NCBI RefSeq assembly: GCF_002087295.1
Contig: NZ_MWVI01000050.1
Coordinates: forward strand, 124,001-188,000
Direction: 5' to 3'
From: Vreelandella lionensis
Lineage (GTDB): Bacteria; Pseudomonadota; Gammaproteobacteria; Pseudomonadales; Halomonadaceae
Length of the DNA stretch: 64,000 bases
The translations under genes and the position numbers were made by a program. Positions 1 through 64,000 of this stretch are shown here, in pieces (position 1 is the stretch's first letter; every line of letters starts with the position of its first letter). Below the pieces are notes generated by a model. The model saw nothing but the letters and a program-made list of their open reading frames with translations, ran no database searches and was not told where the DNA came from.

Positions 1-339
1 CACCGTTACATACCCCTGCGCCGCCAGCTGTTCGGCAATACCTTCCATATCTTCTGGGCCACGATTGCGCCAGCCGCCGCCATGTACCACAAGCGCCGCG
101 GGGCGTAGCGCTTCGCTTTGCGACTCGGGCAGCAGTACGTAGGCATTCAAAGCTTCAGGCCAGGCCTCGGGGGTATAGCGCTGGGGCGTAAGATGGGTGA
201 ACGGCTGAGGGGTGCGCAGAGCATTCTGTTCAATGGCGGACGCACCCTGACTTACCTGGGGGGTGGCGCCGCAACCGCTAAGCAGCAAGGCCAGGGTGCC
301 AAAGCTCACTATTCGGCGTAGGCCACTTAGATCTGGCAT
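1..339 (-). CDS. Alpha/beta hydrolase lipoprotein, partial (C-terminus outside window)
   Basis: Reading leftward from an ATG at 339 gives 113 open codons that run off the window edge. The N-terminus is a lipoprotein signal: a short basic stretch, a hydrophobic run and the lipobox LLLSGC, so the mature protein should be lipid-anchored at Cys23 or so. Near residue 88 is HGGGW, the oxyanion-hole motif of the BD-FAE/esterase-lipase group of alpha/beta hydrolases. The catalytic Ser, Asp and His would lie in the missing part. The start is supported by AAAAGGAG seven bases upstream. Substrate cannot be told; a cell-envelope esterase is the likely role. Confidence 0.75.
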   Translation of the reverse strand, partial: MPDLSGLRRIVSFGTLALLLSGCGATPQVSQGASAIEQNALRTPQPFTHLTPQRYTPEAWPEALNAYVLLPESQSEALRPAALVVHGGGWRNRGPEDMEGIAEQLAAQGYVTV

Positions 340-516
340 GCTTATCTCCTTTTGGGCGATTGGTATTGGTTCCCCTCACCGTTACCTGCCTCCGCAGCCT
401 TTTTCTCTCTTTGAGAAGGTCACGGTTGTTGCACACTTTATGCAAACGATTTACACCAAGCCCGTTAATACTGACATCGTCAAATTACCATGTATTCACT
501 AAGAACGAGGTATGCC

Positions 517-939
517 ATGAAGATGTCACTCCGCCAACTGTTTGCCCCAGCTCTACTTGCGGTTGCTCTTACCCCGTTAGCGTTTACCGCCCAGGCGGGC
601 CATCACGAAGGCCAAGGAATGGACCGTGAAGCAATGATGGAGCGCATGGAAGAGCGTCGCCAGGAAGTGTATGAACGTGCAGAGCTAAGTGAAGATCAGC
701 AAACGGCTCTTAATGAAGCCCACGCTGAGCACCGCGAAGCGGTTCTCGCCCTGCGTGAAGAACATCAAGCCCGTGTTGCTGAAATTCTCTCTGAACAGGA
801 GCAGCAGGCACTGCGTGATGCAATGCACGAAATGCACGCTGAGTACCGTCAAGAGCATGGCCATGGAGAGCGAGGCAAGCGCGGCCACCATGACGATTCA
901 GCTAATGAAATGGACGCAGAAGAAGCCGCTGCCGAGTAA
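517..939 (+). CDS. Periplasmic Spy/CpxP-like helical protein
   Basis: A protein of about 140 residues with a clear Sec signal peptide (MKMSLRQLFAPALL then a hydrophobic core ending AQA). The mature part is almost all charged helix, rich in Glu, His, Arg and Met. It holds two LTxxQ-like segments (ELSEDQQ and LSEQEQQ), the signature repeated in the Spy/CpxP family of periplasmic chaperones and envelope-stress sensors. The His-rich tail (HGHGERGKRGHH) could bind metal. An earlier in-frame ATG exists at 490, but ACGAGG six bases before 517 favours the later start. It is monocistronic, followed by a strong terminator. Family assignment rests on motif pattern, not on overall alignment. Confidence 0.65.
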   Translation: MKMSLRQLFAPALLAVALTPLAFTAQAGHHEGQGMDREAMMERMEERRQEVYERAELSEDQQTALNEAHAEHREAVLALREEHQARVAEILSEQEQQALRDAMHEMHAEYRQEHGHGERGKRGHHDDSANEMDAEEAAAE

Positions 940-967
940 GCGTTTATTTAGCGTCAAACCCACTCTA

Positions 968-998
968 CACGCCCAGCCTAGCTGGGCGTGTTTGTTTC
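968..998 (+). terminator. Rho-independent terminator of the Spy-like gene
   Basis: Perfect 10-bp stem CACGCCCAGC / GCTGGGCGTG with a CTA loop, followed by TTTGTTTC. It lies 28 bases after the stop codon. Confidence 0.85.
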
Positions 999-1078
999 TA
1001 TACGCCTGTTAGCATCTTTTTTACCGCCCTGATGCGTTAGCCATTGGCTTGAAGTGAATGCCTAAACCGCGTATTTTA

Positions 1079-1097
1079 TTTGAACGTTCATTCAAAA
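1079..1097. promoter_or_regulatory. Candidate BetI-type operator upstream of betT
   Basis: The palindrome TGAACGTTCA (1081-1090) lies about 55 bases before the betT-like start, with a TTTGAAC...TTCAAA flavour in the flanks. From memory, BetI (TetR family) sites have a TTGAACGTTCAA-like core, which would suit a choline transporter. No betI gene is in the window, so the link is inference. Confidence 0.4.
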
Positions 1098-1142
1098 ATA
1101 ACGTATCACTCATCTTTGTCTTAACAACAGGAGTCCGCCTCC

Positions 1143-3182
1143 ATGGCGAAAGACAACCCCGTTCTCCCCTCACGAGACCGCCTGAACCCCGTGGTTTTCC
1201 ACGGCAGCGTCGCGGGGATTCTCGTGTTTCTTATCGTGACGATGCTGTTCACCGAACAAGCAGGTGCCTTTTTTGATGCGGGCCTTGCCTGGGTAAGCAA
1301 AACGTTTGGCTGGTACTACATGCTAGCGATCGTGGCCTATCTCGTGTTTGTGGTGTTCATCGGTATGTCGCGCTTTGGCAGTATTCGACTTGGGCCCGAC
1401 CACTCCCGCCCTGAGTTTTCGTTGCTGTCGTGCTCAGCCATGCTGTTTGCTGCAGGCATTGGTATTGACCTGTTGTTTTTCAGCGTAGCCGAGCCGGTTG
1501 CCCACTACTTGGCACCGCCCGACTTAACGCCTGAAAGCCAAGAGGCCATGCGCAACGCCGTCGTGCAAACCTATCTGCACTGGGGCCTTTCCGGTTGGGG
1601 CCTGTACGTGCTGATGGGCATGGCGCTGGCTTATTTCAGCTACCGCCACCGCTTGCCGCTGGCCATCCGCAGTGCGCTCTACCCGCTGTTAGGCAAGCGT
1701 ATTCACGGCCCAATTGGTAACGCGGTCGATATTACGGCGGTGATTTCTACCGGTTCGGTATCGCCACCAGTCTCGGCATTGGGGTGATTCAGCTTAACTA
1801 TGGCTTGAACTACATGTTCGACGTGCCTGAAACGCTGACCGTGCAAATCATCTTGATCGGCTTGGTTGTGATATTGGCCACCATTTCAGTGGTGACGGGC
1901 GGTGAGAAAGGCATCCGTCGTCTGTCTGAGTTCAACATGCTGTTGGCACTGGCATTGATGCTGTTCGTGCTGTTCTCTGGCGATACTCTTGTACTGCTGG
2001 ATAAAGTCGTCAATAACGCAGGTGACTACCTTTCGGGCTTTGTGGCCGCAAGCTTTGATACTTATGCCTTTGCTGATGAGGGCGCTCAAGAGTGGAAGAT
2101 GTGGTGGACGATCTTCTTCTGGGGCTGGTGGATTGCTTGGACGCCCTTTGTGGGTCTGTTCCTGGCGCGCATTTCCCGTGGCCGTACTATTCGTCAGTTT
2201 GTGGCCGGTGCGCTGTTTATTCCGCTGTCGTTCATGATGGTATGGATGTCGATTTTCGGTAATAGCGGCATCGAGCTGGTCGCTAACCAAGGCGTTGTCG
2301 AACTGGGTGAGCAGGCACTTAACTCGCCGCAAACCACGCTGTATACGCTGCTTGAGTACTACCCCTATGTGGGCATTACCGCCGCCGTCGTAACCGTTCT
2401 GGGTATCGTCTTCTTCATTACCTCAGCTGACTCTGGGGCGCTGGTACTGGCCAACTTTACCTCGATCTTGAGCGACGTGAACCACGATGCGCCGGTGAAG
2501 CTGCGCATCTTCTGGTCGGCGGTGATTGGCCTGATTACCGTGGCTCTGCTCATGGCAGGCGGTTTGAACGCCCTGCAAAGCGCTGTCGTGATTGCGGCGC
2601 TGCCCTTCTCGGTGGTGATCTTCGCTATTATGGTGGGCACCTATAAAGCGCTGAAGCTGGAAGGCAGCAAAGCCGACGCTCGCCGTATGATTGCAGGCGG
2701 TGCCCCCGGCGGCGACTGGCGTGAGCGTTTGGACCGCGCGCTGGATACCTCTAACCGCGCAGGTGCCGCCGCGACCATTGAGCACTCGATTCGCCCCGCG
2801 ATGACCCAGTTTGGCCCAAGAGCTTGAGAGCCGTGGCCAAACCGCTAACGTCACCGAAGAGCAGGTTGAGGGGGAATCCCTGCCCAACCTAATGCTGCAG
2901 GTCGACTTTGGCGACGCCACCAGCTTTGTCTATCAGGTATGCCCGCATCGTATGCGTACACCGAACTTCATTCCCGCGGACGATGATTTCTACGTGCGTT
3001 TAGATGCGTACCTTGCCGAAGGTGGCCAGGATAAAGACCTCAACGGCTACACCCGTGGTCAGGTGATCGGTGATCTCGTGGCAGAGTACGAGCGCCACCT
3101 ACACTTCCTTGCCCTGGCGGGTGGCCATGCGCAGGCAATGCCTGGCACCATCGGCGAACCGCCCGAAGATGCCCAGATGTAG
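1143..3182 (+). CDS. betT: BCCT-family choline transporter, BetT-like (two frameshifts)
   Basis: Sodium- or proton-coupled uptake of choline or a related quaternary amine, in the inner membrane. The assembled product is about 680 residues, the size of E. coli BetT, which has a long cytoplasmic C-terminal extension; the shorter BetP/OpuD types lack it. Diagnostic segments are MLFAAGIGIDLLFFSVAEPV and the BCCT signature WWTIFFWGWWIAW. The locus is broken twice: one base is missing near 1754 (ACCGGTTCGG should read STGFGIAT) and one G is extra near 2813 (TTTGGCCC should read QFAQEL). Both flanking frames carry conserved BCCT sequence, so sequence error is more likely than decay. Start: ATG 1143 after CAGGAG. 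No betIBA genes are adjacent. Confidence 0.85.
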
Positions 3183-3209
3183 CGGCATTAGCATTTAAAC
3201 TGCAAACAC

Positions 3210-3237
3210 AATCCCGGCCTGCGTGCCGGGATTTTTT
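3210..3237 (+). terminator. Rho-independent terminator after betT
   Basis: Stem ATCCCGGC / GCCGGGAT with a 6-base loop, running into TTTTT. It lies 28 bases after the betT stop. Confidence 0.9.
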
Positions 3238-3304
3238 ATGCCACCACGTCAAGACTAACGCCTTGTTGTGAGAAACAAGACTCAGGCGTAGCGTTATAGC
3301 TCGT

Positions 3305-3346
3305 TTTCTTTATGGCTATTTCTTTATGGCCATTTCTTTATGGCTA
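3305..3346 (+). repeat. Three tandem 14-bp repeats in the dauA leader
   Basis: Three head-to-tail copies of TTTCTTTATGGCYA (3305-3318, 3319-3332, 3333-3346); copies 1 and 3 are identical and copy 2 differs at one base. The array ends at the AGGGAGG ribosome binding site of the next gene, and each copy contains an ATG. Slippage could change leader length. Confidence 0.9.
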
Positions 3347-3360
3347 GGGAGGGCTGCGCC

Positions 3361-5097
3361 ATGTCTCGCGACCATCGTCCTTCGGGATATGTTTTCCCGA
3401 TGCCCGGCAGTGCGCTTTTAAAGGCGTGGCGTGAAGGCTATACGTTGGGCAAGTTTAAACGCGATGTAATGGCGGGATTAACGATCGGCGTGGTCGCCGT
3501 GCCGCTCTCCATGGCGTTAGCGATTGCCACAGGCGTGCCGCCACAACACGGGCTGTACACCGCGATGGTCGCGGGTGCGGTGATTGCGCTAACCGGCGGG
3601 TCTCGGTTTAACATCTCAGGCCCTACCGCAGCTTTCGTGGTTATCCTCTTTCCTATTGTCGCCCAGCATGGCTTGGGCGGGCTGCTCATTGCCACGTTAA
3701 TGGCAGGCGCTATTTTGGTGGCGCTGGGGCTTTCCCGGCTGGGCCAGCCTGATGCAGTACGTTCCCTACCCGGTGATTCTTGGCTTCACCGCAGGCATTG
3801 GCGTGGTGATTGCGCTGCTGCAACTGCCTGATTTTCTCGGTTTAAGCGGCGTCGCGCTCGGCGACAGCACCCTCCATAATCTCGCGTTGATTGGCCAAGC
3901 GCTGCCGACCCTATCAGTAGCAGAAATCAGCGTTGGGCTTGTCACATTGGCAGCGCGTTAACGTGGCCACGCTTAAAAACGCCGGTTCCCGCCCCTCTGG
4001 TCGGCTTAGCCGTGGGAACGCTGGCCGCCACACTATTGCTGTGGGGCGGCATCGAGGTAGATACCATCGCCTCGCGCTTTCGCTGGAAATTCGAGGGTGA
4101 CAGCGGCACCGGCATTCCCCCTTTCGCGCCCAGTTTTACCGCGCCCTGGCATTTCCCGGGGGCGGATGGCACGCCACTTGAGATCAACTTTGCCCTGATT
4201 CAATCACTATTAGGCCCCGCCTTAGCGATTGCACTACTCGCCGCCATTGAGTCACTGCTGTGTGCCGTGGTGGCGGATGGTTTAACCCGCACCCGCCATG
4301 ACCCTAACGCAGAGCTAATCGGCCAAGGTCTTGGCAACTTAGTGGTGCCCTTTTTTGGTGGCATCACCGCGACAGCCGCCATGGCCCGTACAGCCACCAA
4401 TATTAAAAGCGGCGCTTTTTCGCCCATTGCCGCCGTGGTGCATTCGCTGGTGGTGTTGCTCGCCGTGATTGCGCTGGCAGGCGTGTTAGGGTTTGTGCCG
4501 ATGGCGGCCCTGGCTGCACTACTGTTTGTTATTGCCTGGAACATGAGCGAAGCCCGCCACTTTATGCATACGTTAAGGAGTGCCCCCGCCAGCGATGTGT
4601 GGGTACTGGTGATCTGCTTCGCGCTGACAGTCATTTTTGACATGGTCATCGCGGTGGCTGTAGGTATTGGCCTAGCGGCGGCGCTGTTTATTCGTCGTAT
4701 GGCCCAGCTGACCAACACCCAACGCTTAACCACGCCTTCTTCCGGCGAGCATTTCCCGCCGGAAGTCGCGCTTTACAAAATGACCGGCCCACTATTTTTC
4801 GGGGCCGCAGAGAAAGCCATTGCCACCTTGCGGGTGATTGATCACAACGTGAGCATTGTGGTTTTGGATATGCGCGATGTACCGAGCCTGGATACCACCG
4901 CCATGGTGGCGCTGGGGACGCTGCGCCGTGAACTGGGTGAGCAAGGTGTAGGCATCATATTTGTCGGGCTGCCGCCCCGGTTGGCGCTGAAAATAAAGCG
5001 CGCAGGCATTCATCGTGAAGTTGGTAAATTGGCCGTGGTTAGCAACCTCGCCCACGCCGAGCGCTTGGCGCGCCGCTGGTTGGGTCACGCACGCTAA
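3361..5097 (+). CDS. dauA: SulP-family transporter with STAS domain, DauA-like (two frameshifts)
   Basis: Inner-membrane anion transporter of the SLC26/SulP family, closest in my reading to E. coli DauA (YchM), a C4-dicarboxylate carrier. Matches include [20 protein letters not shown] in the membrane part, [13 protein letters not shown], and [20 protein letters not shown]. The C-terminal 110 residues form a STAS domain ([16 protein letters not shown]). The assembled length of about 578 residues suits the family. One C is extra near 3748 (should read [11 protein letters not shown]). A net -1 change near 3954 breaks the frame again before [11 protein letters not shown] 3361 follows AGGGAGG by seven bases and is preferred to the ATG at 3340 inside the repeat array. 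Substrate is inferred from similarity. Confidence 0.82.
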
Positions 5098-5111
5098 GGG
5101 CGCTCCCCATA

Positions 5112-5144
5112 AAAAAACATCCCGGCGATGTGCTTATCGCCGGG
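5112..5144 (-). terminator. Terminator of the aldehyde dehydrogenase gene
   Basis: On the minus strand a 9-bp stem (CCCGGCGAT / ATCGCCGGG) is followed by ATG and then seven T. An outer pair, CGCTCCC (5101-5107) with GGGAGCG (5152-5158), could extend the structure. Confidence 0.85.
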
Positions 5145-5176
5145 ACGCTGTGGGAGCGATGACTACTCGTTAATGC

Positions 5177-6697
5177 TTAGAAGAAACCTAGCGGGTTAAT
5201 GTCGTAGCTGACCAGCAGGTTTTTGGTTTGCTGATAGTGCTCAAGCGCCATCTTATGGGTTTCGCGGCCCACACCGGATTTCTTGTAGCCACCGAAGGCT
5301 GCGTGGGCGGGGTACTGGTGATAGCAATTGGTCCAGACGCGACCTGCTTGAATGCCACGCCCCATGCGGAAGGCCACGTTAATATCGCGGCTCCACACGC
5401 CCGCGCCCAAGCCAAACTCGGTGTCGTTGGCAATCGCCAGCGCTTCTGCTTCGTCTTTAAAGGTAGTTACCGCCACCACTGGGCCAAAGATCTCCTCCTG
5501 GAACACGCGCATCTGGTTATTACCTTTCAGCAGCGTAGGCTGAATGTAGTAACCGCTGTTGATGCTGTCATCCAGCGTCTCTTTATTACCGCCGGTCAGG
5601 AATTCCGCGCCCTCGTCCCGAGCAATGTCCATGTACGACATGATCTTATCGAACTGCTCTTGGGATGCCTGAGCGCCCACCTGGACGTCGGTATCCAGCG
5701 GGTTACCGCGTTTGATGGTCTTGGTGCGCTCGATGACTTTCGCCATGAACTCGTCGTACATGCTCTCTTGAATCAGCGCCCGCGACGGGCAAGTGCACAC
5801 TTCGCCCTGGTTAAAGAAGGCCAGCACCAGCCCCTCTACCGCTTTGTCGATGAACGTCGGCTCGGCGTTCATAATGTCGGCAAAGTAGATATTGGGGGAC
5901 TTACCGCCCAGCTCCACCGTGGAGGGAATAATGTTCTCGGCCGCGCACTTCAGAATATGCGAGCCCACCGGCGTCGAGCCGGTAAAGGCAATCTTGGCGA
6001 TGCGCTTGCTGCTGGCCAGCGCTTGGCCTGCCTCTGCGCCAAAGCCATTAACGATATTGAGTACGCCGGGGGGCAGCAGGTCACCAATCAGCTCTGCTAT
6101 TTTTAGAATGGACGCTGGGGTTTGTTCGGCAGGCTTCAGCACCCCGCAGTTACCCGCCGCTAGTGCTGGGCCTAGTTTCCAAGCCGCCATCAGAATCGGG
6201 AAGTTCCACGGAATAATTTGCCCTACCACGCCCAACGGCTCGTGGAAGTGGTACGCCACCGTGTTGGCATCAATATCAGCGGCGGTGCCCTCTTGGGAGC
6301 GCAGGCAGCCTGCAAAGTAGCGGAAGTGGTCAACAGCCAGCGGAATGTCCGCATTGAGGGGTTCACGCACCGCTTTGCCGTTGTCCCACGTTTCGGCCAC
6401 GGCCAGCATTTCGAGGTTTTGCTCGAGACGGTCGGCGATTTTGAGCAGGATGTTACTGCGCTCTTGTACCGAGGTCTTGCCCCACGCCGGAGCGGCTTTA
6501 TGGGCGGCATCCAGCGCTTTTTCGATATCTTCAGCGCTAGAGCGGGGAATTTCACAGAACACTTTGCCATTAACTGGGCTAATGTTGTCGAAGTATTGGC
6601 CCTTCACTGGGGGAACAAACTCACCGCCAATGTAGTTACCATAGCGTTTCTCAAACGAAACAACAGAGCCCGCTTCACCTGGGTTGGCGTAGATCAT
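5177..6697 (-). CDS. exaC: NAD-dependent aldehyde dehydrogenase, ExaC/AldB type
   Basis: Intact 506-residue aldehyde dehydrogenase that oxidises acetaldehyde or similar short aldehydes to acids. Visible family motifs: [12 protein letters not shown] (cofactor-binding loop), the catalytic-base segment VELGGKSP near residue 267, and the nucleophile region [13 protein letters not shown] near residue 302 with paired Cys as in ExaC/AldB. The C-terminus NPLGFF is typical of this subgroup. ATG 6697 follows CAGGAG. The neighbouring NarL-type regulator and FIST kinase fit Pseudomonas-like alcohol-oxidation regulation, where exaC-type enzymes belong to such a regulon (established for Pseudomonas; inferred here). 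Confidence 0.88.
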
Positions 6698-6814
6698 GGT
6701 ACTGCTCCTGAGTATTATGATTATTAAAAGGTGCCTACCCAGTGTTGGTCATTCCCGCCATTCTCGATATAGCCCGATGGCAGGACGCACCCTCATCCCT
6801 TGGAAGGAGACGCC

Positions 6815-7504
6815 ATGTACTCGCTGTTAGTCGCAGATGATCATCCGCTGTTCCGCGATGCGCTGCACGCGGTGATCAGCAGCGGATTCACCGATGCCCA
6901 ACTGCTGGAAACCGACAGCCTAGCGGGGGCCATGGCACACATTGAAGCCTTGGAAGGGTTAGACCTGCTGCTCTTAGATTTAAGCCTGCCGGATGCCGAT
7001 GGGTTAGAGGGGCTGAAAACCCTACGGGAAACCTTCCCCGGGCTGCCCGTTGCCATCGTGTCAGCCCATCAAGAGCGCCAGCTGGTGCTGGATGCGATTA
7101 CTCTGGGGGCCGTGGGCTATATTCCAAAATCAACGCCAAGGGAGCAGCTTCTTAGCGCGCTGCATCAAATTCTTCAGGGCCAGCTCTACTTGCCCGCCGA
7201 TATTATGCGCCGCCCGCCTCCTCGCGGCATGCCGTCTACCACGGCAGAGAGCACCGACAGCAAACCAACCCGACTGCCGCGGCTCACCGACAAGCAGTTG
7301 GATGTATTGAGCTGTATGAGCCAGGGAATGTCGAACAAACAGATAGCCCGCGAGTTAGCGATTGCTGAAACCACGGTAAAAACACACGTATCGGCCATTT
7401 TGCGCAAGCTAGGAGCTAGCAGCCGAGTACACGCTATTGTGATTGCAGGGGAAGAGGATTTAAGCGGTTTTCTCGCCAAACGTACGGCCCCGGCAAAGGG
7501 ATAG
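6815..7504 (+). CDS. NarL/FixJ-type response regulator
   Basis: A 229-residue two-component regulator. The receiver domain has the acidic pair in LLVADDHPLF, the phospho-acceptor Asp in LLLDLSLPDADG near residue 54, and Lys in PKSTP. After a Pro-rich linker comes a LuxR-type helix-turn-helix: LTDKQLDVLSCMSQGMSNKQ, then TTVKTHVSAILRKLGA. ATG 6815 is preferred to the in-frame TTG at 6800 because GGAAGGAG lies just before it. It is divergent from the aldehyde dehydrogenase and convergent with the FIST hybrid kinase. By position it is a good candidate for the AgmR/ErbR/PedR role in alcohol-aldehyde regulation, but this is context inference. Confidence 0.85.
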   Translation: MYSLLVADDHPLFRDALHAVISSGFTDAQLLETDSLAGAMAHIEALEGLDLLLLDLSLPDADGLEGLKTLRETFPGLPVAIVSAHQERQLVLDAITLGAVGYIPKSTPREQLLSALHQILQGQLYLPADIMRRPPPRGMPSTTAESTDSKPTRLPRLTDKQLDVLSCMSQGMSNKQIARELAIAETTVKTHVSAILRKLGASSRVHAIVIAGEEDLSGFLAKRTAPAKG

Positions 7505-7511
7505 CGTAGGG

Positions 7512-10025
7512 CTAGCGGCTATCTAGCAGCGTGCCTAGCAACATTTTTAAGCGCAGCGGTTTGAGTGGCTTTAACAGGCAGTGCATGCCCGCCTGCCGCG
7601 TGGCACGTTTCACCTCCGCTTCATGGTTAGCGGTAATCACCACTGTGGCTAAACCGGGGTAGCGGCGACGCAACCGGGCGGCTAAATCAATACCGTTTTC
7701 TCGATGCTCCCCTAAATGGTAATCCACTAGCAGCACGGCCGGGCGTTCCCCGTCGCTGGCGGCTTCCAGTGCGCTTACCGTTGCCGCTGCCCATACTCGG
7801 CACCCCCAACTGCCCAGCAGCGCCTGCATCCCCTTCAATAATCGCGGGGTCATCGTCCACTACCCATACCACGCAGCCCTGCAGCGGGTCATCGCCCCAC
7901 TGCGCGGATGGCACCGGGCTGGATGCGCCTTCTAACGCGCCGCAAGAGGCTGCGTAGGGCACCAAAATAGAGAACAGCGAGCCATGACCTAGCCGTGATG
8001 CCAGTGTGACGGGGTGATCCAACATGGTACTAATACGATCGACAATGGCTAGGCCTAGCCCCAGGCCGCGACTGTGGTTGGCCTGTGGCTGGCTGGCGCG
8101 ACGAAACTCCAAAAAAATGGCTTTGCGCTGGGGCTCTGGAATACCGGGGCCAGTATCACCCACCATAATCTCCAGGCCATCGGCCCGGCGGCGGCAGCCT
8201 AACAGCAGGTGGCCGTGCTCTGTGTAGCGCACCGCATTGCTAAGGAAATTACGCACCACCCGCGCCAGCAGCGCCAAATCGGACTCCACCCACACCCGCG
8301 AAGGTACATCGTGAAGGGTGAGCCCGCGTACCCCTGCCACTTGGCGATACTCCTCCGCCAGCGCATCCAGCAGCGTACTTACGGCAAAGGGCGCTTTATC
8401 GGCATGAAGCACTCCGGCATCTAAGCGGGAGATATCCACCAGCGTCCCAAGCAAGCCCTCGACATCTTTCAGCGAGCGCCCGATATGGCCGACAAGCGCC
8501 TTGGAGGACTCAGGTAGTGCATGGGTTTCCAGGGCGCTGGCAAACAGCCGTGACGCATTGAGCGGTTGGAAAAAGGTCATGGCTAACGGCGGCCAAAAAC
8601 TTGGTTTTAGAGACGTTAGCCGCGTGGGCTTCAGCGTTGGCTGCCAGCAAACGAGCGTTGACCTGGCTTAGCTCGTCCAACGTGCGGTGCAGCGCATCGG
8701 TGCGCTCACGCACCTGTTCGGCAAGCAGCACCGAGCGCTCAAAGGTTGCATAGGGCGCGCCATTAGGGCTACCGCCGGATTCCACTCGCTCCATTAACGC
8801 CGTACACACTTTGCGTAGTCGGTGGTTCTCTTCACGCAGGGCCGCAATATCATCGCCTTGTTGCGAATCAGGGAGTTGGAAGAGCGCCAAAGGCCACCCC
8901 CGTAAACGTCTGGTTCACATGCATGCCGTGGTGCTGCTCGCCGTAGGTATTAAATCCCACGACACGGGCTTGGCGCAGCAGCGTCGATGCCTGGTCAAGT
9001 TGCCCCAACGACTCCAGCGCCATCCGTCGCAAAAAGCAGTCGCAGCCAATAATCGCAGCGGGCTCGCCTAAGCGGGCTTCCACTCGCTGCAGCATGTGGG
9101 CTAAATCGGTGAGCAGCGGCGTGGGCTGCATGGCAGTCAGCACAATGCCGTTTTCCACCGCGCAGTAGAAGCTCAGGCTGCCGTCATCATTAACCCGTTG
9201 AATCGAGCGCATATAGTGCTGGCCGCCCAGGTGTACCGCCAGCGGGTGCTGGGCAAAAATGGGAGGCGCAAGCGCCTCAACCGAACAGCCCACCAGCGCG
9301 GCATACAGTTCGGCCGCGGGGACACCGTTAAGCTCCAGCACGGGGCGGCACTCACGATCCGCAGCGGTGACCACTAGCTTGTGCTCGAGTGGCTCAAGGT
9401 GGTGGGTGGAGAATACTTCAAACGGTAGCCGAGTATTCATCATGACCACCACCGCCGCACGGGTATGAAAGCGCCCGTTGGCGTATACATGGGTATGGGT
9501 TAAGTGGTTATCGTCCCCTGCGGAACCACCAAAGCTCGGGATGCGCCCCAAGGCCGCATCCAGCGTTGCCAGCACTTGCTCTTCACGGCTGGATAGCCCA
9601 TCCAGCAGCGTCAGGGCAAAGCTGTGTTCGTTGACCGGCGCCACGGCTTGCCGACGACAGCGCTCCAGTAGCCCATCGACCAGCGGTTGAGCACTGGGCA
9701 AATCAAAGTGTTCGAGGTCATCGATCAGCGCGGTCTCGACGGCAAACAAGCGTCTATCGAAACAGATGGCGACAATAGAGCCGCGATCGTAGCCATCGGG
9801 CGTCAGCTCACCTGCCGTCGTACAGCCACTGACTGGAAGCTCGCCAAACGCCTGACAAAGCGCGTCCGCTAGCTGCGACAACGGATACTCAGCGCTACAA
9901 AAGAACAGCACGAAACCGGCGTGCTCGTGACACAGCGCGAGAGCCAGCGCATGGGCAGCATCCTGAGGGTTGGGCTCACGGCTCGCGGCCGCACTCAAAC
10001 CATGATTAGTGGAGTGGGTGGTCAC
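7512..10025 (-). CDS. FIST-domain hybrid histidine kinase (three frameshifts)
   Basis: Soluble sensor kinase of about 835 residues once reassembled. Order: FIST_N (about 15-190), FIST_C (about 210-370, ending NQTFTGVAF), a coiled coil (about 390-460), a HisKA-like box FLAAVSHDLFQPLNAS with His near 478, and a HATPase with FLSNAVRYTEHG and GDTGPGIP. Last comes a receiver with WVVDDDP and phospho-Asp in LLVDYHLGE. FIST domains are small-molecule sensors. Three single-base insertions break the frame: near 8886, in A5 at 8570-8574, and in C4 at 7830-7833. GTG 10025 with GGAGAG upstream is the preferred start, giving a 20-base overlap with the upstream kinase gene. The longer frame from 10082 overlaps more and has no such site. 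Confidence 0.82.
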
Positions 10026-12250
10026 GACGCCATCTCTCCAGCGCGGCATAAGTTCGTGCAGCGCAGTGACGCAGCGTGCCAAAACACGCTGTTAGCGCCT
10101 CGAGCGATGCCTCGTCAAGCGCAGCCATGCTCTCCAACCGCTTGGCTTGCGCAGCCAACTGCTCTGCGCCCATGCTCACTGACTCGCCCCGCAGTTGATG
10201 CGCTAGCCGCTCGACCTGACGCCAGTGGTCACGACTCGATGTGCTCCCAGCAGCAAAGTAGCCAGAAAGCTGGGCAATGTAGTCGCTCGCCTGCTGATGA
10301 TAGAGCACCGCCAGTTGATCGACACTATCAGCCCCGAGCGAGCCGACGAGGGTGGCCAACGTCGTTTCATTGAGTAGGGCCGCGTCACCTTCTTCCTGAC
10401 GCAACGCAGAAGGGATCGGCGTCATCGGTGTTGGTGTCGTTGACAGCTGCAGCGCCAACACGTTGCCCAGCGCCAACAGCGAGAGCGGCTTGGTGATGTA
10501 GTCATTCATACCCGCAGCGAGACAGCGGCGACGATCATCCTCTGCCCCCCCTGCGGTCATGGCCACGATGGGCACCTCGCTGCACCAGCCGCCCATTTCA
10601 CGCAATCGCTGGGTCACCGTCACGCCGTCGATATCAGGAAGCTGTATGTCCATAAAAATAAGATGTACCTGTTGGCGGCGTACCATGGCAAGGGCTTCGC
10701 GGCCGTTTTCTGCGCACACCACCTCGCAACCAAGTCGCGACAAAAGTCCGACCGCGACTTTGCGATTGACCGCATTGTCCTCGACCAGCAGCAACGAGGT
10801 ACCGTCAAAATCTCGCGCTGGCTCAACGGGCAGCGGGGAGCTGACAGGAGAAGCCTCGACTAACGGCAGTTCGCACCAAAACGTACTGCCTAGACCCGGC
10901 GTGCTGTCGACACCCAGACGTCCCTGCATGGCTTCGCTCAGCCGTTTACAGATTGCCAATCCCAAACCGGTGCCGCCGTAGCGGCGCGCGACGCTCTCAT
11001 CCGCCTGCTGAAAGGGTTCGAAGAGCGTCTCTTGCTGTTCACTGTTCAAACCACAACCGGTATCGCTGATATCAAAAAGCAAATGCCCGACGGTCGAGGA
11101 GACGCGTACCGAGACGCTGCCGTAGTCAGTGAATTTGATCGCATTGGCAATGAGATTGAGCAGTATCTGTCGCAGACGCCCCGCATCGATCATGACCCAT
11201 GCTGGCACGAGTGGGTCCACATGAAGCGATAGTTGCAGCCCTTTTGCTTGCGCTCTTGGCTCGAATAGCGCCATGACACCTTCGACTAGCGGCGTCAGCG
11301 CCGTAGGCGACGTCTCCAGGGTCAAATGGCCGGCCTCGATTTTAGAAAAATCGAGGATCTCATTGATCATCGCCAGTAACTGATTGGCACTATCGTGAAT
11401 AGTGCGAGCATAGTCTTCGACCTGGGCGGGGCTGGCGGGCTCGCGCAGCAGCTCGCTCATGCCAATCACACCATTGAGCGGCGTACGAATTTCGTGACTG
11501 ACCATGGCGAGAAAGTCTGACTTAGCATGATTGGCCGCTTGGGCTTGCTTCGCTGTGACCTTGGAGCTGTTTACTGAGCTGCTCTTGTTCTCGACGCGCC
11601 GCGGCGCTTTCGCGCATTTCACGCACCAAAAAGACGATGACCGTCAACACGGCAAAGCTGATTCCAATCAGCAGCGAAATGAGCAGCTTATAGAGCGTAC
11701 TTAGCAGCGCCCTCTCTTCGGTGGCGGATTCCGCTAGATAACCGTTGATCGCAATCACCAAGCGCTCGGTCAAGCGGGTAAGCGATTGAAGCTCGCTCTC
11801 CAAGGCCGTGACGGGCAGCCGATCCATATCCTCGTGGGGTTCGAACATGGGATCGAGGGTGTCGAGCTGCTGCTGAATCTGCTCCAACAGCTCGCTCGCT
11901 GCACTGATACTTTGCAATAGCGAACTAATCTCTCCCTCTCGCAGCAGGGTGATCCGGCTATAGAGCAATTCGAAGCGAAGATTGAGGGCATCCTGGGCGG
12001 CAGGCGATAGTGGGCCTCGCGAGCCGGCCAACAAATGATTGAGCAATTGCACGGCATCGCGGTCGAGTTTATAGACCACCCAGGCGGTGTCCTCTCGCAA
12101 ACTCTGCGTCAAATTATCCTGCCGCCATGCCGAAAGGCCAGCCACCACCAACGCAGCCGCAAACAGCAGTACGGTGATAATCGCTACCAGCTTGAGGCGG
12201 CGCGGGTAGCGTAGCAGGCGGGGTGCCCGAGCGGACTCACTAACGGACAT
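10006..12250 (-). CDS. Membrane hybrid histidine kinase with REC and HPt (one frameshift)
   Basis: Phosphorelay sensor of about 748 residues. Membrane segment 1 is near residues 20-40, a helical periplasmic domain follows to about 185, and segment 2 is near 190-212. Then come HisKA (SHEIRTPLNGVIGMSELL, His near 252), HATPase (NLIANAIKFTDYG, DTGCGL, GGTGLGLAI), a receiver (LLLVEDNAVNRK, FMDIQLPDIDG) and an HPt domain with AHQLRGES near residue 680. No HAMP domain is obvious. One extra C at about 11563 (CTCCAAG for CTCAAG) splits the gene just before the kinase core. The start overlaps the end of the upstream SUOX-fold gene by 11 bases, so the two are probably translated together. Confidence 0.85.
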
Positions 12251-12767
12251 TGATGTGCATGACCTGCCATACGGCCCTGAAACGCATACGCTCGCTCAAC
12301 AGCGCCTCATCATGGTCGAATGGATATAGCACCCATAGTGGGCCATATTCGCGGATAGGAATGGCCTGCCCGTCCCGCTCTAGTGCCAAAATAACGTCGT
12401 AGTCGTAAAAATCCTCAATAGGAATTTCGGCCTCATAACCGTTCAAGGCCGCTACGTTAATGGTGTTGCCTTCGGCCCCTGCATGCTCGAGCAGTGTGCG
12501 CATCAGCGGGCCGCGGTAGTGGCTCGCTCCCTCGGTCCACGGTGTACCGGTCGTAAAAGCGTGCTGCGGCAGCGCGCCCAACATCTCACGGTCAAAATGG
12601 GCCTCTTCCTCGACGTTGGCTGCCGTTACTTCACCATCTATTTTGAGGATGACGGGCCCATCAGGAGCGGCCAATTTATCCACGCCTGCCTCAGCCGCGT
12701 CCGCTAGCCCCGTATGGGGAATGCTGAACGCCAGCATAGTCCACCCCAATAACAACGCTTTCACCAT
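12240..12767 (-). CDS. Secreted SUOX-fold (oxidoreductase molybdopterin-binding-like) protein without cysteine
   Basis: A 175-residue protein with a Sec signal peptide ending around GLADA. It resembles the short periplasmic relatives of the sulfite-oxidase/YedY fold: a segment like YRGPLMRTLLEHAGA, then NGYEAEIPIEDF and the hallmark EYGPLWVLYPFDHD. Catalytic members hold molybdenum through a Cys; this protein has no Cys at all, so it is unlikely to be a redox enzyme in the usual way. It sits first in an operon with the membrane hybrid kinase, overlapping it by 11 bases, which suggests a periplasmic ligand-binding or signalling partner. ATG 12767 follows GAGGAG. Confidence 0.65.
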   Translation of the reverse strand: MVKALLLGWTMLAFSIPHTGLADAAEAGVDKLAAPDGPVILKIDGEVTAANVEEEAHFDREMLGALPQHAFTTGTPWTEGASHYRGPLMRTLLEHAGAEGNTINVAALNGYEAEIPIEDFYDYDVILALERDGQAIPIREYGPLWVLYPFDHDEALLSERMRFRAVWQVMHINVR

Positions 12768-12821
12768 CGACTCCTCGTATCGCAGTGCCTAAACGACGCA
12801 GCAGCGGCCACTCCAGGCAAT

Positions 12822-12858
12822 AAAAAAAGAGATGGCGTTAGGGTACGCCATCTCTTTT
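12822..12858 (-). terminator. Terminator of the DUF2189 gene
   Basis: Stem GAGATGGCGT / ACGCCATCTC plus A4/T4 extension and a 6-base loop. On the minus strand it runs into seven T, and the symmetry allows activity in both directions. Confidence 0.9.
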
Positions 12859-12918
12859 CATTGGTCAGTCGAATGTCGACTTTTTTACTTAGCGATGAGA
12901 AATGTAGCGGAGATGTCG

Positions 12919-13739
12919 TTAAGTACTCAGCTTCTCGACCGGCTCGAACCGAACGAGTTCTTCGTAGGCATGCCAGCTAGCGTGACCAAGCACGGGCAGT
13001 ATGAGGGCCAGACCGATGTAGAAGGTCATCACCCCAACGACGACGCAGCCGGTTAAAATAGCAGCCCATAACAGCATGGTCCGGAAGTTACGCGCCACGC
13101 AGCGCACGCTAGCCTCGATGCCTTCCATGAACGTCAGATCTTGATCCATCAGAGTTGGAATAGCGACCACGCTAATGGCGAAAGCGCCAAAGGCAAGAAT
13201 GCCACCTGCCACTGTGCCGACCGCCAGCATGCTGAGCCCTTCCGGTGTGGTGACCAAGGCCGTATAAAGCGTTGCCGGACTGGGTACTTCAAAACCGAAG
13301 AAAAGCGCAAACAGCAGCGTAGCCAGACGTATCCAGGCTAGAAAGAAAATCATCATCATCACGCCCATCATGGCCAACTGCCCAGCATGCGGTCGCCAAC
13401 TGCCAAAGGCATCGCCCAAGTTAGGCTCCCGCCCACGCTCGAGGCCCAAGAGGATGCCGTAAAACCCACCGCCACGAGCGGCCCAATGAACATGAACCCC
13501 GCAATCATGGGCAGCAGCCAGTGCCAATAACCCAATGTGTAGGCCCCTAACGTGATGGCAATACTCAACCCCACCCAAAACATGCCGTAAGCGAGGCTAA
13601 TAGCAGACGCACGACGAAAATCTTCCATACCTGCGGCTAGCCAAGCACGTGGTCTTTCCATCCCTACCTTATTGATAATGATTTTGACGTTCGGCGCACC
13701 GGATGAGTGGTCGTGTGTTTTTGTTGTTACTGCATTCAT
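12919..13739 (-). CDS. DUF2189 integral membrane protein (one frameshift)
   Basis: An inner-membrane protein of about 274 residues with roughly six hydrophobic segments, matching my recollection of the DUF2189/COG5473 family (PRAWLAAGMEDFRRASAISL near the N-terminus; SVVAIPTLMDQDLTFMEGIE in the middle). Function is unknown. One T is missing near 13461-13464, so VGFTASS should read VGFYGILLGLE; both flanking frames are conserved. ATG 13739 follows AGGAGTTACGCC. A good ANR/FNR-like box lies 74 bases upstream, suggesting oxygen-limited expression alongside the cbb3 genes at the other end of the window. Confidence 0.75.
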
Positions 13740-13812
13740 GGCGTAACTCCTGTGATTTACCCCAGATGGCTGTCACTGACCCAAGCACCAAGGGAAATAG
13801 CTACCATGTGTA

Positions 13813-13826
13813 TTGATGACCATTAA
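13813..13826. promoter_or_regulatory. ANR/FNR-like box upstream of the DUF2189 gene
   Basis: TTGATGACCATTAA differs from TTGATNNNNATCAA at one base and lies 74 bases before the start at 13739. It overlaps an inverted repeat CCATTAA / TTAATGG (13820-13840). Further TTAATG copies follow at 13842 and 13853. Confidence 0.55.
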
Positions 13827-13972
13827 TCCAACGTTAATGGCTTAATGTTCTATTAATGTAGCTGAGCCGCTGCTTCGCGAATGCTTTTGAAGGCACTCAG
13901 TACAAAAAATCCTTCATCGGCGCTTTTAACGACAATTAATTCGATGCGTTAGCGTTTCGTTATATTCTAGCC

Positions 13973-14004
13973 AAAAAAAAGCTCCAAGCCGGGGCTTGGA
14001 GCTT
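13973..14004 (-). terminator. Terminator of the uspA-type gene
   Basis: Stem AAGCTCCAAGC / GCTTGGAGCTT with a 4-base loop. On the minus strand it is followed by a run of T (A8 at 13973-13980 on the plus strand). Confidence 0.9.
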
Positions 14005-14021
14005 TATGACGCACGTTGCGC

Positions 14022-14450
14022 TTACCGCACGATCATCACCGACACTTTAGCGTGATGAACGACATGCTCGGCGTTGGGGCCCAGTACGTAATCGACGAAT
14101 TTACGCTTAGTATGGGATGCCATCACAATTAAATCGGCATCAATCTTCTTGCCGACCTTGATGATGGCCTCCCATGGTGAGCCATCAACAATCACACTTT
14201 GGGTTTTGATCCCTTCAGGCACATGTTCCTGAATGAATTTATGCTGCGCTTCTTTCACCGCCGCATGCGCTTTTTCAGAGAAGTTTTTCGGAAAGTAAGC
14301 GCCAACCATGGGCATTTTAAATTCCGGTAGTACCGTCACCACGTGCAGCGATGCGCCAAAGGTTTGGCACAGCGTTATCGCCGTGGGCAACGCTTTCTTC
14401 CATGAGGCCTCTTCGTTCAAGTCTACGGGGAGTAGCACTTTATGGTACAT
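14022..14450 (-). CDS. Universal stress protein, UspA family (TeaD-like by context)
   Basis: A 142-residue UspA-fold protein. It begins YHKVLLPVDLNE (beta-1 with the conserved Asp) and ends with the nucleotide-binding segment VMASHTKRKF, GPNAEHVVHHAKVSVMIVR, close to the G-2x-G-9x-G(S/T) pattern of ATP-binding members. ATG 14450 follows GGAGG by six bases; an upstream in-frame ATG at 14492 lies inside the preceding gene. The gene is the last of a TRAP operon. In Halomonas elongata the UspA protein TeaD tunes the ectoine TRAP transporter TeaABC, so a similar job is plausible, though the transporter here is of the TAXI type. Confidence 0.85.
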   Translation of the reverse strand: MYHKVLLPVDLNEEASWKKALPTAITLCQTFGASLHVVTVLPEFKMPMVGAYFPKNFSEKAHAAVKEAQHKFIQEHVPEGIKTQSVIVDGSPWEAIIKVGKKIDADLIVMASHTKRKFVDYVLGPNAEHVVHHAKVSVMIVR

Positions 14451-14460
14451 AGCAACCTCC

Positions 14461-17063
14461 TTAAACAGCGGCCACTTCGTTGGCTTCTTCACGACGCCGA
14501 CGGCGACGCTGCATCACGACGACCAACCCAAAGATGCCGAGTGCGGGTAACCACATCCACTCTTTTGTCCAACGATCTACCGGGGCCAGCACTTCGAGGA
14601 TCTCTTGATCGAAATCGAAGCCTAGCTCAGCCGCCTGGCTGCCGAACTCGACGAAATCGACCAGGGTTTGGTCGCCATCTTCGTAAAGCTCTATGCCCAG
14701 GTTGGCCATGCGCTCTTCACCTGTTTCACCGCGCGGCACGGGGACGAGCATATAGGTGGTCATCGGCGCCCCGAAATCGTCTTCACCGGCAATTTGCACG
14801 CGCAAGTTGCTACCGTTATCGACCTGGCCCAGTGCCTCGGCAAATTGCGCAGGTGGCACCGATTCATAGGGGTCGTGGATTTTGTCCATCCAGAAGCCGG
14901 GGCGGAACAGCGTAAAGGCTACCAGCAGCCAGCAGCAGCGATTCGTACCAGCGGTTGCGGGTCAGCATGTAGCCTTGTGTACCTGCTGCAAAGATCAGCA
15001 TGGCGATGGTAGCCACAATAAACACCAAAATACCCTGCATCACCGTGACATCTATCAGCAGCAGGTCCGTATTGAAGATGACCAGGAATGGCAGCGCAGC
15101 GGTACGTAGGCTGTAGTAAAACGCCTGGAAGCCAGTGCGCAGCGGATCCCCACCCGACACGGCCGCCGCCGCAAAGGAGGCCAAACCTACTGGTGGCGTG
15201 ACATCCGCCATGATGCCGAAGTAGAACACGAACAGGTGCACAGCAATCAGCGGTACGATCAGGCCATTTTGCTGGCCCAGCAGCACAATCACCGGAGCCA
15301 TCAGCGCCGATACCACGATGTAGTTCGCCGTTGTTGGCAAGCCCATACCCAGAATCAAGCTCAGCAGAGCCGTCAGCAGTAGAATCATCATCAGGTTACC
15401 GCCTGAGAGAATTTCCACTACGTCCGCGAGCACTAGGCCTACCCCCGTTTGGGAGACCGCCCCCACGACGATACCCGCCGTGGCAGTCGCAATACCGATA
15501 CCAATCATGTTGCGGGCACCGGTCACCAGGCCATCCCACAGATCCTTAAAGCCTTCTTTGATATCGGCCGCCATTTGGCTGCGGCCACGGAAAATCGCGA
15601 TGATCGGGCGCTGGGTAACCATGATGAAAATCATAAACATGGTGGCCCCAGAACGCTGACAACCCAGGCGAAAGGCGCTCTACCATCAAGCACCACACCA
15701 ACACGACAACCGGCAGAATATAGTGTAGGCCGACCATGACTGTCGGGCGAGTTTGCGGCAGCTTCACGACCTCTGAGTTGGGGTCATCCATCTCCAGCTC
15801 AGGGTAGTTAGCGCCTACTTTCAGCAAGCCGACATATACAATCGCCAGCCCTACAGAGACCACCCAGGGGGTCGCTTCACCCAGTACCGGCTTTAACCAG
15901 CCCAAGCCGTAGTAGACAGCGATGGAGAGCCCCATCAGCAGCAGCAAACCGGTCATAAAGCCGATCACTTTGTTCAGCAACGGGCGTGCCGGATTGCTGG
16001 ACGGCAGGCCTTTCATATTGGCCTTGAGCGCTTCCAGGTGAACAATGTAGATCAGCGCGATATAGGAGATCAGCGCCGGTAAGAAAGCGTGCTTGATGAC
16101 GTCGACATAGGGAATACCCACGTATTCCACCATCAAGAAAGCAGCAGCCCCCATGACGGGCGGCATGATCTGGCCATTCACCGAAGACGATACTTCCACC
16201 GCACCCGCTTTTTCCGCGCTAAAGCCGACTCGCTTCATCATCGGAATCGTAAAGGTGCCAGTGGTAACGGTATTGGCAATCGACGACCCCGAGATCAAAC
16301 CAGTCATACCAGAGGCTACCACTGCCGCTTTGGCTGGGCCGCCTTTGAAGTGGCCAAGCAGCGAGAACGCCACTTTGATGAAGTAGTTACCGGCGCCCGC
16401 TTTATCCAGCAACGCACCAAACAGTACAAACAAGAAAACAAAGCTGGTCGAGACCCCCAGCGCAATACCAAACACCCCTTGGGTACCTAGCCACTGGTGG
16501 TTAATCAAACCACCCAGACTAACGCCGCGGTGGGCCAAAATGCCCGGCATGTAAGGGCCAAACAACGAGTAAGCAATAAACACCGCCGCCACGATCATCA
16601 GGGGCGGCCCTAATGCGCGACGAGTCGCCTCTAACAGCATCAGAATGCCAACAACGCCCACGATAATATCCTGGGTAATCGGCAACCCAGGCCGCTGGGC
16701 CAAATCAGCATAGAAAATAAACAGATAGGCGCCGCAAAACGCCGCTAGCGCTGCCAATGCCCAATCAGCTAAGGGCACACGATCACGAGGAGAGCGCTTA
16801 AAGGCGGGGTACGCCATAAAGGCTAAAAAGAGCGCAAACGCTAAATGAATCGAGCGCGCTTCCGTGGCGCTAAATACGCCGAAGCCAACAATATAGGGAA
16901 GTGGCGATGCAATCCATAGCTGAAACAGCGACCACACTGCTGCAATACTCACCAGCAGCTTACCGGGTACGCCTAAGGGTTTCCGTGCCCCTGTATCGCT
17001 GGAAGCGACCATATCCTCCAGGTCGTTCTCAGCGGCTGCCGAAGGTTGTTTGTCATCACGCAT
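14461..17063 (-). CDS. TRAP transporter fused DctQM permease, TAXI class, with DUF3394 tail (two frameshifts)
   Basis: Membrane component of a TRAP uptake system, about 867 residues once joined. The small (Q) and large (M) subunits are fused in one chain. Segments such as SGSSIANTVTTGTFTIPMMK, EVSSSVNGQIMPPVMGAAAF and GMGLPTTANYIVVSALMAP are typical of TAXI-linked permeases. The last 140 residues, starting near MDKIHDPYESVPP, are the DUF3394 tail with a final membrane anchor and a poly-Arg end. There is one extra G near 15646-15649 (should read FWATMFMIF) and one extra base near 14929 (should read VAFTLFRPGFW). ATG 17063 is preferred to the TTG at 17096. It is in an operon with the TAXI protein upstream and a UspA gene downstream. 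Confidence 0.85.
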
Positions 17064-17198
17064 ACGCTTGCCCTGCCTAATGGTCAGCGCTGACAATCAG
17101 CGCTCTCAACAAGAAGCGCGGACACCCAAGGTGCCCGCGCTTTGCAACTCAAAGCGACGCTACTCACCTTCCGTCAGTAGCATCACTCTTTTTACGAC

Positions 17199-18178
17199 TT
17201 ATTCGATCCAGCCACGCTCACGGTAGTAACGCGCTGCGCCATCGTGCAGCGGCGCGGGCAAGCCGTCAGAGATCATGTCTTCTTCGTTGAGGTTCTCGAA
17301 CGCCGGGTGCAGACGCTTGAAGCGATCGAAGTTTTCGAATACTGCTTTCACCGTTTCGTAAACAATGTCTTCATCAACAGCGGTGGAAGAAACGAAGGTT
17401 GCCGCCACACCGAAAGTTTCGACATCTTCGTCGTTACCACGGTAAAGGCCACCCGGAATCACAGAACGGGTGTAGTAGGGGTACTCTTCGATCAAACCGT
17501 CGATTTCGTCACCGGTCACAGAGACCAGACGCGCATCAATGGTGGTGGTCGCTTCTTGGATAGAGCCGTTCGGGTGGCCTACCACGTACACCATGGCATC
17601 GATGTTGTTGTCAGACAGGGCAGCTGCCTGCTCAGCCGCGTCGAGCTGAGACGCCAGTGCGAAGGTGTCTTCATCCCAACCGAACGCATCCATGACCACG
17701 TCCATGGTATTGCGCTGGCCAGAACCAGGGTTACCGATGTTGACGCGCTTGCCTGGGAAATCGCTGATGTCCTCGATACCGGAATCCGCGCGGGCCACCA
17801 CGGTCAGCGGCTCACCGTGCATGGTGAAGACGGCACGCATATCTTCCCCAGCGCCCTCTTCTTCAAAGTTGGCTTCACCGTGGTAAGCGCGGTACTGAAC
17901 GTCAGACTGCACAACGCCCATATCCAGCCACCGCTCTTCATGCCGTTGACGTTAGCAACGGAACCACCGGTAGACGGGGCGTTACAACGGATGTTGTGCT
18001 CATCGCTGCCACGGTTTAACCATACGGCATACCGACTGGCAACCACATAGTAAACACCGGTTTGGCCGCCGGTACCGATGGTGATGTAGCGCTCCTGGGC
18101 AACGGCCGGAGAGGCAAAGGTTGCCGCCGCAATGAACGCGCCTGAGAAAGCCGCGGTAGAAAATACATGGCGTTTCAT
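17199..18178 (-). CDS. TAXI-family TRAP solute-binding protein (one frameshift)
   Basis: Periplasmic binding protein of about 326 residues. A signal peptide ends near SPAVAQ. The mature start YITIGTGGQTGVYYVVAS is the family hallmark, and the N-terminal lobe continues with NAPSTGGSVANVNGMKSG. The second lobe has PGKRVNIGNPGSGQRNTMDV. One base is missing near 17926-17932, between MKSGG and LDMGVVQSDVQ. ATG 18178 follows AAGAGG by seven bases. TAXI systems import small organic acids or amino acids; the ligand cannot be told from sequence. It forms an operon with the fused permease and the UspA gene. Confidence 0.85.
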
Positions 18179-18603
18179 GAACACACCTCTTTATCTTGAT
18201 GTTGTGAGCGTTATGCGCTTTGAAGCCATCTGCAGAACGGTTCCCTTCAGGTGTTTCGGCTCCAAAACGTTGTCAAGACAGTCTGTTATCGATCTCGGCA
18301 TTTAGTGCCGACTGTTCCTACTTTAGCGAAAAAACTGCTAATTGGCGAAGTACGAGACAATTTTATGCCTGCACCGCAGGCAGCGCAGCGCAGCGCATTG
18401 CCTAGCCAGCGTGATGACGCTAGCTACTCTGCTCAGGAGTTTGTCCTAAGCGCTTTTCCTAAATGCTTTCACTTAGGCATTGCCATACTTTCTCGCTTGT
18501 TTGCACGTCTGTCGCCAGTCTAATAGCCGGTAACGTTTAGTAAACGTTAAACATCATGTCATATTGGCATAGGCCATCGCTTATTGGTTATCTCGATTGA
18601 TCA
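18179..18603. other. 425-base intergenic region upstream of the TAXI operon
   Basis: Holds the presumed promoter of the TAXI operon and one long palindrome (18531-18549, listed separately). An open frame of 90 codons at 18251-18523 on the plus strand has no ribosome binding site and no recognisable product. No terminator for the dctPQM operon is evident. Confidence 0.6.
18531..18549. promoter_or_regulatory. 19-base perfect palindrome, candidate operator
   Basis: TAACGTTTA G TAAACGTTA: two 9-base arms around one central G. It lies about 350 bases upstream of the TAXI gene and 54 bases past the dctM stop. The odd-length symmetry and absence of a U-run argue for a protein-binding site rather than a terminator. 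Confidence 0.5.
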
Positions 18604-19905
18604 TTAGACGCTATAGCCCAACACCGTGGGCAGCCAAAGAGCAATGCTGGGAAATATCGCCACCAGTGCCAAAGCGCCCCCCATGGCAACCACAAACAGC
18701 AGCGCCCAGCCAATCGTATGCTCTAGGCGTATCTTGGCAACTTCCGTGGTCACCATCAGGTTCACCGCCACCGGTGGCGTAAATTGACCAATGGCGATAT
18801 TCATCGCCAGCAAAATGCCAAACCATACCGGATTCCACTCAAAATGCTGCATCACCGGAATCAGAATTGGCATCATGATCAGATAAATCGAAATCGCATC
18901 CAGCAGCATGCCCGCCACCAGTACCGCCAACATCACCAGTATCAACAGCAAGACGCCGTTATCGGTCAGGCTGATGATCCATTCCGCTAAATGGCGGAAG
19001 GTGCCGAGCATCGTGCCTGACCAGGCAAAAATGCCCGCCAGTGCGATAATCAGCATCACTACGCCAGAGATAATCGCGGCCTCCCCCAGTAGCTCCCACA
19101 CATCCCGAAGTGTCAGCTCTCGGGTAAGAAACAGGCCTACCACCGCCCCATAGGCAACGGCCACCACGGCGGCCTCTGTGGGCGTAAACAGTCCTGAGCG
19201 CAGCCCACCTAAAATCAGCACTGGAGCAAACAAAGCAGGCAGCGCCTCGCGGAAGGTTCCGCGTACCGTCAGTTTTTCGGCTCCCTCTACCGGCGTGCCT
19301 TCCCAACCGTAACGCTTGGCGACCAGCATCGCCGGTACCAGCAGCGCCAAACCCGCTAGCACACCAGGGAAAAGCCCCGCGGCGAACAGCGCACGCAGAT
19401 CAACGCCCGGCACCACAATCGAGTAGAGAATCAGCGCCACTGAAGGCGGAATTAAGATAGCCGTGGATGCCGAAGCCGCAATGAGCGTGGCCGAAAACGG
19501 CTTGGGGTAGCCTGCCTTCGTCATGCTAGGCAGCATCACCATGGCCACGGCAGCGGCGTCAGCGGGGCCAGAGCCGCTCATGCCCCCCATAATCATGCAC
19601 ACCAATACCGCAACCAGCGCCAGCCCACCGTGACGGGGCCCAATGAGTGCCTGGGCAAAACGCACCAAACGCAGCGCGACCCCTGCCCGCTCGAAAATCA
19701 GCCCGGTAAGAATGAACAGTGGAATCGCAATCAGAGGATACTTGGCGATGCTGTTGTAGGTATTGGTGCCCAGGGTGGCCAGCATATCCGGCGAGAGCCC
19801 AAGCACGATGCCCACCGCCCCAGAAAGCGCCAAGGAAAACGCTACCGGTACGCCAGCAATTAACAGCCCGGCAAATGCCAAAATCATCCAAATATCAGGC
19901 GTCAC
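18604..19905 (-). CDS. dctM: TRAP transporter large permease subunit DctM
   Basis: Intact 433-residue large TRAP subunit with about 12 membrane helices. Family segments: GTNTYNSIAKYPLIAIPLFI, GGMSGSGPADAAAVAMVMLP, IPPSVALILYSIV and FTPPVAVNLMVTTEVAK. It works with the small subunit, whose stop overlaps its start by 11 bases, and with the DctP protein, to import a carboxylate-type solute using the sodium or proton gradient. Order on the minus strand is dctP-dctQ-dctM, the usual one. Confidence 0.93.
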   Translation of the reverse strand: MTPDIWMILAFAGLLIAGVPVAFSLALSGAVGIVLGLSPDMLATLGTNTYNSIAKYPLIAIPLFILTGLIFERAGVALRLVRFAQALIGPRHGGLALVAVLVCMIMGGMSGSGPADAAAVAMVMLPSMTKAGYPKPFSATLIAASASTAILIPPSVALILYSIVVPGVDLRALFAAGLFPGVLAGLALLVPAMLVAKRYGWEGTPVEGAEKLTVRGTFREALPALFAPVLILGGLRSGLFTPTEAAVVAVAYGAVVGLFLTRELTLRDVWELLGEAAIISGVVMLIIALAGIFAWSGTMLGTFRHLAEWIISLTDNGVLLLILVMLAVLVAGMLLDAISIYLIMMPILIPVMQHFEWNPVWFGILLAMNIAIGQFTPPVAVNLMVTTEVAKIRLEHTIGWALLFVVAMGGALALVAIFPSIALWLPTVLGYSV

Positions 19906-20374
19906 TGGTTAGCTCCCCTTTCAAACGGTCACGGGTTTGCTGCACCAAGCGCCATAGCATGGCAGCAGACAAAATAGGCAGCCACACCAAGTACCACCAC
20001 TGGGGCAGGCCTAACCCAGGCGACAGTGACTCCCACTGATATTCCTGCCACGCCAACTTGCCGCCATACCAAGTAATTAAACCCAATACGATCAGGCCAC
20101 ACAGGGCTTGAAAAAGAATCAGCGCGCCCCGCCACCGCTCAGGCAGGGCACGCTCTAAAAAACCAATGCGGATATGCCGGTCGCGGCGTAATGCTACCGA
20201 CGCACCGGCAAAGGTCAGCACGACCAATAGAAAGACGGAAAACTCTTCCGTGAACGAAAATGAGCCACCTGTAAGGTAACGAGTGATCACATTACCCAGG
20301 CTAATCAATGAAATCACAATCAGCGCCAGCGCACCTAGCCAGCGCTCTGGGCGTGCATCAGGAAAGCCTTTCAT
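19895..20374 (-). CDS. dctQ: TRAP transporter small permease subunit DctQ
   Basis: A 159-residue protein with four hydrophobic helices, the usual DctQ topology. The segment LRRDRHIRIGFLERALPERW after helix two is typical: this cytoplasmic loop is the most conserved part of the family. It forms the membrane complex with DctM. ATG 20374 follows GAGG; the stop overlaps the dctM start, suggesting coupled translation. Confidence 0.9.
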   Translation of the reverse strand: MKGFPDARPERWLGALALIVISLISLGNVITRYLTGGSFSFTEEFSVFLLVVLTFAGASVALRRDRHIRIGFLERALPERWRGALILFQALCGLIVLGLITWYGGKLAWQEYQWESLSPGLGLPQWWYLVWLPILSAAMLWRLVQQTRDRLKGELTSDA

Positions 20375-20434
20375 GGCAGCCTCACAGCAAAGAACCGCCG
20401 CCCTGGTTAAGCGGCAGTCAAAACCCTCGAAGAA

Positions 20435-21445
20435 TTAACGTGCGTCGATAGCGGCTTGGGCGGCATTTACCACCTCTTCACCAATGCGCGGAGTCCATTT
20501 TTCGTACACCGACTGAGTGGCATCCACAAACGCCTGGTACTGCTCATCGGTCAGCTCGGTTACCGTGACACCACGCTCTTGAATCGCGGCTAAACGCTCG
20601 CTCTCCTGCTCACGGGTCATGGCAATTTCCCACGCGCCCGCTTCTTCGGCTGTTTCACGCAGCATGGCCTGCTGCTCTTCACTCAGCGACTGCCATACCT
20701 GCTGATTAACGGCAAAAACAAGCGGGTCGTTCATGTAGTTCCAGAGCATTAGATGCTCTTGGCCCACCTGGTCAATACGCGCCACATCAAATACGGAAAG
20801 CGGGTTCTCCTGGCCATCGACCGCACCCGTGGTGAGGGCCGGTTGGGCGTCGGTCCAGCTCATCTGCGTAGGGTCAGCGCCTAAAGCGGAGAACGTATCC
20901 TGGAACAGCGGCGAGCCCACTACACGGATCTTCAGGCCATCCAGATCCTCCGGCTGGCTGATAGGGCCACGGGAGTTGGATACCTGACGGAAGCCATTTC
21001 CCCCCAGGCCAGCGGAATAACGCCACGGGACTCAATCGCCTCGAACACCATAGTGCCCGCATCCCCGCCGGTCACGGCATCGACAGCGGCTTCATCAGGA
21101 ATAAAGAACGGTAAAGAGAACAGGTTCAATTCCGGCACTTGGGGCGACCAGTTGATGGTTGAACCCACGGCGGCATCAATCAGCCCAGAGCGCATGGCAG
21201 AAAATTCGCGGGTTTGGTCACCCGACACCAGCTGAGAGTTGGGGTAGACCCGCAGAGTGAGTTCACCACCGCTGCGCTCCTCCACCAGCTCTGCCCACTT
21301 TTCAGCGGCCTGCCCCCAAGGAAAGGCGGCTGAAAGCACGGTAGAGACCGAGAGTTCGCGGGCTTGCGCGGAAAAAGCCGCCGAGAGCAGCGCAGCGCCA
21401 GCCTAAGCCAGCGGTTAAACGAGCCATAGAGCGTGTCAGCGTCAT
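20435..21445 (-). CDS. dctP: TRAP solute-binding protein DctP (two frameshifts)
   Basis: Periplasmic binding protein of about 337 residues. The signal peptide (MTLTRSMARLTAGL onward to SAQA) is interrupted by one extra base near 21402. The mature part has the DctP features WAELVEERSGGELTLRVYPN and QLVSGDQTREFSAMRSGLID. One A is missing near 20997, after which the hinge region continues as GLKIRVVGSPLFQDTFSALG, containing the conserved Arg that pairs with the ligand carboxylate. The C-terminus is regular. ATG 21445 has AAGGA about nine bases upstream. The substrate is probably an organic acid, otherwise unknown. A GTATAC palindrome sits 142 bases upstream. Confidence 0.87.
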
Positions 21446-21599
21446 TATTATCGATCCTTTTTTATCGGTTCTTATAAGGTGCCTAGCTTTTAAAGGCCAT
21501 CGGCACACCGCCCATTGTAGGCAGTTAGCAAGCGAAAGGAAGACGTCTAAGGTCGGTCTTGGCAACTCAGTGTTGTATCCTCAGGTGTATACATAGCAG

Positions 21600-21622
21600 A
21601 ACGCCCTGCGCGTCAGGGCGTT
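21600..21622 (-). terminator. Probable terminator of the betaine-type binding protein gene
   Basis: Perfect 9-bp stem AACGCCCTG / CAGGGCGTT with a 5-base loop, 22 bases beyond the stop at 21644. The U-run is poor, so it may terminate weakly or only stabilise the 3' end. Confidence 0.5.
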
Positions 21623-21643
21623 ATAGAGACTTACGTTAAAATG

Positions 21644-22501
21644 CTATTCGCCAGCGGCCAGCCACGTATCGATTAACTCGCGGTTCTCGCCGATCCAGGT
21701 GCGCGCTCCCTCTACTGGGTCGCCCTGCTGTTCAATCGTAGCCATCAACCCGCCTAAGGTATCGTCATCCATATGCCACTCGTTCAGCACTTGGGTGAGC
21801 CACGGGTCGTCTTCGGCGAAGCCTTTGCGTGAGAACCAGAAAATATCGTCGCTTTCACCGTAAACGCCCTGGGTATCTTCCAGGTACTTGAGATCATATT
21901 CAGCAAAGGCCCAGTGCGGGCTCCACAGCGTCACGGCAATGGGCTCTTCACGCTGATAGGCATCGTCCAGGGCCGCCATCATCGCCGGGTCGGAGCTATA
22001 GAGCTGACGCATCGGCAGGTCATAAGCATCGATGGCATCATCCGTTAACCCGGCAATCGCGGAGCCAGAATCGATACCAATAATGGTGGGGCGCCCTTGA
22101 TAGGAGAATTGTTCAGCGCTATCGCGCAGCGCGTCGATGGTGTCGATCTCAACGTAACTAGGTACCACAATGCCTAGGCCAGTGCCTTCGTACCACACGT
22201 CGTGCACATCAATCTCATCTTTATAGGGCGCAAGAAAATCTTTGTCCGTCGTGGGTAGCCAGATTTCCAAAGAGATATCGAAATCGTTATTGGCCAAACC
22301 GCTGTACAGCACGCTTTTGCCCACATCGGTCAGCTCAATCTCGTAGCCGTGCTCCTCCTCCAGCACGATTTTCCACATATTGGCGACGGCAATATTTTCA
22401 GCCCAGTTATTGGTACCAATGACCAACTGCTTGTCGTTTGCATGGGCGGAAGCCGCTAGCGCCATGCTCAGGCCTAACAACGTTGATGAGATTTTCTTCA
22501 T
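21644..22501 (-). CDS. Glycine betaine/proline-type ABC substrate-binding protein (OpuAC family), orphan
   Basis: A 285-residue secreted protein: signal peptide ending ASAHA, then LVIGTNNWAENIAVANMWK and a GKSVLYSGLANNDFDISLEIW segment typical of the OpuAC/ProX domain that binds betaine, choline or carnitine in an aromatic cage. Trp and Tyr residues suitable for such a cage are present (WLPTTD, WYEG, LWSPHW). No permease or ATPase gene adjoins it, so it must serve a transporter encoded elsewhere. ATG 22501 is preceded by AGAGGAACG. The family is clear; ligand specificity is inferred. Confidence 0.85.
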   Translation of the reverse strand: MKKISSTLLGLSMALAASAHANDKQLVIGTNNWAENIAVANMWKIVLEEEHGYEIELTDVGKSVLYSGLANNDFDISLEIWLPTTDKDFLAPYKDEIDVHDVWYEGTGLGIVVPSYVEIDTIDALRDSAEQFSYQGRPTIIGIDSGSAIAGLTDDAIDAYDLPMRQLYSSDPAMMAALDDAYQREEPIAVTLWSPHWAFAEYDLKYLEDTQGVYGESDDIFWFSRKGFAEDDPWLTQVLNEWHMDDDTLGGLMATIEQQGDPVEGARTWIGENRELIDTWLAAGE

Positions 22502-22652
22502 AATCGTTCCTCTGTTATTACTATTGATCTCGATACAACGACTGTTGCCGCTTTACTATAACACTATGTTTAGATTATTAGCTTAAAAGCTCCCTAGCCG
22601 TTATATAAGCACCCTTGATAGCCTCTCCCCGCTCCCTAACCGAGATAACGCC

Positions 22653-23516
22653 GTGCCGCTTCGTGATTTGCTCCTGGGCCTGTTGGTCATTGTTATTTGG
22701 TCACTCAATATTATTGTGATCAAAGTGGGCGTGGCGGAGCTGCCGCCGCTGTTAATGACCACCCTGCGCTTCATATTGGTGGCCGCGCTGCTGGTGCCGT
22801 TTTACCCGTTAGCCCGGGCGCAGTTGCCCTTTTTATTGCTGCTATCCATCACGTTTGGCAGCCTTCACTTTTCGCTGCTGTTTATTGGTTTGGGGCAAGC
22901 GGAAGCTGGAACAGGCGCGCTGCTTGTGCAGATGGGCACACCGTTTGCCACGCTATTGGCGGTGGTATTCCTAAAAGAGAAACTAGGGCCTAAACGCTTG
23001 GCAGGCCTGTTGCTCTCGTTTGCAGGTGTCGTGGTGCTGGCGGGCGGGCCAACGCTGCCCTCGCCGCTACCGTTAACCATTCTGCTATTGAGCGCATTTG
23101 GCTGGGCGGTATCGCAGCTATTGATCAAACGCGGGCCGCCCATTGCGCCACTGGCGCTGGCAGGTTGGGTAGCGTTGTTTGCGGTGCCTCAGGTTGCGCT
23201 CGGCTCGTGGCTCTTTGAGCAAAATCAGTGGCAAGCCATCGCTCAGGCAAGCTGGCTGGGCTGGGGCGCGGTGGCGTATACCGCCATTATGTCGTCCATC
23301 GCCGCTTACGGCATTTGGTACGCGCTGCTGCGCCGCCACCCGGTAAATCGCGTAGTGCCGATGACACTCCTCACGCCCGTTTTCGCGGTGGGCTTAGGCG
23401 CGCTATTGATGGACGACCCGCTTGGGGTGCATAAACTGGTAGGCGGAGGCTTAGTGGTCGCGGGAATCGCCCTGATTGTGCTGAAGTTTGGCAAACAGCG
23501 GCCAACCAGGGCGTAA
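22653..23516 (+). CDS. EamA-family (DMT superfamily) exporter
   Basis: Intact 287-residue membrane protein with about ten helices arranged as two EamA repeats. The first repeat ends near residue 130 (FAGVVVLAGGPT) and the second near the C-terminus (VVAGIALIVLKF). Segments like QAEAGTGALLVQMGTPFATL and MTLLTPVFAVGLGALLMDD are usual for the family. Members export amino acids, metabolites or toxic analogues; the substrate is unknown here. The start is GTG 22653 with only a weak upstream purine run. It converges with the DUF192 gene ten bases away. Confidence 0.85.
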   Translation: MPLRDLLLGLLVIVIWSLNIIVIKVGVAELPPLLMTTLRFILVAALLVPFYPLARAQLPFLLLLSITFGSLHFSLLFIGLGQAEAGTGALLVQMGTPFATLLAVVFLKEKLGPKRLAGLLLSFAGVVVLAGGPTLPSPLPLTILLLSAFGWAVSQLLIKRGPPIAPLALAGWVALFAVPQVALGSWLFEQNQWQAIAQASWLGWGAVAYTAIMSSIAAYGIWYALLRRHPVNRVVPMTLLTPVFAVGLGALLMDDPLGVHKLVGGGLVVAGIALIVLKFGKQRPTRA

Positions 23517-23525
23517 GCGAGAACG

Positions 23526-24047
23526 TTACTCGGAGCGGCAAAATCCGGCCAGCGCAGGCACCGAGACACAGTCGCCTACCTGTATGCCACGTTCAGCAAA
23601 GTAGCCCGCGTTAACTTCCAACGCCGCATGATAGGCCGCCCCGGCAGGATAAGAGGGACACTCCTGAGGAGCATCAGATTCGCAGGGCGGCATGGTGTTG
23701 ATGGCGACGATGCGCCCTTCGCCGTCGATATACGCGATATCCAGCGGAATTAGCGTACGGTACATCCAAAAAGCGTTACCGGCAGGCTGCTCGCTCTCAA
23801 ACCGAAACAGCATACCGCGGGCTTCTGGCAGATTTTTGCGGCCCATCAGGCCCCGCTGACGCTGGGAAGCGGTTTCGGCGACTTCGACATCCAGGCGATG
23901 CGGGCCACCTTCGCTATGGATCGCCAGCGGCAGCGTGTTGGCTGGCGCGGGTTCAGCCGCCCAAGCCGCTAACAGCGGCAGGGGTAAACAGGCGGCAAGC
24001 GAAACACCGGCAGCGGTTTTCAGCAGTTGGCGGCGTGTCAGGGTCAT
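23526..24047 (-). CDS. DUF192 protein with twin-arginine signal
   Basis: A 173-residue protein. The N-terminus TRRQLLKTAAGVSLAA fits a Tat signal (RRxLLK), implying export in folded form. The mature part is a DUF192 domain: VEVAETASQRQRGLMGRKNL, GMLFRF, and MYRTLIPLDIAYID. Function of DUF192 is not established. The start ATG overlaps the modC stop as ATGA, so it is co-translated with the molybdate transporter genes, a hint (no more) of a link to cofactor-containing exported proteins. Confidence 0.85.
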   Translation of the reverse strand: MTLTRRQLLKTAAGVSLAACLPLPLLAAWAAEPAPANTLPLAIHSEGGPHRLDVEVAETASQRQRGLMGRKNLPEARGMLFRFESEQPAGNAFWMYRTLIPLDIAYIDGEGRIVAINTMPPCESDAPQECPSYPAGAAYHAALEVNAGYFAERGIQVGDCVSVPALAGFCRSE

Positions 24048-25177
24048 AACAGGTTCCTTTTGTTGTGTGATGCCGTTTGGGTACGCTGCGCGGGCATAAG
24101 ATGAATCCCCTCAGCCAGCAGCGAGACGTGTACCCTTTCTCCCAAGCTAAGCTGATTACGTTTAGCCGCGTGGGTGGCGATGTCGAAACGTAGCATATCT
24201 CCGTGGGAAACACGCAGCGAGATTGATGTCATGCCGCCCAACACCACCATTTCGCTGACCGTCGCCGCCACCGGGTTTTCGCGTTCGCCTTGGGAAGGCC
24301 GTCCCCGACGATGCAGTACAATATCCGACGGCGGCAGGTACCAGGCCAATGACTCTCCTACTTCACACTGGGCGATACCTTCGCTGACTTCTAGCAGCCA
24401 TTCCCCCCACTGCAAGCGTCGCCCAGCGTCCGTCTCGACCACTTCCCCGCTAAAGACGTTGTGGCGATCCAGCAACCTAGCGACAAGCGGCGAAGCGGGC
24501 TGTCGAAACAGCGCTTCAGGCGTGCCCTGCTGCAGGCTGACGCCGTTATGCAACACGCAGATTTGATCGGCGAGCGCGGTGGCTTCTTCCAAGTCGTGGG
24601 TGACGAGAATAATGGGAATGGAGATCTGTTGGCGCAGCATCGCCAGCTCACGCTGTAAGCGGCGTCGAGTCACTTGATCCACCGCAGAGAACGGCTCATC
24701 CAGCAGCAGCGCTTGGGGCTCTCTGGCCAAGGCGCGAGCCAAGGCCACTCGCTGGCGCTGGCCGCCGGAAAGCTCGCTAGGGTAGCGCGCCTCTAAGCCT
24801 TCCAAGCGCACTTTAGTGAGCCACTGAACAGCCTGTTCAAGCCGCTTGGCGCGGGGTAGATGCCCCATGGCAAGCTGAACGTTCTGCAGCGCCGTCAGGT
24901 GGGGGAACAGCGCATAGTCTTGAAATACCATGCCAATTTGGCGCTGCTGGGGCGTTAGCGAGAGGCGCTGGCCGCCCTGCGCCAAAAACCATGTCGCCCC
25001 CGCACAGCTCACCTGCCCCCGCTGGGGTTGATAGAGTCCGGCAATGGTGCGCAGCAAGGTGGTTTTACCACTTCCAGACGGCCCGACCAGCGCCAGCAGC
25101 TCGCCAGGGGCGCAGCGAAACGAGGCATTGAGCGGAATCGGGCCAGCCTGTTGGGCGGTCACTATCAGATCATCCAC
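24044..25177 (-). CDS. modC: Molybdate ABC transporter ATP-binding protein ModC
   Basis: ATPase of the molybdate importer, about 377 residues. Walker A GPSGSGKTT near residue 32, ABC signature LSGGQRQR, Walker B ALLLDEPFSAVD, and the H-loop Thr-His-Asp. A C-terminal region from about residue 260 resembles the TOBE (molybdate-binding) domain. GTG 25177 is preferred to the ATG at 25213: AGGTGG lies just before it, and it gives an eight-base overlap with modB, consistent with coupling. Order is modA-modB-modC-DUF192. Confidence 0.92.
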   Translation of the reverse strand: MDDLIVTAQQAGPIPLNASFRCAPGELLALVGPSGSGKTTLLRTIAGLYQPQRGQVSCAGATWFLAQGGQRLSLTPQQRQIGMVFQDYALFPHLTALQNVQLAMGHLPRAKRLEQAVQWLTKVRLEGLEARYPSELSGGQRQRVALARALAREPQALLLDEPFSAVDQVTRRRLQRELAMLRQQISIPIILVTHDLEEATALADQICVLHNGVSLQQGTPEALFRQPASPLVARLLDRHNVFSGEVVETDAGRRLQWGEWLLEVSEGIAQCEVGESLAWYLPPSDIVLHRRGRPSQGERENPVAATVSEMVVLGGMTSISLRVSHGDMLRFDIATHAAKRNQLSLGERVHVSLLAEGIHLMPAQRTQTASHNKRNLL

Positions 25178-25838
25178 GTGACCACCTGCGCTTGCCAGCG
25201 AGCCCATAGACAAGGCCTAAGGTTGCCAGGGAAATGACCAGCAAGAGGGCAGACATGCTCGCCGCACCCTGCTCGTCAAAGGCCTGGACGCGATCATAAA
25301 TGGCAATAGAGAGCGTGCGGGTCTCGCCATCAATCGCACCGCCTACCAGCAAAATCACGCCAAATTCGCCCAGTGTGTGCGCAAAGGTTAGCGCTGCCGC
25401 CGATAGGATGCCCGGCCACACCAGCGGCAATTCAATACGCCACAGGGTTTGCCATGGGCTGAGCCCACTGCACCACGCAGCCTCACGCAGGTTCGCAGGC
25501 ACATGCTCAAAGGCACGCTGAATCGGCTGAATAGCAAAGGGGAGATTGGCAATCAGAGAAGCCAACAAAATACCGCTAAAGGTAAAGTTGAGCCCGCCCC
25601 CTGTCAGCGCGGCCCAGGCACCGCCTAACGGTGCATCGCGGCCAAACTGCTGGAGCAGATAAAACCCTAGCACCGTGGGCGGCAGCACCAGTGGCAGCGC
25701 AATCAGCGCCTCACACAGCCCCTTGCCACGGAACTGTGCGGTCGCCAGCACGCGTCCCCACCAAATGCCTAGGGGTAGTAAGAAGAGACAGGTAAACGCC
25801 GCGAGCCGCAGCGAAACAGAGAACGCCGACCAGTCCAT
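25170..25838 (-). CDS. modB: Molybdate ABC transporter permease ModB
   Basis: A 222-residue inner-membrane permease with five to six helices and the EAA loop (REAAWCSGLSPWQTLWRIEL) that contacts ModC. The GEFGVILLVGG segment is typical of ModB. The ATG shares one base with the modA stop (TAATG). Confidence 0.93.
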   Translation of the reverse strand: MDWSAFSVSLRLAAFTCLFLLPLGIWWGRVLATAQFRGKGLCEALIALPLVLPPTVLGFYLLQQFGRDAPLGGAWAALTGGGLNFTFSGILLASLIANLPFAIQPIQRAFEHVPANLREAAWCSGLSPWQTLWRIELPLVWPGILSAAALTFAHTLGEFGVILLVGGAIDGETRTLSIAIYDRVQAFDEQGAASMSALLLVISLATLGLVYGLAGKRRWSRG

Positions 25839-26605
25839 TAATCGGTACTAAATCCGTGGGTTTCAAAAATCGCTTTCGCGTCCTCCTGTTGCAGCCACTC
25901 GTAAAACGCGTGAGCCACTTCTCCAGCCTGCGGCGTTAACACCATGCGCTGGCGCAGCGGCGTATGCCACGTTTCAGGCATCAACACCGCCTCGCTGCGC
26001 TCCGCCAGCGCGGGCGCGACTGCTAGCGAGTAAGCCACTAAGCCACCTCGCGCCTCGTCGGAAAGCGCAAACTGCATCGCCTGGGAGACATTCTCCCCCT
26101 GTACCCTCAGCGGTTCGCTGGCTTCCCAAAGGCCCGCCTTTTGCAACACGTCTCGGGCGGCCATGCCGTAAGGGGCGTGTTCTGGGCTGGCAATGGCGAT
26201 ACGCAGCCGCTGCCCCTCTGCCAAGGCGGCAATGGCCTCCTGCACGCCGGCAAGCGGCGCTTGCTCACTGGGTACGGAGTAACGGCCAGCCGGTTGTACC
26301 CAGGCTAGCCGTCCTCGGGCGTAAATCACGCCCGCGTTATCCACGTACCCCTCATCGTAAAGCGCCTGAACGAACCCTTCATCTGCTGACAAAAACAGCT
26401 CGAAGGGCGCGCCCTGGGCGATTTGACGACGAAAGTTGCCGGAGGAGCCGAAGTTAAGCCGCAGCGCGTGCCCGGTCTGCTGGGTAAACTGGGCGGCGGC
26501 TTCCTCCAGGGCGAACTGCAGGCTAGACGCCGCCGCTACAATGGGCGCGCCCGCCATCACAGGCGCGCTTAGCAGCCAACCGCACAGGAGCAGCAGTGCG
26601 CGCAT
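25838..26605 (-). CDS. modA: Molybdate-binding periplasmic protein ModA
   Basis: A 255-residue binding protein: signal peptide ending VMAGA, then VAAASSLQFALEEAAAQF and LNFGSSGNFRRQIAQGAPFE, the two loops whose Ser residues bind molybdate or tungstate in ModA. Also ARGRLAWVQP and a conserved C-terminal lobe. The start at 26605 is only four bases after the pyruvate kinase stop, so mod expression may partly depend on readthrough from pyk. No ModE site was identified. Confidence 0.93.
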   Translation of the reverse strand: MRALLLLCGWLLSAPVMAGAPIVAAASSLQFALEEAAAQFTQQTGHALRLNFGSSGNFRRQIAQGAPFELFLSADEGFVQALYDEGYVDNAGVIYARGRLAWVQPAGRYSVPSEQAPLAGVQEAIAALAEGQRLRIAIASPEHAPYGMAARDVLQKAGLWEASEPLRVQGENVSQAMQFALSDEARGGLVAYSLAVAPALAERSEAVLMPETWHTPLRQRMVLTPQAGEVAHAFYEWLQQEDAKAIFETHGFSTD

Positions 26606-26609
26606 TCGT

Positions 26610-28096
26610 TTACGCCTTCGCGTTTTCGGCGTGCTGCTCGGTAATGGCCATCACTTTCATGGTGTTGGTGCCGCCGTGGGCGTTCATGTGGTCCCCACGG
26701 GTCAGGATGACGTGATCACCCGGCTTGGCGACGCCCTGCTTCACCAACAGCGTAAGGGCTTGGTCGTTAAGCTCGGTGGCGGTCATTTCCGAGGTATCGA
26801 ATGGAAGTGAGACCACGCCGCGGTACATGGCCATACGGCGCTGGGCAATCGGATTGTGGGCCAAGCCGACGATGGGCAAGCCCGAGCGGATGCGCGAGGC
26901 AATCAGCGGCGTTGTAACCAGAGGCAGTCATGCAGGCAATCGCTACCACGCCTTTCATGTGGTTTGCGGCATACATGGCGGAAAGTGCAATGGTTTCATC
27001 CGGGCGGGTAAAGCCTTCGTGGATACGGTGGCCCGACTCTTGGGCGACCCGCTCACGCTCGGCACCCAGGCACACACGCGCCATCGCTTCTACGGTTTCC
27101 AGCGGGTAGTCGCCTGCGGCGGTTTCCGCAGAGAGCATGACCGCATCGCTGCCATCCAGCACCGCGTTAGCCACGTCGAAGACTTCAGCACGGGTGGGTA
27201 GCGGCGCGGAGATCATGCTCTCCATCATTTGGGTGGCGGTAATCACCGCGCGGTTAAGCGAACGGGCGCGTTTAATCATGCGCTTTTGCACGCCGACCAG
27301 TTTGGCATCGCCAATTTCCACGCCGAGGTCGCCACGGGCCACCATTACCGCTTCGGAGGCTTCGATAATGCCATCCAGCGTGGCGTCATCGGCCACGGCT
27401 TCGGCGCGCTCCACTTTGGCAACGAGGCCAATTTCCTTGCCCTCTTCACCCAGCAAGCGGCGAGCTTCCAGCATATCCTCCGCAGTACGAGGGAAGGAGA
27501 TCGCCAAGTAATCGACACCAATCTCAACGGCGGTTTTCAGGTCGGTTTTATCTTTTTCCGTTAGCGCGGGAGCCGATAGCCCGCCGCCCTGCTTGTTAAT
27601 GCCTTTATGATTAGAGAGCTTGCCGCCCACCACCACCTCGGTGTGTACCTGCTTGCCCCTCTACACGGGGAACATCCAGCACCACGCGGCCATCATCCAG
27701 CAGCAGGCGGTCGCCCGCGGTTACATCATCCGCCAGGGTTTTGTAATCGCAGCCGACGCCGTGGATATCACCAGCGTCGCTATCCATGGCCATATCCAGT
27801 ACAAACGGCTGGCCCTCTTCTAAATAAACCGCCCCCTCTTTAAAGCGGGCAACGCGAATTTTGGGGCCTTGCAAATCACCTAGCGCGGCCACGCTGCGGC
27901 CTAGCTGAGCGGCGATTTCACGCACACGGGCAAGGCGGCGACGATGGTCGTCCGCCGTGCCGTGGGAAAAGTTCAAGCGGACCACATCCACCCCCGCCTT
28001 CAACATGGCTTCCAGCACGCCTTCACGGTCACTGGCGGGGCCGAGGGTCGCGACAATTTTGGTACGACGAAGGGGGATATGGGTGTTTGCGCTCAT
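26610..28096 (-). CDS. pyk: Pyruvate kinase (two frameshifts)
   Basis: Glycolytic enzyme making pyruvate and ATP from phosphoenolpyruvate and ADP; about 495 residues assembled, closer to the PykA than the PykF pattern in my reading. Motifs: [19 protein letters not shown] (nucleotide and metal region), [10 protein letters not shown], the catalytic stretch [13 protein letters not shown], and TATQMMESM. The C-terminal domain is complete ([10 protein letters not shown]). One G is extra in GGGG near 27656-27659 (should read [15 protein letters not shown]), and one A is extra near 26914 (should read [18 protein letters not shown]). A likely essential gene with two breaks in 1.5 kb argues strongly for sequence error. 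Confidence 0.9.
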
Positions 28097-28179
28097 AAAT
28101 GTCCTAACCGTTCATAGAGTAGAGTGTCAGCTTATCAGGATAACCCAACCAAGATGCACTCGCATGCACTTGCGGTGGG

Positions 28180-28671
28180 CTATTCCGCTAAAGTGACGGT
28201 AACATCCAGGGGATATTCGTCACAGTTATTGCCATCCCCACCGCGATCCACCACCAGGAATTCCCCTTCGCGCTCCAGCACCGACTGAATCGCGTGCCAA
28301 GTACCGGCGCGGTAGTTCACCCCTTGGCGGCCGTCGGTGACGAACGCCTGCACCTCATTTGGCGCAATGGTGTCGCCAGGCGGTGCCACCACCACAATAA
28401 AGCGCTCCTGATGCAGCGGCATAAACGCCTGACTGCCCTGGGGGTGGCGCTCTAAAAACGTGAGATTGAGCGGCAGCGTCACTGGCTGGCTGACAAAAAT
28501 ATTGATCAGCGTTCGAGCGTTGTCGCCGAGGGTTTCTACCCTGGCGAGGTCGTGATGGCGCTGGGTGCGCCCGGCGTTAATCGGAAACGATGCGGAGGTG
28601 AGGGCATCGATGACGTCTCCAAAGGGCGCAAACGCCTCCGCCGTTAGCGGTTTTGCCGTCAGATTTAACAT
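28180..28671 (-). CDS. allA: Ureidoglycolate lyase AllA
   Basis: A 163-residue cupin-like enzyme splitting ureidoglycolate to glyoxylate and urea, the last step of allantoin use. Family marks: PLTAEAFAPFGDVI at the N-terminus, FLERHPQGSQAFMPL, and a C-terminal NYRAGTWHAIQSVLE segment. Third gene of a minus-strand run puuE-allE-allA. No frameshift. Confidence 0.92.
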   Translation of the reverse strand: MLNLTAKPLTAEAFAPFGDVIDALTSASFPINAGRTQRHHDLARVETLGDNARTLINIFVSQPVTLPLNLTFLERHPQGSQAFMPLHQERFIVVVAPPGDTIAPNEVQAFVTDGRQGVNYRAGTWHAIQSVLEREGEFLVVDRGGDGNNCDEYPLDVTVTLAE

Positions 28672-28713
28672 AGCATCATCCTAACGAGTGATAGTTGTGG
28701 CGGGCTTCCCAAC

Positions 28714-29538
28714 TCAGATTTTGAGCGCCGCATGGCGGTTAACGTCTTTGTACAGCAGGTAGCGGAACGGGCCAGGGCCACCGGCGTAGCACGCCTGAGG
28801 GCAGAAGGCGCGTAGCCACATAAAGTCGCCCGCTTCCACTTCGACCCACTGCTGGTTCAAGTGATACACCGCTTTGCCTTCAAGTACGTAGAGGCCGTGT
28901 TCCATCACGTGGGTTTCATCAAACGGAATCACGCCGCCCGGCTGAAAAGTAACGATATTGACGTGCATATCGTGGCGCACGTCGTTGGGGTCGACAAAAC
29001 GCGTCGTGGCCCAGCGGCCTTCGGTGCCCGGCATTTCGATCGGTGCGATCTCCTGCTCATTGGTCACGAAGGCTTTGGGCACTTCCAGACCTTCTACATA
29101 CTCGTAGGCTTTGCGCACCCAGTGGAAACGCACCGGCTCGTGGGTTTCATTGCGCACCTGCCAGTGGCTGCCAGGTGGAATAAACGCGTAGCCACCTGGG
29201 CCCATCGTATGGCGCTCGCCCGCTAAAGTTAGCGTTAACTCACCCTCTACAATAAACAGCACGCCTTCCGCCTGGGGGTCTAGCTCAGGCTTATCGCTAC
29301 CGCCCTCGGGCTGCACTTCCATGATGTACTGGGAGAAGGTTTCCGCAAACCCTGATAGCGGACGCGCCAGCACCCATAACCGAGTGCCCTCCCAAAACGG
29401 CAGGTTGCTGGTCACGATATCGCGCATCACCCCTTTGGGAATCAGTGCGTAGGCTTCGGTAAAGACCGCACGGTCAGCGGTGAGCTGGGTTTGCGGCGGG
29501 TGCCCGCCGGTGGGGGCGTAGTAAGTCGTTTTATTCAT
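28714..29538 (-). CDS. allE: (S)-ureidoglycine aminohydrolase AllE
   Basis: A 274-residue bicupin converting ureidoglycine to ureidoglycolate and ammonia. Cupin 1 includes GVLFIVEGELTLTL and GPGGYAFIPPGSHWQVRN; cupin 2 includes THVMEHGLYVLEGKAVYHL and EAGDFMWLRAFCPQACY, with His and Glu ligands for the metal. The true start is ATG 29538 (MNKTTYYAPTGG); the longer frame to 29619 overlaps puuE. AllE acts after allantoate amidohydrolase, which is not found in this window. Confidence 0.92.
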   Translation of the reverse strand: MNKTTYYAPTGGHPPQTQLTADRAVFTEAYALIPKGVMRDIVTSNLPFWEGTRLWVLARPLSGFAETFSQYIMEVQPEGGSDKPELDPQAEGVLFIVEGELTLTLAGERHTMGPGGYAFIPPGSHWQVRNETHEPVRFHWVRKAYEYVEGLEVPKAFVTNEQEIAPIEMPGTEGRWATTRFVDPNDVRHDMHVNIVTFQPGGVIPFDETHVMEHGLYVLEGKAVYHLNQQWVEVEAGDFMWLRAFCPQACYAGGPGPFRYLLYKDVNRHAALKI

Positions 29539-29552
29539 TATGATGCTGCCTT

Positions 29553-30479
29553 TTAACGAGTCGGTGCCGGATGATGCTCCGCCCAGTGGCGGGCGATGTC
29601 CACCCGGCGTGTCACCCACACTCGGTCGTGGGCTTCAATATGGTCTAAGAAGCGCTGCAGCGCGCGGAAGCGACCCGGACGGCCCAACAAACGGCAGTGC
29701 ATGCCGATTGAGAGCATTTTCGGCGCCTCTTCCCCTTCGGCATACAGCACATCAAAGGCGTCGCGCAGGTAGGTAAAGAAGTGATCCCCCGTATTGAAAC
29801 CTTGCGGAGCAGCAAAGCGCATGTCGTTGGTATCTAAGGTGTAAGGCACGATCAGATGGTTATGCTCAGCGCCCTGGCTATCGCTCACCTTCGTCCAAAA
29901 CGGTAGGTCGTCGCCATAGTAGTCGCTGTCGTAAAGGAAACCACCTTCGTCCAAAATTAAACGGCGCGTATTGGGGCTGTCGCGCCCGGTGTACCAGCCT
30001 TCAGGCTTTTCACCGTACAAGCGCTGGAAGATCTCCATGGCTTTTTGCAGATGCTCACGTTCGACATGCTCCGGGGTTTCTTGGTAGTGAATCCAACGGT
30101 AGCCGTGGCACGCCACTTCATGGCCAAGCTCTTTAAACGCCTGGGCCACATCCGGATGGCGCTCTAGCGCCATCGCCACCCCAAATACGGTCAGTGGCAA
30201 CCCACGGCGCTCGAACTCGCGCAGAATACGCCACACGCCAGCGCGGGAGCCGTATTCGTAGATGGACTCCATGCTCAGGTGGCGGTCTGGGTAGCTGGCC
30301 GCACCAATAATCTCGGACAAAAACTGCTCCGAGCCTGAATCCCCATGCAGCACGCAGTTCTCGCCGCCCTCCTCATAATTAAGCACAAATTGAACGGCGA
30401 TCTTGGCCTTGCCTGGCCAGTTAGCGTGGGGCGGCGTGCGGCCATAGCCGATTAAATCGCGAGGGTAATGAGAAGTCAT
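29553..30479 (-). CDS. puuE: Allantoinase PuuE (polysaccharide deacetylase fold)
   Basis: A 308-residue metal-independent allantoinase of the PuuE type, opening allantoin to allantoate. It is unrelated to the amidohydrolase AllB. Diagnostic: YPRDLIGYGRTPPHANWPG at the start, FVLNYEEGGENCVLHGD, and HEVACHGYRWIHYQ. The PLTVFGVAMALERHP segment is shared with NodB-fold deacetylases. The leader carries a perfect TTTGTATACAAA palindrome. First gene of the puuE-allE-allA run. Confidence 0.93.
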   Translation of the reverse strand: MTSHYPRDLIGYGRTPPHANWPGKAKIAVQFVLNYEEGGENCVLHGDSGSEQFLSEIIGAASYPDRHLSMESIYEYGSRAGVWRILREFERRGLPLTVFGVAMALERHPDVAQAFKELGHEVACHGYRWIHYQETPEHVEREHLQKAMEIFQRLYGEKPEGWYTGRDSPNTRRLILDEGGFLYDSDYYGDDLPFWTKVSDSQGAEHNHLIVPYTLDTNDMRFAAPQGFNTGDHFFTYLRDAFDVLYAEGEEAPKMLSIGMHCRLLGRPGRFRALQRFLDHIEAHDRVWVTRRVDIARHWAEHHPAPTR

Positions 30480-30513
30480 GGTCAGGCTCCTTCAACAAGG
30501 CAGAGCGTTTTAG

Positions 30514-30525
30514 TTTGTATACAAA
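30514..30525. promoter_or_regulatory. GTATAC-centred operator upstream of puuE
   Basis: Perfect 12-base palindrome TTTGTATACAAA, 35 bases before the puuE start. It is the best copy of a site repeated at 30697, 41599 and 42268, and the likely binding site of the GntR/FCD regulator at 39221-39937. Confidence 0.65.
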
Positions 30526-30696
30526 ATAGCCATTTTGAACGGCCATCGCAATTCAACTCAGGGCTAATTAATTGAGATGACGACGCTTTTCGGCTCAAAA
30601 GCACGCTAACCCTTTGAAACCTGAACACTTGGTCAACTCTACGAGCGCTAAACCGTTGCATGAAAGGGCTTGCGCATCGCAGAAAAGCGCCCTATT

Positions 30697-30708
30697 TTCG
30701 TATACAAG
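30697..30708. promoter_or_regulatory. GTATAC-centred operator upstream of the racemase gene
   Basis: TTCGTATACAAG, matching TTTGTATACAAA at 10 of 12 positions, lies 35 bases before the racemase GTG at 30743. It is in the same divergent promoter region as the puuE site. Confidence 0.6.
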
Positions 30709-30742
30709 ATAGAAAATATTGTTTACATGCGAGCGCCTCAAC

Positions 30743-31501
30743 GTGCATATACGACTGATTAACCCCAACACCACGGCAGCCATGACGGCCACCATTCGTC
30801 TCGCTGCCGAGCAACTGGCCGCCCCATCGACCACCATCAGCGCCACCCAGCCTGACGCAGGCCCTGTCTCTATCGAGAGTCACTTTGATGAAGCGGTCAG
30901 CGCGGTGGGCGTGGCCGAAGAGGTGCTGAAAGGCGAGCGCGAGGGCAATATTGATGCCTACGTAGTGGCCTGCTTTGGTGACCCCGGCTTACTGGCTGCC
31001 CGCGAGCTGACCCGCGCCCCAGTGATTGGCATTGCCGAAGCCGCCTTTCACATGGCGACCCTGATTAGCACGCGCTTCTCGATTGTGACCACGCTAGGCC
31101 GTACCGGCATTATTGCCGAGCACCTTCTTGAGCAGTACGGCTTTAGCCACCACTGCCGCCGCATTCGCGCTGCGGAAATTCCGGTGCTGGATTTAGAAGA
31201 TCACCCTGACGCCGCCTTTAGCCGGATCGTGCAAGAGTGCTGCCGCGCCCGCGATGAGGATGGCATCGGCGCGATTGTGCTGGGCTGTGGCGGTATGGCG
31301 AACCTAACCCACGCCATTAGCCGCGAAGTTGGCCTGCCCGTGGTGGAAGGGGTAAGTGCGGCGCTGAAGCTTGCCGAATCCCTCGTGGGACTGGGCTTAC
31401 ATACCAGTAAATACGGCGATTTAGATTACCCGCGCCCAAAAGCCTTTACTGGCAAGTTTGCTGATTTTTCAAATCTGACGCTGCCCCCCACACGCAGCTG
31501 A
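30743..31501 (+). CDS. Asp/Glu/hydantoin racemase family, probable allantoin racemase
   Basis: A 252-residue member of the racemase fold with two catalytic Cys: one in VVACFGDPG near residue 78 and one in VLGCGGM near residue 182. The start HIRLINPNTTAAMT is characteristic of the hydantoin/allantoin racemase branch. Divergent from puuE and followed by two NCS1 permeases, it probably interconverts allantoin enantiomers (HpxA role; inferred from context). GTG 30743 is chosen because the family usually begins exactly here; the ribosome site is weak. Confidence 0.8.
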   Translation: MHIRLINPNTTAAMTATIRLAAEQLAAPSTTISATQPDAGPVSIESHFDEAVSAVGVAEEVLKGEREGNIDAYVVACFGDPGLLAARELTRAPVIGIAEAAFHMATLISTRFSIVTTLGRTGIIAEHLLEQYGFSHHCRRIRAAEIPVLDLEDHPDAAFSRIVQECCRARDEDGIGAIVLGCGGMANLTHAISREVGLPVVEGVSAALKLAESLVGLGLHTSKYGDLDYPRPKAFTGKFADFSNLTLPPTRS

Positions 31502-31624
31502 AACACGTAAAAGCAGCATAAAAACGATAACAACATAACGAATACCGCCATTAGCACAAGCGTCTCCTGGGCAGATAACTGCCCAGGTTACCAATAACAT
31601 CGATAATCTTGCGAGGACGGTAAC

Positions 31625-32996
31625 ATGAGCACTTCAACCTCTGCTCTTACCTCAGATGCAGTACCGGGAGCGGCTAGCCCCGCCACCGCCAAAGCCGTTG
31701 GGGCCGAAAGCTTAGCTCCACAAAGCACCCGCATTATGGGGCGCACCTCCTACTTTTTAGCCTGGTTCGGAGGGTGTGTCTCTATCGGCACCTTCGCCAT
31801 GGGCTCAAGCGTGGTGGGCACGCTCAACCTGCTTCAAGCCACCCTGGCCATCGCCATTGGCTGCTTTGTGATTGGCGTGGCGCTCGCCATTAACGGCGCC
31901 GCCGGTTACAAATATGGCATTCCGTTTATGGTGCAAGCACGCAGCGCGTTTGGTTTTACCGGCACGCGTATTCCCGGTTTGGTGCGCGCCCTGCCTGCCA
32001 TCGTCTGGTATGGTTTTCAAAGCTGGATTGGCGCAGGTGCCCTCAACATGGTGTCGGCGACGCTGTTTGGCTTCGACAACCTAATCTTCTACTTCATTGC
32101 TTTCCAGTGCTTGCAAATTGGCCTTTCGGTACTCGGCTTTCAGGGTATTAAGTGGCTGGAAAATATCGGCAGCGCCTTTATTCTCTGCTCGCTGATGTAC
32201 ATGTTCTACGCCACGGTGCAGCGCTACGGTGATGAGCTTTCCACCAGCCTGTTGACCATGGAAGGCTCTTGGGGGATGCCCTTCTGGAGCGCCACCATGC
32301 TGTTTTTGGGCATCTACAGCACCATGATGCTGAATGTGAGCGATTACTCCCGTGAGCATAAAAAAGGCACTGGCCAAGGGCTATTAACCACCATTTACGC
32401 GATGTCGATTCTGCCCTGCACGCTGTTTATGGGCCTAATTGGCTACATGGTGTCGCAAGCCACCGGCACCGCCGACCCCATCCAGGTATTTGCCAACGCG
32501 GTGGATAACACGCCGCTACTGATGATCACACTGCTGTTTATCGCCTTCGCCCAAGTGACCACCAACGTACTCAATAACGTGGTGCCGCCCACTTACGTGC
32601 TGATGGACGTGTTCAAGCTCAAGCTTCCCCGTCGCCACCGTCATTGTGGGCCTGCTGGCTTTCGCTACCTTCCCCTGGAAGCTGGTGCAGCCTGAATCGG
32701 CCGCAGGGTTGCAGCTCTTTGTACAAACCTACTCCGCGTTCCTTGGCCCCATCTTCGCCATTCTGGTGGTGGACTACTACGTGATTCGCCGCCGCACGCT
32801 GGATATCGGCAAGCTCTACGATGAAAACGGCCCCTATCAAGGCATTAACCAAGCGGCGCTGATAGCGACAGCGGTAGGTATTGTCGCAGCGCTCTCTTTC
32901 TCGGCGGTCTCTTGGTATGCCAGCCTCATTCCTGCCGGACTGACCTACTACCTGCTGATGAAACACTGGCCCGCCTGCCAGCGATTCACTCAGTAA
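31625..32996 (+). CDS. NCS1 nucleobase/allantoin permease, copy 1 (one frameshift)
   Basis: Cation symporter of the NCS1 family, about 457 residues and 12 helices. Typical features: YFLAWFGGCVSIGTF (helix 1), KYGIPFMVQARSAFG, PAIVWYGFQSWIGAGALN and LNVSDYSREHKKG. One C is extra in CCCC at 32627-32630; the product should read KLPVATVIVGLLAFATFPW. ATG 31625 follows GAGGA. Position between the racemase and purine genes suggests allantoin, or a related ureide or purine, as substrate. Confidence 0.85.
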
Positions 32997-33061
32997 CTCG
33001 CCTTGCCAACGCCTGCCACCCTCGCGTGGCAGGCGACCATTTCCGGATAAAGAGCCTTGCA

Positions 33062-34533
33062 ATGAATGAACAACCCAGCCAAAGCGACCTAAACATCCAG
33101 CAGATTGATCCAACGCTCTATAACGAAGACCTCGCCCCGCTAAAGCCAGAGCACCGCACCTGGGGCGCTTTTGAGATTTTTAACGTCTGGTCCAACGATA
33201 TTCAAAGCCTGTTTGGCTACACCCTGGCAGCTTCGCTGTTTCTCTCTTATGGCCTTAACGGCTGGGCTGTGATGGCCGCGATTATTCTAGCCGGGATTAT
33301 CGTCATGTTTCTGGTCAACCTGACCGGCAAACCCAGCGTGAAATACGGCATTCCCTTCCCGGTCATGGTGCGCGCCAGCATGGGCGTGCGTGGTGCCAAC
33401 CTGCCCGCCATGCTGCGCGCTATCGTGGGTATTTTCTGGTACGGCGTGCAAACCTACTTCGCCTCCACCGCCGTGGCTCTGCTAATCACCGCGCTGTTTG
33501 GCGTGGGCAACGGGGGTACGTTCCTCGGCCTTTCCGGGGTGGCGTGGCTTTCCTTCGTCATCGTGTGGCTGTTTCAGATCGCGATTTTTTGGCAGGGCAT
33601 TGAGCGCATCAAACACTTCCTGAACTGGGCAGGCCCACTGGTCTATGTGGTAATGGTGGTGTTGATGATCGTGGTATGGGTACAAGCCGGTAGCGAGCTA
33701 CTGCCCGCCATTGACACCATCTTCAGCGGCAACGGTGAGCAGGGTGGCCTAGGGGCGTTTCTCGCCATTGTGGGTACGATGGTCGCCTACTTCGCTGCAG
33801 TGGTGATCAACTTCGGGGACTTTACCCGGTTTGTAAAAACCGAGCGCCAGATGAAGCTAGGCAACCTGCTGGGCCTGCCCTTGAACGTGGCGTTCTTCTG
33901 TTTATTGCACTGATTATTACCGCAGGCACGCTAGTACTGTTTGGCGAAGCGCTGACCAACCCGGCGGATATTGTGGAGCGCGTCGATTCGCTGCCGCTGA
34001 CCATTGTGGCTGCCCTCACCTTCTTTGCCGCTACGGTGGGTATCAACCTCGTTGCTAACTTCATCCCCCCCGCCTACGACTTAGCCAACCTGTTCCCGAG
34101 CAAAATCAGCTTCAAGATGGGCGGTTTGATTACCGCCGTGATTGCCTTTTTCGTCGGTGCGCTATGGATCTCGGTGATCAGCCAAATTGGCGTGCCGGGC
34201 TTTGTAAATGCGCTGGGCGCTATCGTCGCGCCGTTCTACGGCATCATCGTGGTGGACTACTACCTGATCAAACGCCAGCACCTTAATATGCAGGAGCTGT
34301 TTTCCTCAGCCCCCGGCAGCGCCTACTACTACGTCAACGGCTGGAACACCCGCGCTCTTATCGCCTTTGGCGTGGCGGCGATGTTCTCGCTCTCTACCGT
34401 ATTGGTACCGGCCTTAGCCAGCTTAGGCGGCTATGGCTGGCTGATCGGCGCGGGCTTGGGTGGGGTGTTCTATTACGGGCTGATGAAGCGGTTTAAGGCA
34501 GCGCCTGTGATGCCTGAGCAGAAAGCGGGCTAA
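33062..34533 (+). CDS. NCS1 nucleobase/allantoin permease, copy 2 (one frameshift)
   Basis: A second NCS1 symporter, about 490 residues, only moderately like the first copy, so probably with another substrate such as hydantoin, allantoin or cytosine. Motifs: FNVWSNDIQSLFGYTLAAS, KPSVKYGIPFPVMVRASMG, GIFWYGVQTYFAS and INFGDFTRFVK. One base is missing near 33897 (should read NVAFFLFIALIITAGT). ATG 33062 is used; the open frame extends upstream into copy 1 without a better start. It ends at the edge of the AT-rich island. Confidence 0.85.
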
Positions 34534-35161
34534 GCCATGTAGTGATGACTCACCGCACCACAGTCATTCGGAACAGTTAAAAAAGCAAAAAAACCTAAGC
34601 CCTTGATTTTAATCACATAAAATCAAGGGCAAACGTCCAATACCTAAGACACAACCCACATCAGAAACGTCCACTGGGGCAACTTGTTTATCGTTGATTG
34701 GCAGTAATTTATTAGTGAATCTTTACGTTATACCCAAGTACTCTCAGTCCTTTACTCATTCAGCAATTCCTAGGTGGACAAAGCTCTGGCCTCGCCCACC
34801 ATTGAAGGCCAGCCTCCAGAGCTTAGGCAGGACTACCTCTATTTTGGCTATAGAAGTCTTCATAAGGTTGCCTTGTACTATCTTTCACTTCGTTGTAATA
34901 GTAGACATGTAAGAACTAATCAGCTTGCCACTCAACAGGAACATCTTCATTGAGCCATACAGGACGGCATGCAGGAGCTTTGCTAGCAACATTTTTCAGA
35001 TAAATGATGCCATTAAAACTTTCTCACAATACTCCATATATTTTCCTATGGAATCTTCACTCTAGACTTGCAGGGAACTTTGATATGACAGCATACAATT
35101 AGAACTACTGATTTAAAACCAACTCATATCAAGTTTAAAACTCACAACCAAACTATTACAT
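34534..35161. other. 628-base gene-poor left end of the AT-rich island
   Basis: Base composition falls from about 58% G+C in the permease to well below 45% here. It contains a 13-bp inverted repeat (34599-34630) and a weaker one with arms AGCTCTGG (34782-34789) and CCAGAGCT (34816-34823). Short open frames on the minus strand (35 codons at 34916-35023, 29 codons just beyond it) could be relics of a lost gene, but nothing is recognisable. No integrase, transposase or tRNA is present. Confidence 0.6.
34599..34630. repeat. Perfect 13-bp inverted repeat at the island edge
   Basis: Arms GCCCTTGATTTTA (34599-34611) and TAAAATCAAGGGC (34618-34630) around a 6-base centre ATCACA. No T-run follows, so it is a poor terminator. 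Arms of this size around a 6-base spacer resemble a tyrosine-recombinase core site, or a structured 3' end of the permease transcript. No matching copy was seen at the right edge of the island. Confidence 0.75.
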
Positions 35162-38100
35162 TTAAACATCGTCAACATCCAACACCTCATGCTCTTTAGC
35201 CTTAAGATGCTGCTGCACAAATTTTATATCCAAAAAATGCCCAAAAATAAATTTTAAATAAAGAGAACTTAGAATACGTGGTTGATAATTAGATTTATTT
35301 GCCTTCTGAAAAGACTGACGAATTGATAGTGACATTTTATATTCCGAAGTTTGGCCTGTCTTACGTGAAATCTGTATCCTTAATGCTGTATTTAACAAAC
35401 TCACAGCTACCCTAAACAAGACATCCGACTCAGGGCAGCCTATTCTTTCCAACTTGTAGGAAACGAAAACAGGAATAGTATCCAACACAAAATCAAGCTC
35501 TCTGCTTTCAACAATATAATCAGAGTATTTATCAAGAAGACCTTTTAATACAGTAAGGCTTAAGATATCAAACCTAAGGAGAAGATCCCTAAAATCATCA
35601 TGAAGAGGTATTAATGGCAAACAACCATCTGCATGTAAACCTAATCCATACACTCGATCATCAAAACACACTTCACGAGCAAACTCTGAAGAATAAACAT
35701 GCATAGAATATATTTTGACACCATAACCAGATACAAAACCTCCAATCAAATTATCAATGGTCAACCAATGTAGGTGTTAGCATTACTGAGCAATATCGTA
35801 TAAAAAACTGTCTCATCTATACCGCCTTTAAGAGCATTAAGCTCTTGAGGTATATCTACATGCAAAATACTTGAGACATCAAAAACTTTAGCTGAATTTA
35901 GGATTAGCTCAAGACCAGATACAAGGAATCCGTAATTATTTTCAACATCTTTCTTTAACGTCCTAAACAAGTTGCCCTGCCTATCCACCCCCATAGACAT
36001 ATAGTCATCAGAAGTGATTACTTCTAGAAACTCTTGAAGATGGTCCCTAGTTTGCTCCGTTATGTAAAAAATCCTCCTTGACATTGCATCAGAAAACCAG
36101 TCAGAGCTACATATACTGCCGTATAAATATCTACAACAAACTCTTCTGGACTATTGGAACCACTCTTTTCTACAACTATCGATTTTACTATATCAGGATC
36201 AGTAAAAAGCTGAACTGCTGCCCGTACAGGTTCGTGAGTGGAAATAGCATTGCCTTTCATCAACAATGGTATACCTGGAGAAGAAAAAAGATCGTCATTT
36301 TTATTAGATGAAAGCCTTTGAAGGTACTCTTGCATAGAACTGAATAGCTTAGATTTATCGCTAGGCAGTTCAAGCATATGAAATGCATCATTGCCATCGT
36401 TCAAATCATGTCTTATCTCACATGAAATCTGTAATGCTGCAACATATGGTTCAAGCTTTTCATGCAAAATAATGTCTTGAGGGAACGTCTTATCTATATG
36501 ACCAACTTCAAGATTTAAAAGAGCCTTCCCAATTGGGCTATCTGAACGTATTATATATTCGCTATCGGGATAATCCCCCCCATTCACTACGATGACCTTT
36601 TTTCGTCTTCTCCCATGTGTATACGAGAACGCCTGTACGGCATGTCCAACATTTTTTGGCTTCGGATTTAAATTATCCTTCCCTTTTTTTGTAAGAGTAT
36701 GACCAAAGTGAAGACCACTATATACCTTCGAAGTTTTAATAGGATTATTTAAGAAAAAGCTGACTAAAATCTCCTCAACTTTCTGAAAATCACAAAAATT
36801 AAACATAAATGCAAGCAACTGCACAGAGTCTTCATCATCAATATCTAAAATTTTATCATCGAGTGAATTTAAGAAACCTTTTATATCTTTATCAAGCCTA
36901 ACCAGTATGTGACATTTTTGTAATAAATATCGAGTAAAATCTCGTCTAATCGCCAATGCTCTTTCAATAGAGTTAAGAGCAGAAACATAATCATTTTCGT
37001 AGACTTGAAGGTGTGCTTTAAGCGCCCAATAGAAGCTAGAGTCCTCAGCATCATTATGCAGCTCTGTCATCCTTGCTTTAAAACTCACAAATTGGTGGCT
37101 ATTATAAAGGGCTATTAAATGCTCTTGCATTAATGGTGAAAGCCATGGATCTTGCTGGGGTAGGACTCCATCAAGCATTTCACAAGCTTCGCTATGAAGA
37201 CCTAGACGGTTTAAATTATTTATTATCTTAATCGTAATCAATGGATTTGCACTTACAAAAAAATCATCTCCTGTCTTCAGTAATTTAATATAGCCTGATA
37301 CATCACTCTTAATTTCAAACTGATTGCTAGCTATGGTTGTTTCCAGCAACAAAATTACAAAATTTCTTGTAGCTTCATCAATATCATTTGATAGGCCGCC
37401 ACCAACTTCAATCCAGCTAACGATATCACTACGATCAAGGTATTCAATAGCAAGCAATGCTTTTTCTGTTTCAACTTCTCTTGATCCAAGGAAGCTGGCT
37501 CTAAAATTCATCAGCTCTTCTTTGCTTTCACTAAGAAGGTAAGCCTCCTTGATTGTTCCCTCTAGACGGCTAAAATCACCATTTTTATGTGCATACAAAA
37601 AGGCAGCATAGTCAGAATGATCATTTTCCCACTTTGCTACATAATACCATGTCAAGTCATGTAGCTCTTTACAATCAGAGCCAGTATAAGAGAGTAAAGG
37701 AATCGCTATATTGAAAACCCTTCGATCCCTACCTTCACATTCTTTTATTAGGTTAGCAACTGGTTCAAAAAGCTCTTCTATAGAGTCTTTTATTTTTTTC
37801 TCAATTACCCAATAATGCCTTTCTTTTAGGTCTTGACTGAGACATTGAGCTAGAGCTATATAGTATACAACTTTAGCTTCATAGGTTTCATATGTTGATT
37901 TCACTTTCTGTGCTAATTTCAGAGCTGTTTCAGCATTTTCTACTCTAAAACAACCTTTTGTGATGGCAAGCATTTCAATATCAGATAAACTATTATTGCT
38001 TGCCTCACGCAATAATTCTTCTTGACTCGCTAAGAATTCGTAAAATTGACATTTCGCTAACTGGCCCGGCAACTCTTCTGCCTTAAATATCTCATCGGCC

Positions 38101-38561
38101 TCATCTCGCTTTTTCAAGATAAATCTTAACCTAATTATCAATGATAAAAATATATCTCTTTCATCTGGACTTCTACTACCATAATAACATCTAGTTAGTT
38201 CAGCATGAATTTCACTTGACTCTGAAACATCAATTAGCCCAGAGATAACTTTCATTACACTAAAGTAAGTCCAAAGTTCCTTACCTGTGCTTCCAGTGCT
38301 TTCTATTGTTTCGATTAATTCTCTAGCACCAAAGCTGTCTCCTCTACCTATGAGCTCATAAAATTTAATTGTTACCTGCTTCATTTTTTCAGGTGTTAAA
38401 TTTTTATATTCGTTATAAACTCCAACAATATTGTGGCCGTTACCATTATGCTCTTGTGAAACCTGTTCATTGATATTTACTTGATTGCTAGCAACGTGAC
38501 TAGTGGCATGACCACCCTCACTCCACAGAGCTTTTTTGAGTTGAGATATAACTTTCAGCAT
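35162..38561 (-). CDS. TPR / GreAB-C-like / PIN-nuclease conflict-system protein (two frameshifts)
   Basis: About 1133 residues once joined. Residues 20-50 carry an Asn-rich tract ending in HNGNGHNIVGVYN. Residues 60-620 are helical repeats of TPR character. Near 647-690 is a basic strand (HGRRRKKVIVVNGGD) followed by SDSPIGKALLNLEVG, which resembles the GreA/GreB C-terminal domain. From about 805 a PIN-like nuclease begins (FVVDIYTAVYVALTGF, TEQTRDHLQEFLE). It continues across both breaks to DETVFYTILLSNANTYI and LTIDNLIGG, with acidic residues at the expected places. A 180-residue tail follows. One T is missing at 36093-36096 (should read TGFSDAMSRRIFYIT) and one near 35766 (should read NTYIWLTIDN). 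Start: ATG 38561 after AAGGGGG. I recall this architecture from surveys of bacterial conflict systems, possibly as GapS6b (unverified). Sampled lines have about one third G+C. Confidence 0.72.
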
Positions 38562-38594
38562 TAGTAACCCCCTTGCTTAAAATCCAAGTTATCT

Positions 38595-38939
38595 CTAACC
38601 ATTTTTAACGCCAACCACATTATCACCTATGCCATTATGAGTTTGTATGATCCTCTGGTCAGTTTTATTAGCATCGATTCTTTCCATAACTTCAACTATC
38701 TCTTTAGAGGATTCTACTTCTTGTTTAATGTATCTCTCACTCAATCTCTCTAATTTTTATTTTTCATTAAGCTCTAATATTTTCTCTGCCAATAATTTAA
38801 GCTTTGCTTCGTCTTCACTAATCCGCTTAGAGAGTTCATCGACAAGATAGTCCTTGGTGAGGGCTACCCCTTTATCAAGCCCTTTATAAATAACATTGGC
38901 GACCACACCACTTAAAACAGACATGCCAAAATCAACCAT
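38595..38939 (-). CDS. Small coiled-coil partner of the TPR-PIN protein (in-frame stop)
   Basis: About 115 codons ending 33 bases before the TPR-PIN gene. The N-terminus VDFGMSVLSGVVANVIYKGL is hydrophobic and Gly-rich, followed by a charged coiled coil. The frame holds a TAA at 38760-38758, after ELNEK. The same frame then continues with KLERLSERYIKQEVE and ends in QTHNGIGDNVVGVKNG, a near copy of the motif in the neighbour. The stop lies inside a tandem AAAAAT duplication; removing one unit restores NEKLERLSER. So it is either a slippage mutation or an error. Start: ATG 38939 after AATAGG; GTG 38948 is possible. I recall similar small proteins (GapS6a-like) beside TPR-PIN genes, from memory. 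Confidence 0.6.
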
Positions 38940-39123
38940 TTTAATCACCTATTATTGAATTTTATGAGTTGAGTCGAGAATAAAATAGTTACTCATCATT
39001 ATCAAGGCACAGTGAAACCTTACCAGAATATAACTCTCTGTTTTTAAATTAAAAATCGTTTATTCTTGCGAAAAAAACTGTGTTGCCCTTTTGGTATCGG
39101 ATGTTACAACATAGATAACCACC

Positions 39124-39158
39124 AAAAACGCCACCGGATAAGCTCCGGTGGCGTTTTT
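39124..39158 (-). terminator. Strong bidirectional terminator at the right island edge
   Basis: Perfect 14-bp stem AAAAACGCCACCGG / CCGGTGGCGTTTTT with a 7-base loop. It ends the gntR-type gene and shields the island from the purine operon. GC-rich composition resumes here. Confidence 0.92.
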
Positions 39159-39220
39159 ATGTTAGTGGGGAGTCTTGAGAAGCGGCTTAGCCGTCATTAA
39201 AGCTGAGCAGAACTGGGTCG

Positions 39221-39937
39221 CTACGCGCCAAAAATCTGCTGCAGATCCGGTACGTTCTCTTCCTCTTCAACCATGGAGAGCGAGGCTTCGATGGCTTTGA
39301 GGTGGCGGCTCATAAAGGCTTTGGCGCGTTCGCCGTTGCCGGTTTCAAGATAGCCAATCAGGTCGTCGTGATCGTGGGATTCGCAGCCTAGGTGGCCGCG
39401 ATGGCCGTAAACGGCGAGGATCAGCGATGAGCGCGAGCAGAGGCGTTCAACGAATTCCGCCAGGGTGGCGTTGCCGGAAAGCTGCGCGAGACGCACGTGA
39501 AAATCCGCCGAAAGACGAATCGCCACACTCTGCTGACCGCTGCGTAGAGCTTGGCGTTCCTCACGTGCCATGTCGCGAAGCTCCGCTGCCGCCGCTGCGT
39601 TCATTCGCCTGGCCACATCGGGCATTAGCCCGCACTCGATCAACTGGCGGGCATCGAACACGTCTTTCGCTTCATCGGCAGTGGGACGCGTTACGCTGGC
39701 CCCACGACGCGGGGTCAAGGTAACGAGCTGCTCCAGCGCCAGCCGCTGGAGGATTTTACGAATCCCCGTGCGGCTAATACCGAATACTTCCGCTAGCGCA
39801 TCTTCGCGCAGCCGAGCACCGGGCTTAAGGCGCTGCTCCACAATGGCATCGCTCACTGACCGGTAAATCGCTTCGTGGCGCTCATCGCCCTCTTTGTCAG
39901 AAGGCCTCCGTTTTAACGCCGCCTGCGCATCACTCAT
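39221..39937 (-). CDS. GntR-family regulator with FCD domain, probable purine-catabolism regulator
   Basis: A 238-residue regulator. The winged helix lies at about 20-90 (LKPGARLREDALAEVFGISR, LTPRRGASVTRPTADEA), followed by an FCD ligand domain (RQLIECGLMPDVARR, LSADFHVRLAQLSGN, HDHDDLIGYLETGNG) with the usual metal-binding Asp/His. It is the last gene of the uraH-puuD run, whose promoter carries a GTATAC palindrome. Similar sites before puuE, the racemase and the urate permease suggest one regulon with autoregulation. ATG 39937 follows CAGGAGAC. The ligand is probably a purine or ureide; this is inferred. Confidence 0.88.
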   Translation of the reverse strand: MSDAQAALKRRPSDKEGDERHEAIYRSVSDAIVEQRLKPGARLREDALAEVFGISRTGIRKILQRLALEQLVTLTPRRGASVTRPTADEAKDVFDARQLIECGLMPDVARRMNAAAAAELRDMAREERQALRSGQQSVAIRLSADFHVRLAQLSGNATLAEFVERLCSRSSLILAVYGHRGHLGCESHDHDDLIGYLETGNGERAKAFMSRHLKAIEASLSMVEEEENVPDLQQIFGA

Positions 39938-39961
39938 AGTGTCTCCTGTCTGCGACTCTGA

Positions 39962-41161
39962 TTACTCCTCCCAGGCCGCAATGATATCGCGCTCTTCGTC
40001 CCTCATGTTGGTGATATTACCAAGCGGCATGTAGCGACTGCCAACAACCTGTTGGATTTGCGCCTTGTGACCAAGAATATCGTCCCAGCTATCAAAGGCA
40101 TAGCCTGCAGGCGGCGCGGAGAAACCGGCATGTTCAGGGTTGCGGGCATGGCACTGGGTGCAGTGTTGTTCAATGAGCCCAGATATCTGCGCTTGCGTGG
40201 GCGCTCCGCCAGCGCCTTCTACGGCGGCACGTGGGCTGGGCGCTGCCACCCAGAACGCGAGCAAAATCAGCCCAACGCCTACTGCAGGGTAGGCAGGCTG
40301 AATTTTGCCAGCATGCATCAGCACAAAGAACTGACGAATCAGCGCTCCGGCAAAGATAAACAGCACCATCACTACCCAGGAGAGCTCATGGGAGTAGATA
40401 AAGGAGTAGTGATTACTCACCATCAGCAACACCACGGGCAGCGTGAAGTAGGTGTTGTGCACCGAACGCTGCTTGCCGCGCTTGCCGTCTAGCGGGTTGG
40501 GGGTCTCCCCCGCTTTCATGGCTTTTACCATGCGGCGCTGGCCGGGAATAATCCAGAAGAAGACGTTGGCCGACATCGCCGTGGCCATCACCGCGCCGGT
40601 GAGCAGAAATGCCGCCCGCCCGGTAAACATCTGGGTGCTTAGGTAGGCAACCACCACCATCATCACCGCTACGGCAATACTCAGCAGGCCATCGCGCTCC
40701 ATGTTGGGGCTGATGCGCTTGCACAGCTCGTTGTAAACCACCCAACCGCCTAGCAGGAACCCAAGCGCCAGCAGGTTGGCCTGCCAACCGGTCAGGTTAG
40801 CCGCCCAAGCCCAGTTGCTGTCCGGGTTCACTAAGTAGAAACCGGGGTTCACCATGTAGAGAATGACGAACAGCGCGAAACCCGATAGCCATGTGGTATA
40901 GGCTTTCCAGAACGACCAGTGCAGGTCGTTGGGCAGCTTGGCCGGGGCCGTGGCATATTTCTGGTTATGATAGAAACCGCCACCATGCACAGCCCACATC
41001 TCCCCAAAAACACCCTTTTCACGATCTTCAGCGGCTTTGGGAGTGCGCAGGCCGTTATCCAGCATCACGAAGTAGATCGACTCGCCGATCCAAGCAATCG
41101 CTGCGATCACGTGTAACCAGCGCAGCAGTAGATTCATAAACTCGATGATATACGCTTGCAT
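39962..41161 (-). CDS. puuD: Membrane urate hydroxylase PuuD with cytochrome c domain
   Basis: Intact 399-residue enzyme that oxidises urate to 5-hydroxyisourate and passes electrons to the respiratory chain. The N-terminal DUF989 membrane part (about eight helices) begins LLLRWLHVIAAIAWIGESIY and includes HGGGFYHNQKY. The C-terminal 75 residues are a cytochrome c domain with one haem motif CTQCH near residue 334 and a Met ligand (SRYMPLGN). It overlaps nothing and lies 11 bases after uraH. Confidence 0.94.
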   Translation of the reverse strand: MQAYIIEFMNLLLRWLHVIAAIAWIGESIYFVMLDNGLRTPKAAEDREKGVFGEMWAVHGGGFYHNQKYATAPAKLPNDLHWSFWKAYTTWLSGFALFVILYMVNPGFYLVNPDSNWAWAANLTGWQANLLALGFLLGGWVVYNELCKRISPNMERDGLLSIAVAVMMVVVAYLSTQMFTGRAAFLLTGAVMATAMSANVFFWIIPGQRRMVKAMKAGETPNPLDGKRGKQRSVHNTYFTLPVVLLMVSNHYSFIYSHELSWVVMVLFIFAGALIRQFFVLMHAGKIQPAYPAVGVGLILLAFWVAAPSPRAAVEGAGGAPTQAQISGLIEQHCTQCHARNPEHAGFSAPPAGYAFDSWDDILGHKAQIQQVVGSRYMPLGNITNMRDEERDIIAAWEE

Positions 41162-41172
41162 GCCTAGTCCTC

Positions 41173-41526
41173 TTAGCTACCACGGTAAGTGGAGTAGCCG
41201 TAGGGCGAAAGCAGCAACGGTACATGATAGTGCTGGCTAGCATCGGCTACGCCGAAGCGCAGCGGAATAACGTCTAAAAAGCGCGGTTCAGCGGCTTCTA
41301 CCCCTTGAGCGCGCAGATAGTCTCCAGCGTGGAACACAAGCTCATACTCGCCTGGCGTTAGCGCATCGCCTTCTAAAATGGGGGCATCGCAGCGGCCATC
41401 GCTATTAGTAACGGTGGTGCCTAAATGCTCGCGGCTGCCGTCCGCTAGCCGAAAAACCTCAATAGTAATGCCTTGGCCGGGCTGCCCTTTGGCGGTATCC
41501 AGCACGTGGGTAGTTAAGCGTCCCAT
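41173..41526 (-). CDS. uraH: 5-Hydroxyisourate hydrolase UraH
   Basis: A 117-residue transthyretin-like enzyme turning 5-hydroxyisourate into OHCU. The N-terminal [15 protein letters not shown] supplies the catalytic His, and the C-terminus ends [18 protein letters not shown], the family signature. ATG 41526 is preferred to GTG 41532, because GAGGAG lies six bases before it. First gene of uraH-puuD-gntR. Confidence 0.94.
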
Positions 41527-41598
41527 AGCCACTCCTCAATCATTGGATTTGTTGACGTTATTTAACCTATTGGTCAAAGAGTACCGTTGATGCTATTT

Positions 41599-41610
41599 AT
41601 TGTATACAGT
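41599..41610. promoter_or_regulatory. GTATAC-centred operator between uraH and uraD
   Basis: ATTGTATACAGT, in the 115-base divergent region between uraH and uraD, so it can control both. It is a relaxed copy of the puuE-site palindrome. Confidence 0.6.
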
Positions 41611-41641
41611 AATTCCGTTTATGCACCACAGGAGAGTATCA

Positions 41642-42181
41642 GTGCCTCATCCAACCTCATTACAACTATCACCCGCCCCGAGCCAATGCAGCCTTGAAGC
41701 CTTTGTGCAACATTATGGCGATGTTTATGAGCACTCGCCCTGGGTGGCCGAGGCTACTTGGCAACACGGCTTAAGCGAATCTCATGACGCACCAGATGCG
41801 CTGGCAGAGCTGATGGGATTAATGCTTCAGCAGGCCACCTCTGAGCAGCAAATTGACGTGATTCAGGCCCACCCAGATCTCGCGGGCAAAGCCGCCTTGG
41901 CCGGTGAGCTTACCCAAGACTCAACCAATGAGCAGGCAGGCGCTGGGCTGGATCAGTGCTCACCTAAAGAGTTTGCTCGCTTTGAACAACTAAATGCGGC
42001 ATATAAAGAAAAATTTGGCTTCCCTTTTGTGATCGCGGTGAAAGGGCTGGACCGCTACGACATACTCGCGGCGTTTGAAGAACGCCTAGAGAACGGCTTA
42101 GCCCAGGAGCGCGAAACTGCTATTAAGCAAATTATTCGCATTGCTCGCTTCCGTCTGAGAGCACGCGCTGGCGAGGCGTAG
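41642..42181 (+). CDS. uraD: OHCU decarboxylase UraD
   Basis: A 179-residue all-helical enzyme converting OHCU to S-allantoin. Motifs: CSLEAFVQHYGDVYEHSPWV, IDVIQAHPDLAGKAALAGEL (catalytic His) and EKFGFPFVIAVKG. GTG 41642 is chosen because AGGAG sits about eight bases upstream; the ATG at 41621 lies before that site. It is divergent from uraH. Confidence 0.92.
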   Translation: MPHPTSLQLSPAPSQCSLEAFVQHYGDVYEHSPWVAEATWQHGLSESHDAPDALAELMGLMLQQATSEQQIDVIQAHPDLAGKAALAGELTQDSTNEQAGAGLDQCSPKEFARFEQLNAAYKEKFGFPFVIAVKGLDRYDILAAFEERLENGLAQERETAIKQIIRIARFRLRARAGEA

Positions 42182-42267
42182 CGCTTTGACCAGGCGGCGC
42201 TTTGATCGGGCGGCATACTGCAGCATTAAATATGGCTGGTTGACCCTAAGGGTAATTGCATTTATAT

Positions 42268-42279
42268 CTTGTATACGAT
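42268..42279. promoter_or_regulatory. GTATAC-centred operator upstream of the urate permease
   Basis: CTTGTATACGAT, 66 bases before the permease start at 42345. Fourth copy of the purine-locus site. Confidence 0.6.
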
Positions 42280-42344
42280 TCTATTCGTTTATGGATGCAA
42301 CAGCATAATGCCACTCATGTTTAATAACGCAATAAAGGCTCACT

Positions 42345-43715
42345 ATGTCTCCTCCGCCCGATCCAAAAACAAATCCAACGCGCACCATTAACCAAAACCC
42401 TGACGCCATGCCCCACTTACCCAAGGCAATACCGCTTGGGTTGCAGCACATCATGGCCATGTTCGCCGGTAACGTAACGCCACCTATCATTATTGCCGGT
42501 GTGATTGGCGCTTCTCCTGCTGAGCAAATTTTTCTCATCCAAGTAGCGTTGTTTGTAGCAGGCGTTTCTACCCTGGTACAAACCATTGGTATTGGCCCTA
42601 TTGGCGCACGCTTGCCGATTGTGCAAGGCACGAGCTTTGGTTTTCTCCCTGTTGCTTTACCCCTTGCTAAAGCGTTTGGCCTTCCTGCTGTGCTAGGTGC
42701 TTCGTTTGTCGCGGGGCTGCTACAAATTCTACTTGGCGCTTTTTTGAAAAATATTCGCCACTGGTTCTCCACCGTTGTGACCGGTATTGTTCGTACTGCT
42801 GATCGGTATTACGCTGATGCCGGTGGGGCGAACTACGCCGCTGGCGGGGTCGGTGCTGATGACTTTGCTTCTCCATCTAACTTGCTGCTGGCATTGTTTG
42901 TGCTGAGCGTCACCATCGCAGGGCGTCAATGCGGCAAAGGATTTATTAAAGCGTCCTCTATTCTCTTTGGGCTAGTAGCAGGCTATTTGGTGGCTATTGC
43001 GCTGGGTAAGGTAGACTTTACCTCGCTCACTAGCGCTGCTTGGTTTGCCCTGCCCAAACCTCTTGAGTATGGCATGACCTTCTCAGGCACCGCGATTCTA
43101 GGCATGACCCTGATTATGTTCGTTGTGGGCTTAGAAACAATCGGCAATATCTCTGCCATTACCACCGGCGGTGCGGGCCGCCCAGCGAAAGATAGCGAGC
43201 TTTCCGGCGGTGTCATGGCGGATGGCGTGGCAACCTCGTTTGCGGCTATCTTTAATACGCTGCCCAATACTGCTTACGCGCAAAATGTGGGATTAATCAC
43301 CCTGACGGGGGTAGTGAGTCGCCATGTAGTCACCATCGGCGGTTTACTGCTGATTGCGATGGGTCTTTTCCCTAAGCTCGGTGGCTTAGTCGCTGCTATG
43401 CCCCACGCCGTACTAGGCGGTGCGGGTGTGGTGATGTTCGGCATGATTGCATCGGCAGGTTTAAAAATTATCAAGGAGTGCGAACTGGATCAGCGCAATA
43501 TGTTGATTATCGCGGTGTCACTCAGCTTGGGCATTGGCTTACCGGCGGTGGAAGCCATTTCGGAAACGATGCCAGGGCAGTTAGGGCTGTTGTTGAAGTC
43601 GGGCTTGGTACCTGCCGCACTAGCGGCGCTGCTGTTAGACGCTATCTTGCCGGGCAAACCTGACCGCAAAGAGAAGCTAGCGAAGGGCCAAGCAGCCAGT
43701 CAAACACAGCCATAA
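42345..43715 (+). CDS. NCS2 uracil/xanthine/urate permease (compensating frameshift pair)
   Basis: A 456-residue symporter of the NAT/NCS2 family, probably for urate or xanthine given its place beside uraD. Segments: HIMAMFAGNVTPPIIIAGVI, VQGTSFGFLPVALPLAKAFG, MFVVGLETIGNISAITTGG and NTLPNTAYAQNVGLI (substrate region). Between about 42791 and 42826 the frame is locally wrong: the track reads IVRTADRYYADAGGANYAAG, where the +1 frame gives VLLIGITLMPVG. One extra C near 42791 and one missing G near 42826 cancel out, so the frame stays open but about 12 residues are scrambled. Confidence 0.88.
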   Translation: MSPPPDPKTNPTRTINQNPDAMPHLPKAIPLGLQHIMAMFAGNVTPPIIIAGVIGASPAEQIFLIQVALFVAGVSTLVQTIGIGPIGARLPIVQGTSFGFLPVALPLAKAFGLPAVLGASFVAGLLQILLGAFLKNIRHWFSTVVTGIVRTADRYYADAGGANYAAGGVGADDFASPSNLLLALFVLSVTIAGRQCGKGFIKASSILFGLVAGYLVAIALGKVDFTSLTSAAWFALPKPLEYGMTFSGTAILGMTLIMFVVGLETIGNISAITTGGAGRPAKDSELSGGVMADGVATSFAAIFNTLPNTAYAQNVGLITLTGVVSRHVVTIGGLLLIAMGLFPKLGGLVAAMPHAVLGGAGVVMFGMIASAGLKIIKECELDQRNMLIIAVSLSLGIGLPAVEAISETMPGQLGLLLKSGLVPAALAALLLDAILPGKPDRKEKLAKGQAASQTQP

Positions 43716-43744
43716 CCTTTAACGAAGCGTGTTTGCTAGCAACA

Positions 43745-43777
43745 AAAATGCCGCGCTCATCAATGGCGCGGCATTTT
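43745..43777. terminator. Bidirectional terminator between permease and phasin genes
   Basis: Stem AAAATGCCGCGC / GCGCGGCATTTT with a 9-base loop, placed between two convergent genes and U-rich on either strand. Confidence 0.9.
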
Positions 43778-43794
43778 CGTTCAAGCCTAGCGGT

Positions 43795-44151
43795 TTAGTG
43801 TTTGGCTGTGTCTGCTGCTTTCTTGGTAACTTCTTCGGCTTTCTTTTGACTCTCTTGCATAAAGCTTTGGCTGAGAGAGGTCACTTTTTCAGAGTCCCCT
43901 TTCATACGCTCTATCAAATCAGCCGCCACTTTCTGTTGGCTCTCCATCGCCTTTTTGAAGCTATCTGCATCTTTTACATCTAGCCAAGTACGCGCTTGTG
44001 AAATGGTCATATCAGAGTAAGCGCGGGCGGCATCAATTTGGGCGCTGACCAGTTGCTCATAATAATCCAGCGCTGCGAGCGTATACGAACGCATCGGTGA
44101 TGCTAAGATGGATTCAAACTGCTGATTGGTTTTCTCTGTAGTCTTGTTCAT
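43795..44151 (-). CDS. Phasin-family protein (PHB granule-associated)
   Basis: A 118-residue helical protein with phasin features: YTLAALDYYEQLVSAQIDAA, followed by an amphipathic stretch and a Lys/Ala-rich C-terminal helix (KKAEEVTKKAADTAKH). Phasins coat polyhydroxyalkanoate granules, common in Halomonas. It stands alone, with a terminator after it. ATG 44151 follows GGAGAGTGCGTA. Confidence 0.82.
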   Translation of the reverse strand: MNKTTEKTNQQFESILASPMRSYTLAALDYYEQLVSAQIDAARAYSDMTISQARTWLDVKDADSFKKAMESQQKVAADLIERMKGDSEKVTSLSQSFMQESQKKAEEVTKKAADTAKH

Positions 44152-44326
44152 TACGCACTCTCCTTGGGTGAGCTAGCGAATCGGCATACCCAGCAGGTGG
44201 CCGATGGTTGGCAATGACTGTATTACACCCAAGCTAGCAGCGCTTTTTGTGCAGCGCAACATGATTTTTCATCATGCTACATGCTCAGCTTATCTAACGC
44301 TCACCGAACATAACGCAACGGCTTTT

Positions 44327-45016
44327 TTAACGGTTACCGAACAGGTGCTTACGGGCTTCATCATCCATAACAACGCCTGCTTGCGGGTTAATATCCTCGA
44401 CTAATGCGTACGCTTTTCGTACAGCAGGACGTTGCGATACCTCTTCAAACCAGCGTTCAAGATCGGGGAACTCTTCCAAGGTTTGACGCTGCTTCTCCCA
44501 GGGCACAATCCAGGGGTAGATCGCCATATCCGCAATGGAGTAGCGGTCGCCGCCAACATAATGCTGCTGAGAGAGCCGTTGATCCAGCACGCTGTAGAGC
44601 CGGTTGGTCTCGCGTACATAGCGCTCTAGGGCGTACTAAATTTTCTGCGGTGCGTAGTGGCAAAAGTGATGGTTCTGGCCCGCCATAGGGCCAAGCCCAC
44701 CCACCTGCCAGTGCAGCCACTGCAGTACTACATAGCGTTCTCGCCCTTCTGCTGGCAGAAATTGCCCTGTCTTATCGGCGAGATATTCAAGAATCGCACC
44801 TGACTCAAACAGCGCCATCGGCTGGCCGCCGTCTTGGGGGGAGTGGTCAACAATGGCGGGAATGCGGTTATTAGGAGCAATGGTTAGAAACTCAGGGGCA
44901 AACTGCTCGCCGCGGCCAATGTTAACGGGCTTAACACGGTAAGCCAGCTTTGCCTCTTCAAGCATGATGGAGATTTTATGGCCATTCGGGGTTGTCCAGT
45001 AATACAGGTCAATCAT
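44327..45016 (-). CDS. Glutathione S-transferase, YfcG/Nu-class-like (in-frame TAG)
   Basis: About 229 codons of one GST, interrupted by a TAG at 44639-44637, with no frame change. The N-terminal thioredoxin fold has IDLYYWTTPNGHKISIMLEE and NNRIPAIVDH. The text up to HHFCHYAPQKI and from YALERYVRETNRLYSVLD onward is contiguous in Nu-class GSTs, where Glu or Pro normally sits at the stop position, so GAG to TAG is the simplest change. Such enzymes act as glutathione-dependent disulfide reductases. ATG 45016 lies six bases after GGAG. Confidence 0.8.
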
Positions 45017-45095
45017 TGCCATCTCCTTTCACACTAACGGACTACGCCGTTAGTGTTGCCTGTGGGTGTTAGGCGGCCAGTGGCCGCCTTACCTA

Positions 45096-45789
45096 TTATA
45101 GATCACGAATCGTCATGGCTTTGCCAGCGACTGCATCATGCACCTCTAGCATACGCGCAAACCACGCTGCCACAGGGTCACTTTCTTCTACGAGCGGCTC
45201 GGTAGAAACGGTATAGGCCCACATCATGCTGCCAAACAGCAAGTAATCCGCACCGCTGGGCGTTTCACCATCCAAAAATAGGCTCTCTTTCAGTTGAGCG
45301 CTTACCGGTACCAGTGCCTGTTTAAGCTGCTGGCGCCCCTGCTCCGGATTGCTGACGGCTTCTAAGGTAGCGCCAAAACGCGCCTCCCGGGTTTTACGGA
45401 AGTAAGCGCGGTCATCAGGGTGAATTGCCTCTAAGAGATCTAACACCACAATCTTGAACAGCGCAGGCGTAATGCTTCGCTCTACCAGCTGTTTAAAAAA
45501 CATCACGCGCTGAAGGCTTACACCCTCGCCCAGCACCGGGGCTTCGGGGTAGGCGCGGTCCAGATAGCGCATGATCTCGAAGCTATCGGTCACTACCGTG
45601 TCGCCATCGGTCAACACGGGCACTTTGTCGTAGTTGGCAAACGCCAGCGCCTCTTTTTCTTGGAAACGCCAGGCTACTGTTGCGTAGTCCAACCCCTTTA
45701 TGGGCAAGCGCCATACGTACCCGCCAGCAATAAGGCGAAAAGCGTAGGCGCTCATCACGGCCGCAGAGGTCATAAAGTGTTATTGCCAT
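45096..45789 (-). CDS. Glutathione S-transferase family protein (one frameshift)
   Basis: About 231 residues. It starts AITLYDLCGRDERLRFSPYC, with Ser and Cys in the usual active-site turn, then WRVRMALAHKG. An extra G in GGGG near 45693-45696 breaks the frame, after which LDYATVAWRFQEKEALAF and YDKVPVLTDGD complete the thioredoxin fold. A C-terminal helical domain follows. Substrate unknown. ATG 45789 is preceded by AGGAGAAC. Two GST genes in tandem suggest a detoxification pair, but different subfamilies make recent duplication unlikely. Confidence 0.8.
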
Positions 45790-46152
45790 ATTGTTAGTTC
45801 TCCTTTTTTACAGGGGTCAATCCGCTACCTACAGTGAGTCTAAGTGATTAGCGACGCAAGCGACGTTCGTAACCCACCGCGCGAAGGCCTGCTGCACTGT
45901 CTATTAGTCTAATGACTGTTGCTGTATTAACACTCTGATGTAATGTTTAAAACATCTTAAAAACAACATGTTAAATTAAAACGACCGCTTAAATCATGCT
46001 CAAAACGGCCCACATTAACTGGTAAGACCAATTTTCCAATGTAGTCATTCTGCCCGCCTAACCGTATCTTTCACGCTGACCCAACTATCATTGAAATGAC
46101 AAGTTGGCTACTGCGGAGCATACCAAATCAATAACAAGGGGCCGTTCCTCCC
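45790..46152. other. 363-base divergent promoter region (GST / glycolate permease)
   Basis: AT-rich in its middle (45930-46000) with no open frame of note. It holds the candidate FCD-regulator operator at 46017-46033. No other structure was recognised. Confidence 0.6.
46017..46033. promoter_or_regulatory. Candidate GlcC/PdhR/LldR-type operator
   Basis: AACTGGTAAGACCAATT: near-perfect dyad with the TGGTNNNACCA core known for PdhR, LldR and GlcC-type FCD regulators. It lies 120 bases before the glycolate permease start. The regulator gene is not in the window. Confidence 0.55.
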
Positions 46153-47843
46153 ATGAATGAAACTATACTCGCTCTACTGGCATTTCTGCCGCTATTGCTG
46201 GCTGGGATTTTGCTCATAGGCTTTAAAATTCCTGCCAAAATAGCGATGCCGATTGTCTTCCTTACGGCAGCCATTATTGGTCTGACCGCATGGGATATGT
46301 CGTTTAGCCGCGTGGCGGCATCCACTATACAGGGCCTCATCCAAACCGCTGGCCTGCTGTGGATTATCTTCGGCGCTATCTTGCTGCTCAACACGCTAAA
46401 GCACTCGGGCGGTATTACTGCCATTCGTAACGGCTTTTCGGGCATTAGCCCAGACCGTCGCGTACAGGCGCTGATTGTTGCTTGGTTGTTTGGCTGCTTT
46501 ATTGAAGGCGCGTCCGGTTTCGGTACGCCGGCGGCCGTGGCAGCCCCGCTGATGGTGGCATTAGGCTTCCCAGCACTGGCGGCGGTGGTCGTGGGTATGA
46601 TGATCCAATCCACGCCAGTGTCGTTTGGCGCCGTGGGTACGCCTATTGTGGTGGGTGTGGGCAGCGGCTTGAACCGTGCCGACATTACCGCGCAGCTAGA
46701 AGCGAACGGCTCTACCTGGGACGTGTTTTTCCAGCAGGTGACCAGCTCTGTCGCGATCACACACGGTATCGTTGGTATTTTAATGCCACTGATTCTGGTA
46801 CTGGTGATGGTGCGCTTCTTCGGTGCCAACCGCTCTTGGAAAGAAGGGCTGTCTATTACGCCTTTCGCGATCTTTACCGGTATTTCCTTCGTGGTGCCTT
46901 ACATGCTGGTGGGCGTGCTGCTTGGGCCGGAATTCCCCTCCATGATTGGCGCGATGGTGGGCTTAGCGATTGTGGTGCCTGCTGCACGTAAAGGCTTCCT
47001 GCTGCCCAAAGATACCTGGGACTTCCCAGAATCGACCGCTTGGCCGGATGAGTGGATCGGCAACTTGCAAATCAAGCTTGACGATGTGGCCGGTAAAGCA
47101 CCGATGTCGACCTTTAAAGGTTGGGTGCCTTACGTACTGCTCGCTCTGTTCCTGGTGGCCTCACGCACCATCGAGCCGCTCAAAGCTGCGTTAACCTCCA
47201 TCAACCTGAACTGGGCTGATATCTTCGGCGAAGCAGGCGTTAGCGGTGGCATCCAGCCGCTCTACCTGCCCGGCGGTATCATCTTAGCGGTCGTGCTGGT
47301 GACTTACTTCCTGCACCGCATGAACCCACGCCAGCTGAGTGCTGCGGTATCAGAATCGACCAAAACCATTTTTGGTGCGGGCTTCGTCCTGATCTTCACC
47401 GTGCCAATGGTACGGATCTTGATTAACTCTGGCGTTAACGGTGCCGATTAGTCTCAATGCCCGTCATGATGGCGCAAGCGGTGGCTAACGGTGTGGGCGG
47501 TATCTACCCGTTCTTTGCCCCGGCGGTGGGGGCCATGGGCGCCTTTTTTGCAGGCTCCAATACGGTGTCTAACCTGATGCTGGCGGAGTTCCAGTTTAGC
47601 GTGGCCGAAACGCTTGGGCTCTCCACGGCGATGATGGTCGCACTGCAAGCCGTGGGTGCTGCCGCAGGTAACATGATCGCAACTCACAACGTCGTGGCGG
47701 CGTCTGCTACCGTCGGCCTACTCGGCCGCGAGGGCACCACCATTCGTAAAACGATCATCCCGACCATCTACTACCTGGTCTTCACCGGCATTATCGCGCT
47801 GATCGCGTTTTATGTCTTAGGTGTGACTGACCCGCTGATGTAA
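46153..47843 (+). CDS. glcA: Lactate/glycolate permease (LldP/GlcA family; one frameshift)
   Basis: Proton symporter of the lactate permease family, about 564 residues. Motifs: [55 protein letters not shown] and [14 protein letters not shown]. One T is missing at about 47450, so GVNGAD-stop should read [18 protein letters not shown]. First gene of the glycolate cluster, hence GlcA rather than LldP, although many such permeases carry both lactate and glycolate. No paralogous lctD/lldD is nearby. Confidence 0.87.
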
Positions 47844-47872
47844 GGAGTAGCTTTACCCCACGATAGGAACGC

Positions 47873-47896
47873 CTGGGTAGCCTTAGGGCTACCCAG
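47873..47896 (+). terminator. Hairpin between permease and glcD
   Basis: Perfect 10-bp stem CTGGGTAGCC / GGCTACCCAG with a TTAG loop. No clean U-run follows, so it may act as a partial terminator or processing site that lowers glcD output relative to the permease. Confidence 0.55.
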
Positions 47897-48043
47897 CACT
47901 ATATTTAAAAAGACGAATCTCTCCCTCACCGACCACTCTCGACACTTTATGAAAAATACTTCCAAAAGCACCCACATATTATGGAAATATTTTCCATCAA
48001 GTGATTAGATAGCTGTCTATCCTCCTCACCCAGAGGAGTTACC

Positions 48044-49543
48044 ATGAATATCCTATTCGACGAGCGCCTTGATGGTGAGCTTGTCCGCCGTGATAAAGCT
48101 GAGGTGCTTAGCGACCTGCAAGGCGCCGTGCCCTCATTAACGCTGCTGCATCGGGAAGAAGATTTACGCCCTTTCGAGTGCGATGGCTTAGCCGCTTACC
48201 GCGTGCTGCCGATGTTGGTGGCCCTGCCGGAAACGCTGGCACAGGTCGAAGGCCTGTTAAAGCGCTGCCATGCACTGGGCGTACCAGTGGTGACCCGAGT
48301 CGCAGGCACCGGCCTTTCCGGTGGCGCGCTGCCGCTTGAGCAGGGCGTGCTGCTGGTCATGTCGAGGTTCAACCAAATTATTGCCGTTGACCCCGACGCG
48401 CGCATTGCCCGCGTTCAGCCTGGGGTGCGCAACCTTGCCATTTCCGAGGCGGCCGCCCCTTACGGGCTTTACTACGCCCCGGACCCCTCTTCGCAAATCG
48501 CCTGCTCAATTGGCGGCAACGTCGCCGAAAATGCCGGCGGCGTGCACTGCCTGAAGTACGGCCTCACCGTGCATAACGTGATGCGGGTGGATGTGCTGAC
48601 CATTGAAGGCGAGCACATGACGCTGGGCTCTGAAGCCCTGGATGCGCCCGGCTTTGATCTCGTGGCCCTGATGAACGGTTCAGAAGGCATGCTCGGGGTG
48701 GTCACGGAAATCACCGTGAAGCTGCTGCCCAAGCCGGAAACCGCCAAAGTGCTGATGGCCAGCTTCGATGATATCGAAAAAGCGGGCAGCGCGGTGGGCG
48801 ACATCATTGCCGCAGGCATTATCCCCGGTGGCCTGGAAATGATGGATAAGCTCGCCATCAAAGCCGCCGAAGATTTCATCAAGGCAGGCTACCCCGTGGA
48901 GGCCGAAGCCATTCTGCTCTGTGAGCTGGACGGTGTGGAAGCCGATGTGGACGACGACTGCGACCCCGTGCGCCGCGTACTGGAAAAGGCCGGAGCCACT
49001 AACATTCAACGGGCGCGGGACGAGGCCGAGCGCGCCAAGTTCTGGGCCGGACGCAAGAATGCCTTCCCTGCCGTAGGCCGTATGTCACCCGACTACTACT
49101 GCATGGATGGCACCATTCCCCGCCGCGAGCTGCCGCGCGTGTTGAAAGGCATTGCCGCACTTTCAGAAGAGAGCGGCCTGCCCGTGGCCAACGTATTCCA
49201 CGCGGGTGACGGCAATATGCATCCGCTGATCCTGTTCGATGCCAACAAAGAGGGCCAGCTTGCCCTGGCTGAAGACGTAGGCGGCAAGATCCTGGAGCTA
49301 TGCGTAGCCGCCGGTGGCTCGATTACCGGCGAGCATGGCGTGGGGCGCGAAAAAATCAACCAGATGTGCAGCCAGTTCCAGCCTGATGAGCTGACGGTCT
49401 TCCACGCGCTAAAAGCGGCGTTCGACCCCAAACGGCTGCTCAACCCAGGGAAAAACATTCCCACCCTGGCGCGCTGTGCCGAATTTGGCGCGATGCATGT
49501 GCATAACAACGAGTTACCGCATCCAGAACTGCCACGCTTCTGA
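48044..49543 (+). CDS. glcD: Glycolate oxidase FAD subunit GlcD
   Basis: Intact 499-residue FAD-linked subunit that oxidises glycolate to glyoxylate. FAD-binding (PCMH) marks: VPVVTRVAGTGLSGGALPLE and the loop DPSSQIACSIGGNVAENAGG. The C-terminal domain has the His/Glu active-site text NVFHAGDGNMHPLILFD and GEHGVGREK. ATG 48044 follows AGAGGAG. It works with GlcE and GlcF as a membrane-associated complex. Confidence 0.95.
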   Translation: MNILFDERLDGELVRRDKAEVLSDLQGAVPSLTLLHREEDLRPFECDGLAAYRVLPMLVALPETLAQVEGLLKRCHALGVPVVTRVAGTGLSGGALPLEQGVLLVMSRFNQIIAVDPDARIARVQPGVRNLAISEAAAPYGLYYAPDPSSQIACSIGGNVAENAGGVHCLKYGLTVHNVMRVDVLTIEGEHMTLGSEALDAPGFDLVALMNGSEGMLGVVTEITVKLLPKPETAKVLMASFDDIEKAGSAVGDIIAAGIIPGGLEMMDKLAIKAAEDFIKAGYPVEAEAILLCELDGVEADVDDDCDPVRRVLEKAGATNIQRARDEAERAKFWAGRKNAFPAVGRMSPDYYCMDGTIPRRELPRVLKGIAALSEESGLPVANVFHAGDGNMHPLILFDANKEGQLALAEDVGGKILELCVAAGGSITGEHGVGREKINQMCSQFQPDELTVFHALKAAFDPKRLLNPGKNIPTLARCAEFGAMHVHNNELPHPELPRF

Positions 49544-49560
49544 TGCTATAAGGATCGACC

Positions 49561-50661
49561 ATGACCGAACTAGCGATACACGCTGCCGACCTGGATATCG
49601 CCAATGAGCTGTGCGAACAGGTTCGTAGCGCCTACCACGACCGCACCCCGCTACGCATTGTAGCGGGCAACACCCGGGCCTTTTATGGCCGCCCGGTGGA
49701 AGGCACGGAACTCAATGTCGCAGCGCATAGCGGCATCGTCTCTTACGACCCTATCGAACTCGTCGTCACGGTGCGGGCAGGCACCCGCTTGAGCGCGCTG
49801 AACGCGGCGCTGGCAGAAAAACATCAGATGCTGCCTTTCGAGCCGCCCATTTTTGGCGACGCCAGCACCATTGGCGGTGCGGTGGCCACCGGTATGTCCG
49901 GCCCTCGCCGCCCTTGGGCAGGTGCTGCACGGGATTTCGTCCTGGGCACGCGAGTGATTACCCAAGAAGGCAAACTGCTGCGCTTTGGCGGCGAAGTGAT
50001 GAAAAACGTGGCCGGCTATGACCTTTCTCGCATGATGGCAGGTGCCCAGGGCACGCTGGGCGTGCTGGCCGATATCTCGTTTAAGGTGCTGCCCATTCCC
50101 ACCGCCAGCCACAGCCTGCGCCTTGAAATGGGCTTGCAAGATGCCTTAGCGAAGCTCTCTGAGGTTGGCCGCCAGCCGCTGCCTATTACCGCTGCGGCAT
50201 GGCACGCAGGTGAGCTGTTTATTCGGCTGGAAGGCGGTGAAAGCTCCGTCAAGGCCACGAAAGAGCGCCTGGGCGGTGAAGCGCTCTCTGCGGATTTCTG
50301 GCAACAGCTTCGTGACCAGCAGCATGGCTTTTTCAGCCTCAACGAAGGGCAAGCACTGTGGCGCCTCTCGCTACCGCCCCATACCCCAGCGCTAGAGCTC
50401 GCCGTTGATGAAAGCGATATCTTCTATGATTGGGGCGGCAGCCAGCGCTGGGTGAAAACCGCACTACCCGCAGACACGCTGCGCGATGAATGCCAGAAGG
50501 CCGGTGGCCACGCTACCTGCTACACCCCGCATGCCCAAGGGGGCGCGGAGTCACCGTTTACTCCGCTGAATGCTGTGGTCGAGAAGTACCATCGCAACCT
50601 GAAGGCCGAGCTGGATGCCCACGGCATTTTCAACCCTGGTCGTCTTTATGCGGCATTTTAA
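49561..50661 (+). CDS. glcE: Glycolate oxidase FAD-binding subunit GlcE
   Basis: A 366-residue FAD-binding subunit, shorter than GlcD. Marks: LRIVAGNTRAFYGRPVEG, PPIFGDASTIGGAVATGMSG and FGGEVMKNVAGYDLSRMM. It starts 17 bases after glcD with an AAGGA site. Intact. Confidence 0.94.
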   Translation: MTELAIHAADLDIANELCEQVRSAYHDRTPLRIVAGNTRAFYGRPVEGTELNVAAHSGIVSYDPIELVVTVRAGTRLSALNAALAEKHQMLPFEPPIFGDASTIGGAVATGMSGPRRPWAGAARDFVLGTRVITQEGKLLRFGGEVMKNVAGYDLSRMMAGAQGTLGVLADISFKVLPIPTASHSLRLEMGLQDALAKLSEVGRQPLPITAAAWHAGELFIRLEGGESSVKATKERLGGEALSADFWQQLRDQQHGFFSLNEGQALWRLSLPPHTPALELAVDESDIFYDWGGSQRWVKTALPADTLRDECQKAGGHATCYTPHAQGGAESPFTPLNAVVEKYHRNLKAELDAHGIFNPGRLYAAF

Positions 50662-50675
50662 TCAGGAGAGCTGAC

Positions 50676-51908
50676 ATGCAGACGCACTTTACCGATGCCG
50701 ACCGCCAAAAACCGCATATTCAGGAAGCCGAGCGCATTCTGCGTACCTGTGTGCACTGCGGCTTTTGTAACGCCACCTGCCCCACTTACCAGTTGCTGGG
50801 CGATGAGCGAGACGGGCCACGCGGGCGCATCTACTTGATGAAAGAGCTGCTGGAGAGCCGCGATGACGATGACCAAGTCACCGAAGAGACTCGCCTGCCC
50901 TTAGACCGCTGCCTGAGCTGCCGTAACTGTGAAACCACCTGCCCCTCCGGCGTGGAGTATCACAAGCTGTTAGATATTGGCCGCGCGGAAATCGACCGCC
51001 GCGTGCCGCGCCCAGCGGCAGAACGCGCTCAGCGCTATGCGCTGCGCAAAATGCTGGTCAACCCGAAACGCGTCAAAGCGCTGCTGACTGGGGGGCAAAC
51101 CTTCAAGCCTCTAGTGCCCGGCAAACTGCGTAGCAAAATGCCGCCCGCACCGGTCGATGCAGGCCAGCGACCCGACAGCCAGCGCCATGCCCGTAAGGTA
51201 TTAATCCTGGAAGGCTGCGTGCAGCCGGGCCTGTCGCCCAACACCAACGCAGCCACGGCTCGCCTGCTCGACCGCTTGGGCATCAGTGTTACGCCAATCA
51301 GTGAAGCCGGCTGCTGTGGTGCTATCGACTTCCACCTCAACGCCCAAGAAGCTGGCCGCGAGCGGATGCGTGCCAATATTGATGCCTGGTGGCCGCAAAT
51401 TGAGCAGGGTGTGGAAGCCATGGTCCAAACGGCCAGCGGCTGCGGCGCGTTCGTCAAAGAGTATGGTGATATGCTCAAGGACGACCCTGCCTACGCTGAC
51501 AAGGCCAAAAAAGTTAGCGAGCTGGCGAAGGATATCGTCGAAATACTGCGCGACGAGCCGCTGGAAGCACTTCAGCTTAAAGAGCACCAGCGCTTAGCGT
51601 TCCACTGCCCCTGCACACTGCAGCACGCTCAGAAACTCAACGGCGCCGTGGAAGGCGTGCTTAGCAAACTCGGCTTTGCACTAACGCCCGTGAAAGATGG
51701 CCACCTGTGCTGCGGCTCAGCGGGCACCTACTCGGTCACACAGCCAGAGCTCGCCACTCAGCTGCGCGATAACAAGCTGAATGCGCTGGAAGCAGGCAAC
51801 CCTGAGGTGATTGTGACCGCCAACATCGGCTGTCAAACGCACCTGGCCAGTGCCAACCGCACGCCGGTACGCCACTGGGTAGAAGTCGTGGACGCTGCCC
51901 TGGTATAA
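50676..51908 (+). CDS. glcF: Glycolate oxidase iron-sulfur subunit GlcF
   Basis: A 410-residue electron-transfer subunit with two 4Fe-4S clusters: CVHCGFCNATCP near residue 24 and CLSCRNCETTCP near 78. Two CCG (heterodisulfide-reductase-like) domains follow (ASGCGAF, HCPCTLQHAQK, GHLCCGSAGTY). ATG 50676 follows CAGGAG; the longer frame upstream lies inside glcE. Intact. Confidence 0.95.
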   Translation: MQTHFTDADRQKPHIQEAERILRTCVHCGFCNATCPTYQLLGDERDGPRGRIYLMKELLESRDDDDQVTEETRLPLDRCLSCRNCETTCPSGVEYHKLLDIGRAEIDRRVPRPAAERAQRYALRKMLVNPKRVKALLTGGQTFKPLVPGKLRSKMPPAPVDAGQRPDSQRHARKVLILEGCVQPGLSPNTNAATARLLDRLGISVTPISEAGCCGAIDFHLNAQEAGRERMRANIDAWWPQIEQGVEAMVQTASGCGAFVKEYGDMLKDDPAYADKAKKVSELAKDIVEILRDEPLEALQLKEHQRLAFHCPCTLQHAQKLNGAVEGVLSKLGFALTPVKDGHLCCGSAGTYSVTQPELATQLRDNKLNALEAGNPEVIVTANIGCQTHLASANRTPVRHWVEVVDAALV

Positions 51909-51990
51909 CCCTGAACACTCGCTGCGCTTTTCACAACGCATTAACTGTCGGGCGCAGCGCTTTAATCCCTATGATAAAAAGGAACCTTTG

Positions 51991-52392
51991 ATGCAAACCA
52001 AAGCTGTTTTAGGCCAAGCCGACGTTATCCAAGTCCTCGACGCTGCACAGAAAGAAGCTGACAACAACAGCTGGCCGGTCACCATTGCCGTCACCGACGA
52101 TGGCGGCCACCTGCTGGCACTGCGCCGTTTAGACGGTGCTGCCCCGTTCAGCGCCGATGTTGCTACCCAAAAAGCGCGTAGCGCGGCCCTGGGTCGTAAA
52201 GAGACCCAAGTGTTTGAAGAGATGATTAACGGTGGCCGTACGGCGTTTGTCTCTGCACCGCTACAGGGTCTGCTGTCTGGCGGCGTGCCGATCATCGTGG
52301 ATGGTCAAGTCGTCGGCGCTGTTGGCATCTCTGGCGTTAAGCCAGATCAAGACGTGGAAATTGCCAAAGCAGGCGTCAGCGCAATCGCCTAA
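51991..52392 (+). CDS. glcG: GlcG/HbpS-family protein
   Basis: A 133-residue protein of the GlcG (DUF336) family, usual last member of glc operons. Its role is undefined, with haem binding shown for a Streptomyces relative. Marks: WPVTIAVTDDGGHLLALRRL, KARSAALGRKET and GGVPIIVDGQVVGAVGISG. ATG 51991 follows AAAAAGGAACC. Confidence 0.93.
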   Translation: MQTKAVLGQADVIQVLDAAQKEADNNSWPVTIAVTDDGGHLLALRRLDGAAPFSADVATQKARSAALGRKETQVFEEMINGGRTAFVSAPLQGLLSGGVPIIVDGQVVGAVGISGVKPDQDVEIAKAGVSAIA

Positions 52393-52437
52393 CGCTTACC
52401 TAGTCAGTAACAAAAGCAAGTAACAGAAGTAAGTAAC

Positions 52438-52474
52438 AGCAGCGTGTAGCTCATTGACTGCACGCTGCTTTTTA
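52438..52474 (+). terminator. Terminator of the glc operon
   Basis: Stem AGCAGCGTG / CACGCTGCT with a 14-base loop, followed by TTTTAG. Confidence 0.8.
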
Positions 52475-52494
52475 GCATGTTATGTACACGCAAT

Positions 52495-52527
52495 AAAAAA
52501 GCCCGAATCATAGATTCGGGCTTTTTT
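52495..52527. terminator. Second, bidirectional terminator before the tRNA cluster
   Basis: Stem AAAAAAGCCCGAATC / GATTCGGGCTTTTTT with an ATA loop. On the minus strand it ends the tRNA transcript; on the plus strand it backs up the glc terminator. Confidence 0.93.
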
Positions 52528-52572
52528 GGAATTTTTTCGGCTTTATCTTAATGACTACCGACAGGTGCTTAA

Positions 52573-52650
52573 TGGCGGACCGGACGAGACTCGAACTCGC
52601 GACCCTCCGGCATGACAGGCCGGCATTCTAACCGACTGAACTACCGGTCC
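52573..52650 (-). tRNA. tRNA-Asp (GTC), copy 1
   Basis: Cloverleaf with acceptor GGACCGG / CCGGTCC, discriminator G and encoded CCA. Anticodon stem CCGGC / GCCGG holds loop CTGTCAT, anticodon GTC. T stem GCGAG / CTCGT. The variable loop AGGGTC is six bases, one more than in E. coli tRNA-Asp, so the gene is 78 rather than 77 bases. Identical to copy 2. Confidence 0.93.
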
Positions 52651-52696
52651 AAAGATGCATCACGGACTGCGTTACGTTTCCAGGGCACCAAATTAA

Positions 52697-52772
52697 TGGT
52701 GGGTGGTACTGGGTTCGAACCAGTGACCCCCAGCTTGCAAGGCTGGTGCTCTCCCAACTGAGCTAACCACCC
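52697..52772 (-). tRNA. tRNA with valine-type body and TGC anticodon, copy 1
   Basis: A 76-base tRNA with acceptor GGGTGGT / ACCACCC, discriminator A and encoded CCA. The body matches bacterial tRNA-Val(TAC) closely (TTAGCTCAG, GGGAGAGCACC, T stem ACTGG / CCAGT). The anticodon loop reads CTTGCAA, giving TGC, formally alanine, where tRNA-Val would have CTTACAA. The acceptor has G3-C70, not the G3-U70 pair that marks tRNA-Ala. Identity is therefore uncertain. Confidence 0.8.
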
Positions 52773-52823
52773 GGGGTATTGAAAGCTTATCGCTTATCAA
52801 TAGAACTACTTATTAAGTTATCG

Positions 52824-52901
52824 TGGCGGACCGGACGAGACTCGAACTCGCGACCCTCCGGCATGACAGGCCGGCATTCTAACCGACTGAACTACCGGTC
52901 C
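52824..52901 (-). tRNA. tRNA-Asp (GTC), copy 2
   Basis: Base-for-base identical to copy 1, including the six-base variable loop and encoded CCA. Part of a duplicated two-tRNA unit on the minus strand. Confidence 0.93.
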
Positions 52902-52971
52902 AAAGAAAGACACACTTACCATTTAAACTATTTATTAAAGCGGTTCAGAGGCGCTAAAACATTCACTTAAA

Positions 52972-53047
52972 TGGTGGGTGGTACTGGGGTCGAACCAGTG
53001 ACCCCCAGCTTGCAAGGCTGGTGCTCTCCCAACTGAGCTAACCACCC
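52972..53047 (-). tRNA. tRNA with valine-type body and TGC anticodon, copy 2
   Basis: Same as copy 1, including the CTTGCAA anticodon loop, but the T loop reads TTCGACC instead of TTCGAAC. The two copies are thus distinguishable and support the TGC anticodon separately. First of four tRNAs on the minus strand. Confidence 0.8.
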
Positions 53048-53117
53048 GGGGGTCACGTGGCGCTGCATTCTACAGAAGCCTCTTGGAATGTCAACACGTT
53101 GTGTTTAAATTTTTGAT

Positions 53118-53874
53118 TTAAACCAGCGTGCTGCACGTTCTCGCGGCAACCGCTAACTGAGCGCGGACGAAGGATGCCGCAACTATGGCTGCTTCGTCAA
53201 TCAAAACTTGCTGATTTACTCCAGAACTTCGTCGTGGCTTAAAATCATGGTCGCCATCGGTTAGGCCAATGAATGTGTAGAGAGTCAGGTAAAGCGTAGT
53301 GGGCCACCTCATCACGAGAGCCAAACGGATCACGCTCACCTTGCCGAATCAGCATAGGCATAGAAATGTCAGGAAAATGATCGGTGCGAAGGGAGTCGGG
53401 CTTTTTGGGTGGGTGAAACGGATAGCCTGCCGCAATGACACCTGCACAGCGATGCTGGCTGGCAAAGAGCGATGCCACACGCCCGCCCATGGATTTACCC
53501 CCAACCCACAAAGGCGAACCACTGCATGACGCCAGCAGGTCATACCAAGCGGCAAAGTGTTCCAGCGTTTTCTTGACGGGAGGCGGAGGCCGGCGCTTTG
53601 CTTCCTCGCTCATCTGCTGCATATAGGGGAAAGCGATCGCCCACACTTGTAGCCTCTCGCTGGCCAGCATCGCGGCAAATTGCCGCATAAACTCGGATAG
53701 GTGGCCTGCCCCGGCGCCATGGGCTAGCAGAATTCGCCCCAGTTCGGGGATGCCGGAGACGCTCACCGGGCCACCCCCCTCCACGAGAAACCGCTGAACA
53801 GCGGGGCTGGCGGGGCGTTCACCCAACGCCCCTGGGGGGGTGACCCCAAACCCAAGATTAGCGTAATAGGACAC
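53118..53874 (-). CDS. Alpha/beta-hydrolase of the KANSL3/Tex30-like family (one frameshift)
   Basis: About 252 residues. Motifs: RILLAHGAGAGHLSEFM near residue 50, then nucleophile-elbow text WVGGKSMGGRVASLFA (GKSMGG with Ser). Acid region LIRQGERDPFGSRDEV follows, and the C-terminal catalytic His sits in TDGDHDFKPRR. One extra G near 53264 (plus strand) breaks the frame just before that His (should read HIHWLTDGDHDF). GTG 53874 follows AGGAGGG. Substrate unknown. Confidence 0.8.
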
Positions 53875-53955
53875 TCAACCCTCCTAATAATTCAGCGTTA
53901 CATCCATTGGCGTGTTCAGCTTAGGGCGCGGCTGCGATAGAATCTAGGCCGGATC

Positions 53956-53969
53956 TTGACCTGCATCAT
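53956..53969 (+). promoter_or_regulatory. ANR/FNR-like box upstream of ccoN
   Basis: TTGACCTGCATCAT, two mismatches to TTGATNNNNATCAA, centred 77 bases before the ccoN start. cbb3 operons are classic FNR/ANR targets. Confidence 0.6.
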
Positions 53970-54039
53970 CAAGCGGGTTGCCGCACGCGTGCAAAATGCC
54001 ACGGGTTAACCCCCTAACCGCGTTCGATGGGACCATGAA

Positions 54040-55462
54040 ATGAGCACAGCATTGGAACACCCGACCTACAATTACAAGGTGGTTCGGCAGTTCGCGATTA
54101 TGACCGTTGTGTGGGGCATCGTAGGTATGACGCTTGGCGTTATCCTTGCCTCCCAACTGGTCTGGCCGCAGCTGAACCTCGGCCTACCTTGGACTAGCTT
54201 CGGGCGCCTGCGTCCGTTACATACTAACGCCGTTATCTTCGCCTTCGGTGGCTCAGCGCTTTTTGCGACGTCCTACTACGTCGTACAGCGGACCTGTCAG
54301 ACACGGCTGTTCTCTGACAAGCTCGCAGGTTCACCTTTTGGGGGTGGCAAGCGGTCATCCTGTCTGCAGTAGTAACGTTGCCGCTGGGCTACACCACTAC
54401 TAAAGAGTACGCAGAACTTGAGTGGCCGATCAATATACTGCTGGCGGTAGTATGGATCAGCTATGCGATCGTTTTCTTAATGACGATTAAGAAACGCACC
54501 ACGTCGCACATTTATGTGGCGAACTGGTTCTTTGCTGCGTGTATTCTGACCGTTGGCGTTCTGCCCATTGTTAATAACGCCGCAATTCCCGTCACGCCTA
54601 TGTACTCCACCTCGATTTACGCAGGTGCTGTCGACGCCATGGTGCAGTGGTGGTATGGCCATAACGCGGTCGGCTTCTTCTTGACCGCAGGTTTCTTGGG
54701 CATGATGTACTACTTCGTACCGAAGCAGGCAGAGCGTCCGATCTACTCCTCCCGTCTGTCTATCGTCCACTTCTGGGCGTTGATCATGATCTACATGTGG
54801 GCAGGTCCTCACCACCTGCACTACACCGCGTTGCCGAACTGGGCTCAGTCATTGGGTATGATTATGTCGATCATTCTGCTGGCACCTTCCTGGGGTGGCA
54901 TGATCAACGGCATGATGACCCTGTCAGGCGCTTGGCATAAGCTGCGCACCGACCCAACGCTGCGCTTCCTGGTAGTAGCTCTGTCGTTCTACGGCATGCC
55001 GACCTTTGAAGGCCCGTTGATGGCGATCAAGACCGTCAACGCGCTGTCGCACTACACCGACTGGACCATTGGGCACGTACACGCTGGCGCACTTGGCCGG
55101 GTAGCCATATCACCATCGGCTCTATGTACCACCTGATCCCGCGTGTTTTTGGCCGTACCGAAATGTACTCCGTTAACCTGATTGCTGTTCACTTCTGGCT
55201 GGCAACAATCGGCACCGTACTGTACATCGCTGCGATGTGGGTCAACGGCATCATGCAAGGCCTGATGTGGCGTGCAATCAACGCTGACGGCACGCTGAGG
55301 TACACCTTCGGGGAGTCTGTTGAAGCCAGCGGCCCCGGCTACATTGTCCGTATGATTGGCGGCCTTTTCTGGGTAACCGGCATGCTGATTATGGCGTTCA
55401 ACGTGTACATGACCGTGAAGCGTCGCGAAGCCATCGGCCTCACTGCGCCGCAAGCCGCTTAA
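54040..55462 (+). CDS. ccoN: cbb3 cytochrome oxidase catalytic subunit CcoN (two frameshifts)
   Basis: Haem-copper catalytic subunit reducing oxygen to water with high affinity; about 475 residues and 12 helices. Ligand segments: [14 protein letters not shown] (haem b His), [18 protein letters not shown] (CuB His), AGPHHLHYT (paired CuB His) and [17 protein letters not shown] (haem b3). One base is missing near 54327 (should read [12 protein letters not shown]) and one near 55110 (should read [15 protein letters not shown]). Arg stands where Trp is usual just before the second break (GALGRV), so that stretch is doubtful overall. Confidence 0.92.
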
Positions 55463-55481
55463 ACCGGGGAAGCTAAGACCA

Positions 55482-56089
55482 ATGAAACACGAGATTGATT
55501 AAAAGAACGTTGGCCTACTCGCCGTGTTGATCCTGGTTGTGATCAGCTTCGGTGGCTTGGCCGAAGTGGTACCGCTGTTCTTTCAAAAGCAGACTACCGA
55601 ACCAGTTGAGGGGCTACGCCCCTTAACCGCCCTGGAGCTTGAAGGGCGTGATATTTACCGTCGTGAAGGCTGTGTAGGCTGCCACTCCCAGATGGTGCGC
55701 CCCTTCCGCGCAGAAACCGAGCGCTACGGCCACTACAACGTAGCGGGCGAGCAGGTGTATGAGCACAACTTCTTGTGGGCTCCAAGCGTACCGGGCCTGA
55801 CTTGGCGCGTGTTGGTGGTCGTTACAGCGACGACTGGCCCCGTGCACCCCTGTACAATCCGCGCGACGTAGTGCCAGAGTCGATCATGCCAGCCTACCCC
55901 TGGCTGTTTGAGAACACCCTCGACGGCGAAGCCACACCGGATAAAATGCGTACCCTGCGTCAGCTAGGCGTGCCCTATACCGATGAAGATATCGACACTG
56001 CTACCGCTGATGTACGCGGCACCCAGGAAATCACCGCCCTAGTGGCCTACTTGCAGCAGCTAGGAACCGTGCTCGAGGGCACACGTTAA
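55482..56089 (+). CDS. ccoO: cbb3 oxidase monohaem subunit CcoO (in-frame TAA and one frameshift)
   Basis: Membrane-anchored cytochrome c, about 203 codons. The sequence starts ATGAAACACGAGATTGAT, then a TAA at 55500-55502, then [20 protein letters not shown] in the same frame. Family members have an uninterrupted MxHE...EKNxG start, so the stop is anomalous. The haem motif is [12 protein letters not shown] near residue 65. One G is missing near 55778 (should read [19 protein letters not shown]). The C-terminal part is complete. Both defects fall in an oxidase subunit that should be needed. Confidence 0.87.
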
Positions 56090-56092
56090 GTT

Positions 56093-56314
56093 ATGGATAC
56101 GGGAACTTTCCGCGGCCTTATCACGCTGATTTTGATCTTCGCTTTTATAGGCATCTTTTTTTGGGCCTACTCCAAGCGTCGCAAACCAGACTTTGACGAA
56201 GCGGCTAACCTGCCCTTCGCCGATGAAGAAGATAAGCAACCGCCCCGTGACAAGCATGTTTCGACAGAACACGAAGCGGATTCCCGCCACGACAGGGGAG
56301 ATAAGAATAGATGA
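56093..56314 (+). CDS. ccoQ: cbb3 oxidase small subunit CcoQ
   Basis: A 73-residue protein with one membrane helix (LITLILIFAFIGIFFWAYS) and an acidic then basic cytosolic tail, as in CcoQ/FixQ, which stabilises the oxidase. It starts three bases after ccoO and overlaps ccoP by ATGA. Confidence 0.9.
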   Translation: MDTGTFRGLITLILIFAFIGIFFWAYSKRRKPDFDEAANLPFADEEDKQPPRDKHVSTEHEADSRHDRGDKNR

Positions 56315-57240
56315 ATAATTTATGGGGTGACTCCCTATCCAGCTTCTGGAGCGCCTGGATTATTGTCGTCACGCTGGGCACGATCGCTCTGAGCGTTTGG
56401 ATTTTGTTAGCCAACCGCCGGACCGACAAAACCCCAGATGCTGATGGCAATATCGAAACCACTGGCCACGCGGCTGACGGCATTGAAGAGTATGACAACC
56501 CACTTCCGCAGTGGTGGTTTAAGCTCTTTATCCTGACCGTCGTATTTGCCCTTGGCTATCTGGTGCTCTACCCAGGCCTGGGTAACTACGCAGGCATACT
56601 GGGCTGGTCCCAGGAGAGCCAGTGGGAAGAGGAAGTGGCCGACGCCGAAGATCGCTTTACGCCGATTTTTGCTCAGTATCAGGAAGTACCGATTCCTGAC
56701 TTGGCGCAGGACCCGGAAGCCATGCAAGTGGCTGAACGTATCTTCCTGAACAACTGTGCCGTGTGTCATGGCTCTAATGCCCAGGGTGGTTACGGCTTCC
56801 CGAACCTGACCGACGACGACTGGCTCTACGGCGGTGAACCGGAAAATATTCTGACCACTCTGAACAACGGTCGTAACGGTTTGATGCCGTCTTGGCAGCA
56901 GCTCTGTGATAACAACATCGAGGATCTGACCCAGTATGTCCTGTCGCTGTCCGGTGAAGAGCATGATGCAGAGCGTGCCGCCAGCGGTGAAAGCACCTTC
57001 CTGGCAGCGTGTGCGGCGTGTCACACCCCCAGCGGAACAGGCAATATCGCACTTGGTGCGCCTAACCTGACCGACGACGTATGGCTCTACCTAGCACCCG
57101 GCCAGGGCGTTGACGACTCCATCCGCCAAACGCTGCGTAACGGTCGTAATGGCCACATGCCTGCCCAGGCAGCCTACATTGGTGAAGAGCGTGTTCACCT
57201 CGTAGCGGCCTACGTTTACAGCCTACGTTTCAACGACTAA
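56311..57240 (+). CDS. ccoP: cbb3 oxidase dihaem subunit CcoP
   Basis: Intact 309-residue subunit: two N-terminal helices, a conserved NPLPQWWFKLFILTVVFALG stretch, then two cytochrome c domains with CAVCHG near residue 150 and CAACHT near 234. Each has a downstream Met ligand (NGLMPSW, NGHMPAQ). It feeds electrons from soluble cytochrome c to CcoO and CcoN. Confidence 0.95.
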   Translation: MNNLWGDSLSSFWSAWIIVVTLGTIALSVWILLANRRTDKTPDADGNIETTGHAADGIEEYDNPLPQWWFKLFILTVVFALGYLVLYPGLGNYAGILGWSQESQWEEEVADAEDRFTPIFAQYQEVPIPDLAQDPEAMQVAERIFLNNCAVCHGSNAQGGYGFPNLTDDDWLYGGEPENILTTLNNGRNGLMPSWQQLCDNNIEDLTQYVLSLSGEEHDAERAASGESTFLAACAACHTPSGTGNIALGAPNLTDDVWLYLAPGQGVDDSIRQTLRNGRNGHMPAQAAYIGEERVHLVAAYVYSLRFND

Positions 57241-57277
57241 TCCCGTTGGTAGGCGTGTAACACCAAGGTGTATGAAG

Positions 57278-57304
57278 GGGTGCGGTTACATACCGCACCC
57301 TTTC
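57278..57304 (+). terminator. Terminator of ccoNOQP
   Basis: Perfect 9-bp stem GGGTGCGGT / ACCGCACCC with a 5-base loop and TTTCT, 38 bases after the ccoP stop. Confidence 0.8.
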
Positions 57305-57465
57305 TACATCTAGTGGCCGCTCAGCCATCCGCCTATCCGTTACACTATTGTTTAGCAATTTGTGTTTAGCGACTCGGCATATAGCGACGAGATCTAGGTC
57401 GCAGGGTTAACGTTACGCTAGCCATGCTGCCGCCCACTCCTGCCTATTGAGCTGCGATCACCGCC

Positions 57466-58901
57466 ATGGAAAAAATACCTAGCCACGATATTACGCCGCC
57501 AACCGTGGGCATCACACGCCTGGTGAAACAACTACTCAAGAGATGTATGCCAAACGGCGACACATCTATGTACGAGAAATCAAAGGGCTGTTTCAAAAGG
57601 TACGGCGCAGCGCTAACTGGGCGCTGATGATGGGGTTCTTTCTGCTGCCCTGGTTAAACTGGGGCGACCGCCCTGCGGTGTGGTTTGACTTACCGGGCCG
57701 AGAATTTCATATCTTTGCCGCCACGTTTTACCCTCAAGAGTTTGTTCTTCTGTCGTGGCTGCTGATTATTTGCGCCTTTGGGCTATTTTTTATTACCGTT
57801 TTTGCGGGGCGGGTATGGTGCGGCTACACCTGTCCGCAAAGTGTTTGGACATTTCTCTTTATCTGGCTTGAACACCGGATCGAAGGCTCGCGCAACCAGC
57901 GCATAAAGCTAGACAACCAACCGATGAATGCCAATAAAGCCTGGCGTAAGGGCGCGAAGCATACCGCTTGGCTGCTGATCGCTCTGGCAACCGGTGTGAC
58001 GTTTGTAGGCTACTTTACGCCGATTCGTGAACTTGTCATGGAGCTTCCCACTCTAGAAGCCCACGGCTGGTCCTATTTTTGGGTTGGGTTCTTTTTAGTC
58101 TTTACCTACCTCAACGCAGGCTGGCTGCGGGAGCAGGTATGTATTTATATGTGCCCCTACGCCCGCTTCCAGTCGGTCATGTTTGATCGCGATACGCTGA
58201 TCGTCTCTTACGACGAAGCGCGAGGCGAGCCACGTGGTAGACGTAAGAAATCACTTAGCCATACGCAAGCGCGAGAAGCGGGTTTGGGAGACTGTATCGA
58301 CTGCGAACTCTGTGTGCAGGTCTGCCCCACCGGCATTGATATACGCGACGGCCTGCAATACGAGTGCATCACATGCGCCGCTTGCATCGATGCCTGCGAC
58401 AGCGTGATGGATAAAATGGGCTACCCCAGAGGACTTATTCGCTACACCACTGAAAACGCGCTGGAAGGCAAGAAAAGTCATATTCTTCGCCCGCGCTTGA
58501 TTGGCTATTTCGTTGCTTTGATGGTGATGATGGCGACTTTTGCCTGGGCAGTTAATGACCGTACACCGATGAGCTTTGACGCTGAGCGCGAGCGTACTCA
58601 GCTCTACCAAATGACCCGTGACGGGCAGATCAGCAACGTCTACAGCCTGACTGTGCGCAACCTGGACTCCCAAGATCACACCTATGATATTAGCGCTGCA
58701 GGCTTACCTAATCTGCAGTTGGATAACACCTCGCTGCGTGTACCTGCGGGTGAATCACGCATTCAGGTGATTACCGTACTGGCCGACCCAGCGTCGTTAA
58801 GCGAGCCCAGCCACGCTATTACGTTTACGCTGCAGGCGCAGCAAGATGAGCAAATTCGCCAGACCCGCGAAGCGCGGTTCTTGAGCGACATTAGGAGATA
58901 A
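57466..58901 (+). CDS. ccoG: cbb3 oxidase assembly ferredoxin CcoG (one frameshift near the start)
   Basis: Membrane-bound iron-sulfur protein (RdxA/FixG family) needed for copper handling in cbb3 assembly; about 478 residues. Five helices; the motif CGYTCPQSVWTFLFIWLEH; clusters DCIDCELCVQVCPTGID and CITCAACIDACD; a C-terminal immunoglobulin-like domain. The open frame begins at 57543, but an in-frame start is better placed at ATG 57466 if one C missing near 57508 is restored (GTGGGCCATCAC), adding MEKIPSHDITPPTVGHHTPG before QEMYAKRRHIYVREIKG. No clear ribosome site precedes 57466, so the N-terminus is tentative. Confidence 0.9.
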
Positions 58902-58908
58902 ATGCGTC

Positions 58909-59433
58909 ATGTCAGACACCTCGATTCCGCCCTGGTACAAACAGTTTTGGCCGTGGTTTTTACTAGGGCTGCTGTTTTCGTCCATCCTATTTAGTACTGG
59001 CTTCGCCATCATGTCGATCAAGAGCTACGACGGCATGGTGGTCCAGGAGGATTACTACGAGCACGGTAAAGCTATTAACATGGTGCTGGCGAAGCAGGAG
59101 CGCGCGCGCGAACTCAATTTGAGCGCCGACCTGCGCATCGACCCACTGACTAGCGATATTGTGATCGACCTTGCTGGCGATGCTCGTCCGGATAAACTCT
59201 ATTTGGACCTCATCTTCCCCACCGAAGATGACCGTGATCAATCCTTCGTACTAGAACACGTGCGCGAAGGCCGCTATATCACTCAGGGGCCGGATAATTT
59301 GCGCTACCGCTGGTACCTACAGATTCAGCCCGTGCAAGGCGATGACGCCGAGTGGCGCCTGATCGGCGAAGCCCGCTTTCCCAATGCAGCGAGCGTTGCC
59401 CTTCTGCCCGGAGGGCGGTCAGAGAGCGAATGA
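58909..59433 (+). CDS. ccoH: cbb3 oxidase assembly protein CcoH (FixH)
   Basis: A 174-residue protein with one N-terminal helix (WFLLGLLFSSILFSTGFAIM) and the family text SYDGMVVQEDYYEHGKAIN, then a periplasmic FixH domain. Needed for cbb3 assembly. Its stop overlaps the ccoI start by ATGA. Confidence 0.92.
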   Translation: MSDTSIPPWYKQFWPWFLLGLLFSSILFSTGFAIMSIKSYDGMVVQEDYYEHGKAINMVLAKQERARELNLSADLRIDPLTSDIVIDLAGDARPDKLYLDLIFPTEDDRDQSFVLEHVREGRYITQGPDNLRYRWYLQIQPVQGDDAEWRLIGEARFPNAASVALLPGGRSESE

Positions 59434-61881
59434 GCACTAAAGCGCTAAGCTGCTACCACTGCGGAAGCCCGGTGCCCGACGGGGCACCGTGGCGTATCGC
59501 CATTGATGACACGTCCCACTCTTTATGCTGCCCCGGCTGCGAAGCCGGGGCCCACGCCATTGTCGACGGCGGATTAGAGAGCTACTACCGCTACCGTACC
59601 GAACTGCCCGAGCGCCCCGATGAGCGTCAAGCTGCAAAAGCGGATACTTGGTCGGTATTTGACGACCCTGGCCTACAGTCGCAGTTTGTTCATCCGGATG
59701 GCGATGAGGGCCACGTTAGGGCAATGCTTGCCGTAGAAGGGATTACCTGTGCCGCCTGCGCCTGGCTTAGCGAGCACCGATTGAACGCGCTTGAAGGCGT
59801 TGTCTCCAGCGCGGTGAATCTGACCCATCACCGCCTGCGGGTTTCCTGGGACCCAAACGTAGTAAAGCTATCGCAGCTATTCGCTGAACTTGCCGCGATT
59901 GGTTACGATGCTCAGCCCTATGAACCCGACCAAGCCCAGACGCGGCTGCAGCATGAAGAGCGCATGAATGTGCGCCGCTTAATAGTGGCGGCGGTCGGGG
60001 TGATGCAGGTGGTGATGTTCTCCATCCCCATTTATGTGTCGGGGCCTGGGGAACTCAGTGAAGACTTCTTTGCGCTGTTTCATTGGCTCTCGTTCGCTCT
60101 GGCAACGCCGGTGGTGTTCTTTTCAGCGCAGCCATTCTTCCGTAACGCCCTGCGCGACCTAAAAACGGGCGTGCTAGGCATGGATGTTCCCGTCTCACTG
60201 GCGATTGGTGGGGCTTATCTCGCCAGTAGCTACGCGGTGCTGTTTAACGTGGGAGAGGTCTATTTTGACTCCGTCGCCATGTTCACCTTCTTCCTACTGT
60301 TTGGCCGCTACGTGGAAGGGCGCGCTAGGCGACGCAGCGGCCATAGCGGCAATGCGCTTAGTGGCGTGCTACCGGTGTCTGCTACACGGCTGGAAGCTGA
60401 CGGCAGCGAACGCATTCTGCCCGCTAGCGAGCTTGCCCCAGGCGACCGCGTACTTATCAAGCCCGGCCATGGCGTCCCCGCAGACGGTATTATCGAAGAT
60501 GGCGAGTCTAGCCTGGACGAGTCGATGCTGACCGGCGAGTACCTGCCCGTCACCCGCCGAGTGGGCGAACAGGTGGTAGGTGGCAGGCCAAAACATGGAA
60601 AACTCACTCACGGTCCGGGTTACTCATGCAGGCAACAATGCACGCGTGGCGGGCATTGTGGATTTAACCGACCGCGCCTTTGCTAGCCGCCCGCGCTTGG
60701 AGCAAATGGCGGCGCGCATGGCCCACCTGTTTGTACTGCGCCTGCTGGTGGTCACCGCTTGCGTGACCGTGGCGTGGTGGTTTATCGACCCTTCCCGCAT
60801 GCTTTGGGTGCTGCTCTCCGTTCTAGTGGTGACCTGCCCCTGTGCGCTGGCACTCGCCACCCCAACGGCACTGACAGCAGGGCGTGGGCAACTGCGCCAG
60901 CGTGGCGTGCTAATCACCCGCGCCGATGCCATCGAATCGCTTTCTAATGTCACGCGGGTGATTTTTGACAAAACCGGCACGCTCACCCGTGGCGAGATGC
61001 AGCTCACCCAAACCTGCCCGTTAAACGAGCAAAGTAGCGAACAGCTACGGGCCATTGCCGCCGCGCTGGAAGCCCACTCCGAGCATCCCATTGCCCGCGC
61101 GTTTCGCCCGTTCCGCGACGCCACACTGCAGGCGCGTCAGGTGAAAAGCGTCACCGGCAGCGGGCTAGAGGGGCGTGCTTAACGGCGCAACGTGGCGCTT
61201 GGGCAAGCCCAATTTTGCAACGACCGAGCCACTCACGCCGCCCAGCGCCGGGCAGTGGCTGCTGCTGAGTGAAGATAGCGCCCCGCGGGCTGGTTTAAGC
61301 TCCACGACGGTATCCGTGAAGATGCTGCGCAAACCGTAGCCGCCCTGCAGGCCAGAGGGCTTAACGTTGAGTTACTGTCAGGCGATACGCAGGAAGCCGT
61401 AGAGAGCTTAGCCGAGCAGCTCAACATCACCACCTGGCACGCGGGCAAATCACCAGAGGGCAAGCTGGAGCGGCTGCGTGAGCTGCAGGCGCAGGGCGAA
61501 CGTGTGGTCATGATTGGCGACGGCATTAACGATGTACCGGTGCTCGCCGGTGCCGATGTGGCCATTGCCATGAATGGCGCCACCGACTTGGCACGCACTC
61601 GGGCCGATGCGGTCTTGCTCAGCCCACGCTTAATGCGTATTTTCGAGGCCATCGAGATTGCCAGCGCCACTCGGCGCATCATGCGCCAAAATATGATTTG
61701 GTCGGTTTGCTATAACTTCTCTGCGCTTCCCCTGGCCGCTATGGGGCTGGTACCGCCCTGGCTGGCCGCCATTGGTATGTCGTTAAGCTCATTGGTCGTC
61801 GTGGGTAATGCGCTACGCCTCACGCGCTGGCGCACCTCACCTGCACCCCAGGTAGCCCCAGCCACACCGGTGACCGTATGA
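59430..61881 (+). CDS. ccoI: Copper-transporting P1B ATPase CcoI (three frameshifts)
   Basis: Exports copper towards cbb3 assembly; about 816 residues assembled. N-terminal Zn-finger-like CYHCGSP...CCPGCEAG, an HMA domain with EGITCAACAW near residue 105, the TGEY loop (DESMLTGEY) near 368, the ion-binding CPC (VTCPCALALATP) near 468, phospho-Asp DKTGTLTRG near 513, and MIGDGINDVPVLAGADVAIA near 695. Breaks: +1 near 60587 (should read VVGGSQNMENSL), +1 near 61174 (should read GSGLEGVLNGATW) and -1 near 61290 (should read WFKLHDGIREDAA). It overlaps ccoH and ccoS by ATGA. Confidence 0.9.
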
Positions 61882-62789
61882 CGATTCTCTATCTACTGAT
61901 TCCGCTGTCGCTGATTCTGTTGGGGCTGGCAGTGTGGGCGTTCTTCTGGGCCGTGAAGAATGACCAGTTCGACGCCTTAGAAGGCCCCGCTCACCGCATC
62001 CTGTTCGATGATGATGAGAACGACTTCACCCCCGAGCAGCGCGCCGAACGCAAAAAAGCCGCGAAGCCACCCCGCGATCCGCGAGCCACCGCCATGAACC
62101 CTACCGGACTTGACCTGCCGCCGTTGATGGCGGCGTTTGTGTTTGGCCTGATGGGCGGTGCTCACTGCATTGGCATGTGCGGCGGCATCATGAGCGCCCT
62201 GACCTTCGCCGTGCCGCCCAGCATGCGCCACCCAGCTCGCATGGGGGGATTACTGCTCAGCTATAACACGGGCCGTATCCTGAGCTATATGACGGCAGGA
62301 GCCTTGGTGGCCGCGCTCGGCACCTTGGTATCGCTGTCACCTCAGGCGCGTATCGCGCTGCAGGTCGTCGCGGCGGTGATGCTAATCTTGATGGCGCTAT
62401 ACATCCCCAACTGGTGGAAAGGGTTGTTAAAAGTCGAGGCCGTGGGGCGTCGACTATGGCGCGGCATCGAACCTGTTGGGCGGCGCTTGATGCCCGTGGT
62501 TCACCTGCCACAAGCCTTTGCGCTAGGTGCCCTGTGGGGCTGGCTGCCTTGCGGGCTGGTGTACTCGATGCTCGCCTGGAGCTTGGCCATTGCCGACCCG
62601 CTACAAGGGGCGCTATTGATGGGGGCCTTCGGCCTGGGAACGCTGCCTGCCCTGTTAGCCACGGGTCTGGCCGCCCGCCAGCTCAGCCAGTTAATTCGTC
62701 ACCCGGCGACCCGTAGCCTTGCCGCGCTGACGATTATCGGTTTTGCCCTGTGGCAGCTTTGGGCGCTGATGCCCCATGCCGGGCATTAA
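61878..62789 (+). CDS. ccoS: CcoS fused in frame to a SafE/TauE-like membrane protein
   Basis: A single open frame of 303 codons. Residues 1-70 are CcoS (MTILYLLIPLSLILLGLAVW and KNDQFDALEGPAHRILFDDD), a cbb3 maturation protein. From residue 73, MNPTGLDLPPLMAAFVFGLM begins a six-helix SafE/TauE-like protein with the paired motifs GGAHCIGMCGGIMS and WGWLPCGLVYSML. This type usually follows ccoS as a separate gene. The internal ATG (62094) sits in ATGA, where a ccoS stop would be expected one frame away, so a single-base error may have erased the gene boundary. Both halves look complete. Confidence 0.85.
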   Translation: MTILYLLIPLSLILLGLAVWAFFWAVKNDQFDALEGPAHRILFDDDENDFTPEQRAERKKAAKPPRDPRATAMNPTGLDLPPLMAAFVFGLMGGAHCIGMCGGIMSALTFAVPPSMRHPARMGGLLLSYNTGRILSYMTAGALVAALGTLVSLSPQARIALQVVAAVMLILMALYIPNWWKGLLKVEAVGRRLWRGIEPVGRRLMPVVHLPQAFALGALWGWLPCGLVYSMLAWSLAIADPLQGALLMGAFGLGTLPALLATGLAARQLSQLIRHPATRSLAALTIIGFALWQLWALMPHAGH

Positions 62790-62842
62790 GAGCTTACTTA
62801 TTAAACTCCTCTAGACAATACTCAATACAAACATCCTATCGC

Positions 62843-62856
62843 TTGATATAGCTCAA
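62843..62856 (+). promoter_or_regulatory. ANR/FNR box upstream of hemN
   Basis: TTGATATAGCTCAA, one mismatch to TTGATNNNNATCAA, about 116 bases before the hemN start. hemN is a known ANR/FNR target in gammaproteobacteria. Confidence 0.7.
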
Positions 62857-62965
62857 CGCTTTCCCTTCTACGCTGACGTAGCATTCCAACACGCATTCGA
62901 GCTGCGAAGCTCGTCGCTTATGTTGGTCGGTTCTTGCTTTGCCCTGCTACTTAGGAGCGCTCCTT

Positions 62966-64000
62966 ATGCCCGTTCATGCCACTGCTGCACTCGCTCACCC
63001 GATTTCTGCAGCGGTTGAGGCCACCGCCTGGGATGACGCCCTGATACGCCGCTACGACACCAGCGGCCCTCGCTACACCTCCTACCCTACAGCACTCTCG
63101 TTTCACGACCAGTTCACCGCTGACGATATGACCCAGGCGCTTGAGCGCAGCAATGCCAGCCAAAAGCCGCTCTCGCTTTATGTTCATGTGCCCTTTTGTC
63201 GCAAAATCTGTTTTTACTGCGCGTGCAATAAAATCGCCACGAAAAATACAGCCCTCGCCGAGCCCTACTTGTCTCGGCTGGATCGAGAAATGGTGCTGAC
63301 CTCCCGGCATCTTGATACAAAGCGGCCAGTGCAGCAGCTGCATTGGGGCGGCGGCACGCCGACTTTCTTAACCCTGGCGCAGATGAGCGATTTAATAGAC
63401 CGCCTGGATGCACGGTTTGGCTTATCGAGCTCGCCGGACCGCGACTACGCTATTGAAATTGACCCACGCGAAGCGGATGTCTTTACCCTGCGCCACCTGC
63501 AGTCGCTGGGCTTTAATCGCTTAAGCCTGGGCGTTCAGGATCTCAACCCACAGGTGCAGGCAGCGATTAATCGCGTGCAGCCACGGGTGCTCACTGAAAC
63601 CTTGATGGATGAAGCGCACCGGCTTGGTTTTCGCTCGCTCAACCTCGATTTAATTTATGGCCTGCCTTTTCAAACCGAGCAAAGATTCGCTGATACCCTA
63701 AGCCAAGTGATTGAACTGAGCCCGGCACGGCTGTCGGTCTTTAACTATGCCCATATGCCAACCCGCTTTGCGCCCCAACGGCGTATTAATGAAGCCGACC
63801 TGCCCAGCGCGGATGAAAAACTGGCTATTTTGCGTACCACTATTGAGATGCTGCCCCAAGCAGGCTATGTACATATTGGTATGGATCACTTTGCTCGCCC
63901 AGAGGACAGCTTGGCTCAGGCACAGCGCCACGGTACGCTGCAGCGCAACTTCCAGGGCTACTCAAGCCATTCCCAGTGCGACTTGATTGGTTTGGGGGTG
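62966..64000 (+). CDS. hemN: Oxygen-independent coproporphyrinogen III oxidase HemN, partial
   Basis: 345 codons open to the window end, about three quarters of the enzyme. Radical-SAM Cys motif CRKICFYC near residues 78-85, then HWGGGTPTFLT, EIDPREADVFTLRHLQSLGF and NLDLIYGLPFQT, and the downstream MDHFARPED segment of HemN. It makes protoporphyrinogen IX for haem under low oxygen. ATG 62966 follows TTAGGAG by eight bases. It sits after the cco cluster, as in Pseudomonas-type gene order. Confidence 0.94.
   Translation, partial: MPVHATAALAHPISAAVEATAWDDALIRRYDTSGPRYTSYPTALSFHDQFTADDMTQALERSNASQKPLSLYVHVPFCRKICFYCACNKIATKNTALAEPYLSRLDREMVLTSRHLDTKRPVQQLHWGGGTPTFLTLAQMSDLIDRLDARFGLSSSPDRDYAIEIDPREADVFTLRHLQSLGFNRLSLGVQDLNPQVQAAINRVQPRVLTETLMDEAHRLGFRSLNLDLIYGLPFQTEQRFADTLSQVIELSPARLSVFNYAHMPTRFAPQRRINEADLPSADEKLAILRTTIEMLPQAGYVHIGMDHFARPEDSLAQAQRHGTLQRNFQGYSSHSQCDLIGLGV

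Follow-up and report, generated by a model that had tools for sequence, protein, structure and literature searches.

Two tRNA genes written with the anticodon TGC, on the minus strand of a 64,000-nucleotide stretch of the Vreelandella lionensis draft genome (assembly GCF_002087295.1, contig NZ_MWVI01000050.1, positions 124,001 to 188,000; hereafter the window), are very probably (about 0.93, as judged from the sequence record) ordinary tRNA-Val(UAC) genes of a conserved Val-Asp cluster, which would have received a false anticodon base in an error-rich and partly misassembled draft. The original prediction had considered a real tRNA with a mismatched anticodon, hard to charge or prone to misread GCA codons; this proposal is not supported, given the error content of the draft and the occurrence of the TGC form in just one of 82 genomes of the genus. 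The coordinates of the cluster are collected in Table 1.

Table 1. Genes and spacers of the Val-Asp tRNA cluster (coordinates of the window).
Feature	Position	Strand	Basis or comparison
tRNA-Asp(GUC), 78 nt long instead of 77: variable loop lengthened by one G; C38>T at sequence position 39	52573..52650	minus	sequence comparison
Spacer of 46 bases following the second Val gene	52651..52696	minus	identity to the first Val-Asp spacer: 0.87 in G029, 0.78 in G015
tRNA-Val(UAC) gene written with a TGC anticodon	52697..52772	minus	ARAGORN and Rfam; 35A>G, plus-strand base 52738
51-base Asp-Val spacer, with the same neighbours as in relatives	52773..52823	minus	identity 0.96 in G015, 0.86 in G029
Second tRNA-Asp(GUC), with the identical two changes	52824..52901	minus	sequence comparison
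Spacer of 70 bases following the first Val gene	52902..52971	minus	identity to the last Val-Asp spacer: 0.96 in G015, 0.87 in G029
Second tRNA-Val(UAC) gene, likewise with TGC as anticodon	52972..53047	minus	35A>G at 53013; 59A>C at 52989

ARAGORN and Rfam each place four tRNA genes at 52573-53047 on the minus strand, to which ARAGORN gives the names Asp(gtc), Ala(tgc), Asp(gtc) and Ala(tgc). The middle anticodon base of the two genes called Ala appears as C on the plus strand, and both genes present G1-C72, G3-C70, U4-A69 and A73, that is, a valine-type body without G3-U70. The predicted combination of a valine body with a TGC anticodon was thus confirmed for both genes by ARAGORN, by Rfam and by comparison with the Val(TAC) genes of G029, a complete relative in one contig that served as tRNA reference. 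The copy at 52697-52772 departs from the G029 gene only by 35A>G (75 of 76 bases equal), and that at 52972-53047 by 35A>G and 59A>C (74 of 76). Equally correct was the statement that G3-U70 and A35 are missing, with G3-C70 and G35 standing in their place in both copies. Of the valine identity set, A73, G3-C70 and U4-A69 could be read directly in both genes and C36 is retained, A35 being the element lost as the genes are written. According to the bacterial valine identity set tabulated in PMC9976931, A35 is a conserved valine determinant. Because base 35 is judged to be a sequence error, this loss is not counted as a biological failure, and the genes are filed as miswritten tRNA-Val rather than as tRNA-Ala.

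Two marks of a true tRNA-Ala are indeed absent from these genes: they have G3-C70 instead of G3-U70, and they do not occupy the 16S-adjacent place shared with Ile(GAT) in the complete relative. In G029, Ala(TGC) and Ile(GAT) occur as pairs, two of each gene, just after 16S genes. In the V. lionensis draft, no Ala(TGC) with a normal Ala body was present among the tRNA matches, nor was Ile(GAT) found among the 45 of 46 matches named by ARAGORN. The Rfam model gave no 16S match in this draft (the same search was positive in 9 of 14 control genomes), and the DNA of a G029 16S gene found none either, although it recovered six in G027 and parts in G015. Since 16S is unmatched in the draft and Ala(TGC) and Ile(GAT) follow 16S in G029, the lack of a true Ala(TGC) is attributed to the assembly, in which the rRNA operons are missing too. 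The idea that a window tRNA substitutes for the missing Ala(TGC) was considered and rejected, Ile(GAT) being missing too and no 16S rRNA having been found.

A genus-wide pattern search placed the TGC form in the V. lionensis draft and in none of the 81 other genomes. The exact 52-base TAC form was recovered from 78 of the 82 genomes, including 72 of the 73 that are at least 90% complete; the misses are the draft itself, two genomes of 66% and 71% completeness, and G012, which has TAC in both copies and a single D-loop difference. At 29 cluster loci from relatives, every Val-type gene called is Val(tac). When G012 is added to these (30 loci), base 35 is A in all 58 matched Val copies; A59 is likewise present in 59 of 59 matched copies of relatives, copies with differing neighbouring bases having been left unmatched in these counts and in those of the Asp loop. 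A functional anticodon-shifted tRNA would be expected to recur within the genus or else to stand on sequence that can be trusted, and what was found is one genome in 82, an error-rich draft. Beyond the genus, a degenerate Val-body TGC pattern run over the genome-contig collection matched a single locus, in Vibrio hannami. In the plasmid collection, a single record carried 80% or more of the cluster at one site, in an unannotated region; this best match, Halomonas sp. PA16-9, fits the Halomonas-like character of the genus. Viral contigs yielded no match to the TGC form, and a protein scan of them found no relative.

The quality of the draft bears directly on how a single odd base should be read. 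It amounts to 3.65 Mb in 100 contigs and is scored 80.1% complete, although relatives of similar size reach scores of 99 to 100%. With the coding sequences of G029 as ruler, 30 frameshift events, all of ±1, were counted in 47,657 nt of the window, affecting 17 of 43 genes, against 3 in 57,322, 6 in 54,921, 3 in 50,606 and 2 in 46,777 nt for four relatives measured in the same way; an alignment covering at least 70% of the gene was required, and of the 65 G029 reading frames 43 were kept for the window, 54 for G027, 52 for G039, 47 for G040 and 42 for G058. On contig C100, 31,505 nt yielded 24 events, all but three of them ±1, and 16 of 27 genes were affected; this count also dropped genes below 75% identity and covered 27 of 245 G029 frames, all on C100. 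The frameshift density of the draft is therefore about 0.6 to 0.8 per kb in the coding DNA measured. Substitutions point in the same direction. Among genome-specific single-base codon changes, counted at residues that are the same in five other genomes and with multi-change codons tallied apart (18 in the window), amino-acid changes numbered 50 of 645 in the window versus 15 of 685, 42 of 1277 and 38 of 1377 in relatives. The commonest of the 50 changes was A>C (12), with no single motif apparent by eye. The substitution spectrum of the window, taken against three relatives, singled out no one error type, true divergence being dominant. Alignment pieces shorter than 400 bases were dropped from the substitution, amino-acid-change and codon comparisons.

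The tRNA set of the draft bears similar marks. Just 19 of its 40 distinct sequences equal that of a relative, 6 have single-base indels and 31 substitutions were counted, against 32 of 35 sequences equal to a relative in G027, 27 of 31 in G039 and 34 of 35 in G029, with no indels and with 4, 7 and 1 substitutions, respectively; these controls are sampled regions (30 for G029; for G027 and G039, 20 each and the cluster locus in addition), hold fewer Leu and Ser genes than the draft in the case of G027 and G039, and were each compared to two relatives, whereas the draft was compared to three, a bias in its favour. A sequence was treated as lacking a counterpart when it showed over 10 differences (1 in the draft, 6 in G029). 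Single-copy genes were also hit, with T54>C in Lys, a lost base in Gly(TCC) and five changes in Thr(GGT), and such damage would not be expected all within one living organism. Some changes common to copies in the draft may nevertheless be true variants (Glu 45g>t, which is also present in G039, and perhaps His 24 and Asn 60), and shared changes may therefore occur in the lineage. An odd tRNA called Asn(att), at 7032-7118 of contig C39 of the draft (locus L044), was also seen, with no counterpart among the G027, G029 and G039 tRNAs compared.

The inner arrangement of the cluster is unusual as well. In near relatives the 70-base spacer follows the second Val gene and the 46-base spacer the first, the reverse of what is seen in the window. 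The window thus reads Val-70-Asp-51-Val-46-Asp, whereas G015 reads Val-46-Asp-37-Asp-51-Val-70-Asp and G029 has spacers of 47, 35, 51 and 70 bases; relative to both, one Asp gene and the Asp-Asp spacer are gone and the other spacers are swapped. The first spacer of relatives best matches the last one of the window in 8 of 11 clusters (in one of them barely), those of G028, G014 and G034 being too diverged to place clearly. Four-gene clusters also exist naturally, as in G014, and copy number varies, with three Val genes at locus L050, five Asp genes at L048 and four genes in total at L052. The two Asp genes of the window have in common two changes that are missing from all 88 matched copies of relatives (30 loci).

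These features suggest how one error could have come to stand in both Val genes. Assembly would very probably have collapsed the nearly identical Val copies, and the Asp copies too, so that one wrong consensus base on a collapsed node would appear in each copy. The path through the cluster would also have run in the wrong order, with the loss of one Asp gene and its spacer; the spacer swap is the outcome to be expected from a wrong walk through a graph with the Val copies on one node and the Asp copies on another. A step of this kind, either a shared consensus or a systematic error, is needed by the artefact reading because independent random errors rarely coincide. Collapse as the cause of the common error is inferred. 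A point against its simplest form is the T-loop difference (59A>C in the copy at 52972-53047), which had been correctly noticed in the original prediction and indicates that any merging of the Val copies was incomplete. This difference had been taken to make the copies independent observations, a view that did not hold: their 58-base 5' part, anticodon included, is identical, the Asp genes share their two changes, and the altered spacer order points to collapsed tRNA repeats. Since collapsed nodes pass one wrong base to each copy, the Val copies need not be independent witnesses.

The alternatives that accept the TGC anticodon as real have to account for the decoding of valine codons. In an alloacceptor shift, both Val(UAC) genes would have changed to UGC, the change being spread by gene conversion, to give tRNAs that decode GCA and GCG and are charged with Val, with Ala or poorly. 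Its presence in both copies and the anticodon shifts described in eukaryotic genomes in PMC3923123 speak for such an event, yet on the evidence of sequence comparison it seems scarcely credible. The normal tRNA-Val(TAC) whose presence elsewhere in the genome the original prediction had proposed to check was searched for; ARAGORN names 45 of 46 tRNA matches in this incomplete (80%-complete) draft, and neither Val(TAC) nor Val(CAC) is one of them. If TGC were real, no named tRNA gene of the draft would therefore read GTA or GTG, which make up 790 of 1196 sampled Val codons (66%), and it is because these codons are so heavily used that the lack of Val(TAC) argues for error and not for biology. 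Where three relatives agree, GTA still aligns to Val in 187 of 187 cases and GTG in 532 of 538, and GCA aligns to Ala in 217 of at least 225 (among the five commonest residues listed), with no trace of recoding in the codon sample of the draft. Against the shift stand also its absence from the 81 other genomes, the error-rich state of the draft, and the loss from both Asp tRNAs of C38, which PMC9976931 includes in the identity set of bacterial tRNA-Asp. Equally slight credence is given to a natural bacterial shift in which a Val-bodied tRNA would read GCA and GCG while a GUA/GUG decoder lies outside the assembly, with possible ambiguous Ala/Val decoding. Hardly better placed, and still very unlikely, is real recombination, by which unequal crossing-over would have shuffled the cluster and spread a real mutation to both Val copies, leaving a functional Val(TAC) unassembled. 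The variable copy number among relatives and the incompleteness of the draft are compatible with it, but the window order would probably need more than one exchange event, and the damaged state of coding genes and of the remaining tRNAs would be left unexplained. In addition, the two Val(TAC) genes found in G029 both sit in the Val-Asp cluster; G029 has two Val(GAC) genes as well (60 of 61 tRNA matches named).

The remaining alternative is a narrower form of artefact, whose odds sit inside those of the miswritten-Val explanation. It holds that a methylated base in the CTTACAAG context was miscalled as G, which would put an identical false base into both copies, and is considered unlikely, if clearly less so than the biological readings. 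An A-to-G change in both copies within an identical context favours it, as did the apparent rarity of CTTACAAG in a smaller sample (2 occurrences in 724 kb of the draft versus 11 in 400 kb of G029, with no matching excess of CTTGCAAG). The depletion hinted at by that sample was not borne out when 15 whole genomes were counted: the draft contains CTTACAAG 29 times versus 28 to 69 times in 14 relatives (second lowest of the 15), and CTTGCAAG 43 times versus 37 to 74. As both counts fall within the ranges of the relatives, with CTTGCAAG not raised, the octamer is not misread throughout; moreover, neither of the two changes common to the Asp genes is an A-to-G change, one being C>T and one an inserted G. 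A longer context or the hairpin structure of the tRNA could still underlie a miscall. The suspicion of a basecalling artefact at a modified base, voiced in the original prediction, was therefore sound as regards a sequencing artefact, but not as regards a systematic genome-wide replacement of CTTACAAG by CTTGCAAG. The data are better fitted by an error-rich consensus with collapsed tRNA repeats than by an octamer miscall.

An alloacceptor shift, if true, would be a striking change in decoding. Read as an artefact, the case is a warning that anticodon oddities in drafts need checks of frameshift rate, tRNA set and spacer order before biology is claimed, and that two repeat copies with one odd base do not amount to independent witnesses. 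Findings of broken genes or unusual ORFs in the window should likewise be treated as likely sequence errors (about 0.6 single-base frameshifts per kb).

Compared with known systems, the window genes share the anticodon letters UGC with the tRNA-Ala(UGC) that follows the 16S rRNA genes of G029. Unlike it, they carry G3-C70 and have no 16S neighbour, ARAGORN's label 'Ala' deriving from the anticodon. The Vibrio hannami locus (NZ_JARQZP010000006.1, L098:5675-5747) resembles them in having a Val-type 5' part with TTGCAA, but lies in a 16S-23S spacer by a Lys tRNA and shows an Ala-like 3' end when read by eye. This Val-like TGC tRNA is preceded by the Lys tRNA and then by a stretch, Glu-like by eye, that ARAGORN does not call. 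It may be a hybrid or reflect a misassembled rRNA operon, and is an oddity separate from the window genes. With the frameshift-laden Nanopore consensus drafts described in PMC9262707, the V. lionensis draft has in common single-base, gene-breaking indels and a completeness of 80% at near-full genome size; it differs from that description in that substitution errors are indicated too, and its platform may be another. The closest known counterpart is the tRNA-Val(UAC) of the Val-Asp cluster of the genus, which in the five relatives aligned to the window sits at the corresponding location between colinear flanks. The window genes match it in place and flanks, and differ from it in the TGC anticodon, in 59A>C in one copy and in an inner order with permuted spacers.
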